From Bacteroidota bacterium (GTDB lineage: Bacteria > Bacteroidota > Bacteroidia > B-17B0 > Aurantibacillaceae), in assembly GCA_947450025.1 (NCBI GenBank), contig CANFTW010000006.1:1-64000 (forward strand): 64,000 nt of DNA, in the 5' to 3' direction. The notes below the pieces were generated by a model, which worked only from the letters and a program-made list of their open reading frames with translations, did no database searches and had not been told where the DNA came from. Shown here one piece after another: positions 1 to 64,000 of the stretch (position 1 is its first letter; each line of letters begins with the position of its first letter). Made by a program: the position numbers and the translations under genes.

Positions 1-627
1 AAAATTAATCGTGCATTTACAAAAACAGGATTAAAAGTGTTGTTTGATTTTTTACGTGACGAAACTTTAATAAATGCCCCCTACCGTGAAATTGCACAAC
101 AAGCAGAAATAGCTTTAGGCAACGTTAATTATATTTTAAATGGCTTAAAAGAAAAAGGCTTCATTTTAAAAATGAATAAAGGTGAGTATAAACTAACCGA
201 TAAAAAAGAATTGCTGAATACTTGGATGATAAAGTATGCAGAAAAATTAAAGCCCGAATTGGAAATAGGAACCTTCCGATTTTTAAAAGAGGAAGATTTT
301 GTAAATTGGAAAAGGCTCCCAATAAAACAAGGTAAAACCTGGTGGGGTGGCGAACCTGCCGGAAATTTATTTACTGATTATTTAAAACCTGCCGTGCTTA
401 CACTTTATACGCTGGAAACAAGAAACGATTTGGTAAAGCATTACCGATTAATCCCTGATCCCAAAGGAAATGTTAAGGTGTACAAAAAGTTTTGGAAGCA
501 CGATGAAGTAAACGATAATACTGTTCCGCCTTTATTGATTTATACAGATTTAATGAATACAGGCGACCACCGCTGTATTGAAACAGCACAAAAAATATAC
601 AATGAGCTTTTTAAAGAAAAATTTTGA
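1..627 (+). CDS. AbiEi-type antitoxin of a type IV toxin-antitoxin system (5' truncated by window)
   Basis: The frame is already open at base 1 (KINRAFTKTGLKVLFDFL...), so the true start is probably to the left; the TTG at 37 is only an internal candidate. The visible N-terminus holds a winged-helix segment (YREIAQQAEIALGNVNYILN, then EKGFI), followed by an alpha/beta region with the WWGGEPAGNLFTDYLKPAVLTLYT stretch (Trp-Trp-Gly-Gly at its head) that is typical of AbiEi-like antitoxins. In the family this protein represses its own operon and counteracts the nucleotidyltransferase toxin. The end overlaps the next gene by 26 bp, so the two are translationally coupled. The family call rests on recall of sequence pattern and on the toxin neighbour; no alignment was run. 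Confidence 0.75.
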   Translation, partial: KINRAFTKTGLKVLFDFLRDETLINAPYREIAQQAEIALGNVNYILNGLKEKGFILKMNKGEYKLTDKKELLNTWMIKYAEKLKPELEIGTFRFLKEEDFVNWKRLPIKQGKTWWGGEPAGNLFTDYLKPAVLTLYTLETRNDLVKHYRLIPDPKGNVKVYKKFWKHDEVNDNTVPPLLIYTDLMNTGDHRCIETAQKIYNELFKEKF

Positions 628-1429
628 ACGATTAAAAAATGAAGGTCTTAAAGAGACTTTTGAAGTATTAGAACTGGCTTTTAAAAAGTACGGTATCGAC
701 TATTATTTAATTGGCGCACGTGCAAGAGATTTGTGGACGGATCATATTGCGCTTGGCGAAAAGCGAACTACGGAAGATGTTGATTTTTGCATTTACATAA
801 ACGAACACGAGCAATACAAAACCCTTGTTAAAGATTTAGTTGAAACCTATGGCTTTAAAAGAGATGAGGAAGAACCCTACCGCTTTTATTTTAACGGAAC
901 AATTGATTTAATTCCTTTTGGTGGTATCGAAAAAGATGGAGAAGTTTTGTTAGAAAATCCGCCTACCGAACTTTCTGTTTATGGTACTAAGGAAGCGGTG
1001 GCTCATGCCAAAATTGTAGATGGCGAATTTAAAGTTGTTACCCTGCCCGGTTTATGCGTTTTAAAACTAATAGCGTTTCACGAAAAGCCCGATAGACGAT
1101 CAAAAGATTTAGAGGATTTTTATTTCCTGTTAGAAAATTATGGAGATATAGCCGGAGACCAATTATTTGAAGGCGTTGAACACGAGGACTTGATAAAAGA
1201 TGACTTTGAACTTACACTTGCATCGGCACGTTTGCTTGGCAGACAAATTAAAAATATCACTTTGGGAAGTCCAGAATTATCAACTAAATTGAACGAAATT
1301 TTAGTGAGTCGTTTAAAAGGATTTTCTGAAAAAGAAATTGATTCAATGTACGAAGTAAGAGATAATGGCGATACTTTGGTGGAGCGATTTAAATTAGTTG
1401 TTGAAGTAATAAAAGGACTGAACGATTAA
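602..1429 (+). CDS. AbiEii-type nucleotidyltransferase toxin (type IV toxin-antitoxin)
   Basis: This is a DNA polymerase beta-like nucleotidyltransferase of about 275 residues. With the start at 602 (MSFLKK), the core is GARARDLW at 38-45, then TTEDVDF with D59 and D61 as the metal-binding pair, and D102 in GTIDLIPF as a likely third acidic residue. AbiEii-type toxins transfer nucleotides to cellular RNA (tRNA in studied relatives) and cause growth arrest during phage infection. The ATG at 578 would give a much longer overlap with the antitoxin; the ATG at 602 leaves 26 bp and matches where homology-like sequence begins. It lies directly downstream of its antitoxin and 65 bp before the Wadjet-like operon. 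Confidence 0.8.
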   Translation: MSFLKKNFERLKNEGLKETFEVLELAFKKYGIDYYLIGARARDLWTDHIALGEKRTTEDVDFCIYINEHEQYKTLVKDLVETYGFKRDEEEPYRFYFNGTIDLIPFGGIEKDGEVLLENPPTELSVYGTKEAVAHAKIVDGEFKVVTLPGLCVLKLIAFHEKPDRRSKDLEDFYFLLENYGDIAGDQLFEGVEHEDLIKDDFELTLASARLLGRQIKNITLGSPELSTKLNEILVSRLKGFSEKEIDSMYEVRDNGDTLVERFKLVVEVIKGLND

Positions 1430-1494
1430 ACCATATTATTTTAAAATGAAGCTGTCAAAGAGACCATTTTTTTAACTAAATTTCATACTTATAA

Positions 1495-2685
1495 ATGACC
1501 GTTTTTAAGAACATAAAGGAACTTATTAAGACTCTTGACTGGTCTAAAGAATTGCTATCAGAAATGTTTGAGAAGCGAAATAGCTTTTCCTATAAGTATG
1601 ATATGGCAGTTCAAGTTTTGGGAGATGTTGAGAGAGTTGAAAAGCTTATAGAAACTGAAGTTATTAGGAAAAATGGTGCTTATCTTGAAATTGATGAGCA
1701 ATATTTAGATTTTTTTGAACTTGTACTTGAGGTAAACGAACAAATAAGCACCGCGTTTATTCAAGAGAGCATTCAGCTTGTAAAAGACAGTATAAACTTC
1801 TACTTAAAGGAAAACAATGCAGACAAACAATTTTCATATCTAAAACAAACAAAATCAGCTTTACAAAAAATTGGGAGAATAATCAACAGAAGTATTATTG
1901 ACCTTAATAGAAATATTGACAACACGTTTAAATATGAATCAAATTATAAAATCAAAATAGACAGACTTGAAAATTTTGATCTAAAGAGAACGCAAATCAA
2001 AGATTTAATTGAGCAAACAGACGATTTAATTACTAATGACGAATTAACGTTTTTTAAAACTGCTTCAGATATTGAATTAAATCAAATTGTAAATAAACTT
2101 AGATTACAGTTGGCGGATGCACGACATAATATCAGTGAAACCCACAATCAAATTATTGAATACATCAATCAAACAAAACATAAAACTCAATTACTTGAGA
2201 AGGTAAAGCAGGTAAAGTATTTGAGAGATATGTTTGAATTAAAATCTAAAACAAATTTTGAAGCTACTCTAATAAATAATAACGCCTTGCTCTTTTCAAA
2301 TAAATTGCAATTCTCAACCAAATTGTCAATCGACTATCTGCAAACAGATGAGGGACGGGATATTATAGATAAAGCCATTAGGAAGTTTAAAACTGAAAAC
2401 AAACCAGTTATTCAACTATCTGAAATCATTTCAGATAACTATCTTCAAACGGAAGTAGAACAAGAGTATTTTATAAATATTGAAGAAGTTAAAAGAGGAT
2501 TTATTGCATCAGGTAATCATTTGTTTGATTTCATTATGAGTTATAAATTTCCAAGAGAAGTTGATTTTGGTGAAAGGGTTACTCTTTTTTGCAGATTAGC
2601 TTCTGTTTATGAGAATGAGTTTAATAATAGCGACAATTATACAAGAAAAGAAGATATAGAATTTGCAATGATTTACCCGAAATAA
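1495..2685 (+). CDS. jetA: Wadjet JetA / MksF-like kleisin subunit
   Basis: A 396-residue, mostly helical protein with no recognisable enzyme motif. The N-terminal ~100 residues (VQVLGDVERVEKLI ... LEIDEQYLDFFELV) look like a winged-helix/dimerisation region, and the middle is long helices with coiled-coil character. In Wadjet and MksBEF systems the first gene encodes the kleisin that bridges the SMC heads. The assignment rests mainly on position: it is the first of four tightly packed genes, followed after 3 bp by the small JetB-like gene and then by an SMC-like ATPase. Sequence similarity to characterised JetA proteins was not tested. No Shine-Dalgarno sequence precedes the ATG. Confidence 0.6.
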   Translation: MTVFKNIKELIKTLDWSKELLSEMFEKRNSFSYKYDMAVQVLGDVERVEKLIETEVIRKNGAYLEIDEQYLDFFELVLEVNEQISTAFIQESIQLVKDSINFYLKENNADKQFSYLKQTKSALQKIGRIINRSIIDLNRNIDNTFKYESNYKIKIDRLENFDLKRTQIKDLIEQTDDLITNDELTFFKTASDIELNQIVNKLRLQLADARHNISETHNQIIEYINQTKHKTQLLEKVKQVKYLRDMFELKSKTNFEATLINNNALLFSNKLQFSTKLSIDYLQTDEGRDIIDKAIRKFKTENKPVIQLSEIISDNYLQTEVEQEYFINIEEVKRGFIASGNHLFDFIMSYKFPREVDFGERVTLFCRLASVYENEFNNSDNYTRKEDIEFAMIYPK

Positions 2686-2688
2686 AAT

Positions 2689-3258
2689 ATGAATATACCT
2701 GAGAAAACCAACGATATATTTGAACGACTAAGCAAGGGGCAATTTGTTTGTTCCAACAGTACAGATGAACATATTTGTAGGTTGTATGATATTATTAAAG
2801 AGAATGAGGATGTTTTATACGACTATTTTTTAGCCATTAATTTTGTTTTAGAAAAAGGCGAAGACCACTTTTATTTTTCAAAACGAGAAGGTAAAATAGA
2901 TATAGAAAATAAAATCCTTAGAGCTGAAAAATGGATTGATTTAATTGACTTTCTTAAATCGTATGATAATTCATTCACGAATGGTTATCGCTTTTATCCA
3001 AACGATATAGAAGTTAAAATTAGGGTTGATATTAGCCTCAGAGATAAGTTAGATAACTTAAAAAGGCATATTGGAGATGCAAAGAGTTATGACGAAAAAA
3101 TAAATTCGCTTATAAAAATATTAGAAAAGGAAGGGTTCGTAGAATTAGAAAATGAAATTGGTAATCAATATAAGGTCGTTGCTGCTTTCAAGTATGTTGA
3201 ACAATTAATTTTAAGTATTAATATCCCTGAAGAAATACAGAATGAGATACCTGAATAA
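2689..3258 (+). CDS. jetB: Wadjet JetB / MksE-like subunit
   Basis: A 189-residue protein, mixed helical, with a C-terminal winged-helix-like block (KINSLIKILEKEGFVELEN then YKVVAAFKYVEQLI). The size and place between the kleisin-like and SMC-like genes fit JetB/MksE, the KITE-type subunit that binds the kleisin. It starts 3 bp after jetA ends and overlaps jetC by 17 bp, so the three are almost certainly co-translated. Without the context I would have called it hypothetical. Confidence 0.6.
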   Translation: MNIPEKTNDIFERLSKGQFVCSNSTDEHICRLYDIIKENEDVLYDYFLAINFVLEKGEDHFYFSKREGKIDIENKILRAEKWIDLIDFLKSYDNSFTNGYRFYPNDIEVKIRVDISLRDKLDNLKRHIGDAKSYDEKINSLIKILEKEGFVELENEIGNQYKVVAAFKYVEQLILSINIPEEIQNEIPE

Positions 3259-6200
3259 AGTAATATTAATAAACAGTGCATCTGTAAAGTATGCCGAAGT
3301 GCAAGTTGGCGGCAATGTGCATTTTATTGGTACGCAAGGCGTTGGGAAAAGCACTTTGTTAAGAGCAATTTTATTTTTTTATAATGCTGATACACAAAAA
3401 TTAGGGATTGAAAATGATAAAAAATCATTTAGTGAATATTATTTCCCTACTGCCGATTCATACATTATTTATGAAATAGCAAAAGAAACTGGCACATACT
3501 CGGCATTGTGCTATAAACATTTGGGTAAAATTTGTTTCCGCTTTTTTGACAGCGAATACAAACAGAGTTTGTTTATTAATGAGCAAAATAAAGCTTACGA
3601 AAATTGGGAGCAAATAAAGGAACAACTCAATATAAATCAAATTGCATCTTCCAACAAAATTGATAGATACGAAGATTACAGAGACATCTTATATGGCAAC
3701 AATGATGGTAAAAAAGAATATAGAAAATATGCCTTACTTGAAAGTAAACAGTATCAAAATATTCCAAGAACGATTCAGAATGTCTTGTTAAATGCGGAAT
3801 TAAAAGCTGAATTTATAAAACAAACAATTATAAAATCGTTAAGCGATGATGATATAGAAATAGATTTGAAAATATACATCCACGAGCTTAAAAGCTTTGA
3901 TGCACAGCTTACCGATATAAAAAAATGGACAGAAAAAAATAAGAATGGTGAGGAAATAGTAAAGAAGCAAGCCGAACAGATTGCAAAATTACACACGACA
4001 TTAAAACATTTAGAACGAGAAAAATATCAACTATCAAAGGAATTAGCTTGGGCAATAAATAATATTGAAGTTCAAAAACCAAAACTCGAAGAAAAATTAG
4101 AATTACAGGAAGGTAAAAAGACCACACTTTTAAAAAAGATTACAGAGCTAAACGAAGTTTTTCAAAAGAAAAGAGATAAAATACTTGGGGACATAAAAGT
4201 TTTAAAAAGCAATATTGATAAAGCTAAAGAGAAGGAGGATGATTACAAGCAAAAAAACATTGAAGAAATTATACAGAGAGCATCAAAGAAACCCGTTTTG
4301 CTTTCTAATCAGGGAAGTTTATTAAACGAAAAACAAATTCTTTCCGCACAGTTCACAGAACTAACCCAGCGATTTGATGCCTTATTAAAGGAAATTGAAA
4401 ATCAAAAGCAAGGATTTGAAAACATAAAAAAGGAAGAAAAAAATAATATTCAATCTAAATTCCTCTCTTTTAAAGATGAGGCAAATACATTGCATCATAA
4501 AATAATCAAGCAAATAAAAGAAGAACATAAAGAAAGACTTGAAACAGCAAAAATATTTTTGGAAGAGAAAAGGAAAACAATCTCATTATTATACAACAAA
4601 AAAACTGAAATAAAACATAAGCGTTATTTAGACATAGAAATAGAAAGCAAAAAGTCTGAAATAACAGACTTGATAAATTCTAAATTAACAAATGAGAATC
4701 AAATTAAACATTTTAAAACTCAGATAGAGTCAATACAAAAGCAATTTGAATTAGAAGAGCAAAGCAAACGAGATATTTATTCAAGGCTAATTGAAAAATT
4801 GAATGACAAAATTCAAGTCTTTCAAGCAAAAATTGACGAGATAAATTTCAATATAGCTAATAGCAAAGATTCATTATTCGGCTGGTTAAACGATAATTAC
4901 TCAGGATGGGAAAAAACAATAGGGAAAGTAATTAATAATGATAAAAACGTATTGTTTAACTCATCTTTATCGCCAAAATTATTAGCTAAATCGGCTACAT
5001 TTTATGGAATTGAGTTAAACCTTAATGAAATAAACAACAATATTAAAACGATTGCAGACTATCAAAAAGATAAGGCAGATTTAACAAAAGAAATAGAGGT
5101 TGTTAAAAATAATATCGCTGAACAAACAATAATTTTAGAAAATGATTTAGAAAAATTAAAAAGCAAATATCTTCCTAAAATCAAAGAATATAAAGAGGAA
5201 GTAAAGGAACATACTTATCACAGCGAACAAAACGCATCAAAACAAGATGCTGCAAAATTAGCTTTGATTGATTTTGAAAAATCGGCAAAAGCCGAAAAAG
5301 AAAAAGATTTAGCCAAAATTGATAGTGAAATTGGCGAAGCGACAACATTAGAATTAAATGCAAAGGACGCTCTTGAAATAATTGAGAAGGAAATAATTAA
5401 GATAGAAAAGGAAAAAGAAAAGGAAAAAGACAAAAAAATTGATGAAGAAAAACTAAAGGTCGAAGTATTACAAATCAAAATTGATGAAGAACTTAAAAAA
5501 TCAATTCTTGATTATGCTCAAAAACAAAAAGAAATAAAAGAAAGTCAACACTCAGAATTAGCAAATAAGGGGGCCGACACGAAAAAAATTAAAGAAATTG
5601 ATAGTAACCTTGAAGCTGTTGAAACAGAATTAAAATTTATTGAAAACAACAATAGACTTTTAATTGAATATGAAAAAGATAAAAGAGAATTGTTTGATAA
5701 GGTAGGAGATTTTAATAATCAAAAAGATTCTTTTGAGAAGAACTTAAAAGTAGAGGAAGATAAGCATCAGCAGCAAAAAGAAAAGCAAAAAATAGATATT
5801 GAAACTATTGAAGAACTATTAAAAAAATTCAACCTAAAAAACGCAGAATATATTTCCGATTTAAAAGAGTACGAGTCTTTTATTAAAACTGAAATTTATC
5901 AAAATATTCCTTTTGCTTTTAAAGAAGCAAAAGAGGTAAACAAAACCGATAAAAATTGCACGGAAATTATTAAGTCAATTAATATTTCTGACAACTCATA
6001 TACCAAAAGATTAGCTGAATTACGTGACGAAGTAATTCAATTCACAGGTAGTTTCTCGGTTGACAATATTTTTAAATTCAAAACAAGTTTTGTTAAATCA
6101 GAAGAATACTTACAATTCGCTGACGAACTGAATGAGTTTATAGAAGAAAATAAAATTGAACGCTTTGAAAAGGATGTAAACGAAAGATTTGCTTACATAA

Positions 6201-6913
6201 TTCATACTATTGGTAAAGAGACTGGTAATTTAATGTCAAAAGGTGGAGCGATTCAGAAAACCATCACGAAAATAAATAATGATTTTGTTGATAAAGGAGC
6301 GTTTGTTACAGCAATCAAAAAAATAGAATTGCGTTGGGTAGAAAGCAGCAACAAAATTGTATCTTATTTAATAAACATAGATAAATTCAATAATGAAAAC
6401 CAGTTTTTAGGCGCAAACAATCTTTTTGCAACTCAAGACATTGATAAAAAAAATAAACAAGCCATTGAGTTGTTGAAGGCTCTTTTAAAAACAATTACTG
6501 AGTCCAAAAAAGACAAAATAACTTTATCAGATTCGTTTGAATTGCAATTTAGAATTATTGAAAACCAAAACGATACAGGTTGGCAAGAAAAACTTGACCG
6601 TGTTGGTAGTGAAGGAACAGGTATTTTGGTAAAAGCGATGATAAACATTATGCTTTTGAATGTGTCTAAAGGAGAATCGTCCAAACAATTTAAAGACTTT
6701 AATTTACATTGTATGATGGACGAAATTGGTAAACTTCATTCAAATAATATGAAAGGCTTATTGAAATTTGCCAATGAGAGAAACATATTTTTGATTAACG
6801 GTTCTCCAGAAGAAAATAATGCATTAGGTTATAAACATATTTATCAATTGTATAAAGACGATAAAAATTTCACGAAAGTAAAACGATTAATAACAAACTT
6901 CAATCAAGAGTGA
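3242..6913 (+). CDS. jetC: Wadjet JetC / MksB-like SMC ATPase
   Basis: A 1223-residue SMC-like ATPase. Walker A is GTQGVGKST (residues 30-38); two long Lys/Glu-rich coiled-coil arms span roughly 230-960 with a short non-coil hinge-like part near 540-620 (FGWLNDNYSGWEKTIG); a C-terminal head follows with a signature-like GSEGTG at 1122-1127 and Walker B LHCMMDE with D1160 and E1161. In Wadjet the SMC motor extrudes DNA loops and hands small circular DNA to the JetD nuclease, excluding plasmids. The coil gives a strongly Lys/Glu/Ile-biased composition. The ATG at 3242 overlaps jetB by 17 bp, and the end overlaps jetD by 4 bp. Confidence 0.8.
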   Translation: MRYLNKVILINSASVKYAEVQVGGNVHFIGTQGVGKSTLLRAILFFYNADTQKLGIENDKKSFSEYYFPTADSYIIYEIAKETGTYSALCYKHLGKICFRFFDSEYKQSLFINEQNKAYENWEQIKEQLNINQIASSNKIDRYEDYRDILYGNNDGKKEYRKYALLESKQYQNIPRTIQNVLLNAELKAEFIKQTIIKSLSDDDIEIDLKIYIHELKSFDAQLTDIKKWTEKNKNGEEIVKKQAEQIAKLHTTLKHLEREKYQLSKELAWAINNIEVQKPKLEEKLELQEGKKTTLLKKITELNEVFQKKRDKILGDIKVLKSNIDKAKEKEDDYKQKNIEEIIQRASKKPVLLSNQGSLLNEKQILSAQFTELTQRFDALLKEIENQKQGFENIKKEEKNNIQSKFLSFKDEANTLHHKIIKQIKEEHKERLETAKIFLEEKRKTISLLYNKKTEIKHKRYLDIEIESKKSEITDLINSKLTNENQIKHFKTQIESIQKQFELEEQSKRDIYSRLIEKLNDKIQVFQAKIDEINFNIANSKDSLFGWLNDNYSGWEKTIGKVINNDKNVLFNSSLSPKLLAKSATFYGIELNLNEINNNIKTIADYQKDKADLTKEIEVVKNNIAEQTIILENDLEKLKSKYLPKIKEYKEEVKEHTYHSEQNASKQDAAKLALIDFEKSAKAEKEKDLAKIDSEIGEATTLELNAKDALEIIEKEIIKIEKEKEKEKDKKIDEEKLKVEVLQIKIDEELKKSILDYAQKQKEIKESQHSELANKGADTKKIKEIDSNLEAVETELKFIENNNRLLIEYEKDKRELFDKVGDFNNQKDSFEKNLKVEEDKHQQQKEKQKIDIETIEELLKKFNLKNAEYISDLKEYESFIKTEIYQNIPFAFKEAKEVNKTDKNCTEIIKSINISDNSYTKRLAELRDEVIQFTGSFSVDNIFKFKTSFVKSEEYLQFADELNEFIEENKIERFEKDVNERFAYIIHTIGKETGNLMSKGGAIQKTITKINNDFVDKGAFVTAIKKIELRWVESSNKIVSYLINIDKFNNENQFLGANNLFATQDIDKKNKQAIELLKALLKTITESKKDKITLSDSFELQFRIIENQNDTGWQEKLDRVGSEGTGILVKAMINIMLLNVSKGESSKQFKDFNLHCMMDEIGKLHSNNMKGLLKFANERNIFLINGSPEENNALGYKHIYQLYKDDKNFTKVKRLITNFNQE

Positions 6914-7767
6914 AACTTCCAATAGGCATAGCGCAGAAAGTGAAACAAATGCTTGATGGGGAAGAAGTCCAGTCAAGTAAATTAAAGCAATCAATAGCTT
7001 TAAAAATGGTTGAGGATGGGGCTATTCAATATAGAAACATTAGTAAGTCAAAGCGAATGTATTTTATAAAGAATGCTGAAAACTTGAATAATTATTTGCG
7101 TACCGAATTTGGCATAAATAATCTAAATCAATACATCGACCAAATAAACAACCCTAAACTAACCCGTAGCGAGGCAATAGAAATTTCATCAAATTCAAAA
7201 GTTAAAAACATTAGAACATTCAAAGGCTTTTTGGTAAATTGTTATCAGCCGGTAAATGCAACAATAAACAATATTCCTACAGTAATAAATCCAATTGAAG
7301 GGACATTTACATTTATATACGATTTCGAGACTTTTACTATTCCAAAGAATATAACTATTATCGGAATAGAAAATCCCGAGAACTTCAGATACATAAATAA
7401 ACAGGATAGATTTTTTAAAAACATTACCCCACTTTTTGTTTCTCGATATCCTCAAAATAAGGATTTGGTTAAATGGATAAAAAATACTTCCAACAATTAT
7501 TTACATTTTGGAGATTTTGATTTTGAAGGAATTAATATTTTTTTAAATGAATACCAAAAACATATTGGCACTAAAGCAGACTTCTTTATCCCTGATGAAA
7601 TTGAAAAAATGATTAAAGAAAATGGCAATTCAAATAATTATAATACTCAAATTTATAGAGAACCTGATCTTAGTAAGATAAATAATGAAAATTTAGTTTC
7701 TTTAATCAAAATTATTCATAAACATAAAAAAGGATTAGAGCAGGAATATCTTATAAATTCATTTTGA
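6910..7767 (+). CDS. jetD: Wadjet JetD-like TOPRIM nuclease
   Basis: A 285-residue protein starting at a GTG that overlaps the jetC stop (GTGA). The C-terminal half carries a TOPRIM-type signature: E154 in IIGIENPENF, and D202/D204 in HFGDFDFEGI, the pattern of the TopoVI-A/Spo11-like fold that cleaves DNA in JetD. The N-terminal 100 residues (VKQMLDGEEVQSSKLKQSIA...) look like a DNA- or partner-binding region. It is shorter than the ~380-400 residues I recall for classical JetD, so the N-terminal arm domain may be reduced. The nuclease role is inferred from the motif and from being gene four of a JetABCD-ordered operon. Confidence 0.7.
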   Translation: MKLPIGIAQKVKQMLDGEEVQSSKLKQSIALKMVEDGAIQYRNISKSKRMYFIKNAENLNNYLRTEFGINNLNQYIDQINNPKLTRSEAIEISSNSKVKNIRTFKGFLVNCYQPVNATINNIPTVINPIEGTFTFIYDFETFTIPKNITIIGIENPENFRYINKQDRFFKNITPLFVSRYPQNKDLVKWIKNTSNNYLHFGDFDFEGINIFLNEYQKHIGTKADFFIPDEIEKMIKENGNSNNYNTQIYREPDLSKINNENLVSLIKIIHKHKKGLEQEYLINSF

Positions 7768-7794
7768 CTTGTCTAAATTGAAACATTTCAATAA

Positions 7795-7933
7795 AACCAA
7801 CGTTTTTCCAATTCCTCCCCAATTAAAACACATTGATAAATAAGTGTTGTCAAATACTCCCCAATTGCTTCTCAATCAATTCCAAATGCTCCCCAATAAC
7901 AAAAGATATGTTTTCAATTGCCCCACAATGCAA
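7795..7933 (+). repeat. Array A: helically phased ~11-bp CCAAT-type repeats
   Basis: Read in 11-bp steps, the sequence repeats a C-rich block followed by CAAT: AACCAACGTTT (7795), TTCCAATTCCT (7806), CCCCAATTAAA (7817), then after a degenerate stretch CCCCAATTGCT (7859), TCTCAATCAAT (7870), TTCCAAATGCT (7880), CCCCAATAACA (7891), TTTCAATTGCC (7912) and CCACAATGCAA (7923). About nine clear units occur, with one or two phase slips of 1-2 bp. The spacing is about one DNA helical turn, so the core faces the same side throughout. The array fills the space between the jetD stop and the stop of the CWC gene. Confidence 0.7.
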
Positions 7934-7935
7934 TT

Positions 7936-8130
7936 TTAATGTGCTTTGTTCTGAAAATAACGTAAACACGTTTCGCACAAGCAGTCTTTAAAATTTTTAC
8001 TGATTGTTTCCATTGCCTTTTCAGATAAAGCAATGTTTTTACAAAAGCAGTTAGATATATCGTTTGCGTTACACTTGAAGGAGGTTCCACAACGTTCGCA
8101 TCGTTTTAAGTTTTTTAATGGCTCAATCAT
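7936..8130 (-). CDS. Cysteine-rich CWC family protein
   Basis: A 64-residue protein with eight cysteines: C11-x2-C14-x5-C20, C28-x-C30, then C50-x-C52-x2-C55. The order CERCGTSFKC ... NCFC ... DCLCETCL is that of the cysteine-rich CWC family, small probable zinc-binding proteins of unknown role. It starts 2 bp after the stop of the upstream coiled-coil/winged-helix gene (both on the reverse strand), so they form a two-gene operon. It is normally a housekeeping-type orphan; here it sits inside a defence island between two repeat arrays. Confidence 0.75.
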   Translation of the reverse strand: MIEPLKNLKRCERCGTSFKCNANDISNCFCKNIALSEKAMETISKNFKDCLCETCLRYFQNKAH

Positions 8131-8132
8131 AA

Positions 8133-8678
8133 CTACTTTTTATCGAGAGAATTTTTTATTGTATCGGTTGGCAAAGAAAACAAATATCCGTTTTGACCGG
8201 CTTGTTTTTCTCCAATTACCCTTCCATACTTTAAAGCTTTAGTTAAATGAGCAGATAAGCCTTTTTGATGATCGGTAAGGGTACGGAAGGTCATATCGTT
8301 TTTTAAAAGCACATCAATAATTTCGGCAGATCGCATAGGTCTTCCGGCAGCTTTTAAAACAAAAACAATTTTATCAATCCACGTAGCATTAATGTTGTAG
8401 GTGTTGCCAAGCTTCAAATCAACCAAACGCTTATACTCTTCGGTAATAATTTGCCCATGCGTGTGCATTTTAAATACTTCTTCAATACGGTCTTCATATT
8501 CTTTGATCCGTTCTTGGTAGCTTTTATCGCTTTCTTTCTTGGATTTATACAAATTGCTGTATCTATCTACTAAATCTTTATCACGCTCCTGTAATTGCAG
8601 TATTTTATTAATCAATTCATCTTTACTTTGCTGTTGAAGTACCAGTTTTTCTAAGTATTTAATCGCTAAATCTTTCAT
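8133..8678 (-). CDS. Coiled-coil / winged-helix DNA-binding-like protein, unknown function
   Basis: A 181-residue protein I do not recognise by name. Residues ~1-75 are a charged coiled coil (LEKLVLQQQSKDELINKIL ... YQERIKEYEDRIEEVF). Residues ~98-170 resemble a HARE-HTH/winged-helix domain: WIDKIVFVLKAAGRPMRSAE, then IIDVLLKNDM, LSAHLTKALKYGRVIGEK and a terminal wing GYLFSLP. This suggests an oligomeric DNA binder. It is the first gene of the operon with the CWC protein. Its start at 8678 lies only ~33 bp from repeat array B, so the array overlaps its promoter region and could be its operator or assembly site (inference). Confidence 0.65.
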   Translation of the reverse strand: MKDLAIKYLEKLVLQQQSKDELINKILQLQERDKDLVDRYSNLYKSKKESDKSYQERIKEYEDRIEEVFKMHTHGQIITEEYKRLVDLKLGNTYNINATWIDKIVFVLKAAGRPMRSAEIIDVLLKNDMTFRTLTDHQKGLSAHLTKALKYGRVIGEKQAGQNGYLFSLPTDTIKNSLDKK

Positions 8679-8710
8679 TTTACTATCAGTTTATCGTTGT
8701 TTTGTGCTTA

Positions 8711-8864
8711 AACCAATGTGTTTCCAATTATTCCGCAATATGTTTCTTATGGAGTTCTTAATGTTGTACTACACTGTTCTAATACTTCTCTTATAATGTT
8801 CTTAATCTTGTCTTATAGAGTTCTTACGGCAAATGTAATCATCCCCAATTAATCCCACAATAGT
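8711..8864 (+). repeat. Array B: 14 tandem units of an 11-bp repeat, partly organised as 22-bp dimers
   Basis: Cutting 8711-8864 into consecutive 11-mers with no gap gives 14 units: AACCAATGTGT, TTCCAATTATT, CCGCAATATGT, TTCTTATGGAG, TTCTTAATGTT, GTACTACACTG, TTCTAATACTT, CTCTTATAATG, TTCTTAATCTT, GTCTTATAGAG, TTCTTACGGCA, AATGTAATCAT, CCCCAATTAAT, CCCACAATAGT. Position 6 is A in 14 of 14 units, position 3 is C in 11 of 14, position 5 is A or T in 13 of 14. Units 4-11 also pair into four 22-bp dimers. Eleven is not a multiple of three, so this is not coding. It lies between the divergent coiled-coil/winged-helix gene and the MerR-like gene. Confidence 0.8.
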
Positions 8865-8880
8865 TTTGATCGTTCCGGCA

Positions 8881-8891
8881 TCAAATTTTGA
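8881..8891. promoter_or_regulatory. Small palindrome TCAAA-T-TTTGA, possible operator
   Basis: A perfect 5+1+5 bp inverted repeat, 17 bp past the end of array B and upstream of the MerR-like gene. It could be an operator for that regulator, but short AT-rich palindromes arise often by chance here. Confidence 0.25.
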
Positions 8892-8998
8892 TTATTATTG
8901 ACTTACATACTTGATTATCAATATAAATATTTAACTCTATGATTTACCGATTTTTAGCAATTATTTACTGATTTTGATAAAAATGCCGAAACATTTGC

Positions 8999-9030
8999 TT
9001 GGAATTATCGTTTGTATTGTCTTACATTTG
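8999..9030 (+). promoter_or_regulatory. Bacteroidota-type promoter for the MerR/integrase module
   Basis: A -33 TTGG at 8999-9002, a 20-bp spacer and a perfect -7 TACATTTG at 9023-9030 match the TTTG...TAnnTTTG pattern of the Bacteroidota primary sigma factor. It lies 40 bp before the MerR-like start codon. Confidence 0.55.
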
Positions 9031-9070
9031 TGTATAATAAAACGAAAAACCATTTAATAAAGGAGGAAGC

Positions 9071-10057
9071 ATGATTTCAGTAAAATTAGAAGAGTTTATA
9101 GACACCAAAAGCATTGATAAACTCGCAGAGTTATATGAATTGCTTTGCGAAGAAAAATTAAGCGCAAAAGATACCGGAGTAAATTACCGTGTGCTTAATC
9201 ATTGGGATGAAAAGGGAATCATCCGTTTTTCAAGAGAAAAAAAAGAAAGCAATCGCAAATTTAGTTTTGTAGATTTTATATGGATTAAGGTAGTGAATGA
9301 ATTACGATCCTTTGGCATTCAACTTCCGGTTATTAAAAAAATAACGGATGATGTTTATGAAGCATTGCCATTAAAGGAGTTATTTGAAAACTTCGTTAAC
9401 CACATGGATGTATTAAAAAACTACGAAGGTGAAGAAAAAGAAGAGTTTTTGAATTTCTTTAAATCAGGGGAGTATAAAACTGCCGACTACGATACACTAC
9501 CGTTCAACTTTAATTACCTGCAAATTTTAATTACAGAAGCAATTGCAACTCGTAAATCGGTATCGCTTATTGTATTTAGCGATGGCGAGTGGTTCCCTTT
9601 TATTAAAGAGAACGAACATCATTATCCGCAAGAGCTACTTTATAAAAAAGAATTTCATTCTCAAGTAAGAGTAAACATAACCGATTTGATTTTCAAATTT
9701 ATAATTGAGGATTATTTAATTGAATATTTAAATGGCTTACACCTATTTACTGTAAAGGAAAGAAAGCTGTTGTATTATATTAAAGAAGGTGAATACAAAA
9801 AAGTATTTGTTCTTTTTAAATCTAAAAAACATGAGCCACTTGAAATAACAAAAAGTAAAACTGCTCAGGAAGCTATCATCAGAATCCTGCGTGAAAAGGA
9901 ATACCGAGAGTTTATTTTAATTGACAAAAAAAATAATGAGTTCCGAATTACAGATAAGGAAGATGAACCCAAAGAACCTGTTGAGAAGAAAATCTTGGTA
10001 GAAAATACTGATCCAAGAAGCAAACGTAAATACAAAGTAATAACTGTTAAGGAGTAG
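9071..10057 (+). CDS. MerR-like helix-turn-helix protein of the integrase module
   Basis: A 328-residue protein with a MerR-type winged helix at about residues 33-95: LSAKDTGVNYRVLNHWDEKG (recognition helix), then IIRF ... NRKFSFVDFIWIKVVNELRSFGI. The rest (QILITEAIATRKSVSLIVFS ... YIKEGEYKKVFVLFKSK) matches nothing I recognise and has no obvious catalytic motif. The ATG is preceded by a perfect Shine-Dalgarno AAAGGAGG at 9059-9066, unusual for this phylum. It is the first gene of a three-gene unit ending in a serine recombinase. By position it could control integrase expression or act as a recombination directionality factor; both are inference. Confidence 0.7.
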   Translation: MISVKLEEFIDTKSIDKLAELYELLCEEKLSAKDTGVNYRVLNHWDEKGIIRFSREKKESNRKFSFVDFIWIKVVNELRSFGIQLPVIKKITDDVYEALPLKELFENFVNHMDVLKNYEGEEKEEFLNFFKSGEYKTADYDTLPFNFNYLQILITEAIATRKSVSLIVFSDGEWFPFIKENEHHYPQELLYKKEFHSQVRVNITDLIFKFIIEDYLIEYLNGLHLFTVKERKLLYYIKEGEYKKVFVLFKSKKHEPLEITKSKTAQEAIIRILREKEYREFILIDKKNNEFRITDKEDEPKEPVEKKILVENTDPRSKRKYKVITVKE

Positions 10058-10066
10058 GGAGGCACA

Positions 10067-10297
10067 ATGGCTGAGAAGAAGGAGAAAGTACACAAGCGAT
10101 TGACCATTGCCGAATTGAAGAACTGCAAAGGTTTTGAAAACTATACAGACGAACACGCTGAAGAAACAATTAAATCGTTAGAAAAATTATCAATTCTGTT
10201 TTATGAACTTTATATGAAACAGAAACTACAACAACAAAAAGTAAAACAAATTAAAGGAGGTGAAATATATGAAGAAGGAGAACGAGATGTTGCTTAA
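10067..10297 (+). CDS. Small protein of the integrase module, unknown function
   Basis: A 76-residue, charged, helical protein (RLTIAELKNCKGFENYTDEHAEETIKSLEKLSILFYELYMKQK). It has a Shine-Dalgarno sequence (GGAGTAGGGAGG) before its ATG, starts 9 bp after the MerR-like gene and overlaps the recombinase start by 29 bp. Small genes of this kind commonly sit upstream of mobile-element recombinases in Bacteroidota. The strong ribosome-binding site and the packing support a real gene; no function can be assigned. Confidence 0.65.
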   Translation: MAEKKEKVHKRLTIAELKNCKGFENYTDEHAEETIKSLEKLSILFYELYMKQKLQQQKVKQIKGGEIYEEGERDVA

Positions 10298-11879
10298 ACA
10301 ATTTGCCAAAGGCAAAAGCAACGAAGTAAAAGATTTAGGCATACAAAATTGTGTGATCTACACAAGGGTGAGTTCTAAAGAACAAATGGATACCAATCAA
10401 AGTTTGGAATGGCAGAAAAAATACTGTGTTGACTATGCTGTAAAAAACAAACTCGATGTAAAAGGCTTTTTTGGAGGAACGTATGAAAGTGCGAAGAGCG
10501 ATGAACGAAAAGAATTTAGTCGGATGCTCAAATTTGTAAAAGCGAGTAAAGAAAAAATTTCATTCATTTTAGTTTATAGCTTAGACCGTTTCAGCCGAAC
10601 AGGAGATAGTGCAATTTATATCGCAGGAGAATTAAAGAAAACTGGAGTTAATATTATGGCTGTTACACAGCCCATTGATACCAACTCACACGCTGGAGCA
10701 TTGCAACAAAACATTCAATTTATTTTTAGTAAGTACGATAACGATTTACGAAGACAAAAAACAATTGATGGAATGCGTGAGAAATTACTGCGTGGCGATT
10801 GGATTGGAAATGCGCCAACAGGTTATTCATTTGTAAAAGGAATGGAATCGCAAACCATTGTGATAAACGAAAAAGGAGAGTTAATTAAACAAGCGTTTAT
10901 ATGGAGAGCCAATGCAATGACCTACGAACAGATTATAGAAAAATTGAAACACTTAGGTTTAAACATGCCAAAACAAACGCTTGGCGGAATTTTTAAGAAT
11001 CCTTTTTATTGCGGATTTATGTCGCATAATTTATTGAATGGCGAAGTAATAAAAGGAAGGCATCCGGCATTAATTGATGAGGATTTATTTTTACGAGCAA
11101 ACGAGATAAAGAAGACGGATGGCTTCACAAGTAACAAAGCCAATGATAACCTGCCATTAAAGGTATTTGTAAAAGATGCCGAAAGTGGTGCGCCATTTAC
11201 AGGCTATTTGGTAAAAAAGAAAGGGCTGTATTATTACAAGGTAAATAAAATCGGAATTCGGATAAACCGAAGCACCAATATTATGCACGATAAGTTCAAA
11301 GAGCTATTGGCAACTTATACGGTAGATTCTGCCCAAATCGAGCCTTTGGCGATCCAACTGCGCTATACTTGGGAAAACCTAACAGAAACCAACACAGGGG
11401 AGAAAAAAGCCCTTTCGTTGAAATTAAACGAGGTAGAAGAAGAGTTCTATAATCTCCGCAAAAGACATGCAATTGGGGCAGTAAGTTTGGATATTTATGA
11501 GGAGTTTTCGACTGAAATGAAAGTTCGAAAAGAGAAGCTTTTGGGTGACCTTGAAAAGCTAAACCAAAAATTATCGAACCCAAAAGAATTGATCCAATTT
11601 ACCTGCCAACTATCCGCCAATCTCGCACCTGTTTGGGCTTTGAGCGATTATTATCAAAAGCAAATTTTTCAAAATACAGTATTTCCTAAAGGCTTGGTCT
11701 ATGATTCAAAAATAGAGCATTATCGAACCCCGATTGTAAACGATGTGATTGGCTGTGTTGCCCACGCATCAAAGATTTTAGAAGGAATAAAAAAACCGGA
11801 CTCTCTGAATTTGTCAGAGAAGTCCGGTTGTGTACCCAGCGCCGGACTCGAACCGGCACGGTTTCCCACAGGTGTTTGA
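10269..11879 (+). CDS. Large serine recombinase (site-specific integrase) reading into tRNA-Leu
   Basis: About 536 residues. A resolvase catalytic domain holds the nucleophile S35 in YTRVSSKEQ and the LDRFSRTGD helix. A recombinase domain follows (TGYSF ... TLGGIFKNPFYCGFM ... GRHPALIDEDLF), then a region where a zinc ribbon is expected (SGAPFTGYLVKKKGLYYYK) but without its cysteines, and a coiled coil (EKKALSLKLNEVEEEFYNLRKRH). I chose the ATG at 10269 because AAAGGAGG at 10253-10260 is 8 nt upstream; a GTG at 10260 is too close. The last ~29 residues (KKPDSLNLSEKSGCVPSAGLEPARFPTGV, of which the final 20 overlap mostly the tRNA) are read from the antisense of a terminator and tRNA-Leu, so the element end lies here. 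Confidence 0.88.
   Translation: MKKENEMLLKQFAKGKSNEVKDLGIQNCVIYTRVSSKEQMDTNQSLEWQKKYCVDYAVKNKLDVKGFFGGTYESAKSDERKEFSRMLKFVKASKEKISFILVYSLDRFSRTGDSAIYIAGELKKTGVNIMAVTQPIDTNSHAGALQQNIQFIFSKYDNDLRRQKTIDGMREKLLRGDWIGNAPTGYSFVKGMESQTIVINEKGELIKQAFIWRANAMTYEQIIEKLKHLGLNMPKQTLGGIFKNPFYCGFMSHNLLNGEVIKGRHPALIDEDLFLRANEIKKTDGFTSNKANDNLPLKVFVKDAESGAPFTGYLVKKKGLYYYKVNKIGIRINRSTNIMHDKFKELLATYTVDSAQIEPLAIQLRYTWENLTETNTGEKKALSLKLNEVEEEFYNLRKRHAIGAVSLDIYEEFSTEMKVRKEKLLGDLEKLNQKLSNPKELIQFTCQLSANLAPVWALSDYYQKQIFQNTVFPKGLVYDSKIEHYRTPIVNDVIGCVAHASKILEGIKKPDSLNLSEKSGCVPSAGLEPARFPTGV
11787..11829 (-). terminator. Intrinsic terminator of tRNA-Leu
   Basis: On the reverse strand, AACCGGACT + TCTCTGA pairs with TCAGAG + AGTCCGGTT (one bulged base) around a short loop, followed by a run of seven T. 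It lies 4 nt beyond the tRNA 3' end and inside the recombinase reading frame on the other strand. Confidence 0.8.
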
Positions 11880-11911
11880 GACCAGCGCGTCTACCATTCC
11901 GCCAGCTGGGC
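11833..11911 (-). tRNA. tRNA-Leu (anticodon CAA)
   Basis: Read on the reverse strand: acceptor GCCCAGC pairs with GCTGGGT (G-U at the end), the D-arm is GCGGAATGGTAGACGC, the anticodon loop is CTCAAAC (anticodon CAA, codon UUG), a long class II variable arm (TGTGGGAAACCGT region) and a T-arm GCCGG-TTCGAGT-CCGGC. The anticodon stem has one U-U mismatch. CCA is not encoded. The 3' end points toward the integrase, the usual orientation for integration at the 3' end of a tRNA gene. Confidence 0.92.
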
Positions 11912-12022
11912 ATTTTTGGCTCCTTTTTGATAGTTTCCCAACAATAAGGGCTGCAAATGTAATAGAATTTTATGGAATAGAAAAAAACAGACAAAAATAG
12001 TATGGAAAACCACTAAAAATCC

Positions 12023-12030
12023 TATATTTG
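12023..12030 (+). promoter_or_regulatory. -7 box of the prs promoter
   Basis: TATATTTG fits TAnnTTTG exactly and lies 17 nt before the prs ATG. I see no clear -33 TTG at the usual distance. Confidence 0.5.
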
Positions 12031-12047
12031 CGTCCCTTAAACAAAAC

Positions 12048-12980
12048 ATGGAAACAGACGTTAGATTATTTTCAGGTGGCGCGACTAATACGCTTGCCGA
12101 ACAGATTGCAAAATCTTATGGTAAAGATTTAGGAAAAATGGCACACTATCGCTTTAGCGATGGCGAATTACAAGTGTCTTACGACGAAAGTATTCGTGGA
12201 CAAAGTGTGTTTGCGATTCAATCAACGATGCCGCCAGCAGATAATTTAATGGAATTATTGTTAATGTTAGATGCGGCAAAACGTGCTTCTGCTAAAGAAG
12301 TCATTGCTGTGATTCCTTATTTTGGGTATGCTCGTCAAGATCGTAAAGACCAACCTCGTGTGGCTATTGGCGCTAAATTAGTTGCTGATATGTTAGCATT
12401 AGCTGGTGCTACTCGTGTGATGACCATGGATTTACATGCCGATCAAATTCAAGGATTTTTTGATATACCCGTTGATCATTTATACGCTTCTTCTATTTTT
12501 TTACCATACATCAGCAGCTTAAATTTACCACACTTAACTATTGCAGCTCCCGATATGGGAGGAAGCAAGCGTGCGAATGCTTATGCTAAACATTTAAAAT
12601 CTGAAATCGTTATTTGTTATAAGCAACGTACAAAAGCTAATGTGGTTGATCATATGACGGCTATTGGTGAAATTGAAGGTAGAAATATTGTGTTAGTAGA
12701 TGATTTAGTAGATACTGGGGGAACTTTATGTAAGGCAGCTGATATGATGATGGAACGTGGTGCTTTAAGTGTTCGAGCAGTATGTACACATGCTATTTTA
12801 TCAGGTAAAGCTTACGAAAACATTGCTAATTCAAAATTAACAGAATTGATTGTAACAGATACAGTACCTTTAAAACAACAAAGTGATAAAATTAAAGTAT
12901 TGTCTGTTGCTGAACTATTTGCTAAAGTAATTCATAGTGTACAAAATTATGAGTCTATCAGTAGCAATTTTATAATGTAA
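12048..12980 (+). CDS. prs: Ribose-phosphate pyrophosphokinase
   Basis: Makes PRPP from ribose 5-phosphate and ATP in the cytoplasm, feeding purine, pyrimidine, histidine and NAD synthesis. At 310 residues it is the usual length. The PRPP synthase signature is DLHADQIQGFFDIPVDHL at residues 128-145, the flexible ATP loop region has ARQDRKDQPR near 95-104, and the ribose-5-phosphate loop is VDDLVDTGGT near 220-230. rplY follows after 80 bp, a common Bacteroidota pairing. It is the first chromosomal core gene after the tRNA-Leu integration site. Confidence 0.97.
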   Translation: METDVRLFSGGATNTLAEQIAKSYGKDLGKMAHYRFSDGELQVSYDESIRGQSVFAIQSTMPPADNLMELLLMLDAAKRASAKEVIAVIPYFGYARQDRKDQPRVAIGAKLVADMLALAGATRVMTMDLHADQIQGFFDIPVDHLYASSIFLPYISSLNLPHLTIAAPDMGGSKRANAYAKHLKSEIVICYKQRTKANVVDHMTAIGEIEGRNIVLVDDLVDTGGTLCKAADMMMERGALSVRAVCTHAILSGKAYENIANSKLTELIVTDTVPLKQQSDKIKVLSVAELFAKVIHSVQNYESISSNFIM

Positions 12981-13060
12981 TAACCCTCGCATAAAATACA
13001 ACATAACCGATGGCTATAAAATGAGCGAGCATTTTAAAAACATCACAAAAACAAAACAAA

Positions 13061-13642
13061 ATGAAATCAGTACAATTGAGCGGTTCGTTACGTACGAACG
13101 TAGGAAAAGTAAACGCTAAGGCGGTAAGAGAAAAAGGAAATGTGCCATGTGTAATTTATGGTGGAAAAGAGCAAATCCATTTTGAAGCAGATATCCGTGC
13201 TTTCAAACCAGTTATTTTTACTCCAAACGCACACATCGTTGAAATTGACTTAGATGGTAAAGTTTACAAAACTGTATTACAAGAAGCACAATATCATAAA
13301 ATCAATGATAAATTAATTCACGCAGATTTTTTAGAAATCGTTGACGGAAAACCAGTAACGGCTAATATCCCAGTTTTGATTACTGGTCAATCTGATGGTG
13401 TTAAAAAAGGTGGTAAATTAGTTTTGAAAATGCGTAAGTTAAAAGTTCGCGGTATCGCTGCGACATTACCTGATGCAATTACTATCGATATTACAAAATT
13501 AGATATCGGTGATTCAATTGCAGTTGGAGATATCACTGTTGATGGTGCTACATTATTAAATGCTAAAAACGTTTCTGTTGTTTCTGTTGTTACAACTCGT
13601 GCGGTTGCATCTGAGGCTCCAGGAGCTCAAGGAAAAAAATAA
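13061..13642 (+). CDS. rplY: 50S ribosomal protein L25 (Ctc form)
   Basis: Binds 5S rRNA in the large subunit. At 193 residues it is the long TL5/Ctc form: an N-terminal L25 barrel (LRTNVGKVNAKAVREKGNVPCVIYGGKE) plus the C-terminal beta domain (ADFLEIVDGKPVTANIPVLITG ... GDSIAVGDITVDGATLL). It follows prs and ends at a strong terminator. Confidence 0.96.
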   Translation: MKSVQLSGSLRTNVGKVNAKAVREKGNVPCVIYGGKEQIHFEADIRAFKPVIFTPNAHIVEIDLDGKVYKTVLQEAQYHKINDKLIHADFLEIVDGKPVTANIPVLITGQSDGVKKGGKLVLKMRKLKVRGIAATLPDAITIDITKLDIGDSIAVGDITVDGATLLNAKNVSVVSVVTTRAVASEAPGAQGKK

Positions 13643-13664
13643 TTAATAAATTATTATCCCAACT

Positions 13665-13700
13665 AAAAAACCCTCTTTCGATATAGAAAGAGGGTTTTTT
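13665..13700 (+). terminator. rplY terminator
   Basis: AAACCCTCTTTC and GAAAGAGGGTTT form a long stem around GATATA, followed by TTTT. It ends the prs-rplY unit. Confidence 0.85.
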
Positions 13701-13762
13701 GTTTATAACGAATTGTTTCCTAATTGAGCCCCCGCTTCATTAGTTAAAACAACCCGTCATTT

Positions 13763-14365
13763 TTAATTTAGGACAAATTTGGATTTTAATTCTGTTTCTG
13801 TTTTTATTAAATGAATAAATAATTTCACCTTTGGTTTTAAATAATTTTCTTTTAAATTCTCAGCATCAGTTTTTATTAATTCGTATTTTTCTAAAGATGA
13901 CAAATCAATTAATCTAGCAATATCATAAACATTTGAATGGTCAAAAGCATCTACAGGAATAATGTTTTCTTGTGAAATCCACATGTATTCTCTAATGAGT
14001 TCTTGTAAATGATGAGAAGGTGTGGTGGTCATATCCTTCTCGTATTGAATGACGCCGGCCCCATATAATTTTGGCGGAAGAACCATTGAAAATTCAACTA
14101 GTTTAAATACACGAACCCCTTCAATAGATACATCCATCTCCCCATTATCATATTCTTTAATCACATGATTGATTTTAACTTCAATGCCGTATTCGCCCAT
14201 TGATTTTTGGTGAATAAAGGGAATACCAAAATGAGCATCATTTAATAAGCAATCTGCAATGAGTTGCTTATAGCGTTCCTCAAAAATATGTAGTGTTTTA
14301 GCTTCACCTGGCAGTAACACCATATTAAGCGGAAACATTGGAATTGTGAGTTGTTGCGTTGCCAT
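13763..14365 (-). CDS. Lon N-terminal substrate-binding domain protein
   Basis: A 200-residue stand-alone version of the Lon substrate-binding (PUA-like LON) domain, without AAA+ or protease parts. The start LTIPMFPLNMVLLPGEAKTLHIFEERYKQLIADCL is the hallmark of the family (Pro-Leu ... Pro-Gly ... Leu-His-Ile-Phe-Glu-x-Arg-Tyr). A helical C-terminal bundle follows (SSLEKYELIKTDAENLKENYL). Its cellular role is unclear. Monocistronic on the reverse strand. Confidence 0.9.
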   Translation of the reverse strand: MATQQLTIPMFPLNMVLLPGEAKTLHIFEERYKQLIADCLLNDAHFGIPFIHQKSMGEYGIEVKINHVIKEYDNGEMDVSIEGVRVFKLVEFSMVLPPKLYGAGVIQYEKDMTTTPSHHLQELIREYMWISQENIIPVDAFDHSNVYDIARLIDLSSLEKYELIKTDAENLKENYLKPKVKLFIHLIKTETELKSKFVLN

Positions 14366-14585
14366 TGCCTTATGGATTATAAGTTTACACTAAGAAGTTA
14401 ACTAAATTTACAAAAAAGAAGATCACTGACCTAACAGAGATGCGTGAAACCTTCTTTTGATTTATTAAAACTACCATTTTGTTTAACAAACCTTCATATG
14501 TATTGTTTTATAAAAAAACATAAAACCTAAATAAAATACATTTTTTTAAAGTATTTTTATCTACATTAAATTAAAGCACATTTAA

Positions 14586-16265
14586 ATGAAAAAATATATC
14601 GTCATTATTTGTTTATGTATTGCATCTGTATTTGCATTCAACTTTTCTCAAGACTATTTTGAAATTTCAAAAAATCTAGATGTCTTTAATACATTATATC
14701 GTGAATTAAATATTGCTTATGTCGATGATACTAAGCCTGGTCAGTTAATGAAAACTGGGATTGAAGCGATGTTAGCATCTTTAGATCCTTATACAAATTA
14801 TTATACTGAAAATGATATCGAAGATTATAGGTATATGACCACCGGAGAGTATGGTGGTATTGGAGCATCGATACAAGACGTTGATAAAAAAATTACTATC
14901 ACTGAACCTTATGAAGGATTCGCAGCCTATAAAGCTGGCTTAAGAGCGGGTGATGAAATTATTGAAGTGAATGGAATAAATGTGATGGGTAAAAAAACAG
15001 ATGATATTACGAATATGCTTAAAGGACAAGCTGGAACACCTATTAAATTAAAAATAGTTCGTTTAGGTCAAACAGAGCCTATAGAAATTAATATGAAACG
15101 CGAAGAAATTAAAATTAAAGCGGTTTCTTATTATAGCATGTTAAATACCGAAGTAGGATATATTAAACTAACGAGCTTTACTGAAAACTGTTCTGCTGAA
15201 GTAAAAGAGGCCTTGTTAAAGTTGAAAGAAAAAAACTGCAAATCGTTAATATTTGATTTACGAGGTAATCCTGGTGGTCTATTAAATGAAGCAGTGAACA
15301 TTGTCAATTTATTTGTAGAAAAAAACAATGAAGTGGTATTTACTAAAGGAAAAGTAAAGGATTGGAATAAACAGTATTATTCTTTGTATGCTCCTGTGGA
15401 TACTCAAATACCATTAGTGGTTTTAGTTGATAATAATTCAGCATCGGCTTCCGAAATTGTATCTGGAGCCTTACAAGATTTAGATCGAGCAGTAATTTTA
15501 GGACAACGCTCTTACGGTAAAGGATTAGTTCAGCAAACTAGAGATTTAACCTATAATACAAAGTTAAAAGTAACGGTTGCTAAGTATTATATCCCAAGTG
15601 GACGTTGCATTCAAGCGCTAGATTATTCTCATAAAGACGAGGATGGTAGAGTGGACCGAGTGCCTGATTCTTTAATCACAGCATTCAAAACTAAAAATGG
15701 TCGTACCATCTATGATGGAGCTGGAATTTTACCAGATGTAAAAACGGTTGAGGTAAAATATAGTAATATCCTTGCAACCTTAATTAATAGAAATCATGTT
15801 TTTGGTTTTGTTAATCAGTATTTAATGAAGCATCCTCAATATAAAACAACCGGCTCTAGTGTTGCCTTAACTGATGAGGATTATAATGAGTTTGTAACTT
15901 ACTTAAAGGATAAGGATTACCATTATAAAACACAAAGTGATTATGCTCTAGAAGATCTTAAACTCGATGCAAAAAGCGAAAAATATTATGAAAGTATTCA
16001 AGCAGAGTATGAAGCTTTATTAAATAAAATGATTTCAAATAAAAAAGATGATTTAACGAGATTCAAATCCGAAATCAAACAATTTATTGAAGAAGAAATT
16101 GCAGCGAGATTCGAATTTCAAAAAGGACGAATAGAAGCTTCGTTAAAATATGATTTGGATGTGATGGAGGCAACGAAATTGTTAGCTGATAAACAAAAAA
16201 TAACCTCCATATTAACCACAATTGAAAAACCAACCAAGCCATTTAATCCTAATAAACGTTTTTAA
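14586..16265 (+). CDS. S41 family carboxy-terminal processing protease
   Basis: A periplasmic CtpA/Tsp-like serine protease of 559 residues. A signal peptide/anchor covers residues 1-17 (KKYIVIICLCIASVFAF). The PDZ domain (YGGIGASIQ ... AAYKAGLRAGDEIIEVNGINVMG ... GTPIKLKIVR) spans ~90-165, followed by the S41 core (IFDLRGNPGGLLNEAV) and the Ser/Lys dyad region NNSASASEIVSGALQDLDRAVILGQRSYGKGLVQ in two pieces (SASASE near 285 and the Lys of YGKGLVQ near 312). A long helical tail follows. The family trims C-termini of exported proteins. Monocistronic. Confidence 0.94.
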   Translation: MKKYIVIICLCIASVFAFNFSQDYFEISKNLDVFNTLYRELNIAYVDDTKPGQLMKTGIEAMLASLDPYTNYYTENDIEDYRYMTTGEYGGIGASIQDVDKKITITEPYEGFAAYKAGLRAGDEIIEVNGINVMGKKTDDITNMLKGQAGTPIKLKIVRLGQTEPIEINMKREEIKIKAVSYYSMLNTEVGYIKLTSFTENCSAEVKEALLKLKEKNCKSLIFDLRGNPGGLLNEAVNIVNLFVEKNNEVVFTKGKVKDWNKQYYSLYAPVDTQIPLVVLVDNNSASASEIVSGALQDLDRAVILGQRSYGKGLVQQTRDLTYNTKLKVTVAKYYIPSGRCIQALDYSHKDEDGRVDRVPDSLITAFKTKNGRTIYDGAGILPDVKTVEVKYSNILATLINRNHVFGFVNQYLMKHPQYKTTGSSVALTDEDYNEFVTYLKDKDYHYKTQSDYALEDLKLDAKSEKYYESIQAEYEALLNKMISNKKDDLTRFKSEIKQFIEEEIAARFEFQKGRIEASLKYDLDVMEATKLLADKQKITSILTTIEKPTKPFNPNKRF

Positions 16266-16356
16266 TAAGATTAAATGAACCAAGATTGATTTTTATGTTT
16301 GAAAATATCATTAATTAAGCTATTTTTGAGGACATTAATTTAAAAACACATTTATC

Positions 16357-16524
16357 ATGGGAAAAGGCGATCAAAGATCAAGACGTGGAAAAATTCAAGT
16401 AGGTTCATTTGGTAACCTTCGTCCACGTAAAAAAACTAAAGCATTTACTGCAGAGCAAATCGAAGTAGTTGCAGCAGCAAAAAAAGCAGCTCCAAAAAAG
16501 GCAGCGAAAAAAGCCGCTAAATAA
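16357..16524 (+). CDS. Small ribosomal protein bTHX with Lys/Ala tail
   Basis: A 55-residue protein. MGKGDQRSRRGKIQVGSFGN then LRPRKK matches the THX family of short basic 30S proteins that plug a cavity in the head of the subunit. After residue ~30 the protein carries an extra linker and a histone-like tail of AAKKAAPKKAAKKAAK, which is not part of the canonical Thx core and resembles the H1-like protein at 27.8 kb. The frame is 168 bp from ATG to TAA and is followed at once by a terminator. Confidence 0.9.
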   Translation: MGKGDQRSRRGKIQVGSFGNLRPRKKTKAFTAEQIEVVAAAKKAAPKKAAKKAAK

Positions 16525-16530
16525 TTAAAG

Positions 16531-16555
16531 AAACCGCCTCGAGCGGTTTTTTTAT
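16531..16555 (+). terminator. bTHX terminator
   Basis: AAACCGC / GCGGTTT stem with loop CTCGA, then a run of T. Confidence 0.85.
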
Positions 16556-16596
16556 TTAGTTTTTTTAATGTTTTCATGAAATCGAAATAAAATATT

Positions 16597-16604
16597 TACC
16601 TTTA
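16597..16604 (+). promoter_or_regulatory. -7 box directly before purK (likely leaderless)
   Basis: TACCTTTA is a 7-of-8 to TAnnTTTG element ending 4 nt before the purK GTG at 16609. Transcription would begin at or next to the start codon. Confidence 0.45.
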
Positions 16605-16608
16605 AATC

Positions 16609-17751
16609 GTGACTTATTTTCAACCAGACAAAATCAAAATAGGCGTATTAGGCGGAGGGCAGCTCGGCCGTATGATGATTCAAAGCGCTATCAATTACAA
16701 CTTGTACATTTGTTGTTTAGATCCAGATGCGAACGCTCCTTGTAAATCTATAGCCAATGAATTTACTAAAGGAAGTTTAACAGACTATGATACTGTATAC
16801 AAATTCGGGAAGGATAAAGACATCATTACTATTGAAATTGAAAATGTTAATGTTGAAGCCTTAAAGGATTTACAAAAATTAGGTAAAAAAGTTTTTCCTC
16901 AACCCGAAGTGATTGAAATCATTCAGGATAAGGGATTACAAAAAATGTTTTATCAACGCAATGACATCCCAAGTCCTGATTTTTTCTTAGTAGAGAATAA
17001 ATCACAAATCGAAAAATACAAAGACTTCTTCCCGTTCTTTCAAAAATTACGCACGGGTGGTTATGATGGAAAAGGTGTTGTTAAACTAGGCCATCCTCAT
17101 AAAATTGAACATGCGTTTGAAGCTCCTAGTGTTCTTGAACGTTTAGTCGATTTTGATAAAGAAATTTCCGTGATTGTCGCTCGCAATGAAAGTGGAGAAT
17201 CTAAATGTTTTCCTGCAGTAGAATGTGAATTTAACCCAGAAGCAAATTTGGTTGAGTTTTTATTTTCGCCAGCAAATATTAAAAAAAGTGTAGATAAACA
17301 GGCTACCGAAATTGCTATAAAAATTGCGGAAAAATTAAACATTGTAGGCATTTTAGCGGTAGAGTTATTTGTTACTAAAGACGGTAAAGTGCTTGTTAAT
17401 GAAGTCGCTCCTCGCCCACATAATAGTGGTCATCAAACAATTGAGGGGAATATCACTTCTCAATTTGAACAACATTTGCGCGCTATTTTAAATTTACCTT
17501 TGGGAGATACTAGTATCATAAAACCAGCGGTTATGATTAATTTATTAGGCGAAAAAAATCATGAAGGGGCTGCTAAATATGAAGGATTAACAGACGCTAT
17601 TAAATACAAAGGAGTGTATGTTCATTTATATGGAAAAACAACAACAAAGCCATTTCGCAAAATGGGACATGTAACCGTAATCGATGATGACTTGAGTCTA
17701 GCAAAAAAGAAAGCCATTACAGTAAAAGATTTAATTAAAATAGTTAGCTAA
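16609..17751 (+). CDS. purK: N5-carboxyaminoimidazole ribonucleotide synthase
   Basis: ATP-grasp enzyme of purine synthesis that carboxylates AIR to N5-CAIR. 380 residues, usual length. N-terminal [12 protein letters not shown] is the dinucleotide-like binding loop; the ATP-grasp core includes [18 protein letters not shown] and [13 protein letters not shown]. The start is a GTG (16609) with no Shine-Dalgarno sequence, preceded by a -7-like box that ends 4 nt away. purE follows after 25 bp, so the two N5-CAIR steps are in one operon. Confidence 0.97.
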
Positions 17752-17776
17752 AAATAAATACTTAAATAAAATTAAG

Positions 17777-18256
17777 ATGGTAGGTATAATAATGGGTAGT
17801 AGCAGTGATTTAAAAATCATGAATGATGCAGCAGATTTTCTTAAGAAATTAGATATCCCATATGAAATAACAATTGTATCCGCTCACCGAACACCTGAGC
17901 GCATGTTTGATTATGCAAAAACGGCCCATGAAAGAGGTTTAAAAGTGATTATTGCAGGTGCTGGGGGCGCAGCTCATTTACCAGGAATGGTAGCTTCATT
18001 AACGGCTTTGCCAGTAATTGGCGTTCCTGTAAAATCAAGTAATTCTATTGATGGCTGGGATTCTTTATTATCTATTGTTCAAATGCCTAATGGCGTTCCT
18101 GTAGCTACGGTAGCAGTTAATGCTGCTCAAAATGCAGGGATATTAGCAGCGCAAATTATTGGCTGTCAAGATAAAGCTGTTTTTGAAAAATTAGTTTTGT
18201 TTAAAGAAGAATTGAAAGAAAAAGTGATGAAGAGTTTGGAAGAGATTAAGAAATAA
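17777..18256 (+). CDS. purE: N5-carboxyaminoimidazole ribonucleotide mutase
   Basis: Class I PurE, 159 residues: [20 protein letters not shown] (phosphate loop with Ser and Asp), SAHRTPERM (catalytic His region), [17 protein letters not shown] and GVPVKS. It converts N5-CAIR to CAIR, the step right after purK. Converges with rnpA, with only 2 bp between the two stop codons and no terminator visible in between. Confidence 0.97.
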
Positions 18257-18258
18257 AT

Positions 18259-18651
18259 TTAATTTTTTTTGATATCTGAAAAACTCATTTTAGTGATGCT
18301 ATCTATTAATTGAAGCATACTTTTTTCAATCGTTACATATTCTAATTCTTCGTTACTTAAACAAATAAACATCAAGTCTATTTTTTGAGTTTGCAATGAT
18401 TCGTATAGTGTGTGTTTATTTAAACGATACACTTCTCTCATGCGACGTTTAATGTCATTTCGTTTGTTGGCACGTTTATGCTTCTTCTTGGGCACTACAA
18501 ACATCACTCTTACCGGAAAGGGACTTTCAAATTCTGTTTTTTTATAAATTAATTTGAAAGGGAATTGAGTTTTAGATTTGCCATTAGCAAATAAATCATC
18601 AATAGCTTTTTTGCTACATAAACGTTCTATTTTAGAAAATGTAAAATCCAT
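18259..18651 (-). CDS. rnpA: Ribonuclease P protein component
   Basis: Protein subunit of RNase P, which matures tRNA 5' ends with the RNA subunit. 130 residues. The N-terminal FSKIERLCSKKAIDDLFANGKS, then PVRVMFVVPKKKHKRANKRNDIKRRMREVYR carries the conserved RNR-type basic helix. It is not next to rpmH or yidC here. Lies upstream on the same strand as nothing else close: the hemD terminator separates it from hemD. Confidence 0.95.
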   Translation of the reverse strand: MDFTFSKIERLCSKKAIDDLFANGKSKTQFPFKLIYKKTEFESPFPVRVMFVVPKKKHKRANKRNDIKRRMREVYRLNKHTLYESLQTQKIDLMFICLSNEELEYVTIEKSMLQLIDSITKMSFSDIKKN

Positions 18652-18713
18652 GATATATGGTTGTTCTATATTTTAATTACACAACCTCGATAAAGATGAA
18701 GTTCATTAAGATT

Positions 18714-18745
18714 AAAAAACTCAAAAGAATTCTTTTGAGTTTTTT
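18714..18745 (-). terminator. hemD terminator (perfect palindrome)
   Basis: A perfect 32-bp palindrome with poly-A on one flank and poly-T on the other (AAAAAACTCAAAAG / CTTTTGAGTTTTTT), 10 bp beyond the hemD stop on the reverse strand. It works equally on both strands in principle. Confidence 0.75.
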
Positions 18746-18754
18746 AATAGTCAT

Positions 18755-19984
18755 TTATCGCTTATTAGCTTCTTTTATATATTCATCTAATGCTCCAGAC
18801 ATACTAGGATTCTTAGGATTAGGAGCGTATATGTCTAAACGGTAACCGTGTTTTTTTAACGTATTGGCTGTTGCTGCCCCAAAGCAGGCGATACGGGTAT
18901 TTCCTTGTTTAAAATTTGGAAAATTATGCTTTAATGAATTGATTCCTGCAGGTGTAAAAAATACCAAAGCATCAAATTCATTTAAATTTTTAATATCTGA
19001 TAAATCAGCACTTACTGTTCTATACATGATAGCTTTTGCATATTTAATAGAGATTGCATCTAAAAAATCACATATTTGCTCTTTTTGAACATCAGCTGCA
19101 GGTAATAAAAATTTCTCTTCTCTGTTTTTTCTAATAACATCAACTAAATCTTGAATGGTTTGATGTCCAAAGAATATTTTTCGTTTACGGTATTGAATAT
19201 ATTTCTGCAAGTAATAAGCAGTTGCTTCGTTTATACAAAAGTATTTCATTGATTCGGGAACAGTCACGCGCATTTCGTTACACATTCTAAAATAATGATC
19301 CACTGCCATTCTGCTAGTTAAAATTACAGCTTTGTGTTCTAATATATCAATGCGTTGGGTTCTAAAATCTTTAACAGGTAAACCTTCAATTTTTATAAAT
19401 TGACGAAATGTTTCAATCAGATTATATTTCTTAGCTAAATCATAATACGGATTCTTATCGGTTTCTGGTTTAGGTTGAGAAATTAAGATTGTTTTTATTT
19501 TATGCTTAGGATAATTAGAAACCTCTATGATTGGTTGAGGCGCCACTGCCACTAATTGTTTTTTTGTTTTAACACCAATTTTTACAAATTTTTCTGTGCT
19601 AGTTACGGCTTCTATTTTTGGAGCAGGAGTTGATTTTACTTTAGCTTCAATTTTAGGATTAACAACTACAGGTGCTTGTTTAGTAAGTTTTTTTACGACT
19701 GACTTTTTTATAACAACTTTTTTAGCCACTGTTTTTTTAGCCACAACCTTTTTTAATGCTGTTTTTTTAGCAATTGGTTTTACTGCTAATTTCTTAGTAG
19801 GCGCTTTTTTGATGATTTTTTTAATCGCTGGCTTTTTTGAAACAACCTTTTTAACTGCTTTTTTAGCAGGACTCTTTTTAGCAATCTTTTTAACTACGGT
19901 TTTTTTAGCTGTAGCCTTTTTTACTTTTTTAGTGTTTGCTTTTACAGTAGGTGATTTAATAGATTTTTTTTTCTTGATAGCCAT
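18755..19984 (-). CDS. hemD: Uroporphyrinogen-III synthase with histone-like Lys/Ala N-terminal extension
   Basis: The C-terminal ~245 residues (HKIKTILISQPKPETDKNPY ... FRTQRIDILEHKAVILTSRMAVDHYF ... LVFFTPAGINSLKHNF) are the Bacteroidota form of HemD, which cyclises hydroxymethylbilane in haem synthesis. In front lie ~150 residues of K/A/V/P repeats (AKKSPAKKAVKKVVSKKPAIKK...), a histone H1-like tail. I chose the ATG at 19984 (MAIKKKKS); an ATG 12 bp upstream (19996) is also possible. DUF4271 lies just upstream on the same strand, the known arrangement. hemE is 20 kb away in this window. No frameshift is seen between tail and enzyme. Confidence 0.88.
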   Translation of the reverse strand: MAIKKKKSIKSPTVKANTKKVKKATAKKTVVKKIAKKSPAKKAVKKVVSKKPAIKKIIKKAPTKKLAVKPIAKKTALKKVVAKKTVAKKVVIKKSVVKKLTKQAPVVVNPKIEAKVKSTPAPKIEAVTSTEKFVKIGVKTKKQLVAVAPQPIIEVSNYPKHKIKTILISQPKPETDKNPYYDLAKKYNLIETFRQFIKIEGLPVKDFRTQRIDILEHKAVILTSRMAVDHYFRMCNEMRVTVPESMKYFCINEATAYYLQKYIQYRKRKIFFGHQTIQDLVDVIRKNREEKFLLPAADVQKEQICDFLDAISIKYAKAIMYRTVSADLSDIKNLNEFDALVFFTPAGINSLKHNFPNFKQGNTRIACFGAATANTLKKHGYRLDIYAPNPKNPSMSGALDEYIKEANKR

Positions 19985-19999
19985 ATTAAAAATCAATGC

Positions 20000-20776
20000 T
20001 TAAAAATTAACTAATAGAAACTTTATCAAAACTAATAATGGTAGAATTTCTAAGGCACAAAGGTATAAAAAAATATACAAAATTCCTATGTTTTGTTCAG
20101 TTGTTGAAAGGACGAAGACTCTAAACATTCTGAGGGCATAAAAACCTGCGCAAATAACCAGTGCAGGGTATAAAAACCATTCGCTAGGATAGGTTGTGTA
20201 TTGAAGACACACGATAAAAGGGAATAAAATGATGCCAATTGTTTGACCAAAAACAAAAACTGTATAAAGGTATTCTTTGCCTAAATCGTTATCAGATATA
20301 ATGTAAGCTAGTATAGAATTGGCTACAAATTTTATTAAATACATTACAACAATAATTCCTACAAAAAACATATACTGTTTTAAAAGAGGGGCATTTAGTA
20401 ATATTAATCCAAAATATTCATTGGTTTTTTGAATTAAAAAAGCCATTACTAAAATAAAACCAATGCCCAGTAATAAAGACATTCTTTTGGTAAGCTTGAA
20501 TTCTTCTCTGAAAAGTTGTTTTGCTTCTTGAATACTGAAAACAGACACGAAAATGCGTAAAATTTTTTTTGGCTCCGAAATTCTAATTAAAACATATATA
20601 GATAATGTTAAGAATAATAAAATTCCTGGCCAATAGGATGTTTTTGCTCCATTAAACATAGGAGTGGGGTGAATTATTTTTAAGGAATGACCAGAAAATA
20701 AAGAGGCGCGCTCTAAAGTATCTCTTTGAGCAAGTGAATCAGTTTTGATATGTAAAATAGAGTCTTGTTTACCCAC
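20000..20776 (-). CDS. DUF4271 family membrane protein
   Basis: A 258-residue integral membrane protein with about seven hydrophobic segments (ILLFLTLSIYVLIRI, LLGIGFILVMAFLI, YMFFVGIIVVMYLIKF, YLYTVFVFGQTIGIILFPFIV, FLYPALVICAGFYAL and IGILYIFLYLCALEILPLLVLI). DUF4271 proteins are found beside hemD in Bacteroidota; function unknown. Ends 15 bp before the hemD start, so the two are co-transcribed. Confidence 0.88.
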   Translation of the reverse strand: MGKQDSILHIKTDSLAQRDTLERASLFSGHSLKIIHPTPMFNGAKTSYWPGILLFLTLSIYVLIRISEPKKILRIFVSVFSIQEAKQLFREEFKLTKRMSLLLGIGFILVMAFLIQKTNEYFGLILLNAPLLKQYMFFVGIIVVMYLIKFVANSILAYIISDNDLGKEYLYTVFVFGQTIGIILFPFIVCLQYTTYPSEWFLYPALVICAGFYALRMFRVFVLSTTEQNIGILYIFLYLCALEILPLLVLIKFLLVNF

Positions 20777-20900
20777 AAAAATTAGTATCTACTGCAAAAA
20801 GCCATAATTTATTAAACCTTTTTTAGCTATCTTTCAAAGATAAATAAAAAACAGAAGTCTTATAGCCAAATATAATTTTACTTTCAAGATTATAGTTTAA

Positions 20901-21947
20901 CTATAATTTTTCTAAATATTTTGTGATTAGCTGAGGTAATCCAAAATTTATCAAGTCACTTCGTTTAATTTTAAGTAGTGAAGGGTTATTTAAAGGTTTT
21001 TTAAGATTCAACTCATAAAATGTTGCGAATAAGTGCTGATGAGATAAAATGTGTTTTTTTTCGTTTGTCACTGACATTAGTATAGAATTTTCTAAGAAAG
21101 GGTTAAGCATTTTTTCTTTTAATAGTTTTTCTGAATCTGTTGGTAATTCTGTTTCTATAAGATAGAATTCATACAAATTTTGCCAGATATCTTTTTGAGT
21201 TCGTTTTTGGATATAGACATAGCCTTTATAGTTAAATATAAAATAATGTAAATATCGATTTTTAATGGTTATTTTCTTAGTTTTTACTGGCAATATCCCC
21301 ACTGTTTTATTAGCAAATGCTTGACAATATTCTTGAAGTGGACAATTTTCGCATTTAGGATTATTTGGTTTACACCATATTGCTCCAAACTCCATCATAG
21401 CACTATTATGCATGCCGGGATACCGATGATTTAAAAGCTCATCTGCCAGTTGTTGAAATTCTTTTTTGCCTTGGGAAGAATTGATTGGTGTTGTAATATT
21501 AAATAAACGAGAGAGTACTCTGTAAACATTTCCATCAACTACAGCATAAGGCAATTTAAAAGCAAATGATGCAATTGCAGCCGCTGTATAATCTCCAACG
21601 CCTTTTAAGGATTTAATCTCATCATACGTATTTGGAAAATTACCATTGTGTTTTTGCTTCACTGTTTTTGCAGCAGCGTGCAAATTTCGCGCACGAGAGT
21701 AATATCCAAGCCCTTGCCATAATCTCATCACTTGGTCCTCTGGAGCATTTGCTAAATCACTTATGGAAGGGAAGGTTTCAGTAAATGTTATATAGTAATT
21801 TAAGCCTTGTACAACTTGAGTTTGCTGCAGAATAACTTCTGACAACCATATTTTATAAGGATCGTTAATATTGCGCCAAGGCAAATCACGCTTGTTTTTT
21901 TTATACCAAGCGATGAGTTTTTCTGAAATTGGATGACTTTGAGGCAT
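20901..21947 (-). CDS. mutY: A/G-specific adenine DNA glycosylase
   Basis: Removes adenine mispaired with 8-oxoguanine. 348 residues. HhH-GPD fold with LSEVILQQTQVVQG, GLGYYSRARNLHAAAK, hairpin LKGVGDYTAAAIASFA and catalytic Asp in AVVDGNVYRVLSR; the [4Fe-4S] site is C-x6-C-x2-C-x5-C (CKPNNPKCENCPLQEYC). The C-terminal NUDIX-like domain that reads 8-oxoG begins near residue 225. It begins 4 bp after the fatty acid-CoA ligase ends, forming a reverse-strand operon. Confidence 0.96.
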   Translation of the reverse strand: MPQSHPISEKLIAWYKKNKRDLPWRNINDPYKIWLSEVILQQTQVVQGLNYYITFTETFPSISDLANAPEDQVMRLWQGLGYYSRARNLHAAAKTVKQKHNGNFPNTYDEIKSLKGVGDYTAAAIASFAFKLPYAVVDGNVYRVLSRLFNITTPINSSQGKKEFQQLADELLNHRYPGMHNSAMMEFGAIWCKPNNPKCENCPLQEYCQAFANKTVGILPVKTKKITIKNRYLHYFIFNYKGYVYIQKRTQKDIWQNLYEFYLIETELPTDSEKLLKEKMLNPFLENSILMSVTNEKKHILSHQHLFATFYELNLKKPLNNPSLLKIKRSDLINFGLPQLITKYLEKL

Positions 21948-21951
21948 TTTT

Positions 21952-23727
21952 CTAATCCTCTACAGCAAAAATTTTATGGATAGCATCCATATTTTTTTCT
22001 CTGATAATTTTTCTTTTCAAACTCATTTTTGGAGTTAACTCACCACCTTCAATACTCCATTCTTTATTTAAAACAGCAACTCGTTTTAATTGTTCAAAAG
22101 GAGCTAAGGATTTATTAATAAGTTTTATATGGTCATTTATTAATCGCCTTAATTCCTCGTGAGAACTCATGTCTTGATTATTTGTCCAAGTAATATTTTT
22201 TTCAGTACAATACTCTTTAAAATTATTAAACGAAGGAACTATTATGGCAGAAGCAAATTTTTGATTTTCGCCAACCACCATGCTTTGTTCAACATAACGA
22301 CATTCTTTAATTTTATTTTCAATCATTAAAGGCGCAATATATTTACCAGAACTAGTTTTAAAAATTTCTTTCTTTCGATCAGTGATTTTTAAAAATTTGC
22401 CTTCAACAAAAGTCCCTACATCTCCTGTATGAAACCATCCATCCTGATCTATGACTTCTGCTGTTGCTTCGTTATTTTTATAGTATCCTAGCATCAGGTT
22501 TGGACCTTTAACTAAGATTTCGCCATCCTCTTCTGCAATCTTAACTTCTACACCATCAATTACCGGCCCGCAGGTTCCAATACGAATATTATCTTCGCCA
22601 TATCTGTTTACACTCACTACCACGCAGGTTTCAGTTAATCCATAACCTTGTAAACAAACAATATTTGCACATAAAAATATGCGCTCTAGTTTAGGATTTA
22701 AAGCGGCACCTCCAGAGGCTATACAGACTAATTTTCCTCCTACAGCTTCTCGCCATTTGCTAAAAACTAATTTATCAGCAAGTTTGTGCTGTAATTTATA
22801 CCACCATCCGTTTTTATCATTGAGTTCATAGGTATTGGCAATGCGCATACTCCAATCAAAAATTTTACGTTTTGAACCTGTTAATTTTTCTCCAGTAGCA
22901 GTAATTTTTTCATATACTCTCTCAATTAAACGTGGCACCGAAACAAAAACTTGAGGTTTAATTTCTTTTAAATTATCACCTATAGTTTCTAACCCTTCAG
23001 CATAATAGATAGAAATGCCTCTGTATAAATAGAGTGTACTCACCATTCGTTCGTAAACGTGATTAAGTGGCAGGAAACTTAATGCTCGCCACGAGCTATC
23101 AAAGGGCGCAAAGTTTTGACAGGAAATGACATTTGAAACTAAATTGTGATGAGTAATCATGACACCTTTTGGAATTCCAGTAGTCCCTGACGTATATAAT
23201 ATGGTTAATAAATTTGATGGTAATATGGATTGTTTTATGGCATTTAATTTTTCAACGTCGGCATGGTGCTCCCCTAATTTCAAAAACTCTTCAAACGATA
23301 AAATCCCTTCAATTGGATTAAATGAAATGATGTGCTTGACATTTGGAATGTTTTTTTCAATAGCAATTAATTTGGCGTATATGGATTTATCCGATATAAA
23401 AACAGCTTTTACATCTCCATGATTTAAAATAAACTCTAGATCAACATTACTAATTGTTGGAAAGATAGGTACTGTTACAATGTCAGCTTGCTGGCAACCA
23501 TAGTCGCAAAAATTCCATTCTGGTCGGTTGTTGGCAATAATAGCAACTTTATCTTTATTCGCTAATCCTAGTGACAGAAGACCATAGCTAACCAAATCAA
23601 CATTTTTTATGAAATCATCACTACTGTGTTTTTTCCATACCTTATTTTCTTTTGCTGCTAAAACATCTTCCTTTTTATATTTTGTTTTATATAAATCTAA
23701 AATGTCAAATACACGAGTTATCTCCAT
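21952..23727 (-). CDS. Long-chain fatty acid-CoA ligase (AMP-forming)
   Basis: A 591-residue adenylate-forming enzyme that activates long-chain fatty acids to acyl-CoA. The AMP/phosphate loop is ILYTSGTTGIPKGVMITH (residues ~180-197); the A5 region is LQGYGLTETCVVVS; the hinge is GWFHTGDVGTFVEGKFLKITDRKKEIF. The length and the LPLNHVYERMVST stretch fit the FadD15/ACSBG-like group common in Bacteroidota. Co-directional with mutY (4 bp apart). Confidence 0.94.
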   Translation of the reverse strand: MEITRVFDILDLYKTKYKKEDVLAAKENKVWKKHSSDDFIKNVDLVSYGLLSLGLANKDKVAIIANNRPEWNFCDYGCQQADIVTVPIFPTISNVDLEFILNHGDVKAVFISDKSIYAKLIAIEKNIPNVKHIISFNPIEGILSFEEFLKLGEHHADVEKLNAIKQSILPSNLLTILYTSGTTGIPKGVMITHHNLVSNVISCQNFAPFDSSWRALSFLPLNHVYERMVSTLYLYRGISIYYAEGLETIGDNLKEIKPQVFVSVPRLIERVYEKITATGEKLTGSKRKIFDWSMRIANTYELNDKNGWWYKLQHKLADKLVFSKWREAVGGKLVCIASGGAALNPKLERIFLCANIVCLQGYGLTETCVVVSVNRYGEDNIRIGTCGPVIDGVEVKIAEEDGEILVKGPNLMLGYYKNNEATAEVIDQDGWFHTGDVGTFVEGKFLKITDRKKEIFKTSSGKYIAPLMIENKIKECRYVEQSMVVGENQKFASAIIVPSFNNFKEYCTEKNITWTNNQDMSSHEELRRLINDHIKLINKSLAPFEQLKRVAVLNKEWSIEGGELTPKMSLKRKIIREKNMDAIHKIFAVED

Positions 23728-23818
23728 GCTTTATTTTTATAATAATTTATTTACTAATCAAAGATTATGAAAAATGTACAATTAAGCAAATCATCATATC
23801 TTTATGCATCACTTAAAG

Positions 23819-24289
23819 CTAAAGGAGTTCGATGATTTGATTGAGATACAATTTATCTATATTATCAAATGATTGATAACATTCACTATCTATGTCTAAT
23901 ACACCAATAATTTCGTTTTGAGTATTATATATAGGTAAAACGATTTCAGATTTAGATAAAGAGCTACATGCTATATGTCCAGGAAATTGATCAACATCAT
24001 CAACAATGATTGTTTCGTTATTTTTCCATGCAGTGCCACAAACACCTTTCCCCATATTGATGCGTGTGCAAGCTATAGGGCCTTGAAAGGGACCTAACAC
24101 TAATTGGTTTTCTTTTATTAAATAAAAACCAACCCATAGGTAATTAAATCCATACTTTAAGGCCGCACATATATTTGCCATATTTGCAATCATGTCAGAT
24201 TCGCCTCCTAATAATGATTTTATCTGAGGAAGCAAAGATTGATATTTTTCTTCTTTTGAATTGCCAATAATTTCTAAGGATTCGGCCAT
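23819..24289 (-). CDS. msrC: Free methionine-(R)-sulfoxide reductase (GAF domain)
   Basis: Cytoplasmic 156-residue GAF protein that reduces free Met-R-sulfoxide. Three cysteines, C74 (GPIACTRI), C84 (GVCGTAW) and C108 (HIACSS), have the same spacing (10 and 24) as the E. coli enzyme's C84/C94/C118. The ligand pocket residues in VGFYLI and VLDIDSE are present. Monocistronic. Confident family call; activity is inferred from the conserved cysteines. Confidence 0.93.
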   Translation of the reverse strand: MAESLEIIGNSKEEKYQSLLPQIKSLLGGESDMIANMANICAALKYGFNYLWVGFYLIKENQLVLGPFQGPIACTRINMGKGVCGTAWKNNETIIVDDVDQFPGHIACSSLSKSEIVLPIYNTQNEIIGVLDIDSECYQSFDNIDKLYLNQIIELL

Positions 24290-24463
24290 GTTCTTTAATC
24301 AATATAAGATTGTGGTTAATTTATTTTTTACTTAATTTTATATACAAATATAATAGGAAAGTCTTGTTATTTTGCACTGAGAGGATTGCTTTTATATAAA
24401 GACGAGTTTATAATTAATCAAGGCTGAATGTTTGACAATATTTCATCATAATAAATAATTAAT

Positions 24464-25003
24464 TTGTTGCATAAATATTTTATAGCCATAGTGCCTCCTG
24501 AACCTTTGTTAGCTAGTATTCACGATTTAAAGCAGAGAAATTTTGAAATATATAACACGAAAGGTGCTTTGCGCTCTCCAGGGCATATTACTTTGCATAT
24601 GCCGTTTACCTGGGAAGAAGAAAAAGAAAATAAGTTAGTTGATGTATTGAAAGCTTTTAAGTTTCATCAGGAAATTCAGATTACATTATCAAATTTTGAT
24701 TGTTTTGAGCCTAGAGTTTTGTTTATTAATGTTAGTCAAAACGAATTACTTAATCAATTTCAAAAAGAATTGGTTAGTTATTGTAAAAGCAAACTTCAAC
24801 TATTCAATCAAGCAGATGACAGGCGAGGATTTCATCCGCATATTACAATAGCATTTAGGGATCTTAAAAAACCTACTTTTTATAAAATGTGGAATGATTA
24901 TCAAAATGTATCATTTGAGGCAAATTTCACTTGTGGGACTATATGTTTGCTAAAACAACTCAATAATCGATGGGAAGTATATAAAGAAATGGATTTTTTA
25001 TAA
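24464..25003 (+). CDS. thpR: 2'-5' RNA ligase / cyclic phosphodiesterase family protein (2H)
   Basis: A 179-residue 2H phosphoesterase-like protein with both signature tetrads: H41-I-T43-L (GHITLHMPF) and H126-I-T128-I (HPHITIAF). ThpR-type enzymes hydrolyse 2',3'-cyclic phosphate ends and can join 2'-5' RNA in vitro; the physiological substrate is unknown. No ATG is in place; the start is a TTG at 24464 or 24467, and the sequence MLHKYFIAIVPP begins like family members. Ends at a bidirectional terminator shared with clpP. Confidence 0.88.
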   Translation: MLHKYFIAIVPPEPLLASIHDLKQRNFEIYNTKGALRSPGHITLHMPFTWEEEKENKLVDVLKAFKFHQEIQITLSNFDCFEPRVLFINVSQNELLNQFQKELVSYCKSKLQLFNQADDRRGFHPHITIAFRDLKKPTFYKMWNDYQNVSFEANFTCGTICLLKQLNNRWEVYKEMDFL

Positions 25004-25005
25004 AT

Positions 25006-25039
25006 AAAAACGCCTCAGTGTTATGACTGAGGCGTTTTT
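25006..25039. terminator. Bidirectional terminator between thpR and clpP
   Basis: AAAAACGCCTCAG / CTGAGGCGTTTTT stem with loop TGTTATGA; A-run and T-run flanks make it usable from both sides of this convergent pair. Confidence 0.88.
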
Positions 25040-25054
25040 AAACTGTTTTTAAAA

Positions 25055-25735
25055 TTATTTTTTCATTAACACTTCGTCAATCATTCCATAATCTTTTGCT
25101 TCTTGAGCAATCATCCAGTAATCACGATCACTATCAGCCCATACTTTTTCATAAGTTTGGCCGCTATGTAAAGCAATGATTTCGTATAATTCTTTTTTCA
25201 ATTTTTGAATTTCACGAGCAGTAATTTCGATATCAGAAGCTTGTCCTTCAGCACCACCTAATGGTTGATGAATCATAATACGAGCATGTTTTAAAGCTGT
25301 ACGCTTTCCTTTAGCGCCTGCACATTGTAATACAGCACCCATACTTGCCGCCATTCCAGTACAAATTGTAGCTACATCTGGTTTAATGATTTGCATCGTA
25401 TCATAAATGCCTAATCCAGCATATACAGATCCTCCTGGTGAGTTTAAATATATTTGAATATCTTTTTTAGAATCTACAGATTCTAAAAACAATAATTGAG
25501 CCTGAACGATATTTGCTACTTGGTCATTAATACCAGTACCTAAAAAGATAATACGATCCATCATTAAACGAGAGAAAACATCTAATACCGAAACATTTAA
25601 TTGTCTTTCTTCAATAATATTTGGAGTTAAGTTTCTAATTCCAGGAGTAATAGCAGATACATAACTATCGTAAGTTAAACTACTGATGCCAACATGTTTA
25701 GTGGCGTATTTTTTAAATTCATTTTGGTCAAACAT
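25055..25735 (-). CDS. clpP: ATP-dependent Clp protease proteolytic subunit
   Basis: Serine protease that forms the Clp barrel. Starting at 25735 (MFDQNEFKKY) gives 226 residues with S131 in GMAASMGAVL, H156 in MIHQPLGG and an Asp in the SDRDYWM region; NSPGGSV lines the substrate groove. A longer frame from 25801 exists, but a perfect promoter (TTTG, 20-bp spacer, TATATTTG) sits inside that extension with its -7 box 24 bp before 25735, which decides for the shorter start. clpX is not adjacent in this window. Confidence 0.95.
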   Translation of the reverse strand: MFDQNEFKKYATKHVGISSLTYDSYVSAITPGIRNLTPNIIEERQLNVSVLDVFSRLMMDRIIFLGTGINDQVANIVQAQLLFLESVDSKKDIQIYLNSPGGSVYAGLGIYDTMQIIKPDVATICTGMAASMGAVLQCAGAKGKRTALKHARIMIHQPLGGAEGQASDIEITAREIQKLKKELYEIIALHSGQTYEKVWADSDRDYWMIAQEAKDYGMIDEVLMKK

Positions 25736-25759
25736 AATCTGAGGGTTTAAGTTGTTAAA

Positions 25760-25791
25760 CAAATATACTTGTTGCATTGAGTAAAGCCAAA
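25760..25791 (-). promoter_or_regulatory. clpP promoter
   Basis: On the reverse strand, -33 TTTG (25791-25788), a 20-bp spacer and -7 TATATTTG (25767-25760): an exact match to the Bacteroidota primary-sigma consensus. Confidence 0.7.
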
Positions 25792-25843
25792 TGAATGCCA
25801 AAAAGTTTTTAACGACAATTCGTCAGTAAGCAAAGTTTAAAAT

Positions 25844-27529
25844 ATGTTACATCTTATCTATATATACAGTCATTTCCAAAAAATCACTTTCTTTGTATTA
25901 AAATTGCAAAAACTACTCATATATATATGTCTTATTTTGTTGGGGACTCGATGTGCTCAAATTACACCGTTAACAGGAGGTAAGAAAGATACTATTCCTC
26001 CAAAGCCATTAGGATTTAAGCCATCCAATGCTTCTTTAAATTTCAATTCAAAGGAGATTGAAATATCTTTTGACGAGTACATTTCATTAAAAGATATTGC
26101 TAATCAATTTATTATTACACCTCAAACTAAAGAAACACCAGAATTTTCTGTTACAGGTAAAATATTAAAAATTACATTTAATGAAGATTTAATAGCTAAT
26201 ACCACTTATAAATTAGCTTTTGGTAATGCAATTGTCGACATCAATGAAGCTAATGTTTTACAAAACTTCGAATACATCTTTAGCACAGGGGCAAGTATTG
26301 ATAGTTTAAGTGTCAGTGGATCAGTTAAAAATGCGTTAAATCACAAACCTTCAGATCAGGTTTTGATAGCTTTATATGATGCTTTAGGTAATGATAGTGT
26401 GATATATAAAGAAAAGCCCTTATACATAACTAAAACAAATAGTTTAGGAAACTTTAAAATAAATTATCTCCCTAATCAATTTTTTAAAATTGTTGCAATT
26501 AAAGATCAAAATAAGAATTTGTTGTATGATGGTTCAGAGGAACAAATCGCATTCTCTGATAATTTGGTTAACACGAATGATTCTTCCCAAATAGATTTGT
26601 TAATGTTTAAAGAAGTTCCATTTAAAAGTTTTATTAAAAAATCCTATTCACCAGAATATGGAAAAGCATACGTTATTTTTAATAAACCACAATTTAATAT
26701 AAGAAGTGTGAATTCTGAATCGTTAATTCACTACCAATATAGTATGAATAAAGACAGCTTAACTTTATATTATAAAGATCAGTTTGACACACTAAAGACA
26801 ATTATATCCTATGGGGATCTAAAAGCGGATACGATATCAATTAAAATATTATCTCAACAGTTGTTTGAAAAAGAATTAAAGAATAAAAACATTAAATATG
26901 ATTTACGTGCTAATTTTGGAACAACCTTGCCTATTTTTCTTAAGCCTAGATTTACTTTGAATGTTCCAATTGAGTCATCAAAAATCTCAGACTCTAAATT
27001 TACACTGATTGAAAAAATGGATTCATCTATTAAAAAAATACCATTTAGTATTTTGAAAAATGCTAACTGGGTAACTGAATTTAATTTAGAAGCAAATTTT
27101 AAGCCTGAAACGAATTATACAATGATCATTGAACGTGGTGCTATATCAAATAATTCAGGACGAATGAATGATTCTGTGTCATATCAATTTAAAACTACTT
27201 CTGAAGAAGATTATGCCCAACTAAAACTAAAAATCTTCCTTCCTAAGAAAGAAAATTATATTGTGATACTACTAAATGAAAAAGAAGACGTTGTTAATGA
27301 AACTCTCATAGAGTGTTCTTTAGCATCAACTTCTGAAAGAATAGTGGAGTATAAAAATTTATTAGCTGGTAAATATTTTATCAGAGTCGTTGAAGATGCC
27401 AATAAAAATGGCCTTTTCGATGCGGGAGAATATTTTAAAAAAAGACAACCTGAAACAATTTATAATAATTTATTTCCAATAAAATTATTAGCAGGTTGGG
27501 AAATTGAAAATGAGTGGATCGTGAAATAG
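25844..27529 (+). CDS. Ig-like (Big_5) domain putative lipoprotein
   Basis: A 561-residue exported protein. An N-terminal hydrophobic segment (LLIYICLILLG) precedes TRCAQITPLTGGKKDTIPP, the region where relatives have a lipobox Cys followed by a PTGGPKD-like motif. It continues with a Big_5-type Ig domain (KPSNASLNFNSKEIEISFDE ... TYKLAFGNAIVDINEANVLQNFEYIFSTG) and further beta domains. The residue before the presumed lipid Cys is Arg, which is unusual for signal peptidase II. The family is common next to clpP-type genes in Bacteroidota; function unknown. The true start may be an internal codon nearer the hydrophobic segment. Confidence 0.8.
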   Translation: MLHLIYIYSHFQKITFFVLKLQKLLIYICLILLGTRCAQITPLTGGKKDTIPPKPLGFKPSNASLNFNSKEIEISFDEYISLKDIANQFIITPQTKETPEFSVTGKILKITFNEDLIANTTYKLAFGNAIVDINEANVLQNFEYIFSTGASIDSLSVSGSVKNALNHKPSDQVLIALYDALGNDSVIYKEKPLYITKTNSLGNFKINYLPNQFFKIVAIKDQNKNLLYDGSEEQIAFSDNLVNTNDSSQIDLLMFKEVPFKSFIKKSYSPEYGKAYVIFNKPQFNIRSVNSESLIHYQYSMNKDSLTLYYKDQFDTLKTIISYGDLKADTISIKILSQQLFEKELKNKNIKYDLRANFGTTLPIFLKPRFTLNVPIESSKISDSKFTLIEKMDSSIKKIPFSILKNANWVTEFNLEANFKPETNYTMIIERGAISNNSGRMNDSVSYQFKTTSEEDYAQLKLKIFLPKKENYIVILLNEKEDVVNETLIECSLASTSERIVEYKNLLAGKYFIRVVEDANKNGLFDAGEYFKKRQPETIYNNLFPIKLLAGWEIENEWIVK

Positions 27530-27846
27530 TACTTTTTTAAAAATATTTTTTATTTTTTTCATGCTGATTTATATCATTTCATTCTCAATAAAAAAAATTA
27601 TCTTTTATAGCGAGTTCAGTTATTAATTTTTCAGTCTCTCGAAACACTATATAAATCAATGCTTTTAAGACATTATCTTTTTTTGTTCAATATTTATTTC
27701 TCTGTTTGATGATTTAAGTTTTATAATTTCAAATTGGTATTAACAATTTCAACATTTTTATGTTAATAAATTAAGTGCTTGAAAATTAGTTAGCGTTAAT
27801 AATTTTATTTACTTCGTAGTAACAAAAATCTTAAAAACAAAAAACC
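27530..27846. other. AT-rich intergenic region (317 bp), no gene seen
   Basis: A long A/T-rich gap between the Ig-like lipoprotein gene and the H1-like gene. No open frame, RNA gene or convincing hairpin is visible. A TACTTCG (27811-27817), loosely like a -7 box, lies ~30 nt before the H1-like ATG. Confidence 0.5.
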
Positions 27847-28035
27847 ATGGCAACAACTAAAAAAGCAGCTCCTAAAAAAGCAGTAAAAAAAGCAGCTCCT
27901 AAAAAAGCAGCAGCTAAAAAAGCAGTAAAAAAAGCAGCTCCTAAAAAAGCAGCTAAAAAAGCAGTAAAAAAAGCAGCTCCTAAAAAAGCGGTTAAAAAAG
28001 CAGCTCCTAAAAAAGCAGCAGCTAAGAAAAAGTAA
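27847..28035 (+). CDS. Histone H1-like Lys/Ala/Pro-rich protein
   Basis: A 62-residue protein composed almost only of Lys, Ala, Pro and Val in AAPKKA(A/V)KK repeats after MATTKKAAPKK. Such proteins bind DNA non-specifically in Bacteroidota and Chlamydia and probably help compact the nucleoid. The high repeat identity (AAAAAAGCAG units) makes length changes by slippage likely. The ATG is preceded by AACAAAAAACC, without Shine-Dalgarno, and a strong terminator follows the stop. Confidence 0.85.
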   Translation: MATTKKAAPKKAVKKAAPKKAAAKKAVKKAAPKKAAKKAVKKAAPKKAVKKAAPKKAAAKKK

Positions 28036-28036
28036 T

Positions 28037-28063
28037 AAAAGCCCCGCATTAGCGGGGTTTTTT
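28037..28063 (+). terminator. H1-like gene terminator
   Basis: GCCCCGC / GCGGGG stem with loop ATTA followed by six T. Confidence 0.88.
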
Positions 28064-28099
28064 ATTTAATGTTTGTATTACTTAATTTAATACATATCT

Positions 28100-28135
28100 A
28101 AATGCCACTACTAAAATAGTGGCATTTAATTTTTG
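28100..28135 (+). terminator. Second hairpin downstream of the H1-like gene
   Basis: AAATGCCACTA / TAGTGGCATTT stem with loop CTAAAA, followed by AATTTTTG. It could back up the first terminator or shield the next promoter. Confidence 0.6.
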
Positions 28136-28161
28136 TAACAGGTATGATTGCATTATATTTG
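28132..28161 (+). promoter_or_regulatory. Promoter of the lipoprotein gene at 28233
   Basis: TTTG (28132-28135), 18-bp spacer, TATATTTG (28154-28161): consensus Bacteroidota promoter. Confidence 0.65.
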
Positions 28162-28232
28162 TTTAGTGAATCAAAATGATGAGATGATTGATGTTCTCAT
28201 ATTTTAAAAATAAAACCATTAAAACCATTTGT

Positions 28233-28757
28233 ATGAAAAAAGTATTTCTTTTATTAACGATGATGTCTTTATCAGTTGCCATTTTATCATGTGGAGGTAA
28301 AGAAACAAAACAAAACATTGAAGCGCCTGCAGGAATGGTTGCTTTAGATTTAAGTAAATATGGAAAACAGTTTTCTATTTTTGTTCCAGATACAGCCACT
28401 GCTAAATTGGAAGTTACTGAACAAAGTTGGGGAGCATTAGAGATTAGAGTTGGGAAAACATTTCAATTATCTATAACAGAAGATCCAGGTGATATAGAGT
28501 TAAGAAAAAGTGATATTAAATCGAATGATATCAATATTTTCAAAGCATTTGTTTTAGAAGAGCCTTTAACTATTATGTGGGAAAGTCAAATCGTTAAACC
28601 TGAGTTTCATTTTTATACCATACAAAAAATTGGTAATAATACTTATGTGTTTGAAGATTTAGTGCCGGCTGATGGCGAACCATTAAGTAAAGAAACTATT
28701 CAAAAAATGTTAGATTCTTCTAAAAGTATTGTTGCTAAAGAAAAAGTAGCAGCATAA
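28233..28757 (+). CDS. Hypothetical lipoprotein
   Basis: 174 residues beginning MKKVFLLLTMMSLSVAILSCGG: a lipoprotein signal peptide with lipobox ILSC (Cys20). An upstream in-frame ATG at 28188 exists, but the signal peptide and the promoter both favour 28233. The mature part (MVALDLSKYGKQFSIFVPD ... LEIRVGKTFQLSITEDPGD) is soluble and beta-rich and matches no family I know. Monocistronic between a terminator pair. Confidence 0.78.
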   Translation: MKKVFLLLTMMSLSVAILSCGGKETKQNIEAPAGMVALDLSKYGKQFSIFVPDTATAKLEVTEQSWGALEIRVGKTFQLSITEDPGDIELRKSDIKSNDINIFKAFVLEEPLTIMWESQIVKPEFHFYTIQKIGNNTYVFEDLVPADGEPLSKETIQKMLDSSKSIVAKEKVAA

Positions 28758-28772
28758 TTTTATATTTCAAAT

Positions 28773-28810
28773 AAAAAATCCCCTCTCGTTTTGCGAGAGG
28801 GGATTTTTTT
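28773..28810. terminator. Bidirectional terminator before the TonB gene
   Basis: AAAATCCCCTCTCG / CGAGAGGGGATTTT stem with loop TTTTG, then T-run; lies between convergent genes. Confidence 0.88.
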
Positions 28811-28821
28811 ATAGGTAATAA

Positions 28822-29631
28822 TTATTTAAGTTTAAATGATACGGGAATATTGAATCTTACTTTTACTGGATGCCCTGCGTTTTTACCTGCTTTTTTCCAT
28901 CTAGGCATTTTTCCAATAACTCTTACAACTTCTTCATCACATCCAAAACCTATACCTCTCATGACTTTTACACTTTCTACATTTCCAATTTCATTAACAA
29001 CAAATGAGACATAAACAGTTCCTTCTTTACCTATTTCTCTGGCTACAGACGGATATACTATGTTTTGTCCAACATATCTCATTAAGCCTGAAAAGCCTCC
29101 TTCAAATTCCGGCATATCATCAGCTACAATTACTGGACCCGTGTCAACCGATGCGGAAGTTGCAGTGAGAGTATTTGTAATAGATACCGTAGATTCAATG
29201 GTACTTCTTGGATCAATTCCAGTAGCTGTTGCCGAACCAACCCCACTAACTGGATTTGTGATATTAGCTGAATGCGTTTCAGTAGCCGCATCATTAATAA
29301 CCGTTGCTATAGTTCCTTTTGGAGCAGCAGCAGCGTTTGATTGTTTTACAGGTTCAGGTAACGGTGTCATATCAACTGGAGTTGTATACTCTAGTGGTTT
29401 TAAAATTGGATCATCAAATACAGTAGGTTGTTCTATATTTGAAATAGAATGAAGTCTGTTGTTAACAATAACAGAACCAAATAATAGAGATACGATACCT
29501 GTTAAATATAAAATAGATTTTTTTAAAGAGTTGTTATAGCTTGAACGAATGGCATATGCACCATAATTTTTATTTCTTTTTTCAAAAATAACTTCGTTTA
29601 ATTTGCTGGCATTATTTCCTAAGATATTCAT
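28822..29631 (-). CDS. TonB family energy transducer
   Basis: 269 residues. N-terminal FEKRNKNYGAYAIRSSYNNSLKKS is the Bacteroidota TonB pre-membrane motif (KNYGAY-R), then a single membrane helix (ILYLTGIVSLLFGSVIV), a Pro/Thr/Ala linker, and a TonB C-terminal domain (FEGGFSGLMRYVGQNIVYPSVAREIGKEGTVYVSFVV ... MPRWKKAGKNAGHPVKVRFNIPVSFKLK). Transmits proton-motive force to outer-membrane receptors such as the FecA-like receptor at 36 kb, though that pairing is not shown by sequence. exbBD are not adjacent. Confidence 0.92.
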   Translation of the reverse strand: MNILGNNASKLNEVIFEKRNKNYGAYAIRSSYNNSLKKSILYLTGIVSLLFGSVIVNNRLHSISNIEQPTVFDDPILKPLEYTTPVDMTPLPEPVKQSNAAAAPKGTIATVINDAATETHSANITNPVSGVGSATATGIDPRSTIESTVSITNTLTATSASVDTGPVIVADDMPEFEGGFSGLMRYVGQNIVYPSVAREIGKEGTVYVSFVVNEIGNVESVKVMRGIGFGCDEEVVRVIGKMPRWKKAGKNAGHPVKVRFNIPVSFKLK

Positions 29632-29730
29632 AACACTTATTTTTAGAGGTTTATACTTTATTAATTTTCAAACTTCTCTTTAACGCGCTTAAGATATGTT
29701 TGCTGATGTGAAATTAGATTTAGTATAAAC

Positions 29731-29759
29731 AAAAAACCACACCTGTTTGAGATGTGGTT
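29731..29759 (-). terminator. Terminator of the 140-aa lipoprotein gene
   Basis: Reverse strand: AACCACATCT ... GGTGTGGTT with an A/C-rich loop, followed by TTTT. Confidence 0.6.
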
Positions 29760-29801
29760 AGTTTGAGTTGGTAACTGGTATGTTTTAAAAGAAAAATGGA
29801 A

Positions 29802-30224
29802 TTATTGTTTTGTATAAATAGCTGTGCAACTATCTCTATTGTTTCCTATGGTTGTAGTATAATTAAATGAAATAGAAGTCGCGGCAGTTAGAGTAGCGGT
29901 TCCTTTCGTAAAACCAATAGATCCTAATTGTTGATAAGGTATGGTCAGAATATTATTATTTACTGAAGCTTTGGCTGTAACTGATAGACCTGAAAAATTA
30001 CTGATTTCAATCTCATTTGAGATACTACTTGATTTAGTTATGTTCACTGTATGAGAATTCGCTCCCGCAGTTGCGCTATTTTCACTCACATTCCAGTAAG
30101 CTACAAATTTATCTCTAGCGTCTGATGAAGGACTAGGAGAAGCTGGATCATTATTTTTATCACTAGCGCATGATGCTAAAAATAGTCCTATTAAAAAGGT
30201 AATTTGATATATCGTGATTTTCAT
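29802..30224 (-). CDS. Hypothetical lipoprotein
   Basis: 140 residues with lipoprotein signal ITIYQITFLIGLFLASCASD (lipobox LASC, Cys19), then a Ser/Pro-rich spacer and a short beta domain (DKFVAYWNVSENSATAGANS ... TATLTAATSISFNYTTTIG). It resembles the small secreted lipoproteins of Bacteroidota with a lipocalin-like beta fold. Function unknown. Confidence 0.72.
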   Translation of the reverse strand: MKITIYQITFLIGLFLASCASDKNNDPASPSPSSDARDKFVAYWNVSENSATAGANSHTVNITKSSSISNEIEISNFSGLSVTAKASVNNNILTIPYQQLGSIGFTKGTATLTAATSISFNYTTTIGNNRDSCTAIYTKQ

Positions 30225-30264
30225 AATTAAAATTTTTATTAAAAGTAAAACAAAAACTGTTCCG

Positions 30265-31191
30265 TTAATTTTTTCTTAATGTATTTTGAGAATAATAAGC
30301 TATTTCTTTTTTAAATTTCTTTTTCGCTATTATTGGCGCTAAACGTGATATGATGGTAATTATTGGGGAAATTATTAATATGACTGTTGGTAATACAATT
30401 CCAAAAATACGGACCCTCATTTTTCGTTGTTCACTTCCTTGAGTCCCTTTTTTAGAGATGTAATTTGCATACAATGGAAATAAAGCTTTACCTCTTCCTT
30501 CCATAATTAGTAAATTTCCTCTAATATCTAGAGCGCCTTGTTGATTTAATTGAGGTTGAATATTTTGTAATTGATCATTTTCGATATTATCCATAATGAT
30601 CTTTCCAAATATTGGCGCATGTGTCAAATCTTTTTTTGTGACACCATATTTTGGGAATATACCCATGAATTTTTCTTTTGTACCTTTTAGCACAAAGGCC
30701 AATACTGTGATTAAACTCACTAAATTTGAAGAGCGATCTACAAAGGTAATATTACCAATTAAGGTCGCATTGATATTTAGTAAACGTTGTTTCATTTTTT
30801 CTTGAGCACCTAGCCACATATTACGACAGTTAATGATTGTAATGACGGGTTTATTGGCTAGTAATTGCTTTACTTCTGTGCTTTGTAAAAAGCTACTTAT
30901 TGGAACGCAAATGCTTAAAAACCAAGGCTGGTATGCAATTATAATTAAATCATAATTTGTTGTTATGTCAATAGTTAATGGTTCTAATTCACAAGGTATA
31001 CCATGAACAGTTTCAGGAAATGCATCAAAAAATTCTGTATAAGTCCAAGGATATGGAAATGTCTTTTTTGGTTTTATGCATTCGTAATCTATTTTATAGT
31101 TTTGATTTTCTTCAAAAGGTTTTAAAACAGCATTTAGTGCTTGTTTGGCTTGACCTGTTTGAGTGTAATAAATAACGAGTATTCTTTTCAT
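30265..31191 (-). CDS. DarA-like flavodoxin-fold protein
   Basis: 308 residues. The N-terminus (KRILVIYYTQTGQAKQALNAVLKP) is a flavodoxin-like phosphate loop; PWTYTEFFDAFPETVHGIPCELEPL and CRNMWLGAQEKMKQRL resemble proteins annotated as dialkylresorcinol condensing enzyme DarA in flexirubin/arylpolyene clusters. Two hydrophobic segments occur near the C-terminus (IFGIVLPTVILIISPIITII). The partner ketosynthase DarB and other cluster genes are absent here, so a role in dialkylresorcinol synthesis is uncertain; it may be a general NAD(P)H oxidoreductase-like relative. Confidence 0.65.
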   Translation of the reverse strand: MKRILVIYYTQTGQAKQALNAVLKPFEENQNYKIDYECIKPKKTFPYPWTYTEFFDAFPETVHGIPCELEPLTIDITTNYDLIIIAYQPWFLSICVPISSFLQSTEVKQLLANKPVITIINCRNMWLGAQEKMKQRLLNINATLIGNITFVDRSSNLVSLITVLAFVLKGTKEKFMGIFPKYGVTKKDLTHAPIFGKIIMDNIENDQLQNIQPQLNQQGALDIRGNLLIMEGRGKALFPLYANYISKKGTQGSEQRKMRVRIFGIVLPTVILIISPIITIISRLAPIIAKKKFKKEIAYYSQNTLRKN

Positions 31192-31259
31192 AGTTTTTTG
31201 TTATCCAAATATAACTCTTATCAATTAATCAATTCTTTTTTATCACATTTTATTTATTG

Positions 31260-31267
31260 TACTTTTG
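31260..31267 (+). promoter_or_regulatory. -7 box directly before the DUF3109 gene (likely leaderless)
   Basis: TACTTTTG matches TAnnTTTG and ends 4 nt before the ATG at 31272, so the transcript would start at the start codon. Confidence 0.55.
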
Positions 31268-31271
31268 TAAT

Positions 31272-31853
31272 ATGATAGCGATTAACCACACCCTTATTTC
31301 GGAGGATATATTTGATAAAAAATTTGTTTGTGATTTGAATGCATGTAAAGGAGAATGCTGTGTGTCAGGAGATAGCGGAGCCCCATTAGATAAGCGCGAA
31401 TTAAAAATTTTAGATAAAATTTATCCAACTGTAAAACCCTATATGAATGAAAAAGGAATTGAGGCAGTTGATAAACAAGGGACTTATGTATTAGATACTG
31501 ATGGTGATTATACAACGCCATTGGTGAGTGATGGCGCAGAATGTGCTTATGTTTTTTTTGATGAAAAAAATATTGCTAAGTGCGCTATTGAGCAAGCTTA
31601 TTTGGACGGAAAAATAGATTGGAAAAAACCAATTTCATGCCATTTATATCCCATTAGAATAAAAGAGTATAAAGAGTATGATGCTGTAAATTATCATTCA
31701 TGGCATATTTGCAAGCCGGCATGTGAATGTGGTCAACAATTAAATGTGCCCGTATATAAATTTTTGAAAGAGCCTTTGATTAGAAAATATGGCGATGCTT
31801 GGTATGAAGAACTAGATGCCGTTTTTCAAGCATATAGTATTAAAAAGAAATAA
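31272..31853 (+). CDS. DUF3109 family protein (putative metal-cluster protein)
   Basis: 193 residues from the ATG at 31272 (MIAINHTLISEDIF); an in-frame ATG at 31257 would lie upstream of the -7 box. Ten cysteines in conserved places: CDLNACKGECCVSGDSG, CAYVFFDEKNIAKC, CHLYPIR and CKPACECG. They suggest an Fe-S or zinc site. DUF3109 is widespread in Bacteroidota; the function is not known to me. Monocistronic, with a terminator immediately after the stop. Confidence 0.88.
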   Translation: MIAINHTLISEDIFDKKFVCDLNACKGECCVSGDSGAPLDKRELKILDKIYPTVKPYMNEKGIEAVDKQGTYVLDTDGDYTTPLVSDGAECAYVFFDEKNIAKCAIEQAYLDGKIDWKKPISCHLYPIRIKEYKEYDAVNYHSWHICKPACECGQQLNVPVYKFLKEPLIRKYGDAWYEELDAVFQAYSIKKK

Positions 31854-31885
31854 AAAAAGCTCTTTCATTTTGAAAGAGCTTTTTA
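31854..31885. terminator. Bidirectional terminator between DUF3109 and glmS
   Basis: AAAAAGCTCTTTCA / TGAAAGAGCTTTTT with a 3-nt T loop; serves both convergent genes. Confidence 0.88.
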
Positions 31886-31906
31886 GTTTTTAAATTAGGT
31901 TTATTT

Positions 31907-33754
31907 TTATTCAACCGTTACACTCTTTGCTAAATTTCTTGGCTGATCAACATTACACCCTCGCATGACTGCAATGTGGTATGATAATAATTGCCAAGGA
32001 ATAACAGAAACTAAAGGCACTAACGATTCATCTGTTTCAGGGATTTCAATCACATGTTCTGCCATCTTTTTCACCTCTACATCACCAGCAGTAACAATAG
32101 CAATAATACGCCCTTTACGAGCTTTCACTTCTTGAATATTGCTCACTACTTTCTCGTAGTTAGGACCTTTAGTTGCAATCACAAAAACAGGCATTGCTTC
32201 ATCAATTAAAGCAATTGGTCCGTGTTTCATTTCAGCAGCAGGATAACCTTCGGCGTGGATGTATGAAATTTCTTTTAATTTTAAAGCGCCTTCCAATGCT
32301 ACAGGGAAAGAATAGCCTCTTCCTAAGTATAAGGCATTAGCTGCATCTTTATATTCGGCAGCTATTTTTTTAATAGAATCGTTTAGTTTTAAGACTTCTT
32401 CTACTTTAGCAGGAATTGATTCCATCTCATATAATAACTGACGGTATCGACTTTCCGCAATTGCGCCTTTAACTTTGGCTACATGTAATGCCATTAAGGT
32501 TAATACAGTGACTTGAGCAGTAAATGCTTTTGTTGAGGCAACACCAATTTCTGGACCTGCATGAGTATAAGACCCCGCGTGAGTAGCACGGGCAATAGAA
32601 GAGCCTACAACATTACATACCCCAAAAATGGTTGCACCTTTTGTTTTAGCTAATTCAATAGCTGCTAAAGTATCAGCCGTTTCACCACTTTGAGAAATGG
32701 CAATAACAATGTCGTCTGGATAAATAATTGGATTACGATATCTAAATTCTGATGCGTATTCTACTTCAACAGGGATACGAGCATATTCTTCAAATAAATA
32801 TTCTGCTACCATACCGGCATGCCATGATGTGCCACATGCAATGACGATAATGCGTTTCGCATTTTTAAATTTCCCTTCATGTTCTTCAATACCACCCATT
32901 TTTAAATGACCAGTTTCAGAATTTAAACGACCGCGCATACTATCAAATATAGAACGAGGTTGCTCATATATTTCTTTTAGCATAAAATGGTCATAGCCGC
33001 CTTTTTCAATGGCTTCTAATTCCATTTCTAGTTCTTGAACATAAGGTGTAATTTCTTTATCACGAATGGTTCTTATTTTTAATTCTTCACCTCTGCGAAT
33101 AATTGCGACATGCTCATCTTCAATATATACTACGTTCTTTGTGTATTCAACAATTGGAGACGCATCAGATGCAATAAAATATTCGTCTTTACCCACGCCA
33201 ATTACCATCGGACTACCTTTTTTAGCAGCGATTAAAGTATCGCGATCATTTTTATCTAAAATAACAATGGCGTAGGCACCATTTACTTGATTTAATGCTG
33301 CCATAACAGCATGTCCCAATTTCATTTCAGGTTCATGCTTTCGAATATCTTCAATTAAGTGAATTAGCACTTCTGTATCTGTTTCGGATAAAAAAGTATG
33401 TCCTCGTTTTTGTAGTCCTTCTTTGATGGATGCATAATTCTCAATAATCCCATTATGGATAATTACTAAATCTTTTGTTTGAGAATAATGAGGATGTGAA
33501 TTCACATCATTAGGCTCTCCATGAGTAGCCCAGCGGGTATGCCCAATACCAATATTACCAGATTTATCTTTGTCTTTACAAGAGTCTAATAAATCAGAGA
33601 CTTTCCCTTTTTTCTTATAGACATTTAGGTTCCCTTCTGGCGAAATCATTGCTACACCAGCACTATCGTAACCACGATATTCTAAACGTTGTAAACCTTT
33701 AATTAAAATAGGAAACGCATCACGATTCCCAATATATCCTACAATTCCACACAT
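31907..33754 (-). CDS. glmS: Glutamine-fructose-6-phosphate aminotransferase (isomerizing)
   Basis: 615 residues. Class II glutaminase domain with the N-terminal nucleophile C2 (MCGIVGYIGNRDAF), TRWATHGEP and HNGIIENY; two SIS sugar-isomerase domains follow (CGTSWHAGMVAEYLFE, SQSGETADTLAAIELAK, GRGYSFPVALEGALKLKEISYIHAEGYPAAEMKHGPIALID), ending in the conserved LAKSVTVE. It makes glucosamine-6-phosphate for peptidoglycan and LPS. No glmS ribozyme is seen upstream. Monocistronic. Confidence 0.98.
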   Translation of the reverse strand: MCGIVGYIGNRDAFPILIKGLQRLEYRGYDSAGVAMISPEGNLNVYKKKGKVSDLLDSCKDKDKSGNIGIGHTRWATHGEPNDVNSHPHYSQTKDLVIIHNGIIENYASIKEGLQKRGHTFLSETDTEVLIHLIEDIRKHEPEMKLGHAVMAALNQVNGAYAIVILDKNDRDTLIAAKKGSPMVIGVGKDEYFIASDASPIVEYTKNVVYIEDEHVAIIRRGEELKIRTIRDKEITPYVQELEMELEAIEKGGYDHFMLKEIYEQPRSIFDSMRGRLNSETGHLKMGGIEEHEGKFKNAKRIIVIACGTSWHAGMVAEYLFEEYARIPVEVEYASEFRYRNPIIYPDDIVIAISQSGETADTLAAIELAKTKGATIFGVCNVVGSSIARATHAGSYTHAGPEIGVASTKAFTAQVTVLTLMALHVAKVKGAIAESRYRQLLYEMESIPAKVEEVLKLNDSIKKIAAEYKDAANALYLGRGYSFPVALEGALKLKEISYIHAEGYPAAEMKHGPIALIDEAMPVFVIATKGPNYEKVVSNIQEVKARKGRIIAIVTAGDVEVKKMAEHVIEIPETDESLVPLVSVIPWQLLSYHIAVMRGCNVDQPRNLAKSVTVE

Positions 33755-33836
33755 AATATTTCTTTAAAAAGACAAGGCTAATATAACGCTTTTTTTACTA
33801 AAATATTACAGACAATTTATAATAAAACCAATTAGT

Positions 33837-34745
33837 TTATTGATGGTTTAAGTCTTTAAGGGCTGCAGGTAGGTGATTGAATTGAAATTTAAACCCACTA
33901 TTTACTAGTTTTTGAGCGCTCACTCGCGAACCTTTTAGTAAAACGTTAGACATTTCTCCAAATAGTAACTTAAGCATAAATGCCGGAACATTTGGTAAAA
34001 AAAACGGTTTTGAAAGGTTTTTTGCTAGTTGTTTTGAGAAGGATTGATTAGTTGTTTCTTCTGGAGATACTGCATTATAAATTCCATTATAATTTTCATT
34101 AAATAAGGCTTCATAAAAAATGGACACTAAATCATCCAAATGAATCCAAGGCATATATTGTTTGCCTGAACCAACCGCAGAGCCTAATCCTAGTTTGAAT
34201 AAGGGTAATAATTTTTTTAATGCACCTCCATTTGAATTGAGCACTACTCCAATTCTAATAATACAATATTTATTGGAAAGTGTTTGAATTTCTTGATAAG
34301 CATTTTCCCATTGAATGCATGATTGAGTTAAAAAATCATGATTTCCTATATCAGTTTCAGAAAATATTTTTTCAGAAGTTGTCATACCGTAAATACCAAT
34401 GGCACTCGCCCCAACAAATGATTTTAATTGAATCTTCTGTTTTTTTACGATTGATTCAATCAAGTTCATGCTATTGACTCTCGAATCGATAATATCTCTC
34501 TTTCTATCTTCAGACCATCTTTTATCAGCAATTCCACTACCTGCTAAATGCACAATATGTTCAACACCCTCAAAGGCTTTTTCATCAATTTCTTTTTTTT
34601 CCACATTCCAGTAAAAGGATTGTATTGAATTGGATGATTGAGGATTTCTCGACAAGATTCTAACTGCATGTCCGTCTGTTATTAAACGTTTTGTTAGCGC
34701 TTTGCCAACTAGGCCTGTACCTCCTGAAATTAATATAACTGCCAT
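33837..34745 (-). CDS. TIGR01777 family NAD-dependent epimerase/dehydratase-like protein
   Basis: 302 residues. N-terminal Rossmann motif ILISGGTGLVGKALTKRLITDGH, then VEHIVHLAGSGIADKRWSEDRK and SFVGASAIGIYG, typical of the TIGR01777/SDR39U1 group, and a C-terminal DUF1731-like part (FFLPNVPAFMLKLLFGEMS ... LLKGSRVSAQKLVNSGFKF). Substrate unknown. Divergent from the ferredoxin-like gene, with 50 bp between their start codons. Confidence 0.92.
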   Translation of the reverse strand: MAVILISGGTGLVGKALTKRLITDGHAVRILSRNPQSSNSIQSFYWNVEKKEIDEKAFEGVEHIVHLAGSGIADKRWSEDRKRDIIDSRVNSMNLIESIVKKQKIQLKSFVGASAIGIYGMTTSEKIFSETDIGNHDFLTQSCIQWENAYQEIQTLSNKYCIIRIGVVLNSNGGALKKLLPLFKLGLGSAVGSGKQYMPWIHLDDLVSIFYEALFNENYNGIYNAVSPEETTNQSFSKQLAKNLSKPFFLPNVPAFMLKLLFGEMSNVLLKGSRVSAQKLVNSGFKFQFNHLPAALKDLNHQ

Positions 34746-34769
34746 AATGTATTAATTACAATTTAGCTG

Positions 34770-34777
34770 TAACTTTG
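34770..34777 (+). promoter_or_regulatory. -7 box of the ferredoxin-like operon
   Basis: TAACTTTG matches TAnnTTTG, 18 nt before the ATG at 34796. No clear -33 TTG. Confidence 0.45.
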
Positions 34778-34795
34778 TTTAAAGTTAATACAATT

Positions 34796-35110
34796 ATGAC
34801 GCCAGTATTTGATATTCATATTTTTGTTTGCAACAATCAGCGTTCAGGAACAGAGCGCTTGAGTTGTGGTGAAACTCACGGATTAGAACTAGTTGCAGAA
34901 TTTAAAAAGCAAATCAATGATTTAAAAGTAGGATTGAAAATTCGAGCTAATAAAAGTGGATGCTTAGGCATTTGTGATTTCGGACCAACAATAGCCATTT
35001 ATCCTGAAGGTGTTTTTTACGTAGGCGTTAAAAAAGAAGACGTGAAAGAAATTATCGAATCGCATATCATTAATAAAAAACCTGTTGAACGATTATTATT
35101 AAATAAATGA
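34796..35110 (+). CDS. (2Fe-2S) thioredoxin-like ferredoxin domain protein
   Basis: 104 residues from the ATG at 34796 (MTPVFDIHIFVCNNQR); a longer frame from 34775 would begin within the -7 box. Cysteines: C12 in FVCNNQR, then C in RLSCGETHG and CLGICDFGPTIAIYPEGVFY, the four-cysteine arrangement of the thioredoxin-like [2Fe-2S] ferredoxins. Likely electron carrier of unknown partner. The stop overlaps the next ATG (ATGA). Confidence 0.88.
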   Translation: MTPVFDIHIFVCNNQRSGTERLSCGETHGLELVAEFKKQINDLKVGLKIRANKSGCLGICDFGPTIAIYPEGVFYVGVKKEDVKEIIESHIINKKPVERLLLNK

Positions 35111-35454
35111 TACCTGACGTTTTACATAGTTTGCAAAGAGTAGGTTTATTTGAGAAATTTAAAGCTCAACTATATCGTGATTTTGAATTGTGTGGTTTTG
35201 CAGATGAAGCTCCAAAATTAAGTTCAAATAATTTGGAACATGTATTTCAAGAAGTACTGAAATCACTGATGATTATAGAGAAAAAAGATTCTTCCTCAAT
35301 TCAAAATTTATTATATCGAATTGATGTGACTGAACTTCAAATTAAAAAAGAAGCTTCGTTACATCCAGAAAAAAACTTCCAACAAATTTTAGCAGAGTTA
35401 ATTGTAAAACGAATTTTGCAAAAAGTGATTTTAAAACAACAGTATTCTAAATAG
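35107..35454 (+). CDS. Conserved hypothetical protein of the ferredoxin operon
   Basis: A 115-residue, wholly helical protein (VLHSLQRVGLFEKFKAQLYRDF ... LEHVFQEVLKSLMIIE ... FQQILAELIVKRILQKVI) with no motif I recognise. It overlaps the ferredoxin stop by 4 bp and is followed 1 bp later by the GNAT gene, so it belongs to a three-gene operon. Tight coupling to a [2Fe-2S] protein hints at a shared role, not shown. Confidence 0.75.
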   Translation: MIPDVLHSLQRVGLFEKFKAQLYRDFELCGFADEAPKLSSNNLEHVFQEVLKSLMIIEKKDSSSIQNLLYRIDVTELQIKKEASLHPEKNFQQILAELIVKRILQKVILKQQYSK

Positions 35455-35455
35455 T

Positions 35456-35923
35456 ATGAACATTGAAATTAGAAAAGGTACACAAGCTGATGTTCCTTCA
35501 GCTTTAACTTTAGTAAAAGAATTAGCAACATACGAAAAAGCTCCTAATGAAGTAGAAGTTACAAATGAAGAAATGATCGAATGGGGCTTTGGCACTGATA
35601 AGCAATTTGATTTTTATGTGGCTTTATTAGATGGAGTTATTGTTGGCATGGCTCTATATTATTTTAAATACAGCACTTGGAAAGGCAAGTGTTTGTTTTT
35701 AGAAGATATTATTGTTACTGAGGCGCAACGTGGGAAAGGACTTGGTAAATTACTATTTGATAAAGTTGTTGAAGTAAGCAAAGAAATGAAAGTGCGTCGT
35801 ATGGAATGGCAAGTATTGGATTGGAACACGCCTGCGATTGAGTTTTATAAAAAATACGACGCTATACTTGATGGAGAATGGGTAAATTGTAAGTTAACCA
35901 ACCGTCAATTAGATAAATTATAA
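35456..35923 (+). CDS. GNAT family N-acetyltransferase
   Basis: 155 residues. The acetyl-CoA loop is TEAQRGKGLGKLLFDKVVEV (Q-R-G-K-G-L-G), preceded by LEDIIVTE and followed by WNTPAIEFYKKYDA. The start (IRKGTQADVPSALTLVKELATYEKAPNEV) is close to the spermine/diamine acetyltransferase-like (SAT) group. Substrate is a likely small amine, inferred. Last gene of the ferredoxin operon. Confidence 0.92.
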   Translation: MNIEIRKGTQADVPSALTLVKELATYEKAPNEVEVTNEEMIEWGFGTDKQFDFYVALLDGVIVGMALYYFKYSTWKGKCLFLEDIIVTEAQRGKGLGKLLFDKVVEVSKEMKVRRMEWQVLDWNTPAIEFYKKYDAILDGEWVNCKLTNRQLDKL

Positions 35924-35996
35924 TATACCTTTTTTTAGGTATTGTTTAGAGAGATTCTAAATAACAACTTTGCAGTGTTAAATACACATTGCATTT

Positions 35997-38177
35997 ATGA
36001 AAAGTTATACCTTATTATTTTTATTTTCTTCAATTCTTAGTCAAGTTTCTAATGCTCAAACTAAAGATTCTTTAAAACCCAAAGAATTAGATTTGAGTGA
36101 AATTACTATTGCCGAGTACCGCACTGTAAATGGTGTTGGGCATTTACCTGATGAAAAAGACGGAATTATTTATGCTGGTAAAAAAACCGAAATCTTAATT
36201 ACAGATAGTTTAGATGCTAATAAAGCAATTAATAACACGCGTCAAATTTTAGGAAGAACGCCAGGATTAAACATTGTGGAAACTGAATCGGGTGGATTTA
36301 CAGCCAATGGAATTGCTACTCGTGGGTTAAATCCTTCACAAAGTATTGAGATGAATACACGTCAAAATGGGTATAACATCAGTGCTGATATTTATGGGTA
36401 CAATGAAGCTTATTATTTACCACCCATGGAAGCCGTTAGCCGAGTTGAAATGGTAAGAGGGGCGGCATCTTTGCAATTTGGTTCTCAGTTTGGCGGCTTG
36501 GTAAATTATGTGTTGAAAGAAGCCCCAAAAAATAAAAAATTTGAATTTAATACTTCTCAAACGGTCGGTAGTTTTGGTTTATTTAATTCTTTTAATTCGG
36601 TTGGTGGAACCATAAAAAAAGTAAACTATTATGCTTTTGTACAATATCGTACCTTACAAGGTTACCGTCCAAATAGTCAGCAGTGGCAAGTATCTGGTTT
36701 TGGTAAATTACAATATAAACCAAGCGAAAAATTAGCTGTATCGGTGGAATATTCTTTATTGCGAAATGAATTAAAAATGCCTGGAGGTTTTACGGATAGC
36801 GCCTTTGCGGCTAACCCTAAATCATCTTCAAGAGGAAGAAACTGGTTAAAAAGTCCATGGAATATTGTCAGTGCCAATTTAAAATATACGCCGTCAGAAA
36901 ATACGACAGTTGATTTTAAAACAATGTTTTTATTTAGTGGTCGTTCATTAGTTTGGCGAAATGAAGATGGTGGACCAGAAGCATTAGATATCATTGATAC
37001 AACTACTAACGAATTTGTTCCAAGAGAAGTTGGTATTGAAAAAATGCAAAACACCACTTCCGAATTACGTATCTCACATCGTTATCAATTAGGCAAACAA
37101 AAATCTACTATAGCAGGTGGATTAAGATATAGCTATGCTTGGTTTAACCGTAAAGGTGGCGGAGAAGGAACGACTAATAGTGATTTTGATTTATCGATTA
37201 CTGGTCCTTGGGGTTATGATTTAGATTTCTCAACAACCAATTTAGCTTCATTTATTGAAAATATTTTTAGAATTGGAGAGAAATTTACTATTACTCCAGG
37301 GTTTAGATTTGAATACATTAATAGCACCGCATCAGGTTATAAAACAGAAGATGAATTTAAAATTTATACAGAGCAAGTTCGAAACCGTTATTTACCTTTA
37401 TTCGGAACAGGCTTAGAGTTTAAGCCAACATCAAATACTAGCGTATACGGTAATATCAGTCAAGCATACCGACCAATAGATTATGGTCAATTAGAACCAT
37501 TAGGAGTTATTTCTAAAATAGACCCAAACTTAAAAGACGCAACAGGATTTAATTCTGATTTAGGATACAGAGGTACTGTAAAAAATTATTTGAATTTTGA
37601 TATTGGCGTTTTTTATATGGCTTATAACAATAGAATTGGAGTAGTGTTAAAAACAAATGAATTTGTGGAGGAATATACTTATAGAACTAATATTGCGAAT
37701 AGCGTTCATCAAGGTATTGAAACTTATGTTGAGTTTAACATCATCAAATGCATTAATCCAGCTTCAAAATATGGTATTAGCATTTTTGATTCTTATGCAT
37801 TTATAGATGCAAAATATACTACTGGAGAATTTAAAGGGAAACGAGTTGAAGCATCAGCAAATACAATTAACCGCATTGGTTTAATTTTAAATGACAACCA
37901 TTTCTCAATTACATGTCAGTATAATTATGTAGGAGATGCTTTTGGAGATGCATCTAATGTAAAAGTAAGCGCCGATCCTGTAGCTGGTTATATCCCTGCC
38001 TATAGTGTAATTGATTGCAGTGCAAGTTATAAATATAAAAACTACGCTATTAAATTAGGGGGCAATAATTTAGTTGATAAGGCTTATTTCACGCGTCGTA
38101 CAGATGAATACCCAGGCCCTGGAATTATTCCTTCTATTGGAAGAAGCTGGTATATAGGTTTAAGTGCAAAATTTTAA
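35997..38177 (+). CDS. TonB-dependent receptor, FecA-like
   Basis: 726 residues. Signal peptide LLFLFSSILSQVSNAQ, plug domain (ARQ/N TRQILGRTPGLNIVE ... GFTANGIATRGLNPSQSIEM ... VSRVEMVRGAASLQFGSQFGGLVNYVL) and a 22-strand barrel ending in Phe (YIGLSAKF). There is no carboxypeptidase-like N-terminal domain, so it is a nutrient receptor rather than a SusC protein; the closest named group is Fe(3+)-dicitrate receptors. Next to it, 9 bp downstream, is a di-haem peroxidase lipoprotein, probably the same operon, suggesting an iron or metal uptake role. Confidence 0.9.
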   Translation: MKSYTLLFLFSSILSQVSNAQTKDSLKPKELDLSEITIAEYRTVNGVGHLPDEKDGIIYAGKKTEILITDSLDANKAINNTRQILGRTPGLNIVETESGGFTANGIATRGLNPSQSIEMNTRQNGYNISADIYGYNEAYYLPPMEAVSRVEMVRGAASLQFGSQFGGLVNYVLKEAPKNKKFEFNTSQTVGSFGLFNSFNSVGGTIKKVNYYAFVQYRTLQGYRPNSQQWQVSGFGKLQYKPSEKLAVSVEYSLLRNELKMPGGFTDSAFAANPKSSSRGRNWLKSPWNIVSANLKYTPSENTTVDFKTMFLFSGRSLVWRNEDGGPEALDIIDTTTNEFVPREVGIEKMQNTTSELRISHRYQLGKQKSTIAGGLRYSYAWFNRKGGGEGTTNSDFDLSITGPWGYDLDFSTTNLASFIENIFRIGEKFTITPGFRFEYINSTASGYKTEDEFKIYTEQVRNRYLPLFGTGLEFKPTSNTSVYGNISQAYRPIDYGQLEPLGVISKIDPNLKDATGFNSDLGYRGTVKNYLNFDIGVFYMAYNNRIGVVLKTNEFVEEYTYRTNIANSVHQGIETYVEFNIIKCINPASKYGISIFDSYAFIDAKYTTGEFKGKRVEASANTINRIGLILNDNHFSITCQYNYVGDAFGDASNVKVSADPVAGYIPAYSVIDCSASYKYKNYAIKLGGNNLVDKAYFTRRTDEYPGPGIIPSIGRSWYIGLSAKF

Positions 38178-38186
38178 TAATAGAAT

Positions 38187-39290
38187 ATGATTCAATTTAA
38201 AAAAACTCAATGCTTATTTGTACTTGTTCTACTTGTTGTTTTTATGTCTTGTAAAAAAGATAAAAACATTGTTATAGTTGAACAAAATGATAAAATTAAA
38301 CTAGGTAAAAAACTATTTTTTGACAAAGGATTATCTAATCCTATTGGACAATCTTGCTCCAGTTGTCATAGCCCCGAAACAGGGTTTAGCGACTTAAATC
38401 ATAATATTGTATCGGAAGGAGCAGTTGACGGATTATTTGGAAACAGAAATGCACCTAACGTATCTTATGCTATGTTTTCGATGCCCTTGCATTTTGATTA
38501 TGTTGATTCGACCTATGTTGGTGGATTTTTTCATGATGGTAGAGTGAATTCTTTGCAAGAACAAGCCACTAAGCCTTTCTTTAATCCTTTAGAAATGAAT
38601 ATTGAAAATGTGAGTATGCTTATTAATAAGCTGAGAAGTAGTAATTACTTTTCTTTATATAGAGAAGTTTATGGAGATATCACAGATGAGGATAAAGCTT
38701 TGAAAAATATTGCTGATGCAATAGCGGCCTACGAACAATCATCAGAAGTGAATCCTTTTACATCAAAATTTGATTACTATTTAAAAGGACAAGCTGTATT
38801 TACTGCTAAAGAATTAAGAGGAATGAAAGTATTTACAGATACAGCTAAAGGTAAATGTGCTAATTGTCATATCATTGATGCTGACGAAGAAACAGGAAAA
38901 GTGTTATTTACGGATTTTACCTATGATAATATAGGATTACCAAAAAATGTAAATAATCCATATTACACCATGTCTAGTAATTATAATCCATTAGGAGCAT
39001 CATACATCGATAATGGATTAGGCGCTTTTTTAAATAATAGCAGTTTTAATGGCCAATTTAAAGTTCCTAGTTTACGCAATGTTGCTATTTCTGCACCATA
39101 TTTTCATAATGGAGTATTTAATACATTAGAAGAAACAGTCCATTTTTATAATAAAAGAGATTCGTTATTTCCTAACCCTGAAGTGCCAGCAAACATTAAT
39201 AAAACTGAGCTTGGTAAATTAAAATTAAGTTCTCAAGAAGAGAAAGATTTAGTAGCGTTTTTGAAAACGCTAACGGATGGATATCAGTAA
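38187..39290 (+). CDS. Di-haem cytochrome-c peroxidase / MauG-like lipoprotein
   Basis: 367 residues. A lipoprotein signal peptide ends in FMSC (Cys22). Two c-type haem sites: C57-SS-C60-H61 (CSSCHSPETGFSD) and C224-AN-C227-H228 (CANCHIID). RNAPNVSYAMF and FKVPSLRNVAISAPYFHNGVFNTLEETVHFYN are CCP/MauG family hallmarks. Periplasmic peroxidase using cytochrome c as donor, or a MauG-like oxidase. Cotranscribed with the TonB receptor. Confidence 0.93.
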   Translation: MIQFKKTQCLFVLVLLVVFMSCKKDKNIVIVEQNDKIKLGKKLFFDKGLSNPIGQSCSSCHSPETGFSDLNHNIVSEGAVDGLFGNRNAPNVSYAMFSMPLHFDYVDSTYVGGFFHDGRVNSLQEQATKPFFNPLEMNIENVSMLINKLRSSNYFSLYREVYGDITDEDKALKNIADAIAAYEQSSEVNPFTSKFDYYLKGQAVFTAKELRGMKVFTDTAKGKCANCHIIDADEETGKVLFTDFTYDNIGLPKNVNNPYYTMSSNYNPLGASYIDNGLGAFLNNSSFNGQFKVPSLRNVAISAPYFHNGVFNTLEETVHFYNKRDSLFPNPEVPANINKTELGKLKLSSQEEKDLVAFLKTLTDGYQ

Positions 39291-39314
39291 AAGGATTAGG
39301 TTATAATCCTTTTA
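39286..39314. terminator. Hairpin between the peroxidase and hemE genes
   Basis: GTAAAAGGATTA / TAATCCTTTTAC with loop GGTTA, covering the stop region of both convergent genes. It lacks a long T-run. Confidence 0.5.
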
Positions 39315-40320
39315 CACAATCAATAAAAAACTTCACTTTATTCTTATCTAAGTCGGGATACAAACCATGACCTAAATTAGCGATGTAACGTTGTTTGCCA
39401 AATGCATTTACCATTTTACGAGCAGTTGCTTCTATAGCTTTTTCATCAGCATACAACATGCATGGGTCCGCATTACCTTGTAATGTTTTTTCGTGACCTA
39501 TTATAATTCTTGCGTCTTGCGGATTAATGGTCCAATCTAAGCCAATGGTATTACAATTTAATTTTGCCATATCTGCTAAAGCAAAGTGTGCGTCTTTAGC
39601 AAATACAGTTACTGGAACCAATGGCTCAATCGCATCACAAATTTTAGAAATGTATTTCAATGAAAATTCTAAATATTGTTCATGTCCTAAAACACCTGCC
39701 CAACTATCAAATAATTGAATCATATCAGCACCTGCCGCTATTTGTCCTTTTAAATAGTTGATAGTACTTTGAGTAATTTTTTCTAATAATTGATGCGCTA
39801 ATTCAGGTTGTTGATATAGAAATTTTTTTGCTTGACTAAAAGTTTTACTTCCACTGCCTTCTACCATGTATGCCATTAATGTCCATGGGGCGCCACCAAA
39901 GCCTATTAACGGAACTCTATTATTTAAATCTTTTTTCGCGAGTTTAATAGCTTGAATTACGTAATCTAAATCACCAGCATCTGCAATATGTAAATCATCA
40001 ATATCTTTTTGTGACTTGATAGTTTTTTCAAAGTTTGGCCCTTTAGCTTCAATCATTTGATAAGGCAGTCCCATAGCTTCTGGAATTACTAAGATGTCTG
40101 AAAATATAATGGCCGCATCAACACCTAAAATATCTACTGGTTGAATGGTTACTTCAGCAGCTAACTCAGGATTTTTTACAAATTCTATAAAGTTTTTTGC
40201 ACGAGCGCGTGTTGCTTTGTACTCTGGCAAAATACGCCCTGCTTGGCGCATTAACCAAATAGGCACACGTTCAACTTTTTCTCCTTTAGCAGCTCTTAAT
40301 ATAATGTCGTTTTGATACAT
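39301..40320 (-). CDS. hemE: Uroporphyrinogen decarboxylase
   Basis: 339 residues. Decarboxylates the four acetates of uroporphyrinogen III in haem synthesis, the step after HemD. Signatures [16 protein letters not shown] near the N-terminus and [16 protein letters not shown], with [15 protein letters not shown] (catalytic Asp in FSD). The bestrophin gene starts 3 bp upstream on the same strand. Confidence 0.97.
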
Positions 40321-40322
40321 AA

Positions 40323-41186
40323 TTAGTTTAAAATTTCGTTTAAATTAGTTTTTATTCTTTGGCAAATATCATCAAGTGGCAAGTCATTATCATCTTCACC
40401 AAATGGATCTTCAATTTCTTCAGCTATTAATTCAATACTTGCAAAAACGTATAATACAATAATGGCAATTGGAACCGTTGTGTATCCAAACTCACTCCCA
40501 AAAAAAATTGGTAGGGACATTACGTAAAGAAAAATCATTTTCTTTAAAAAGATATTATAGGAGTAGGGAATAGGTGTGTTTTTAATACGTTCGCAAGCAC
40601 CTATATTATCTGTAAAGGATTTTAATTCTTCATTTAAAATAATGAGTTGATCTCCAGTTAAATCTTTATTAAGGTATAAACTATTTATTTTAGTATACAG
40701 TGATTTTGCGATAATATTAGGTTTGTGATTAGCATCTGCATACTGTGATAAAATAATGTTATCTGTTGGCGTAAATTCTTCTTGAATATATTTCCCTCTT
40801 AAATGATTTTTAAACGCAAACACATAATTGGTAATGAGGTGTTTAATTTCTTGTTTATCTTTTTCATGAATAAGAATAGACGATAGTTTTAATGCTAAGT
40901 TTCTGGAATTGTTGACTACACTTCCCCATATTTTTCTACCTTCCCACCATCTATCATAAGCTGAGTTTGTTCTAAATACTAACAACATCGATAATACAAA
41001 ACCTAAAATGGAATGCATGACGGTTGGATTTTTAGTGTTTAAATGAAAAAAATGAGCTTCGGAATATACAATAGCAGCTGCATATACTCCAATACTCACT
41101 AATGACCAAAACAATCTTCGGAATGTATCACTTTTGTGAAATTGTATAATTAATGTAAACCAGTCTTTTGGATTATATGTTACCAT
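40323..41186 (-). CDS. Bestrophin family chloride channel-like protein
   Basis: 287 residues, UPF0187/bestrophin family: [20 protein letters not shown] (first helix), [38 protein letters not shown] (pore-lining motif), and [31 protein letters not shown], ending with [17 protein letters not shown], a Ca-clasp-like acidic tail. Bacterial members form pentameric ion channels. Co-directional with hemE, overlapping transcripts likely. Confidence 0.94.
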
Positions 41187-41473
41187 AATTGAGTTGCAAA
41201 GTTAATAGCTTTCAGCAATTTTTGGCCTTAAAAAGATGTATAATCATTAAATAATTTATTAAATAAAAAATAAGTATTAGGTTACATTATCCCTTCAAAC
41301 TGAATAAAATCCAGAAATTATTCACAATTAAGACTCACTCAAACATGTCTATGGATAATAATAACCGTTTATAAAGTTTTTAATTAAAGATATTGTGTTT
41401 AACAATTTTATAGCCTAGCTTAGGCACACTATTTTAATAGATATAGTTTAATCAAAAGTTAAAAAATATAGAT

Positions 41474-43465
41474 ATGAAGTCCTTAATTTATTTTTCTCTT
41501 GCTGTTTTTTCATTTATGAAAATACACGCTCAAACAGATCATTTTTGTGCAAAACATAAAGCCAAAAACTTTAACAAAAAAGTTTCTATTGCATTGCCTC
41601 CAGGATATGTTCCTCCTGAGAATAAGTATGATTTAAAGTTTTATCATTTGAATGTTAATGTTGAAAGAAACACAAGTTACATTAGTGGTAATGTGAAAAG
41701 TAAAGCCCTAGTGGTTGCAGCTAGTTTAGATTCATTCGCATTTGTATTGCATCAAAATCACACGATTGATTCAGTATATGTGAATGGAGCTAAAAGATTA
41801 TTTGTTCGTCAAGATAGTTTAGTGAAAGCAACAGCGGGGACTCCAATTCCTCAAAACCAGTTATTTGATGCTATTGTATATTATCATGGAACAGCTCCAA
41901 CAGGAGGAGCTGCTGCAATTGGAGATGGTTATAGTACAGGCACCTCAGGTTCTTGGGGAAATCAAGTAAGCTGGAGTTTAAGTGAAAGTTTATGTGCATA
42001 TCATTGGTTTCCATGTAAACAAGATTTACGTGATAAAATAGATTCTTCTTGGGTATATGCTACTACAGATTCTTTAAACATGGTTGGCTCAAACGGTTTA
42101 CTGAAAAATATTGTAAGAATTGGCAATAAAAAACGATATGAGTGGCAATCAAGATACCCAATTGATTATTATTTAATCTCTGTTGCAACGGCAAAATATA
42201 AACCATATATATTATATGCAAAACCCCAGTATTTAGTTGGAGATTCTATTTACATTCAAAATTTTATTTATGATAATGCGATTAACAACGCAGCATGGGC
42301 AACCCAAAAAACAGCTTTAAATAAAATAGTGCCAACCATTGAATTAGAATCTAATTTATTTGGAATGTACCCTTTCTATAAAGAAAAATACGGACATAGC
42401 ATGGCTCCATTTGGTGGTGGTATGGAACATCAAACGATGACAAGTTTAGGATTTTTTGATTTTGAAATTGATGCTCATGAGTTAGGACACCAATGGTGGG
42501 GCGATAATGTGACTTGTGCTGCATGGAAAGATATTTTTATCAATGAGGGATGGGCAAGCTATACTGAGTATTTAAGCCATCAATACCTATCTTCAATTTC
42601 TGGAAATACCGCATCAAATAAAATGAATACTGTACATAATAATATCATGTCTCAGGTAGGTGGTAGTTGTTATTTTACAAATGCAGATACGATGAATGCG
42701 AATGTTATTTTTGATTCACGATTAACATATGATAAAGGAAGTGCCATTATTCATAGCTTACGTTACGAGATCAATAATGATTCAGTGTTTTTTCCAGCTA
42801 TTAGAGCATTTCAAAACACTTATAAAGGAAGTACGGCTAGTGTTATTGATTTTAGAGATTTTATGGCAACCTATTCAGGGTTAAATTTCACTCAGTTTTT
42901 TAATCAATGGTATTATGGACAAGGATATCCAACATTTAGTGCATCTTGGAATCAATCAAATAATGTGTTTTATTTAAAGGCTACACAAACAACATCTTTC
43001 CCTAGTTCTGTTCCTTTGTTTATGACCCATGTAGATTATCGTATTTCTAGGACAGCCATGACAGATACCATTGTAAGGCTATTTCATGGCCAAACTATTG
43101 AAAACTATACCATTGCTTTAAATGGAACAATTACTAGCATTGCAGTTGATCCAAATAACTGGATTTTAAATAAAGTAGGAACAATTACTAAAGATCTTTC
43201 TGTTGGTTCGAATGAATTAGTAAATACTACTGCAGAATTTTTTGTCGGTCCAAATCCAACTTCTGATGCATTAAATATTTTTATGTATCATCAAGATAAA
43301 GTTAGCGTAGAGATTTTAGACATTACTGGTAAATTAGTTTTAGTGCAAAATTTTGATACTCATGCAGAATTTGATATATCAAAATTTGCAAATGGTATAT
43401 ATACTGTTAACGTAAAAAAAATATCAGGAGAGTTAATTAAATCTACAAAGGTGGTTAAAAACTAA
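41474..43465 (+). CDS. Secreted M1 family metallopeptidase with T9SS type A sorting domain
   Basis: 663 residues. Signal peptide LIYFSLAVFSFMKIHAQ. Aminopeptidase-N-like beta domain, an FGGGMEHQTM (GAMEN-like) exopeptidase loop, Zn ligands H335/H339 with E336 in AHELGHQWWGDN and E358 in NEGWASYTEYL. The C-terminal ~80 residues (FFVGPNPTSDALNIFMYHQD ... GIYTVNVKKISGELIKSTKVVK) are a type A T9SS sorting domain, so it is exported through the outer membrane and anchored or released. Probably digests peptides outside the cell. Monocistronic. Confidence 0.95.
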   Translation: MKSLIYFSLAVFSFMKIHAQTDHFCAKHKAKNFNKKVSIALPPGYVPPENKYDLKFYHLNVNVERNTSYISGNVKSKALVVAASLDSFAFVLHQNHTIDSVYVNGAKRLFVRQDSLVKATAGTPIPQNQLFDAIVYYHGTAPTGGAAAIGDGYSTGTSGSWGNQVSWSLSESLCAYHWFPCKQDLRDKIDSSWVYATTDSLNMVGSNGLLKNIVRIGNKKRYEWQSRYPIDYYLISVATAKYKPYILYAKPQYLVGDSIYIQNFIYDNAINNAAWATQKTALNKIVPTIELESNLFGMYPFYKEKYGHSMAPFGGGMEHQTMTSLGFFDFEIDAHELGHQWWGDNVTCAAWKDIFINEGWASYTEYLSHQYLSSISGNTASNKMNTVHNNIMSQVGGSCYFTNADTMNANVIFDSRLTYDKGSAIIHSLRYEINNDSVFFPAIRAFQNTYKGSTASVIDFRDFMATYSGLNFTQFFNQWYYGQGYPTFSASWNQSNNVFYLKATQTTSFPSSVPLFMTHVDYRISRTAMTDTIVRLFHGQTIENYTIALNGTITSIAVDPNNWILNKVGTITKDLSVGSNELVNTTAEFFVGPNPTSDALNIFMYHQDKVSVEILDITGKLVLVQNFDTHAEFDISKFANGIYTVNVKKISGELIKSTKVVKN

Positions 43466-43480
43466 ATCAAGCTCTTTATA

Positions 43481-43512
43481 AAAAAGCCCTAAGGTATTCT
43501 TAGGGCTTTTTT
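43481..43512. terminator. Bidirectional terminator between M1 peptidase and ispE
   Basis: AAAAAGCCCTAAG / CTTAGGGCTTTTT stem with loop GTATT and A/T flanks; the ispE stop lies within the T-run. Confidence 0.88.
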
Positions 43513-44330
43513 TATTTCATTTTTCCAATCCAATGTGGGAATTGTGACAGATGTTTTATATCTGGCTCTTTTTCAAATAATCCAAATACGGCACTACCGC
43601 TGCCACTCATGCAGGCATATTGAGCGCCTAATTCATATAAATCATGTTTTGTTTTTTCAACTGCAGGATATAAGCTAAAAATGGATTTTTCGAAATCATT
43701 GACTAAATCTTTTTTCCAAGTTGATATTGGTTGTTTAATAATTTCCAATAAAGATTTAGTTGGTTGCTGAGGCTTTACTAAACTATAAGCCTCTTTTGTA
43801 TTACTATGAATATTTGGATAAATGATAGAAATATATAAATCACTTAAGTCCAATTTAATGTCAGTAAATACATCGCCTTTTTGTTCAGCATATACAGGAG
43901 TGTTTTTTATAAAGAAAGCGCAATCACTTCCCAATTTCTTTGCAATATCAACACGTTCAGTTTCAGTTAAATTTAATTGAAATTGTTCGTTTAATAAATT
44001 AATAAAAAATGCCGCATCTGCACTTCCACCTCCTAAGCCAGCACCCATTGGTAACGTTTTATGCAAATACACATTAATATGAGGAAGTGCTTTGGTTTGT
44101 TTAATAATGCAATAGGCCTTATATAATAGATTATCTTGTATGTTTCCAGAAATAGGTATTCCACTTAAGTGTAAATTAAATTCTTCTTGCGAATCTTTAT
44201 TTACAATTACTTCTAACGCCTCATTCCAACCAATTGGATAAAATACAGTTTCAATGTTGTGAAAGCCATCCGAGCGTTTTTCGGTCACATTTAGTCCTAA
44301 GTTAATTTTAGCATTTGGGAAACAAATCAT
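43512..44330 (-). CDS. ispE: 4-diphosphocytidyl-2-C-methyl-D-erythritol kinase
   Basis: 272 residues, GHMP kinase of the MEP isoprenoid pathway. PNAKINLGLNVTEKRSDGFHN at the start, ATP loop LPMGAGLGGGSADAAFFINLLN, catalytic Asp in KLGSDCAFFI, and the C-terminal MSGSGSAVFGLF. Monocistronic on the reverse strand; divergent from accA. Confidence 0.96.
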   Translation of the reverse strand: MICFPNAKINLGLNVTEKRSDGFHNIETVFYPIGWNEALEVIVNKDSQEEFNLHLSGIPISGNIQDNLLYKAYCIIKQTKALPHINVYLHKTLPMGAGLGGGSADAAFFINLLNEQFQLNLTETERVDIAKKLGSDCAFFIKNTPVYAEQKGDVFTDIKLDLSDLYISIIYPNIHSNTKEAYSLVKPQQPTKSLLEIIKQPISTWKKDLVNDFEKSIFSLYPAVEKTKHDLYELGAQYACMSGSGSAVFGLFEKEPDIKHLSQFPHWIGKMK

Positions 44331-44405
44331 GATGTAAAACTACTATTTTTAATGAAATACGCTTTTCATATATTTTTAACATTGATAATCAGTAAGTTAC
44401 AAGTG

Positions 44406-44433
44406 TTGATTTTTTATTTTTTTAGTATCTTTG
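44406..44433 (+). promoter_or_regulatory. accA promoter
   Basis: TTG (44406-44408), 17-bp spacer, TATCTTTG (44426-44433), 27 nt before the accA ATG at 44459 counting the leader: a fit to the Bacteroidota consensus. Confidence 0.6.
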
Positions 44434-44458
44434 GCCCCTAACTAATTACCAGTATACT

Positions 44459-45421
44459 ATGATTTATCTTGATTTTGAAAAGCCAATTCAGGAGTTAGAA
44501 GAAGAATTAGAAAAATTAAAAAGCGTTGCTGAAAAAAGCAAAGTGGATATGAGCAAGGGCATTCAAGAGCTTGAAGCAAAGATTCATTCTAAACGCGAGG
44601 AAATCTTTTCTAATCTAACTGCTTGGCAACGCGTTCAAGTGAGCCGTCACCCAGAAAGACCTTATACACTTGCTTATATTGATTCTGTTTCTAATGGTTC
44701 ATTTATTGAATTACATGGAGATAGAACGGTAGGCGATGATAAGGCAATGGTAGGTGGCTTTGGTGATGTTGACGGACAAACTGTTATGTTTATTGGTCAG
44801 CAAAAAGGTATTAATACTAAAATGAGACAAATACGTCGTTTTGGTATGGCAAATCCTGAAGGTTATCGTAAAGCATTGCGTTTAATGAAAATGGCCGAAA
44901 AATTTAATAAGCCTATTGTAACATTTATTGATACACCAGGAGCTTATCCAGGGCTAGAAGCTGAAGAGCGAGGACAAGGAGAAGCGATTGCTCGCAACTT
45001 ATTAGAGATGGCTCAATTAAAAGTGCCAGTAATTTGTATTATCATTGGAGAGGGAGCAAGTGGTGGAGCGTTAGGAATTGGTATTGGCGATAAAGTATTA
45101 ATGTTAGAGAATACTTGGTATTCTGTAATTTCTCCTGAATCTTGTTCATCAATTTTATGGCGTAGTTGGAGTTTTAAAGAAACAGCTGCTGAGGCTTTAA
45201 AATTAACGGCTGATGATATGAGTGCTAATGGATTAATTGATGGAATTATCAAGGAACCATTAGGTGGGGCTCATAATGATCAACAAGCAATATTTGCAAC
45301 AGTGAAAGCTGAAATTTTAAAACACTTAGCTGCATTAAAAAAACAAACACCAGAAGAACGAATCGATGCACGCATCGAGAAATTCAGTAACATGGGTGTC
45401 GTTCATGAATTAGAAAATTAA
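44459..45421 (+). CDS. accA: Acetyl-CoA carboxylase carboxyltransferase subunit alpha
   Basis: 320 residues, usual length. The N-terminal coiled coil ([19 protein letters not shown]) and [23 protein letters not shown], then the crotonase-like core [16 protein letters not shown] ... [32 protein letters not shown] ... [32 protein letters not shown]. With AccD makes malonyl-CoA for fatty acid synthesis. efp follows after 33 bp on the same strand, so they are probably cotranscribed. Confidence 0.97.
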
Positions 45422-45454
45422 AAGAATATAATAACATCGTAAAAAATATAACAA

Positions 45455-46018
45455 ATGGCAGATACAGGCGATATTAACGTAGGATCGATTATCAGATTTA
45501 ACAATGAATTAGTAGTAATTACAGAATGGCAACACCGTACGCCAGGTAATTTACGTGCGTTTTACCAAGCTAAAATGCGTAACTTATTAAATGGTAAACA
45601 AACTGAAAACCGTTTTAGAAGTGGTGAAGGAGTAGATGTTGTTCGTGTGGATTTTAAACAAATGCAATATATTTACCAAGAAGGTGAATTTGCTGTTTGT
45701 ATGGATAAAGAAACATTTGAACAAGTGTATGTTCCGGTAAAATTATTTGGAGACAGTTTTCAATTCTTAAAAGAAGAAATGGAAGTAAAAATTTCATTTG
45801 AGGGCGATACTGTTATCTTAGCTGAAGCTCCAACATTTGTTGTTTGCGAAATTACTTATGCTGAGCCTGGAATTAAAGGTGATACAGCAACTAATACTTT
45901 AAAACCAGCAACTTTAGATTCAGGGGCAACTGTAAGTGTTCCTTTATTTTGTAACGAAGGTGATTTAGTAAAAGTGGATACTCGCACGGCTACTTATGTT
46001 GAGCGTGTAAAAAAATAA
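45455..46018 (+). CDS. efp: Elongation factor P with non-lysine tip (Asn32)
   Basis: 187 residues, three OB-like domains; relieves ribosome stalling at proline runs. C-terminal signature FVVCEITYAEPGIKGDTATNTLKPATLDSGATVSVPLF and VDTRTATYVERVK. The loop that reaches the peptidyl-transferase centre reads HRTPGNLRAFYQ where E. coli has KPGKGQAF, so the position of the modified Lys34 is Asn32 (with Leu33, Arg34 after it). This is the second EF-P subgroup present in some Bacteroidota, not a broken gene. Follows accA and ends at a terminator. Confidence 0.95.
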   Translation: MADTGDINVGSIIRFNNELVVITEWQHRTPGNLRAFYQAKMRNLLNGKQTENRFRSGEGVDVVRVDFKQMQYIYQEGEFAVCMDKETFEQVYVPVKLFGDSFQFLKEEMEVKISFEGDTVILAEAPTFVVCEITYAEPGIKGDTATNTLKPATLDSGATVSVPLFCNEGDLVKVDTRTATYVERVKK

Positions 46019-46035
46019 TTTTTTTTAAATAAAAT

Positions 46036-46069
46036 TAAAGCCATTTACAATTAGTAAATGGCTTTTTTT
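46036..46069 (+). terminator. efp terminator
   Basis: AAGCCATTTAC / GTAAATGGCTT stem with short loop, then seven T; also usable by nhaA from the other side. Confidence 0.85.
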
Positions 46070-46092
46070 ATGTTTCATATAAAATATTAAAA

Positions 46093-47268
46093 TTATTTGG
46101 AAGTTTGTTTTTTGCTTTTAAAATGATAAAGTAAAAATCCAATAAATCCTGAACTTAATGAAGCTAATAAGATGATCATTTTTGATGATTGAATTAAGGC
46201 TTCACTTGTAAAAGCTAATTGTGTTATAAAAATAGACATGGTAAAGCCAATTCCAGCAATACAACCCATAGCTAAAACATCATGCCAATTAATGTCTTTA
46301 GGCAGGGTTACAATTTTCATTTTTGTGATAGTATAAAATGCCATTAAAATACCCAGCGGTTTGCCAATGATTAGACCTAAGCTAATACCAATGGAGTGAG
46401 TTCCGCTTAATTGATGAATAAATTCTGTTTTAATTGGAATGGCTGTGTTAGCTAAGGTGAATAAAGGTAGGATAATAAAAGCTACTGGTATATGTAAATA
46501 GTGCTGTAATTTAATGGATGGTGTATTTTCTCTCCCATTACCAAAAGGGCAAGCAAATGCTAAAAGAACACCTGAAATGGTTGGGTGAATTCCAGATTGC
46601 ATCATGAAAAACCACATTGGGATACCTAAGATGATATAAGGAACTAAACTATAAACTTTTAATTTGTTTAGTATAACCAAGAATAAGAAAATACCCAATG
46701 ATGCAAACAAAAACATAAAGTTTATGTTTGAACCGTAACATAAAGCAATAATTAAAATTGAACCCAAGTCATCAATAATTGCAATGGCTGTTAAAAGAAT
46801 TTTAATGGAGGAAGGCACTCTATTCCCTAATAAAGAGATTACTGCAATAGCAAATGCAATATCAGTTCCCATTGGGATTCCAAATCCATGAATCGTTGGT
46901 GTATGATAATTTATTATGATAAAAATAATAGCTGGCATTAGCATGCCGCCAATTGCACCAAAAATGGGCAATAATGCATTTTTGATAGGATGTAATTCCC
47001 CTGCATATAATTCGTGCTCAATTTCTAATCCTACTAGTAAAAAAAAGATTGTCATTAATCCATCATTAATCCAATGTTCAAGGCTATAATGTAAATCAAA
47101 ACTTAAAAATGAGAAACCTATTTCTTTATGCCAAAAATGCACATAGCTTTCACTAAAATCTGTATTAGCTAAGAATAAAGAAATAATAGTGCAAAAAATT
47201 AAGATTAAACCAGCATTTTTTTTACTATTTGTAAATTCTTTATAGAGATTGATAACCTTGGTTTTCAT
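46093..47268 (-). CDS. nhaA: Na+/H+ antiporter NhaA
   Basis: 391 residues with ~12 membrane helices. The family hallmarks are HYSLEHWINDGLMTIFFLLVGLEIEHEL, GMLMPAIIFI with GTDIAFAIAVISLLGNRVP and the double Asp of helix V in AIIDDLGSILIIAL, needed for ion binding. Exchanges Na+ for H+ for pH and sodium balance. It lies 23 bp after the ABC ATPase gene and may be the last gene of that reverse-strand run. Confidence 0.97.
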   Translation of the reverse strand: MKTKVINLYKEFTNSKKNAGLILIFCTIISLFLANTDFSESYVHFWHKEIGFSFLSFDLHYSLEHWINDGLMTIFFLLVGLEIEHELYAGELHPIKNALLPIFGAIGGMLMPAIIFIIINYHTPTIHGFGIPMGTDIAFAIAVISLLGNRVPSSIKILLTAIAIIDDLGSILIIALCYGSNINFMFLFASLGIFLFLVILNKLKVYSLVPYIILGIPMWFFMMQSGIHPTISGVLLAFACPFGNGRENTPSIKLQHYLHIPVAFIILPLFTLANTAIPIKTEFIHQLSGTHSIGISLGLIIGKPLGILMAFYTITKMKIVTLPKDINWHDVLAMGCIAGIGFTMSIFITQLAFTSEALIQSSKMIILLASLSSGFIGFLLYHFKSKKQTSK

Positions 47269-47291
47269 TTTAGGAAATAAATAGTTTAAAT

Positions 47292-47966
47292 TTATAATAT
47301 TGTGACTTTATATCCTTCTGTTAATGTACAAGTTTTATGAACATATTGTTTCATCAAATCTATATCATGAGAAGATACAATAATCAGTTTTTGCTGTTCT
47401 TGGCATAATTTTTCTAGCGTTTTAAACAAAAGGTGTTTAGATGTATAATCTAAAAATGCGGTTGGTTCATCTAAAACAATAATTGGTGTTTGCTGTGCTA
47501 AGGATTTTGCAATCATGACTTTTTGCCTTTGTCCATCACTGAGTTCATCAATTAATTTATCTTTTAAAGTTAAAAGGTTTAATTGCGTTAAACTTGATAT
47601 AATAATACCTTCATCATGAGTGGTTAATTTTCCGAAAATATTGATATACGGAGTTCGTCCTGCCGCTACCACGTCCCAAACGGTTAAATTAAATCCTCCA
47701 ATTTTTTCTGTTATCACAATGGATAATATTTGTGATAATTGCTGCGCAGTATATTCTGTAATTTGCTTATTGTTTATTTTAATTTCACCAGATAGTAGAC
47801 TTAAATTTCCGGTAATAGTTTTTAATAAAGTAGATTTTCCTATACCGTTATCACCAATTAATCCAACGAAACTGCCGGCATCCAAAGCCATATTAATACC
47901 TTTAAATACTGTGTGATACTGGCTTTTGTTTTTGTAGCCTATTTCTAAATCTTTGATAACTATCAT
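47292..47966 (-). CDS. Iron/cobalamin-type ABC transporter ATP-binding protein
   Basis: 224 residues. Walker A GLIGDNGIGKSTLLKTI, signature ELSDGQRQKVMIAKSL, Walker B IIVLDEPTAFLD, and H-loop IIVSSHDID. The FecE/BtuD/HmuV type suits the FecCD permease encoded just upstream, whose stop overlaps this start by 4 bp. Forms an importer for a siderophore, haem or cobalamin-like ligand; the substrate cannot be set from sequence. Confidence 0.94.
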   Translation of the reverse strand: MIVIKDLEIGYKNKSQYHTVFKGINMALDAGSFVGLIGDNGIGKSTLLKTITGNLSLLSGEIKINNKQITEYTAQQLSQILSIVITEKIGGFNLTVWDVVAAGRTPYINIFGKLTTHDEGIIISSLTQLNLLTLKDKLIDELSDGQRQKVMIAKSLAQQTPIIVLDEPTAFLDYTSKHLLFKTLEKLCQEQQKLIIVSSHDIDLMKQYVHKTCTLTEGYKVTIL

Positions 47967-48979
47967 CCTATACTTAATTTAGATTTGAATAATAAATACA
48001 TGACAACAGGTGAACCAATGATGGTAGTTACTGTATTAATTGGTAGCATAAATTGGCTACTTAATAGTTGACAGATAACATCTGCTGCTAAAACTACACA
48101 AGCTCCCAATAATAAGCAAAAAACCATTTGATGCAAATGATGTGATGTTTTAAAAAATAATCGGGATGCAATTGGAACTGATATTCCAACGAATGCTATT
48201 GGTCCGCAAAATGCCGTAATAAGGCCTACTAAAAATGCCGTAATAATAATGATGGACAAACGTAACGCATTCACATTGATTCCTAAATTTTGGGCGTATT
48301 GTTCATTTAATAAAATGGCATTGAGCGGTTTAATAAAAAAGAAACTTGCTATAATGGTTACAGCATAAATAGGTATTACAAAAAGTAAATCTTGCAACGT
48401 TGTGTTTCCAACATTACCCATGCCCCACATGACAAAAGTTTTTAAATTATCTGCATTACTGACGTATTCAATTAGTCCTTGTAAAGCGCTTAAAATTTGC
48501 CCTAACATTAATCCTACTAATAAAACAGTGACATTGCTTTTGTTTTTTCTGGAAATAAGTAAGATGATTAACGTCACAAAAAACGCTCCTATAATGGAAA
48601 ACAAAGTCACAATACTTTTTCCCATTATAAAAAATCCAGATATATGAACCGATGAGATGAGCATCGTTGCTATGGCTACAAATAAACTAGAACCACTACT
48701 TACTCCTAATACATAGGGGCCAGCTAATGGGTTTCTAAATAAACTTTGCATAAGCAAACCACAAAGCGCTAGTCCGGAGCCAGCAATAATTGACGTTAAA
48801 GTTTTAGGTAATCTAATATCAAAAAGTATCGATGAAAATAAAGGGTCTGTTGAATTGATTGAAAACAAGTTGGTGCTTCCAAAACATAAATCAAACGTGC
48901 TAAGTACCAATAAGGTGAGTAATAACATCAGTGTTGTTAGTATGAATTTTGAATTGGTCACTTTTTTAAATTTACTCAA
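47963..48979 (-). CDS. FecCD-type ABC transporter permease
   Basis: About 338 residues with ~10 membrane helices; DIRLPKTLTSIIAGSGLALCGLLMQSLFRNPLAGPYVLGVSSG is the FecCD family hallmark, and FCGPIAFVGISVPIASRLF follows. I place the start at the TTG at 48979 (MSKFKKVTNSK), whose bases run into the stop of the binding-protein gene; the longer open frame to 49036 would overlap that gene by 65 bp. Overlaps the ATPase gene by 4 bp. Confidence 0.92.
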   Translation of the reverse strand: MSKFKKVTNSKFILTTLMLLLTLLVLSTFDLCFGSTNLFSINSTDPLFSSILFDIRLPKTLTSIIAGSGLALCGLLMQSLFRNPLAGPYVLGVSSGSSLFVAIATMLISSVHISGFFIMGKSIVTLFSIIGAFFVTLIILLISRKNKSNVTVLLVGLMLGQILSALQGLIEYVSNADNLKTFVMWGMGNVGNTTLQDLLFVIPIYAVTIIASFFFIKPLNAILLNEQYAQNLGINVNALRLSIIIITAFLVGLITAFCGPIAFVGISVPIASRLFFKTSHHLHQMVFCLLLGACVVLAADVICQLLSSQFMLPINTVTTIIGSPVVMYLLFKSKLSIG

Positions 48980-50102
48980 TCTTTTTATAATAACTAAACG
49001 TATGATTTGGCAATAAAGTGGGGGAGAAAATTGCAATTAAATCAGCTAATACATCTTCAGGATGAGTTATGCCTGTTTCCCAATAATTGCTATAACCTAA
49101 AGCATTTTGTGTTTTGTTATTATTATACAATTGAGTGTTTTTACATGCTTTAAATAAGCCATAACGTTCGTCGTAACTTAATAACTCTTTTTTAGAATTG
49201 AGGTTATAAAGATTAATCCAAATATCGCAATCTTTTGCTTTGGCATAAACAGTTTCAAATGATTGTGCTGAACTCCCAGTTTTGGAATCCTCTTTCCAAA
49301 AATAGTCACCACCTGCATCTTCAATCAAATGTGCTATAAAACTTTTTCCAGCTGGGATATACCAAGCATCGCCATATTTAATTTCTGTTAAAACTCTTGG
49401 CTTTTTAATAGTAGTTTCAGCTAATTTTTTCAAGTCGTTATATTTTTTTTCTGAAATTTTAAAGAGCGAGTCTGCTTTAAGTTCTTGATTAAAAAAGTAA
49501 GCAAAAAATTTTATCCATTCAGCTCTTGCTAATGGTGTTTCTTCTAGATGATCAATGCTGACGGCAATAGGAATATTGGATTGGATAAGTTTTTTATCAA
49601 CATCATCTTTTGGACTTCCCATACCAAAGGTTAAAAATAAATCAGGATGGAGAACAATCGTTTTTTCGATATCTAATTGAGGTCCTTTTGATAATTCAAT
49701 AATTTTACCTTTTATAATTTGGTCCTTGATGAAAGAATTATTGTAATAATCTCCATTATCAATGGCAATAATTTTATCTTCACAACTCAGCTGCGAAATC
49801 ATGGTTGTGTAAATAGAGCTCATTGAGGCTACTCTATTTACAGGGGTTTTTATGTAGTAAGCCTCTTTTGAATAATTAGGTTTTTGGTTTTTGTATAAAA
49901 TAAATGTAGCTGTAACATCACTATCATTTTTATTTCCATGTAATTCTAAAACAGAATAGTCATCAGAGACCTTAATGCTAAAGCGCTTTGCGTAAGAAAG
50001 TGGAATGGTTTTTAAGACATCTTGTTGATTATGATGTATATCAGAAGAGCAAGAAGCAATAATAATGATTGAAACGAAAAATGCTAGCCACTTATTAAAC
50101 AT
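48972..50102 (-). CDS. ABC transporter substrate-binding lipoprotein (iron/cobalamin type)
   Basis: 376 residues from the ATG at 50102 (MFNKWLAFFVSIIIIASCSS; lipobox IASC, Cys18); the longer frame from 50132 overlaps the kinase gene. Periplasmic-binding helical backbone fold of class III: VNRVASMSSIYTTMISQLSCEDKIIAID ... EKTIVLHPDLFLTFGMG ... RVLTEIKYGDAWYIPAGKSFIAHLIEDAGGDYFW. It delivers a metal chelate to the FecCD-like permease encoded next. The sensor kinase lies 7 bp upstream. Confidence 0.93.
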   Translation of the reverse strand: MFNKWLAFFVSIIIIASCSSDIHHNQQDVLKTIPLSYAKRFSIKVSDDYSVLELHGNKNDSDVTATFILYKNQKPNYSKEAYYIKTPVNRVASMSSIYTTMISQLSCEDKIIAIDNGDYYNNSFIKDQIIKGKIIELSKGPQLDIEKTIVLHPDLFLTFGMGSPKDDVDKKLIQSNIPIAVSIDHLEETPLARAEWIKFFAYFFNQELKADSLFKISEKKYNDLKKLAETTIKKPRVLTEIKYGDAWYIPAGKSFIAHLIEDAGGDYFWKEDSKTGSSAQSFETVYAKAKDCDIWINLYNLNSKKELLSYDERYGLFKACKNTQLYNNNKTQNALGYSNYWETGITHPEDVLADLIAIFSPTLLPNHTFSYYKKIE

Positions 50103-50109
50103 ATTATTA

Positions 50110-51069
50110 TTAAAATTGAATCTGAAATACACTTCCAGTTGGCTGGTTATCTAAAATTTTAATATTGATATTGTGTAAATCACAAACACTCTTTACAATA
50201 AATAATCCAATACCTGTTCCTTTTGTTTTTCGGGTATTTTCATTACCACTTCTGAAAAATTTCTCAAACACCGTGTTTTTTTCTTCTGCCAAAATACCAC
50301 AGCCCTGATCTTTAATTTCTAATACAGGAGTGTGATTTATAGTTTTTAAACTAACATCAACCATAATCACATTAAAAGAATATTTAATTGCATTTTCAAC
50401 CAAATTGATAAAAATCGATGGTAATAATTCTTTATCACCTGAGTAAAAAACATCAGGTTCAATGTTTAAGGCTATTGTATTTTTTTCTACTTGATCAGAA
50501 AAATAGCGCTTTATAGTGTTTTCAAGAAGATCACTTAAGTTTAAATTTTCTTTCTGAATGCTTAGATTATTGTTCTCAATTTGGTTAGCCATTAATACAT
50601 TATCAACCAATTTGTGTAAACGTACCGTTTCGGTTAAGGCATTGTTTAATAATTCTTTTTGTTTATCTCTCTCTAATTCATGTTTTAATAATGTTTGTAA
50701 TTGCAATTTAGTAGCAGCAATGGGTGTTTTTAATTCATGCGAAACACTAAGTATAAAATTACTTTTTTGATTGGCGAGTTCAGCTTCACGTTTTATCGAC
50801 TTTCTAACTTTGTAAATACCAAATAGCATAATTAATAAAAACACTGTTCCTTCCCCCACAATCATGTAAACTTGTTTGATTTTTTTTTGCTGCAAGAGTT
50901 CGATGTCTCTTAAAATTATTGAATCGTCTGTGGATGAAAGTGCAGCAATATTTTGTTTTAAAGTGATGATGGCGTTTGATTGCCTAACTAACAAAATCTC
51001 CCACCACAAAAATTGCAGAACGATATAGCCCACTAAAATTGAGAATATGAAAGTTGTTCTTTTTGTCAC
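50110..51069 (-). CDS. Sensor histidine kinase, without adjacent response regulator
   Basis: 319 residues. Two membrane helices (FIFSILVGYIVLQFLWWEILL near 8-28, YMIVGEGTVFLLIMLFGIY near 68-86) bound a small ~40-residue periplasmic loop; no HAMP domain. HisKA with phospho-acceptor H111 (SVSHELKTPIAATKLQL), N-box FINLVENAIKYS, G1 DQGCG, F-box VFEKFFRSG, G2 GTGIGLFIVKSV. No response regulator is encoded next to it, so the partner lies elsewhere. The ABC importer begins 7 bp after it and a T9SS gene ends 18 bp before it. Confidence 0.93.
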   Translation of the reverse strand: MTKRTTFIFSILVGYIVLQFLWWEILLVRQSNAIITLKQNIAALSSTDDSIILRDIELLQQKKIKQVYMIVGEGTVFLLIMLFGIYKVRKSIKREAELANQKSNFILSVSHELKTPIAATKLQLQTLLKHELERDKQKELLNNALTETVRLHKLVDNVLMANQIENNNLSIQKENLNLSDLLENTIKRYFSDQVEKNTIALNIEPDVFYSGDKELLPSIFINLVENAIKYSFNVIMVDVSLKTINHTPVLEIKDQGCGILAEEKNTVFEKFFRSGNENTRKTKGTGIGLFIVKSVCDLHNINIKILDNQPTGSVFQIQF

Positions 51070-51087
51070 TGAGACTTGTAAAATAGG

Positions 51088-53796
51088 TTATTTATGAAAT
51101 ATTTGTAGGAATCCTTTTAAATCTCTCGACACGATTCCTTTTACTCGTATTTCGTTTACCTGACAAACATAAAAATAGGTACCCTCGCTACTAAGTAATT
51201 TAGATTGGATGACTTTTCCATCCCACATAATAGCTGGGTCTGTTGTTTCAAATACTAAATTGCCCCAACGGTTGTATATTTTTAAATCTATACTTTTAAT
51301 AAATTTATTTTTAATTGGCTTAAAGAAATCATTCACACCATCCCCATTAATTGTGATGACATTTGGTAACTCATATTCAGGACAATTATCTACACACATT
51401 TTGGCACTTTGAGCACTTTCGTTACCAAAAGAATCAACCGCCGTAATGGCATAACAGCCTGCAATTGAAGTTAGGTTATCAAAGGTATATAACGTGTCGC
51501 TTAAAATTTTGACTGAATCTAAAAGAGATAAATTATCCGTTTCTGTTTCTGCAAAATAGATATTGTATTTTACAACATCATCGCTGCATGTATGATTAGG
51601 ATTGTTCCATAACAGAGATAAGCTAGGAATTTTACAGTCCGAAGAAATACTCATAGTAGGTGAGCAAGGTGGCGTTGTATCTTTTGGTTTTTCACAAACT
51701 TCCTGCGAAAAATTTAAGAGTGGTCTAAAGATGCTTGGGTCTGAGTACTCCCCCTTAGACTGCACTTTGTAACAATATAGAGCCCCATTGACTAAACCAG
51801 TATCTATATAACTTAAGCTAATGGTGCTATCTCTTAAGAAGTAAGTTACTTGATTAGGATTTTTTCTGTAGATATAATATTTATAATTTGCCCAAGGTGT
51901 TTGTTGTTGCCAATTTAAAGTCAATTGATTATCGCTAGGTGTTAATGATAAAAACACCGAAGATGCTTTTTGTCCATTTCCAATAAATTGACCATTTGCA
52001 TAAAATTCAATCTTGTATGTATGCGCTAATGTTTGTGTATTTAGAGGAGCTGATGTTATCCCCGTATGAATAAAAGTTGTATCTATTAATTGATTTAAGG
52101 CACTAAAGTATGGTTTAGAGATTGAATAGACAGTACTAAATGTTCCTGAAAAGCCATCATGATGCACTAATCTAAATTCATAAGGCCCTGTAATAGCAAT
52201 TGTATCTAATGCATTAGCTCCTAATAAAGGTTTAATCCATCTCACGAAAACAGCTCCATTTACAAGATCAGTAGTTTGAACATCAATATTTACCAAAATA
52301 GGCACATCTCTTTTTAACTGCACACATACTTGGTTTGATGCATAGCTTTCAGCATCGTCGGTGTAAACAGCCACCACTAAATAACTATAATTAGTTCCTT
52401 GTGATAAGCCATTTCCATTATTAGTATCTAAAAATGTCGTGTCGTTTAAATTGGTGGTACAACCAATTCTTGTAAAGCCAGTATACGCTGGCACACCTAC
52501 TTCGCAATTTGACGGACTCCATGGAATGCAATTTGTTTTTCTGTAAACACAATACCTTTCTATTTTATTCCCAGTTGTTAAATGGCATGATGGTTTTGCC
52601 CATTTTAGTTTTATGCTCGTGCCTTGCGGCACACCAGTTAAGTTTAACGGTGGAGGTGGAACAACTCTTATGTTAAAGGTTTTGAAATCAACTAAACTAA
52701 CGGTTGGATCATTATCCTTTACTTTTATAGTAACTTGATAGGGTGTTTTTCTGATATGCACACATGCCGTATGCCACGTAAACAATCCAGATATAGGCGT
52801 CATGCCTGGAGGTGAAGAAAAAGTGGCAACTGGAGCCGATACAGCAAAGGGGCCTCCATTAGCTTCCATGGTTAGTATATCTGAATCAGGATCTGTAGCT
52901 GTAATTGTTTTTGTAAGAATAGTTCCTGCTAATATACAGGTGTCACTAATTGGTTTAATGATGGGTTGGTTATTTGAACATACACCCACATCAACTTGCA
53001 AATCTCGAAGGATATAGCCAATTAAAAAATAATTACCATCTGCATTTTTTCTCCACTCACGTATAATCATAGCTAAGTTGTATTCGCCTTGCATTTGTGG
53101 CGTACACCAAGTGAGAGTTCCACTAATCGCATCAACATTGTAGATTCCTCCTGACCCTGTTGCAGGGTATGAATAACCAGGACAGGTTGTTCCTCCTGAT
53201 CCTCTGCTCGTGGTGAGTTCGTATGAAATACTATCTCCATCTAAATCATATGCGCCAGGATTATGTAAAAAACATTTACCGACACAGCCGTTGTCAATAG
53301 GCGGGAAGGTAAGCACTGGCGAATTATTTAATCCTGATCCAAATGTTGGAATCACTAAAAACGATTGTATATAAAACACTTGATTGACAGAGTTTGGAAT
53401 ATTAACCACTCCAGCATTTCTGTTAGGATCTTCCATACTAATTAAATAATTGCCTGGGCCAGGATAAGTATGTGTGGTTTCGTATTCATTTAATTTAATT
53501 GTTCCTCCTGGCAATGGCTGTCCTTCGCATGCTGGATAACAAGAGCTGCTCGGACTACACCCATTACTTCTCATAACAATTGCTCTTGTTCCGTCGCCAA
53601 AATAGACGGTATCCTCACATCGATCGGCTAAATTTGGTCCACCAATATTTGTGTATGTCGTTACTTTAATTTTATAGGTATAACCTGTTATCCATTTATA
53701 AGTAATTTCTCCAGCTCTGTTATGAGTAGCTTTTAATGTTAAGAAACACCCTAACATAAAAAACAGTCCAACAAAATATCTTAATTTAAACATCAT
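51088..53796 (-). CDS. Secreted multidomain protein with T9SS type B (gliding CHU_C) sorting domain
   Basis: 902 residues. Signal peptide YFVGLFFMLGCFLTLKA, then THNRAGEITYKW..., a conserved N-terminal domain of large Bacteroidota surface proteins, cadherin/Ig-like parts (ISDTCILAGTILTKTITATDPDSD) and fibronectin type III repeats (PPPPLNLTGVPQGTSIKLKW, SVFLSLTPSDNQLTLNWQQ). The C-terminus (PNVITINGDGVNDFFKPIKNKFIKSIDLKIYNRWGNLVFE) is the gliding-motility-associated CHU_C / type B sorting domain. Surface or secreted, role unknown. Six bp after the T9SS type A gene. Confidence 0.9.
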   Translation of the reverse strand: MMFKLRYFVGLFFMLGCFLTLKATHNRAGEITYKWITGYTYKIKVTTYTNIGGPNLADRCEDTVYFGDGTRAIVMRSNGCSPSSSCYPACEGQPLPGGTIKLNEYETTHTYPGPGNYLISMEDPNRNAGVVNIPNSVNQVFYIQSFLVIPTFGSGLNNSPVLTFPPIDNGCVGKCFLHNPGAYDLDGDSISYELTTSRGSGGTTCPGYSYPATGSGGIYNVDAISGTLTWCTPQMQGEYNLAMIIREWRKNADGNYFLIGYILRDLQVDVGVCSNNQPIIKPISDTCILAGTILTKTITATDPDSDILTMEANGGPFAVSAPVATFSSPPGMTPISGLFTWHTACVHIRKTPYQVTIKVKDNDPTVSLVDFKTFNIRVVPPPPLNLTGVPQGTSIKLKWAKPSCHLTTGNKIERYCVYRKTNCIPWSPSNCEVGVPAYTGFTRIGCTTNLNDTTFLDTNNGNGLSQGTNYSYLVVAVYTDDAESYASNQVCVQLKRDVPILVNIDVQTTDLVNGAVFVRWIKPLLGANALDTIAITGPYEFRLVHHDGFSGTFSTVYSISKPYFSALNQLIDTTFIHTGITSAPLNTQTLAHTYKIEFYANGQFIGNGQKASSVFLSLTPSDNQLTLNWQQQTPWANYKYYIYRKNPNQVTYFLRDSTISLSYIDTGLVNGALYCYKVQSKGEYSDPSIFRPLLNFSQEVCEKPKDTTPPCSPTMSISSDCKIPSLSLLWNNPNHTCSDDVVKYNIYFAETETDNLSLLDSVKILSDTLYTFDNLTSIAGCYAITAVDSFGNESAQSAKMCVDNCPEYELPNVITINGDGVNDFFKPIKNKFIKSIDLKIYNRWGNLVFETTDPAIMWDGKVIQSKLLSSEGTYFYVCQVNEIRVKGIVSRDLKGFLQIFHK

Positions 53797-53802
53797 GATG
53801 TT

Positions 53803-55659
53803 TTATTGTTTTATAATTTTTTTAGTGATGACCGTATTATAGTTCCCTGTAATTTTTATAAAGTAAATTCCTTTACTGACATCCTGTAAACTAAAATTAA
53901 AGGTGTTGTCTTTTGTTTTTACCCAATCTCTTAATAAAACACTAATTAATTTTCCATTAGCATCATACAATTCAAAACTTAAATACTCCGGTTTTGATAA
54001 ATGAATATCGACATTGAAATTTTCTTGAGCAGGATTTGGAAATATCAGCGCAGGTGTTTCTGACGTGTTAGATATATTATTTATACCGGTAACCATCATC
54101 GAATCAATGGCTAATTGAGCTACCCATGCTCCATGTTTATTTTTACTTAGTGTACTTGGATTATAGGCATAATAACCACTCATCCATACTTCGCCTGGTT
54201 TATTATATTTTCTCTGCGAGCCTGAATAGTCTCCCCATCTCTCTAAATTACCCGACAAGACATTAACCGCACAAACACCGCTTTTAATACGAAGGATTGG
54301 AGAAAAATTGCCATTTCCATCTGCTTTAAATGCCGAAATACCCGCATATATTTTATTAGATGAATGATCGAATGAAATAATCGATGTATTGTCGGTATTG
54401 TTTAATCCAGTGTATGAAATATTAGGATAAGCAAAATCAACGGAGTCGTTATTAATGATATAGCCTGTTACAGTTGGACTAGAACTTTGAGGATTATCAA
54501 TCACTCCATAATAAATAGTTACTTGATTATTGGCAGGATTATTAGTATTATGAACGTATTGAATTTTATTATTCTCATAAAATGCCCCTAAATTTCTACT
54601 ATCATTTGTAGCTAAGCTTTGCGTGGTAATCGTTTGTCGGCCACTAGGTGGAAAATAATATGGTTGATTGGTTATGAGTGCTTGTGTTGTTAAAGTTCCA
54701 GTTGGCGCTCCAATGGTATCAGTAACCTGCACTAAAAAAACAGTATCATTTTGAGAGGCTAAATTTCTATTGGAGACAAAAAACATATTTGGGCCATGTA
54801 ATTTACTAGCGCCTTTTGCCGGGCATAAATTACGAATAGCTTTTCCGTTAAATTTTATATTATGGTGTAAATAGGATCCTAATGGTAATCCAGCATACCC
54901 ACTGTCTTTTTTCATTTGCCAAATAACTGTTTCTACAAAACCAGTTTGCCAAGAACTATCATTATAAAGTAAGTTGATGCTTAAGAATAATTCTTTTTCC
55001 GTCATTGATATCATCGGATAATCAGACCATAAATTATTGTTTAATGGATTACCGGGAAGTGTATATAAATTCCAGTTGCCATTAGGGTCATTGGTTTGAG
55101 AGAATCCAACAATAATCTTACTCGTCGAATCTACAAATCCAACAGGGCACATTAATACAAATTTATCCGCCTTAGGATCATACATTACTTTTGGATCAAA
55201 CTCTTGATGTTTATTGTTGACAGGTGTTGTAAAAGCAGCTAATGATTTAATGGGAGAAGCCGCAGATGTTTTTGTGTTATAAATAAGGATGTTTGTGTTA
55301 ATAACAGATACAATGATTCCCGAATCTGAAATGGCTAAATCATTATCGGTTGGTGTGCTTGATGCATAGGGGTTTGCAAAAAAATTATTACCCACATATA
55401 ATTTTGATAATGTGGTTTGGGCTTTTTTGGTGGAATTGGAATTCTCCTGAAGACTTGGATAGTTGTAATACTCAATTTTTTTGGAGCCCGGTTTAGGCAT
55501 TTCTGTTACTAATAAAGTCGGGCTAAAATCTTGATTAATAGATGAAAAATTAACCGTAGCTTTTTTAGTGTGACTAAAATATTTGCGAGAACTATTATTT
55601 TGAGATTGAACAGAAAATCCTAAAAATAAAAACAAGAAAATATAGATGTAAAATTTCAT
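53803..55659 (-). CDS. Secreted protein with T9SS type A sorting domain
   Basis: 618 residues. Signal peptide FYIYIFLFLFLGFSVQSQ. The middle (DNDLAISDSGIIVSVINTNILIYN ... DPKVMYDPKADKFVLMCPVGF ... WGDYSGSQRKYNKPGEVWMSGYY) resembles a beta-propeller-like secreted protein of unknown use. C-terminal ~75 residues (ALIFPNPAQENFNVDIHLSK ... SKGIYFIKITGNYNTVITKKIIKQ) are the type A sorting domain. First gene of a long reverse-strand run that continues through the ABC importer. Confidence 0.88.
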   Translation of the reverse strand: MKFYIYIFLFLFLGFSVQSQNNSSRKYFSHTKKATVNFSSINQDFSPTLLVTEMPKPGSKKIEYYNYPSLQENSNSTKKAQTTLSKLYVGNNFFANPYASSTPTDNDLAISDSGIIVSVINTNILIYNTKTSAASPIKSLAAFTTPVNNKHQEFDPKVMYDPKADKFVLMCPVGFVDSTSKIIVGFSQTNDPNGNWNLYTLPGNPLNNNLWSDYPMISMTEKELFLSINLLYNDSSWQTGFVETVIWQMKKDSGYAGLPLGSYLHHNIKFNGKAIRNLCPAKGASKLHGPNMFFVSNRNLASQNDTVFLVQVTDTIGAPTGTLTTQALITNQPYYFPPSGRQTITTQSLATNDSRNLGAFYENNKIQYVHNTNNPANNQVTIYYGVIDNPQSSSPTVTGYIINNDSVDFAYPNISYTGLNNTDNTSIISFDHSSNKIYAGISAFKADGNGNFSPILRIKSGVCAVNVLSGNLERWGDYSGSQRKYNKPGEVWMSGYYAYNPSTLSKNKHGAWVAQLAIDSMMVTGINNISNTSETPALIFPNPAQENFNVDIHLSKPEYLSFELYDANGKLISVLLRDWVKTKDNTFNFSLQDVSKGIYFIKITGNYNTVITKKIIKQ

Positions 55660-55858
55660 GACAATTGATTAAAAAACAGTAAATAAAGATAGTGAAAATA
55701 TTTAAAAAGCTTTGTTAAAATTGCCTTTTTGCAAGTAAACAGAATTTGAATCAAAAAGTCAAATTTTCAACCATCTTTATTTTATAATTATTCTTATAAA
55801 AAACGTTTTAGCATTAGGATTAGTAGTAATTTTACAAATCTTTAACAACCTATTAAAA

Positions 55859-57814
55859 ATGAGCTCTCATCATCATGGTCATGGTAGCAAGATTACTCTT
55901 GCCGGTCTTATTGTTACTCTTGGAATTATTTATGGCGATATTGGAACATCCCCTTTGTATGTAATGAGTGCTATTGTTGGTAAAGGCGCTATCAATGCGG
56001 ATTTAGTAAAAGGAGGAATTTCTTGTATCTTTTGGACTTTAACCTTACAAACTACAATTAAGTATGTTATTTTAACGTTGCGAGCAGACAATAAGGGGGA
56101 GGGTGGAATTTTCTCACTCTACACTCTTGTAAAACGTACGAAATATAAATGGTTATTAGTTCCTGCAATTATTGGCGGTAGTGCTTTATTGGCAGATGGA
56201 ATTATTACTCCGCCAATTTCTGTATCCTCTGCTGTAGAAGGCTTAAAGGTGTATAATTCAGAATTAAATACAGTGCCTATTGTGATTGGAATATTGTGTG
56301 CTTTGTTTTTTATACAACAATTTGGAACAAGTTTTATTGGTAAATTTTTTGGACCAATGATGATGATTTGGTTTTTAATGCTTGGTGTTTTAGGGGTTTA
56401 TCAAATGACTCATAATTGGAATGTCTTATCATCGTTAAATCCATATTATGCGTATAATTTATTAAGAACCCATCCATCGGGGTATTTAATATTAGGCGCA
56501 GTCTTTCTTTGTACAACAGGAGCCGAAGCATTATATTCCGACTTAGGGCATTGTGGAAAAGCAAATATTCGTATTTCTTGGATTTTTGTAAAAACAACCT
56601 TGGTATTAAATTATTTTGGACAAGGCGCTTGGTTAATTGCTCATGAGGGACAAACCTTAGATTCCTTTAAATCTAGTAATCCTTTTTACGCAATTATGCC
56701 TGAGAGTTTTTTGCCATACGGTATTGTGGTTGCAACCATTGCTGCGGTGATTGCTTCTCAAGCTTTAATTAGTGGTTCATTTAGTTTAATCAATGAAGCT
56801 ATGCGCTTAAATTTATGGCCTAAAGTCAGAGTAAATTACCCGTCAGATTTAAAAGGACAATTATATATTCCATCTACTAACTGGTTGTTATTATCGGGTT
56901 GTATTGGTGTAGTATTGTATTTTAGAGAGGCCATTAATATGGAAGCTGCCTATGGTTTAGCTATTGTGTTGTGTATGTTAATGACAACTACTTTGTTAAA
57001 TTTTTACATGCATATGAAACGTTATAATGTTGTGTTTATTTATTTTATTATCACGCTTTATCTAATTATTGAATTTGCATTTATGGCAGCTAACTTAAGT
57101 AAGTTCACACATGGCGGGTGGATTACACTTTTGATTGCATCAGTTTTAATGTCGGTGATGGCAGTTTGGTTTTTAGCGAAAAAAATCCGTAATCGTTATG
57201 CCGATGTGGTTAAACTAGCCGATCACCAACAAAAATTGGTTGATTTAAGTGGAGATGAATCCATACCAAAATACGCCACTCATTTAGTGTATATGACAGG
57301 AGCTAATAATCCTGAAGAAATTGAATCAAAAGTAATTTACTCTATTTTACAAAAACGTCCTAAACGTGCTGATATTTATTGGTTTGTTCACGTTGACGTT
57401 ATGGATGAGCCTTATCGAATGGATTACAAAGTGACTCATGTTGCTGAAGATGATATTATTCGTGTAGATTTTAGATTAGGCTTTAGAGTAGCACCTAGAG
57501 TAAACTTAATGTTTAGAAAAGTTGTAGAAGATTTAGTAAAAAACAAGGAAGTTGATATTACTAGTCGTTACGAATCATTAAATAAAAATAATATTATTGG
57601 AGATTTTAAATTTGTGGTGATTGAAAAATTCTTGTCTTATGAAAACGAGTTACCTTTATTTGAAAAGCTAATTTTAAACGCTTACTTTTTCTTGAAACGT
57701 TTCAGTTTAAGCGAAGCAAAAGCATTTGGCTTGGATAGTAGTTCTGTGAAAATTGAGAAGTTTCCAATGATTATTAATCCCCCAAAAGATATTAATCTAC
57801 ATCGCATCAATTAA
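55859..57814 (+). CDS. kup: KUP family potassium uptake transporter
   Basis: 651 residues, ~12 membrane helices plus a cytoplasmic C-terminal domain. N-terminus MSSHHHGHGSK is His-rich; the family motif is GIIYGDIGTSPLYVMSAI, followed by GEGGIFSLYTLVKR and DGIITPPISVSSAVEGL. K+/H+ symporter in the inner membrane. Converges with the 225-residue outer-membrane gene, whose stop overlaps its stop by 4 bp. Confidence 0.96.
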   Translation: MSSHHHGHGSKITLAGLIVTLGIIYGDIGTSPLYVMSAIVGKGAINADLVKGGISCIFWTLTLQTTIKYVILTLRADNKGEGGIFSLYTLVKRTKYKWLLVPAIIGGSALLADGIITPPISVSSAVEGLKVYNSELNTVPIVIGILCALFFIQQFGTSFIGKFFGPMMMIWFLMLGVLGVYQMTHNWNVLSSLNPYYAYNLLRTHPSGYLILGAVFLCTTGAEALYSDLGHCGKANIRISWIFVKTTLVLNYFGQGAWLIAHEGQTLDSFKSSNPFYAIMPESFLPYGIVVATIAAVIASQALISGSFSLINEAMRLNLWPKVRVNYPSDLKGQLYIPSTNWLLLSGCIGVVLYFREAINMEAAYGLAIVLCMLMTTTLLNFYMHMKRYNVVFIYFIITLYLIIEFAFMAANLSKFTHGGWITLLIASVLMSVMAVWFLAKKIRNRYADVVKLADHQQKLVDLSGDESIPKYATHLVYMTGANNPEEIESKVIYSILQKRPKRADIYWFVHVDVMDEPYRMDYKVTHVAEDDIIRVDFRLGFRVAPRVNLMFRKVVEDLVKNKEVDITSRYESLNKNNIIGDFKFVVIEKFLSYENELPLFEKLILNAYFFLKRFSLSEAKAFGLDSSSVKIEKFPMIINPPKDINLHRIN

Positions 57815-58488
57815 AAAAAGTTTATTGCTACCGCAACTGTATGCATCACTTTTTTTGAATCGTGAATTTTATTTTGAGCTGTCGTGCTTATTTGGTAATA
57901 AATTTCAGGCGCAAAATTTTTACCTTGGAAGATGTAATTAATGCCGTATCCTAATAGGAAGCCAAATATTAGTTCGTTCTCAAAGCCTTTTTGTAAATAG
58001 CCTTTATCGTATTTTTTTAAATTAATCTTAGGGCCAATTAATAGATAAGGTTGTTTACTTGTTAAATAGCACGTCATGTTGCGGGCCATGTAAATAATGC
58101 CGTTTTCATCAGGTTTTTTTAAAGCAATAATAAACCCATGCGAAAAACTTAAATCAAACGAGGTGGCAAATACAGATGTTGATTGTTTATTACAAGCATT
58201 AGAAAACCCACCTTCGATTTTTGGTTTAAATACAATAGTTTCATTCAGGGGCATCCACATAAATAAACCAATTCCAAATCCATATTGGGTTTCAATTATT
58301 TTTGTTTGGTGCTTCGCAAGTTGTTTGTCGTGATTGAATTTTTGGTTGATTGAAACTGAGTTAAATGACACATTCGTATAGGTTGAATGCGTCAATCCGA
58401 AACTCATTTTTTGGTATAGACCATCGGACGTTTGCCCAACAACGGTTGAGCTAATAAATAGAGGAAGGATGTATTTTTGAATAGCCAT
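57811..58488 (-). CDS. Hypothetical exported, probably outer-membrane, protein
   Basis: 225 residues with a short signal peptide (KYILPLFISSTVVGQTSDG). Alternating polar/apolar beta strands (GFGIGLFMWMPLNETIVFKPKIEGGFS, FALSFSHGFIIALKK-type, FGFLLGYGINYIFQGKNFAPEIYYQIS) and a C-terminal aromatic strand (VAVAINFF) suggest a small beta-barrel like the PorT/outer-membrane beta-barrel group. PorT itself cannot be claimed. Stop codon overlaps kup by 4 bp from the other strand. Confidence 0.7.
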   Translation of the reverse strand: MAIQKYILPLFISSTVVGQTSDGLYQKMSFGLTHSTYTNVSFNSVSINQKFNHDKQLAKHQTKIIETQYGFGIGLFMWMPLNETIVFKPKIEGGFSNACNKQSTSVFATSFDLSFSHGFIIALKKPDENGIIYMARNMTCYLTSKQPYLLIGPKINLKKYDKGYLQKGFENELIFGFLLGYGINYIFQGKNFAPEIYYQISTTAQNKIHDSKKVMHTVAVAINFF

Positions 58489-58531
58489 CTGTATCCATAA
58501 TACAGATGTATAATAAAAGTGACAACAAGAA

Positions 58532-58876
58532 TTATTGTTTCATTAACTCTTCCCAAAACTCAGCACCACGTCGAGTGTGGGGGATAACAATGGTTCCGCC
58601 AACAATATTGGCCACCGCAAAAATCTCGTATACTTCTTCAGTTGTGCAGCCCTGTTCGAAACATTTTTCTAGATGGTATTTAATACAATCATCGCAACGT
58701 AAAACCATGCTTGCAACTAAGCCCAGCATTTCTTTTGTTTTTACATTTAAAGCACCTTCCGAATAGGTTTGTGTATCTAAATTAAATAAACGTTTTATTA
58801 CTAGGTTGTCCTTACCTAAAATAACCTCATTCATTTTCGAACGATAATCATTAAATTCTTTAATCGACTGCGACAT
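58532..58876 (-). CDS. Carboxymuconolactone decarboxylase / AhpD-like protein
   Basis: 114 residues with the AhpD-type site CDDCIKYHLEKC (CxxC then His, residues ~57-68) in the helical CMD fold: KEMLGLVASMVLRCDDCIKYH ... GCTTEEVYEIFAVANIVGGTIVIPH. Likely a thiol-dependent peroxidase-like or structural CMD protein. Ends 43 bp from the preceding gene and begins 3 bp after tatC, so co-transcribed with tatC. Confidence 0.9.
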   Translation of the reverse strand: MSQSIKEFNDYRSKMNEVILGKDNLVIKRLFNLDTQTYSEGALNVKTKEMLGLVASMVLRCDDCIKYHLEKCFEQGCTTEEVYEIFAVANIVGGTIVIPHTRRGAEFWEELMKQ

Positions 58877-58879
58877 TGC

Positions 58880-59713
58880 TTATACTTCTAGTTTATGTTT
58901 TTTAATCACGTAGACACTTACAAAAATACTGATTTCGTATAGTAAGTACATCGGCACGGCTACCACCATTTGAGAGGTAACATCTGGCGATGGTGTGATC
59001 ACAGCAGCTGCAATTAAAATAATGACCACAGCATACTTACGATATTTTCTCATGAAACCAGGAGTTAAAATACCTAATCGTGTTAAAAAATACACTAATA
59101 CTGGAAGTTCAAATACGAGTCCAGACACTAATACCATGGTTGAAATGAGAGAGATATAATCGTCTAGTGTATTATTAGTTTGAACAATGCCACTATCGGA
59201 TAATTGATAATTAATTAAAAAATTGTAAGACATTGGAAATAATAGAAAGTATCCGAAAAAAATACCAATTAGAAATAACATTGAGGCTATAATCACAAAC
59301 CATTTCGCTGGTTTTGATTCTTTGTCTTTTAAAGCTGGTTTTATAAATTTCCACAACTCATATAATACAAAAGGAAATGCCAAAATAATTCCACCTAATA
59401 AGGCAATCCACATATGCGTAAAAAACTGTTCAGAAGCAGAAAGTGTCTGCAAATGCGGCTCTTTAACCGTCATACACATCACATCTCCTGCTCCAATTTT
59501 ATAACCAAAGGAGCATAAGGCTCTGTAGGAAATAAAATCTTGTTTTAATGGGCCAAAAATAACCGTATCGAATAAAAAATTATTATAGCAAAATAAACCC
59601 ACAGCAAAAATAAATATCGCAATAGCACTGCGAACTAAATGCCATCTTAATGCATCTAGATGCTGCATAAAAGACATCTGCATGGATATTTCTTCTTGAT
59701 TATTGTCTGCCAT
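58880..59713 (-). CDS. tatC: Sec-independent protein translocase subunit TatC
   Basis: About 277 residues from the ATG at 59713 (MADNNQEEISMQ), or 281 from 59725. Six membrane helices. MQHLDALRWHLVRSAIAIFIFA is the N-terminal TatC motif, where most relatives have HLxELRxRL; here the Glu is Ala. FVLYELWKFIKPALKDKE keeps the Glu-rich loop that binds the twin-arginine motif, and PVLVYFLTRLGILTPGFMRKYRKYAVV is typical. TatA/TatB are not in the window. The CMD gene follows. Confidence 0.94.
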   Translation of the reverse strand: MADNNQEEISMQMSFMQHLDALRWHLVRSAIAIFIFAVGLFCYNNFLFDTVIFGPLKQDFISYRALCSFGYKIGAGDVMCMTVKEPHLQTLSASEQFFTHMWIALLGGIILAFPFVLYELWKFIKPALKDKESKPAKWFVIIASMLFLIGIFFGYFLLFPMSYNFLINYQLSDSGIVQTNNTLDDYISLISTMVLVSGLVFELPVLVYFLTRLGILTPGFMRKYRKYAVVIILIAAAVITPSPDVTSQMVVAVPMYLLYEISIFVSVYVIKKHKLEV

Positions 59714-59781
59714 AATTGTCGGCAAAATTAAGCATTATTATTGATGTCTGTTTTTCTTAGATTGAATTGATGGGCTGAGAT

Positions 59782-61047
59782 TTATAGAAGTTTTAGAAGT
59801 ATTTCTCCAAAGCGATAAATATCTTCAAATGAATTATACATTGGCACTGGAGCGCAGCGAATAACGTTTGGCTCTCTCCAATCAGGAATAACACCGTTTT
59901 CAATTAATTTGTTATATAAGGCTTTTCCTTGTCCGTGAGCAACAATACTGATTTGACAGCCTCTATTTTCTTTTGGAGTGATAATTTCTAAACAATTATT
60001 TTTTTGCTTATTAATTTCTCCAACTATAAATTCTAAGTAAGCTGTTAACACTTTACTTTTCTCGTTTAATTTATCCATTCCTACTTCATCAAACATATCT
60101 AATGATGCTTTGTAAGCAGCCATTGATAAAATAGGAGCATTACTTAATTGCCAGCGTTCAACAGATTGAATAGGAACAAATTCTCTGTCCATTTTAAAAC
60201 GGGTTGCTTTATCATGCCCCCACCAGCCTGCAAATAAAGGCATGTCAGTATTTTTGTGATGTTTTTCATGAACAAATGCTCCTGCCACACAACCAGGGCC
60301 ACCATTTAAATATTTATAAGAACACCATGCTGCAAAATCAACATTCCAATCATGAAGTTGCAATTTTAAATTACCAGCTCCATGCGCTAAATCAAATCCA
60401 ACAATAGCGCCTACTTTATGTCCAGCTTCCACAATGGCTTTCATGTCAAATACTTGTCCGCTAAAGTAATTCACGCCACCAATCATTATTAAGGCTAATG
60501 AATCTTTATTATCTTCAATGGCTTTGAAGATATCTTCATGGCGCACCTCATATTCACCTTCGCGAGGGGCAATTTCAATTAATGCCTCATCAATATTGTA
60601 CCCGTGAAATTTAACTTGTGATTGTAAGGCGTATTGGTCGCTTGGAAATGCTTTTGCTTCACACAATATTTTATAGCGTTGTTTGCTTGGACGATAAAAC
60701 GACACCATTAACAAATGCAAGTTTACTGTCAACTGATTCATAACTACAACCTCACTTGGTAAAGCGCCTACAATTTTAGCTGTTTTGTCTGTTAAAATTT
60801 CATGATAGCTCATCCAGGGATTTTTAGCCAAAAAGTGACCTTCAACACCGTAAGCAGCCCAATCATTTAATTCTTGTTGTAAATAATCTTTGGTAGTTTT
60901 AGGCTGTAGACCAAGCGAGTTGCCTGTAAAATAAACCATATCTTGCCCTTCGTGTTGAGGGATGTAAAATTTATTTCTATATGAATGTAAGGGGTCTTGA
61001 TTATCTAATTGTTTAGCAAATTCAAGCGTGTTTAAAAAGTTTGTCAT
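59782..61047 (-). CDS. kynU: Kynureninase
   Basis: 421 residues from the ATG at 61047 (MTNFLNTLEFAKQLD); a longer frame from 61071 runs into the promoter. PLP enzyme that splits kynurenine or 3-hydroxykynurenine to anthranilate/3-hydroxyanthranilate and alanine. PLP-lysine in AAWCSYKYLNGGPGCVAGAFVHEKH, with FDLAHGAGNL (Asp) and the N-terminal VYFTGNSLGLQPKTTKDYLQ. No other kynurenine-pathway gene is in this window. A -7 box (TAAATTTG, 61076-61069 reverse) lies 21 bp before the ATG. Confidence 0.95.
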   Translation of the reverse strand: MTNFLNTLEFAKQLDNQDPLHSYRNKFYIPQHEGQDMVYFTGNSLGLQPKTTKDYLQQELNDWAAYGVEGHFLAKNPWMSYHEILTDKTAKIVGALPSEVVVMNQLTVNLHLLMVSFYRPSKQRYKILCEAKAFPSDQYALQSQVKFHGYNIDEALIEIAPREGEYEVRHEDIFKAIEDNKDSLALIMIGGVNYFSGQVFDMKAIVEAGHKVGAIVGFDLAHGAGNLKLQLHDWNVDFAAWCSYKYLNGGPGCVAGAFVHEKHHKNTDMPLFAGWWGHDKATRFKMDREFVPIQSVERWQLSNAPILSMAAYKASLDMFDEVGMDKLNEKSKVLTAYLEFIVGEINKQKNNCLEIITPKENRGCQISIVAHGQGKALYNKLIENGVIPDWREPNVIRCAPVPMYNSFEDIYRFGEILLKLL

Positions 61048-61068
61048 AGCGGATGTTATAAAAGCGAG

Positions 61069-61076
61069 CAAATTTA
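61069..61076 (-). promoter_or_regulatory. kynU -7 box
   Basis: TAAATTTG on the reverse strand, 21 bp before the kynU ATG, matching TAnnTTTG. It is 18 bp from the oppositely directed box of the radical SAM gene. Confidence 0.5.
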
Positions 61077-61094
61077 ATAATTAATTATAATCTT

Positions 61095-61102
61095 TATCTT
61101 TG
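61095..61102 (+). promoter_or_regulatory. -7 box directly before the radical SAM gene (likely leaderless)
   Basis: TATCTTTG is a full match to TAnnTTTG and ends 4 nt before the GTG at 61107, so transcription should begin at the start codon. Confidence 0.55.
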
Positions 61103-61106
61103 AATA

Positions 61107-62123
61107 GTGTCATTCGTCAATAACATACAAATAATTAGAAAACTTAAGCTTATAAAGCTCATCAATGCTATTAAAATATGGGTAAGTTTTCATATTTCTA
61201 AAAGCATCAAAACACCATTTTCGAAAGGATTTCCTATTAGCATGGCCATTGAACCTACCACGAGTTGTAATTTACGATGCCCAGAGTGTCCAAGTGGGTT
61301 ACGTCAATTTACTCGGCCAATTGGCATGCTAGAGCCAATATTTTTTAAAAAAACCATTAACGAGGTATATAAGGAATTAATTTACTTGACCTTTTATTTT
61401 CAAGGTGAACCATATTTAAATCCCAATTTTTTAGAGATGGTAAGGTATGCCTCAGATAAGGGCATATACACCTCGACGTCTACAAATGCCCATTATTTAA
61501 ATCCTGAACAAGCAAAAAAAACGGTAGAAAGTAAATTAGATCGTTTAATAATATCAATAGATGGAACAACGCAAGAAACTTATGAGCAATATAGAATAGG
61601 AGGGAGTTTACAAAAGGTAATAGAGGGCACCAAAAATATTATACATGCAAAAAAATCATTAGGATCTCAAACGCCGCATATTGTCTTTCAATTTTTAGTT
61701 GTAAAACCTAATGAGCATCAGTTAGAAGATGTAAAAAAGCTAGCTAAAGAATTGGAAGTGAATGAGGTCGTTTTTAAAACTGCACAAGTTTATGATTTTG
61801 AAAAAGGAAATCCTTTAATTCCTGACAATATAAAATATAGCCGATATCAAAAGAAGAGTGATGGAACATATTCTATTAAAAACAAGTTATTAAACCAATG
61901 TTGGCGAATGTGGAGCAGCTGTGTGATTACATGGGACGGAATAGTGGTACCTTGTTGTTTTGACAAAGATGCTAAGCACCAATTAGGAGATCTGAAAAAC
62001 GAACATTTTAAAATTTTATGGAACTCAGAGAAATATCAGGCATTTAGACAATCCTTATTAAAATCAAGGCAAGAAATCGATATTTGTAAAAATTGTAGTG
62101 AGGGGACTAAAGTTTTGGCTTAA
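61107..62123 (+). CDS. Radical SAM/SPASM domain protein
   Basis: 338 residues from a GTG (MSFVNNIQII). The radical SAM cluster motif is C54-NLR-C58-PE-C61. The C-terminal SPASM region has CWRMWSSCVITWDGIVVPCCFD, LGDLKNEHFKILWNSEKYQAFR and CKNCSEG, enough for one or two auxiliary [4Fe-4S] clusters. These enzymes modify peptides or small molecules by radical chemistry; no peptide precursor or partner is visible nearby, so the substrate is unknown. Divergent from kynU, 60 bp between starts. Confidence 0.93.
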   Translation: MSFVNNIQIIRKLKLIKLINAIKIWVSFHISKSIKTPFSKGFPISMAIEPTTSCNLRCPECPSGLRQFTRPIGMLEPIFFKKTINEVYKELIYLTFYFQGEPYLNPNFLEMVRYASDKGIYTSTSTNAHYLNPEQAKKTVESKLDRLIISIDGTTQETYEQYRIGGSLQKVIEGTKNIIHAKKSLGSQTPHIVFQFLVVKPNEHQLEDVKKLAKELEVNEVVFKTAQVYDFEKGNPLIPDNIKYSRYQKKSDGTYSIKNKLLNQCWRMWSSCVITWDGIVVPCCFDKDAKHQLGDLKNEHFKILWNSEKYQAFRQSLLKSRQEIDICKNCSEGTKVLA

Positions 62124-62282
62124 ATGTTAAAAAATTAGCATTGTTTCGAAATTTTTAAATATTTTCTGATAATTTTTCCATATTATGGTATTTCTATTTT
62201 CTTTTTTATATATTTATCATTCAATTTTAATAACATTAAATTCACAATTAGTGAAATTAAAGAAACATTTTATAGAAATACT

Positions 62283-64000
62283 ATGAATAAAATTTTTACA
62301 AAAGGTCTATTAGCATTGCTTTTAGGAAGCTTTATTTCTATTAAGGCACAACAAAAATCAACTCATATTGGACATAATCCAAAAAGTTGTGGGTTTAAAG
62401 GACAAATGATTTTTGATAAAGATTCATTAGTTGGTTTTGATGAACTTATTGAGTGGGAAAAGGCTATCAAACAGGGTTATGATGTTTCTGATCAAAAAGT
62501 CGTTATGGCTATTTTAAAAAGAAATTTTATTGATTTTAAATATGGTTATAAGCAAATGTATATGGGAGGCGCTAATCAAGTTCAAACTGGATGTACAAAT
62601 GTTGATTTTGAAGCTGGAAATATTTCTGGATGGACAGCAGTTCAGGGGGATAATATCAATTCAAGTACCCATCAAATGGGAACGTTGTCAGCAACAACTC
62701 AAACATTAATATGTAATCCAGGTTATGTTGATCCAAATGGTGTTCCTATTACAGGAACATCTCCATTAGGTGGAAAATTTCTTCGTTTAGGAAAAACATC
62801 ACTTGGTGGCACTGCTTATAAAATATCTCAAACGTTTACAGTTACGGCTGCTAATTCAGTATTTATATATGCATATGCTGTGGTTTTAGAGGACGGAAGT
62901 CATAGTTGTAGTCAACAGCCATATTTTAATATTGCCTTTAAGGATTGTAACGGTAACGCAATTCCTTGTGGTCAATATGATGTGATTGCGGGCGGGTCGG
63001 CTTGTAGTACGGGGGTTGATCCAACTTTTATTACTTCTGGATCATTTAGCTATAAACAATGGACAACTGCAGCCTTTGACTTGTCTTCTCAAATTGGTAG
63101 TTGCGTGACGATCGATTTTCAAGTTGCTGGATGCGTTATTGCTCAAGGGGCTCACGCTGGGTATTGTTATATTGATGCTTCTTGTCAGCCAATGAGTATG
63201 ACATTAAATGGTTCTCAAATCCCGGTTGGTCAAACTAATAATTCTTTTTGTGGTGCCTCAACCACTAATACTTTATGTGCACCTGCAGGATTTAATTATT
63301 CTTGGGTTGGGCCTGGAGTTACTGGTCAAACTGGGCAGTGTATCAATACCTCAAGTGTAGGAACATTCTCTGTTACATTAGCTCAAAGTGGGGCAAGTTG
63401 TTTTAGTCCTGTATTATATTCTACATTTAACTCAGTGCCAAACCCAACTGTAACAGCTTCTATTACTCAACCTGTGTGTGTAACACCAGTAGGAACGGCT
63501 ACAATTAATGTCAATGGTGGGACATCGCCATATACTTTTTCATGGACCCCTGCAGCTCCTTCAAACCAAGTGAATACCAATTTAACTCCAAGCACCAATT
63601 ATACTGTTTTAGTGGAAGATGATAATGGTTGTATAGGAACAACTTCTTTTTCTGTTAATGGTGTGCCAGGCGGCCCTTCATATACGCTTTCTACAGTTCC
63701 AGGCTTAAATTTATCTTGCGCTTCTCCTAGTACAACAATTACATTTGCTCCAACTAGCACCAATACTTCTGTTTTTTGGGGAGGTCCTCAAGGAGTCATC
63801 ACCGGAACTAACGTTGTTGTCACTTCTCCTGGCACCTACACCTATGCAGCTATCAATACGGTAAGTACTTGTTCATTAACTGGTTCAGTAGTCATAACAA
63901 GTGATGTTAATATACCTACGGCAACCTACTCAGTTGCTTGTAATACAAACACGGTTACATTATCTGCAGTTGCTGGAGCTTCAATTAACTTAAGTTGGGC
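62283..64000 (+). CDS. Large secreted repeat protein (3' truncated by window)
   Basis: An open frame from the ATG at 62283 that stays open to the window end (572 codons, no stop). Signal peptide IFTKGLLALLLGSFISIKAQ. A Cys-containing N-terminal domain (GCTNVDFEAGNISGWTAVQGDN ... GGKFLRLGKTSLGGTAYKISQTFTV) is followed by PKD/SprB-like repeats: ITQPVCVTPVGTATINVNGG, TSPYTFSWTPAAPSNQVNTN, LTPSTNYTVLVEDDNGC. Such proteins carry T9SS sorting domains at the far end, which is outside the window. Probable surface adhesin. Confidence 0.85.
   Translation, partial: MNKIFTKGLLALLLGSFISIKAQQKSTHIGHNPKSCGFKGQMIFDKDSLVGFDELIEWEKAIKQGYDVSDQKVVMAILKRNFIDFKYGYKQMYMGGANQVQTGCTNVDFEAGNISGWTAVQGDNINSSTHQMGTLSATTQTLICNPGYVDPNGVPITGTSPLGGKFLRLGKTSLGGTAYKISQTFTVTAANSVFIYAYAVVLEDGSHSCSQQPYFNIAFKDCNGNAIPCGQYDVIAGGSACSTGVDPTFITSGSFSYKQWTTAAFDLSSQIGSCVTIDFQVAGCVIAQGAHAGYCYIDASCQPMSMTLNGSQIPVGQTNNSFCGASTTNTLCAPAGFNYSWVGPGVTGQTGQCINTSSVGTFSVTLAQSGASCFSPVLYSTFNSVPNPTVTASITQPVCVTPVGTATINVNGGTSPYTFSWTPAAPSNQVNTNLTPSTNYTVLVEDDNGCIGTTSFSVNGVPGGPSYTLSTVPGLNLSCASPSTTITFAPTSTNTSVFWGGPQGVITGTNVVVTSPGTYTYAAINTVSTCSLTGSVVITSDVNIPTATYSVACNTNTVTLSAVAGASINLSW

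Follow-up and report, generated by a model that had tools for sequence, protein, structure and literature searches.

The HEM4 gene at positions 18755–19984 of the window, the 64,000-nucleotide stretch of Bacteroidota DNA analyzed here, encodes a protein with a long lysine-rich tail ahead of a HemD-like core. With somewhat better than even confidence we read it as a Bacteroidia-specific HEM4 paralogue distinct from the HemD of the haem pathway, in which an electrostatic tail would hold the protein near nucleic acid or another polyanion. The presence of this HEM4 type across the class is independent of haem synthesis, and similar tails have been attached to it and to other proteins in related genomes.

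Results and Discussion

The gene and its surroundings contain the following features:

18755..19984, minus strand: whole coding sequence of the HEM4-family protein with N-terminal polycationic tail, 409 aa (open reading frame and PF02602 profile match)
19661..19984, minus strand: K/A/V/P-rich tail proper, residues 1–108, boundary drawn by eye (composition; Lys-rich extension in 36/36 family sequences)
19505..19660, minus strand: linker, residues 109–160, the last ~30 residues conserved in the genus
18758..19504, minus strand: HEM4 (HemD-fold) core, residues 161–409 (PF02602, predicted structure)
19178..19192, minus strand: YRKRK motif, residues 265–269, with R266–K269 98–100% conserved in the window type
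19022..19024, minus strand: Tyr321, common to 13/13 ordinary HEM4 rows
20000..20776, minus strand: DUF4271, predicted all-helical protein directly upstream, conserved partner gene (Pfam, synteny, model)
18259..18651, minus strand: rnpA, RNase P protein, downstream (Pfam, synteny)
27847..28035, plus strand: stand-alone 62-aa K/A-rich H1-like open reading frame, context only (ORF list, composition)

A probably translated, lysine-rich extension

A Lys/Ala-rich tail ahead of a complete HEM4 domain had been described in a sequence-only reading of this DNA, and the ORF list and translation bear this out, with an ATG start at 19984 and a stop at 18755 of the minus strand. The tail had been given as about 150 residues of K/A/V/P repeats; the extension is real, but tail and linker together comprise 160 aa and are not K/A repeat throughout. 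The composition of residues 1–160 is K52 V25 A20 I13 P12 T12 with four Glu and neither Arg nor Asp, and their net charge is +48, that of the core being +12. When the window's 50 open frames that reach 160 aa or more were ranked by the lysines in their best 160-aa stretch, the HEM4 frame came first with 53, followed by frames with 35 and 25, showing that the Lys richness of its tail is above chance. With a long, K/A/P-rich terminal segment of low complexity and high positive charge the protein has the characters of an H1-like tail, and the profile PF07382 (histone H1-like HC2) matches the tail with E = 6.9e-6 and 26.7 bits, which is below the Pfam cut-off of 40. At the DNA level repetition in the tail is weak, with two short arrays at 19702–19771. 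The resemblance to the H1-like protein at 27.8 kb that had been pointed out is found in composition and goes no further (E = 0.05 against the 62-aa frame), and the idea that the tail was copied from this gene was rejected since only composition is in common. The 62-aa frame itself consists nearly entirely of KKAAPKKAV-type repeats and forms a tandem repeat at the DNA level.

Translation from below the tail was considered and rejected. The window gene contains no ATG between its start and its core; the only candidates there are GTG codons, at 80, 85, 144 and 146 codons past the start. An ATG is likewise missing from this region in 32 of 35 family sequences. A start near the HKIKTI sequence had been named earlier as the case against the tail; no candidate ATG was found there, and a start below the tail in the window gene is unlikely. 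In five out of seven close pairs it is the third codon position of the tail that changes most (e.g. L001/L002: 44, 29, 73), although these codon alignments follow the protein alignment, which itself favours a third-position excess; the remaining two pairs have few tail changes and no such excess. As far as sequence can tell, the tail thus appears to be translated.

In the window family (f1) 83 of 87 genomes match the protein, the match in G106 covering the tail part only. A Lys-rich extension precedes the core in all 36 f1 sequences in which the N-terminal region is present (L001–L027, L029–L036 and L050, with L003 cut by a contig end). A comparison of tail length among relatives, as had been proposed, gave 83–175 aa for the 35 complete f1 sequences, counted from their first ATG, and most of the inspected tails contain 19–35% Lys and few acidic or Arg residues. 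For the other f1 members we have frame length alone, namely open frames of 311–408 aa, fragments aside, compared to 249 aa for the core. Residue changes accumulate much faster in the tail than in the core, and within the extension the family alignment shows the highest conservation in the linker adjoining the core, with the consensus EKxVKxGVKTKKQLVxVxPQPVIEVSNxPK in the genus. Thirteen loci from other families in the class were without a long N-terminal Lys-rich tail (one of them, L037, has a C-terminal tail); long open frames at L038, L142, L143, L145 and L197 were rejected as tails as the upstream frames are almost without Lys.

The HEM4 core

PF02602 (HEM4) matches residues 209–395 with E = 3.8e-31 and 108.4 bits against a cut-off of 27.5, and the core is predicted with a pLDDT of 93.3 to adopt the two-domain HemD fold. 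Foldseek returned 13 matches with E ≤ 0.001, all of them HemD or uroporphyrinogen-III synthase (1jr2 with E = 1.7e-13), and VIA-align superimposed the core model on 1wcx with Z 17.2 and an rmsd of 7.2 over 236 aligned residues. A sequence search of solved structures gave no match for the core, and for the tail it matched SigA chains alone (8dy7, E = 0.42). The residues Y321, T323, S224, P345, G369 and T372 are common to the core and ordinary HemD, and we take Tyr321 to be the probable equivalent of the HemD active-site Tyr. The core also has near-invariant positions of its own, chief among them R266–K269 of the YRKRK motif, and RKR occurs neither in the 13 ordinary HEM4 rows nor in 22 HemC-fused HemDs, two rows being in both sets. 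Core charge was also considered as a mark of the paralogue, with +9.0 in tail-less window-type rows (n = 71) versus +1.3 in ordinary HEM4 rows (n = 13), and was rejected: it is distinctive against the 13 mixed rows but not against the HemC-fused HemDs from 22 relatives, whose mean is +8.8. Given the HemD fold and the retained motif residues, binding of a tetrapyrrole or a residual synthase activity is possible.

The gene could accordingly be a genuine, possibly duplicate uroporphyrinogen-III synthase serving siroheme or cobalamin, with a tail that affects solubility or placement alone. The Pfam match far over the cut-off, a core charge similar to that of HemC-fused HemDs and the common fold and motif residues including Y321 would all suit such an enzyme, but its distribution does not. 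The window type is kept in all 86 HemC-less genomes among 246 Bacteroidia (at least 95% complete), and the nine HemC-less genomes from outside the family in our set of 60 relatives also lack HemB; where HemB and HemC are both absent, no substrate for a synthase is expected. We therefore regard a synthase role as improbable.

A second HEM4 and independence from haem genes

The genome of the window carries two HEM4 genes, the window copy on contig C6 and a HemC–HemD fusion at C3:155242–156783, which adjoins HemB at C3:157526–158473; the two HEM4 proteins are 25% identical. All 60 relatives have HEM4, while HemC and HemB are each found in 49 and the same 11 genomes lack both, namely two family MAGs (84% and 92% complete) and the nine genomes of other families (91–100%), all nine with the window type. 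At least two HEM4 genes are present in 46 of the 49 HemC-positive relatives, the three exceptions being MAGs of 78–92% completeness. Among the 246 Bacteroidia, the same genomes being used for both searches, 244 carry the window type (the weakest best match having E = 1.9e-34) and 160 carry HemC, and both genomes without the window type have HemC. Bacteroides ihuae, a named control, has HEM4 and neither HemC nor HemB, and HemB was absent in five of 12 genomes of a further check. Thus, the co-occurrence with HemB and HemC that is expected of a pathway HemD was not observed, and the window type is a paralogue of the whole class, present independently of haem synthesis. As it is kept in all 86 HemC-less Bacteroidia of this set and a second HEM4 lies in the HemC fusion, the window gene probably does not encode the uroporphyrinogen-III synthase of the pathway. 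Of the earlier assignment to HemD the complete HEM4 domain stands, while the role as haem enzyme would more probably fall to the HemC–HemD fusion beside HemB.

Further HEM4 genes were seen in some relatives: G005, G006 and G026 have a third, stand-alone one (L081, L082 and L083) in addition to the fused HemD and the window-type gene, and G038, where neither HemB nor HemC was found, has a second, divergent one (L088) which may be a remnant or another paralogue.

Across the phylum (n = 118) 30 Bacteroidia match the window type at E ≤ 3e-68, seven genomes outside the class match weakly (22–27% identity), like ordinary HemD, and 81 have no match, with the 20 of these that were listed all lying outside the class. 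In a HEM4 tree thinned from 141 to 110 rows by removal of near-copies, 97 window-type rows are separated from 13 ordinary rows with an SH-aLRT of 97, the ordinary rows forming long branches; the loci from Tannerellaceae and Bacteroidaceae that this tree contains belong to the window type. When both paralogues were compared like for like with their G000 counterparts, identity was higher for the window type than for the HemC-fused HemD in 18 of 22 genomes. Within the genus (seven genomes) both are about equally conserved, with 77–96% versus 79–99%, and in all 15 genomes outside the genus the window type is higher, with 49–84% versus 28–60%. A first comparison (10/10 genomes, 46–94% versus 21–61%) was dropped as unfair because eight of the ten comparators were stand-alone HEM4 genes. 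NCBIfam synthase models score the window protein at 36.6 bits with a cut-off of 275 and reach 40–46 bits in one each of Parabacteroides, Bacteroides and Sphingobacterium; since the HemC-fused HemD of the own genome falls short too (at most 63.3 bits, cut-off 365), these models do not separate the two paralogues.

One report credits the haem auxotroph P. gingivalis with HemD as one of four remaining haem genes (PMC13227078). In a P. gingivalis ppGpp-null mutant, another gives a 1.90-fold increase for the ‘uroporphyrinogen-III synthase’ PGN_0310, together with an increase of many ribosomal-protein and tRNA genes and a decrease of haem-acquisition genes (PMC6994654). PGN_0310 would be of the window type.

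Conserved neighbours

On the minus strand of the window DUF4271, HEM4 and rnpA follow one another in this order, and purE runs towards rnpA from the plus strand. Every one of the 78 named loci with room for it has a co-oriented DUF4271 gene upstream of HEM4. A downstream rnpA shares the HEM4 strand in 52 of 75 loci and lies on the opposite strand in eight; in the remaining 15 none was found. The DUF4271 model is all-helical (pLDDT 91) and gave no significant match in the PDB, the best VIA-align hit having Z 4.5 and an rmsd of 3.8 over 108 aligned residues. Near its C-terminus DUF4271 has invariant Y, C and E residues and a near-invariant P. A literature search on DUF4271 returned two matches, both animal-related by title.

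These neighbours bear on two further readings. The paralogue may bind porphyrin or haem, as a sensor, a chaperone or in trafficking together with DUF4271, and use the tail as an anchor. Such a role would draw on the retained HemD fold and motif residues, on a constant all-helical neighbour with its conserved Y, C, E and P, and on carriers without HemB and HemC, which presumably import haem. Yet the window type is equally present in haem makers, DUF4271 has no significant structural match, and in ppGpp0 cells of P. gingivalis PGN_0310 tracks translation genes and not haem acquisition (PMC6994654), so that we consider haem binding unlikely. The other reading sees a class-wide core factor unrelated to haem, which would work with the membrane protein DUF4271 and in RNA processing, ribosome production or the nucleoid, functions proposed because the gene adjoins rnpA; the tails would then strengthen its hold on nucleic acid and perhaps link the membrane to nucleoid or RNA. 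This we put forward as a tentative idea of rather low probability.

Repeated gain of tails on HEM4

Beyond f1, N-terminal tails are found in the genus g36 of family f27 (L132 + L190, L140 + L189, L191, L192), where the tailed HEM4 has a probable TTG start; another f27 genome (L198) has a HEM4 without tail. Among the matches listed, out of the 244 genomes with the window type, C-terminal tails occur in f43 (130–145 aa), in f28 (118–205 aa) and in f6 and its relative L126 (67–89 aa), and there is a short one in f9 (37 aa) and a weak one in L165. The loci L186–L200 were picked mainly for long frames, and the tail rate among them is not a frequency. All four f28 genomes with a tailed HEM4 are without HemB, and none of them was in the HemC-positive set. 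A tree was built from 108 cores (thinned from 129) with the tail columns left out; on it tail presence requires at least six changes, two for N-terminal and four for C-terminal tails, while fewer gains are forced by the well-supported branches taken by themselves (least forced: none 2, N 1, C 2). By their location N- and C-terminal tails are separate gains by nature. None of the 23 HemC-fused HemDs (22 relatives and the own genome) has a Lys-rich end, and they stop 6–23 aa past the HEM4 match. Judged from these sequences, the polycationic tail is an appendage that has arisen convergently, several times on window-type HEM4, and has been reused.

It had also been suggested that the tail is an expanded repeat. 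As a full account this is unlikely because the tail is family-wide, its DNA is only weakly repetitive and gain was repeated at both termini. More generally, the tail could be a non-adaptive low-complexity expansion of a kind that AT-rich genomes of the clade would acquire on many proteins, tolerated as both HEM4 termini are free. Its fast drift, with a different residue at 57 of 157 aligned codons in L001/L002, and the occurrence of tails on functionally unrelated proteins would be expected then. The retention of the tail in every inspected family sequence, in most of them lysine-rich with few acidic or Arg residues, the conserved linker, the third-position changes in most close pairs and the recurrent gain on the window-type paralogue with none on fused HemDs speak against it, and we think that a purely non-adaptive origin is doubtful.

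Tails on other proteins

The adenylate kinase of the own genome (L068:601–1767, contig C6 at ~88.7–89.9 kb) has a K/A-rich C-terminal tail of ~150 aa. In f1 the Adk frame has at least 308 aa in 33 of 37 genomes, the others being two g3 genomes with 195–199 aa, one fragment and one genome without match. Among 23 genomes outside f1 an Adk tail was found in G041 and G056; G043, G044 and G048 have long Adk frames without a tail match, and G054 has no Adk match. We also read the frames of 15 further chosen tail-like matches, taken from f1 and from two genomes outside it. Histone-like K/A tails are present on DksA/TraR-like proteins (L201, L202, L205, L213), topoisomerase I (TopA; L206, L207, L212), SWIB (L208), NUMOD4-HNH (L203, L204), VOC/glyoxalase (L209, L210), aconitase (L214) and peroxiredoxin (L215), and L211 is a stand-alone H1-like protein; the Pfam names of the tailed proteins rest on nine proteins, Adk included. 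Since nucleic-acid proteins and metabolic enzymes carry tails alike, the tail can be seen as a reusable appendage, and we rejected it as proof of a nucleic-acid role because Adk, aconitase, VOC and peroxiredoxin are tailed as well. Strong HC2 matches at C4:76.7–78.2k were rejected as an H1-like tail, as they belong to an EKLAQEKA repeat protein; this protein (L070, own genome) has ~800 aa or more with a long repeat of this type.

Proposed mode of action and related systems

In the polyanion-tether model that we prefer, a HEM4 core with HemD fold, several HemD motif residues and its own near-invariant YRKRK would be made from a gene right after that of the membrane-type DUF4271, and the disordered +48 tail would, by non-specific electrostatic attraction, hold the protein at nucleic acid (the nucleoid or RNA) or at polyphosphate. 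Tethering would raise the local concentration of the HEM4 protein at the polyanion, and the core itself might, more speculatively, serve a polyanionic partner; tails of this kind are reused on other proteins in related genomes. A polyanion tether appears the most plausible use of the tail.

The window type resembles HemD (PF02602; PDB 1jr2, 3mw8, 1wcx) in fold, six motif residues and the core charge of the HemC-fused HemDs, and differs from it as a second copy that is kept without HemB and HemC, is linked to DUF4271 and rnpA, and has YRKRK and tails. AlgP of Pseudomonas aeruginosa has a histone H1-like KPAA tail and takes part in the organisation of polyphosphate granules, and removal of AlgP or its tail domain disturbs granule spacing (PMC9239181). 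DNA, RNA and polyphosphate are thus equally possible partners. Both proteins have a long, disordered K/A/P tail, but the window protein has a different partner domain, an N-terminal tail with few perfect repeats and is known here from its sequence. HC2 and other bacterial H1-like nucleoproteins (PF07382, NF038053) are similar in composition with weak profile matches, whereas the window tail is below both curated cut-offs and fused to a folded enzyme-like domain. The HU protein HupS of Streptomyces, which reportedly has a lysine-rich tail, and SigA (8dy7) are likewise folded proteins with a K/A-rich terminal appendage; these carriers are DNA or RNA-polymerase proteins, whereas the carrier here is a HEM4 paralogue. 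A literature search, with most subscription journals outside its reach, found no paper on the HEM4 paralogue or these tails.

Conclusion

If our reading is correct, a gene that is routinely counted towards haem biosynthesis in Bacteroidia is something else, and reconstructions that use it would be wrong. The repeated gain of tails at either end of the protein would offer a natural experiment on tail function, with tailed and tail-less pairs, and a census of K/A-tailed proteins in Bacteroidia could show which kinds of protein receive them.
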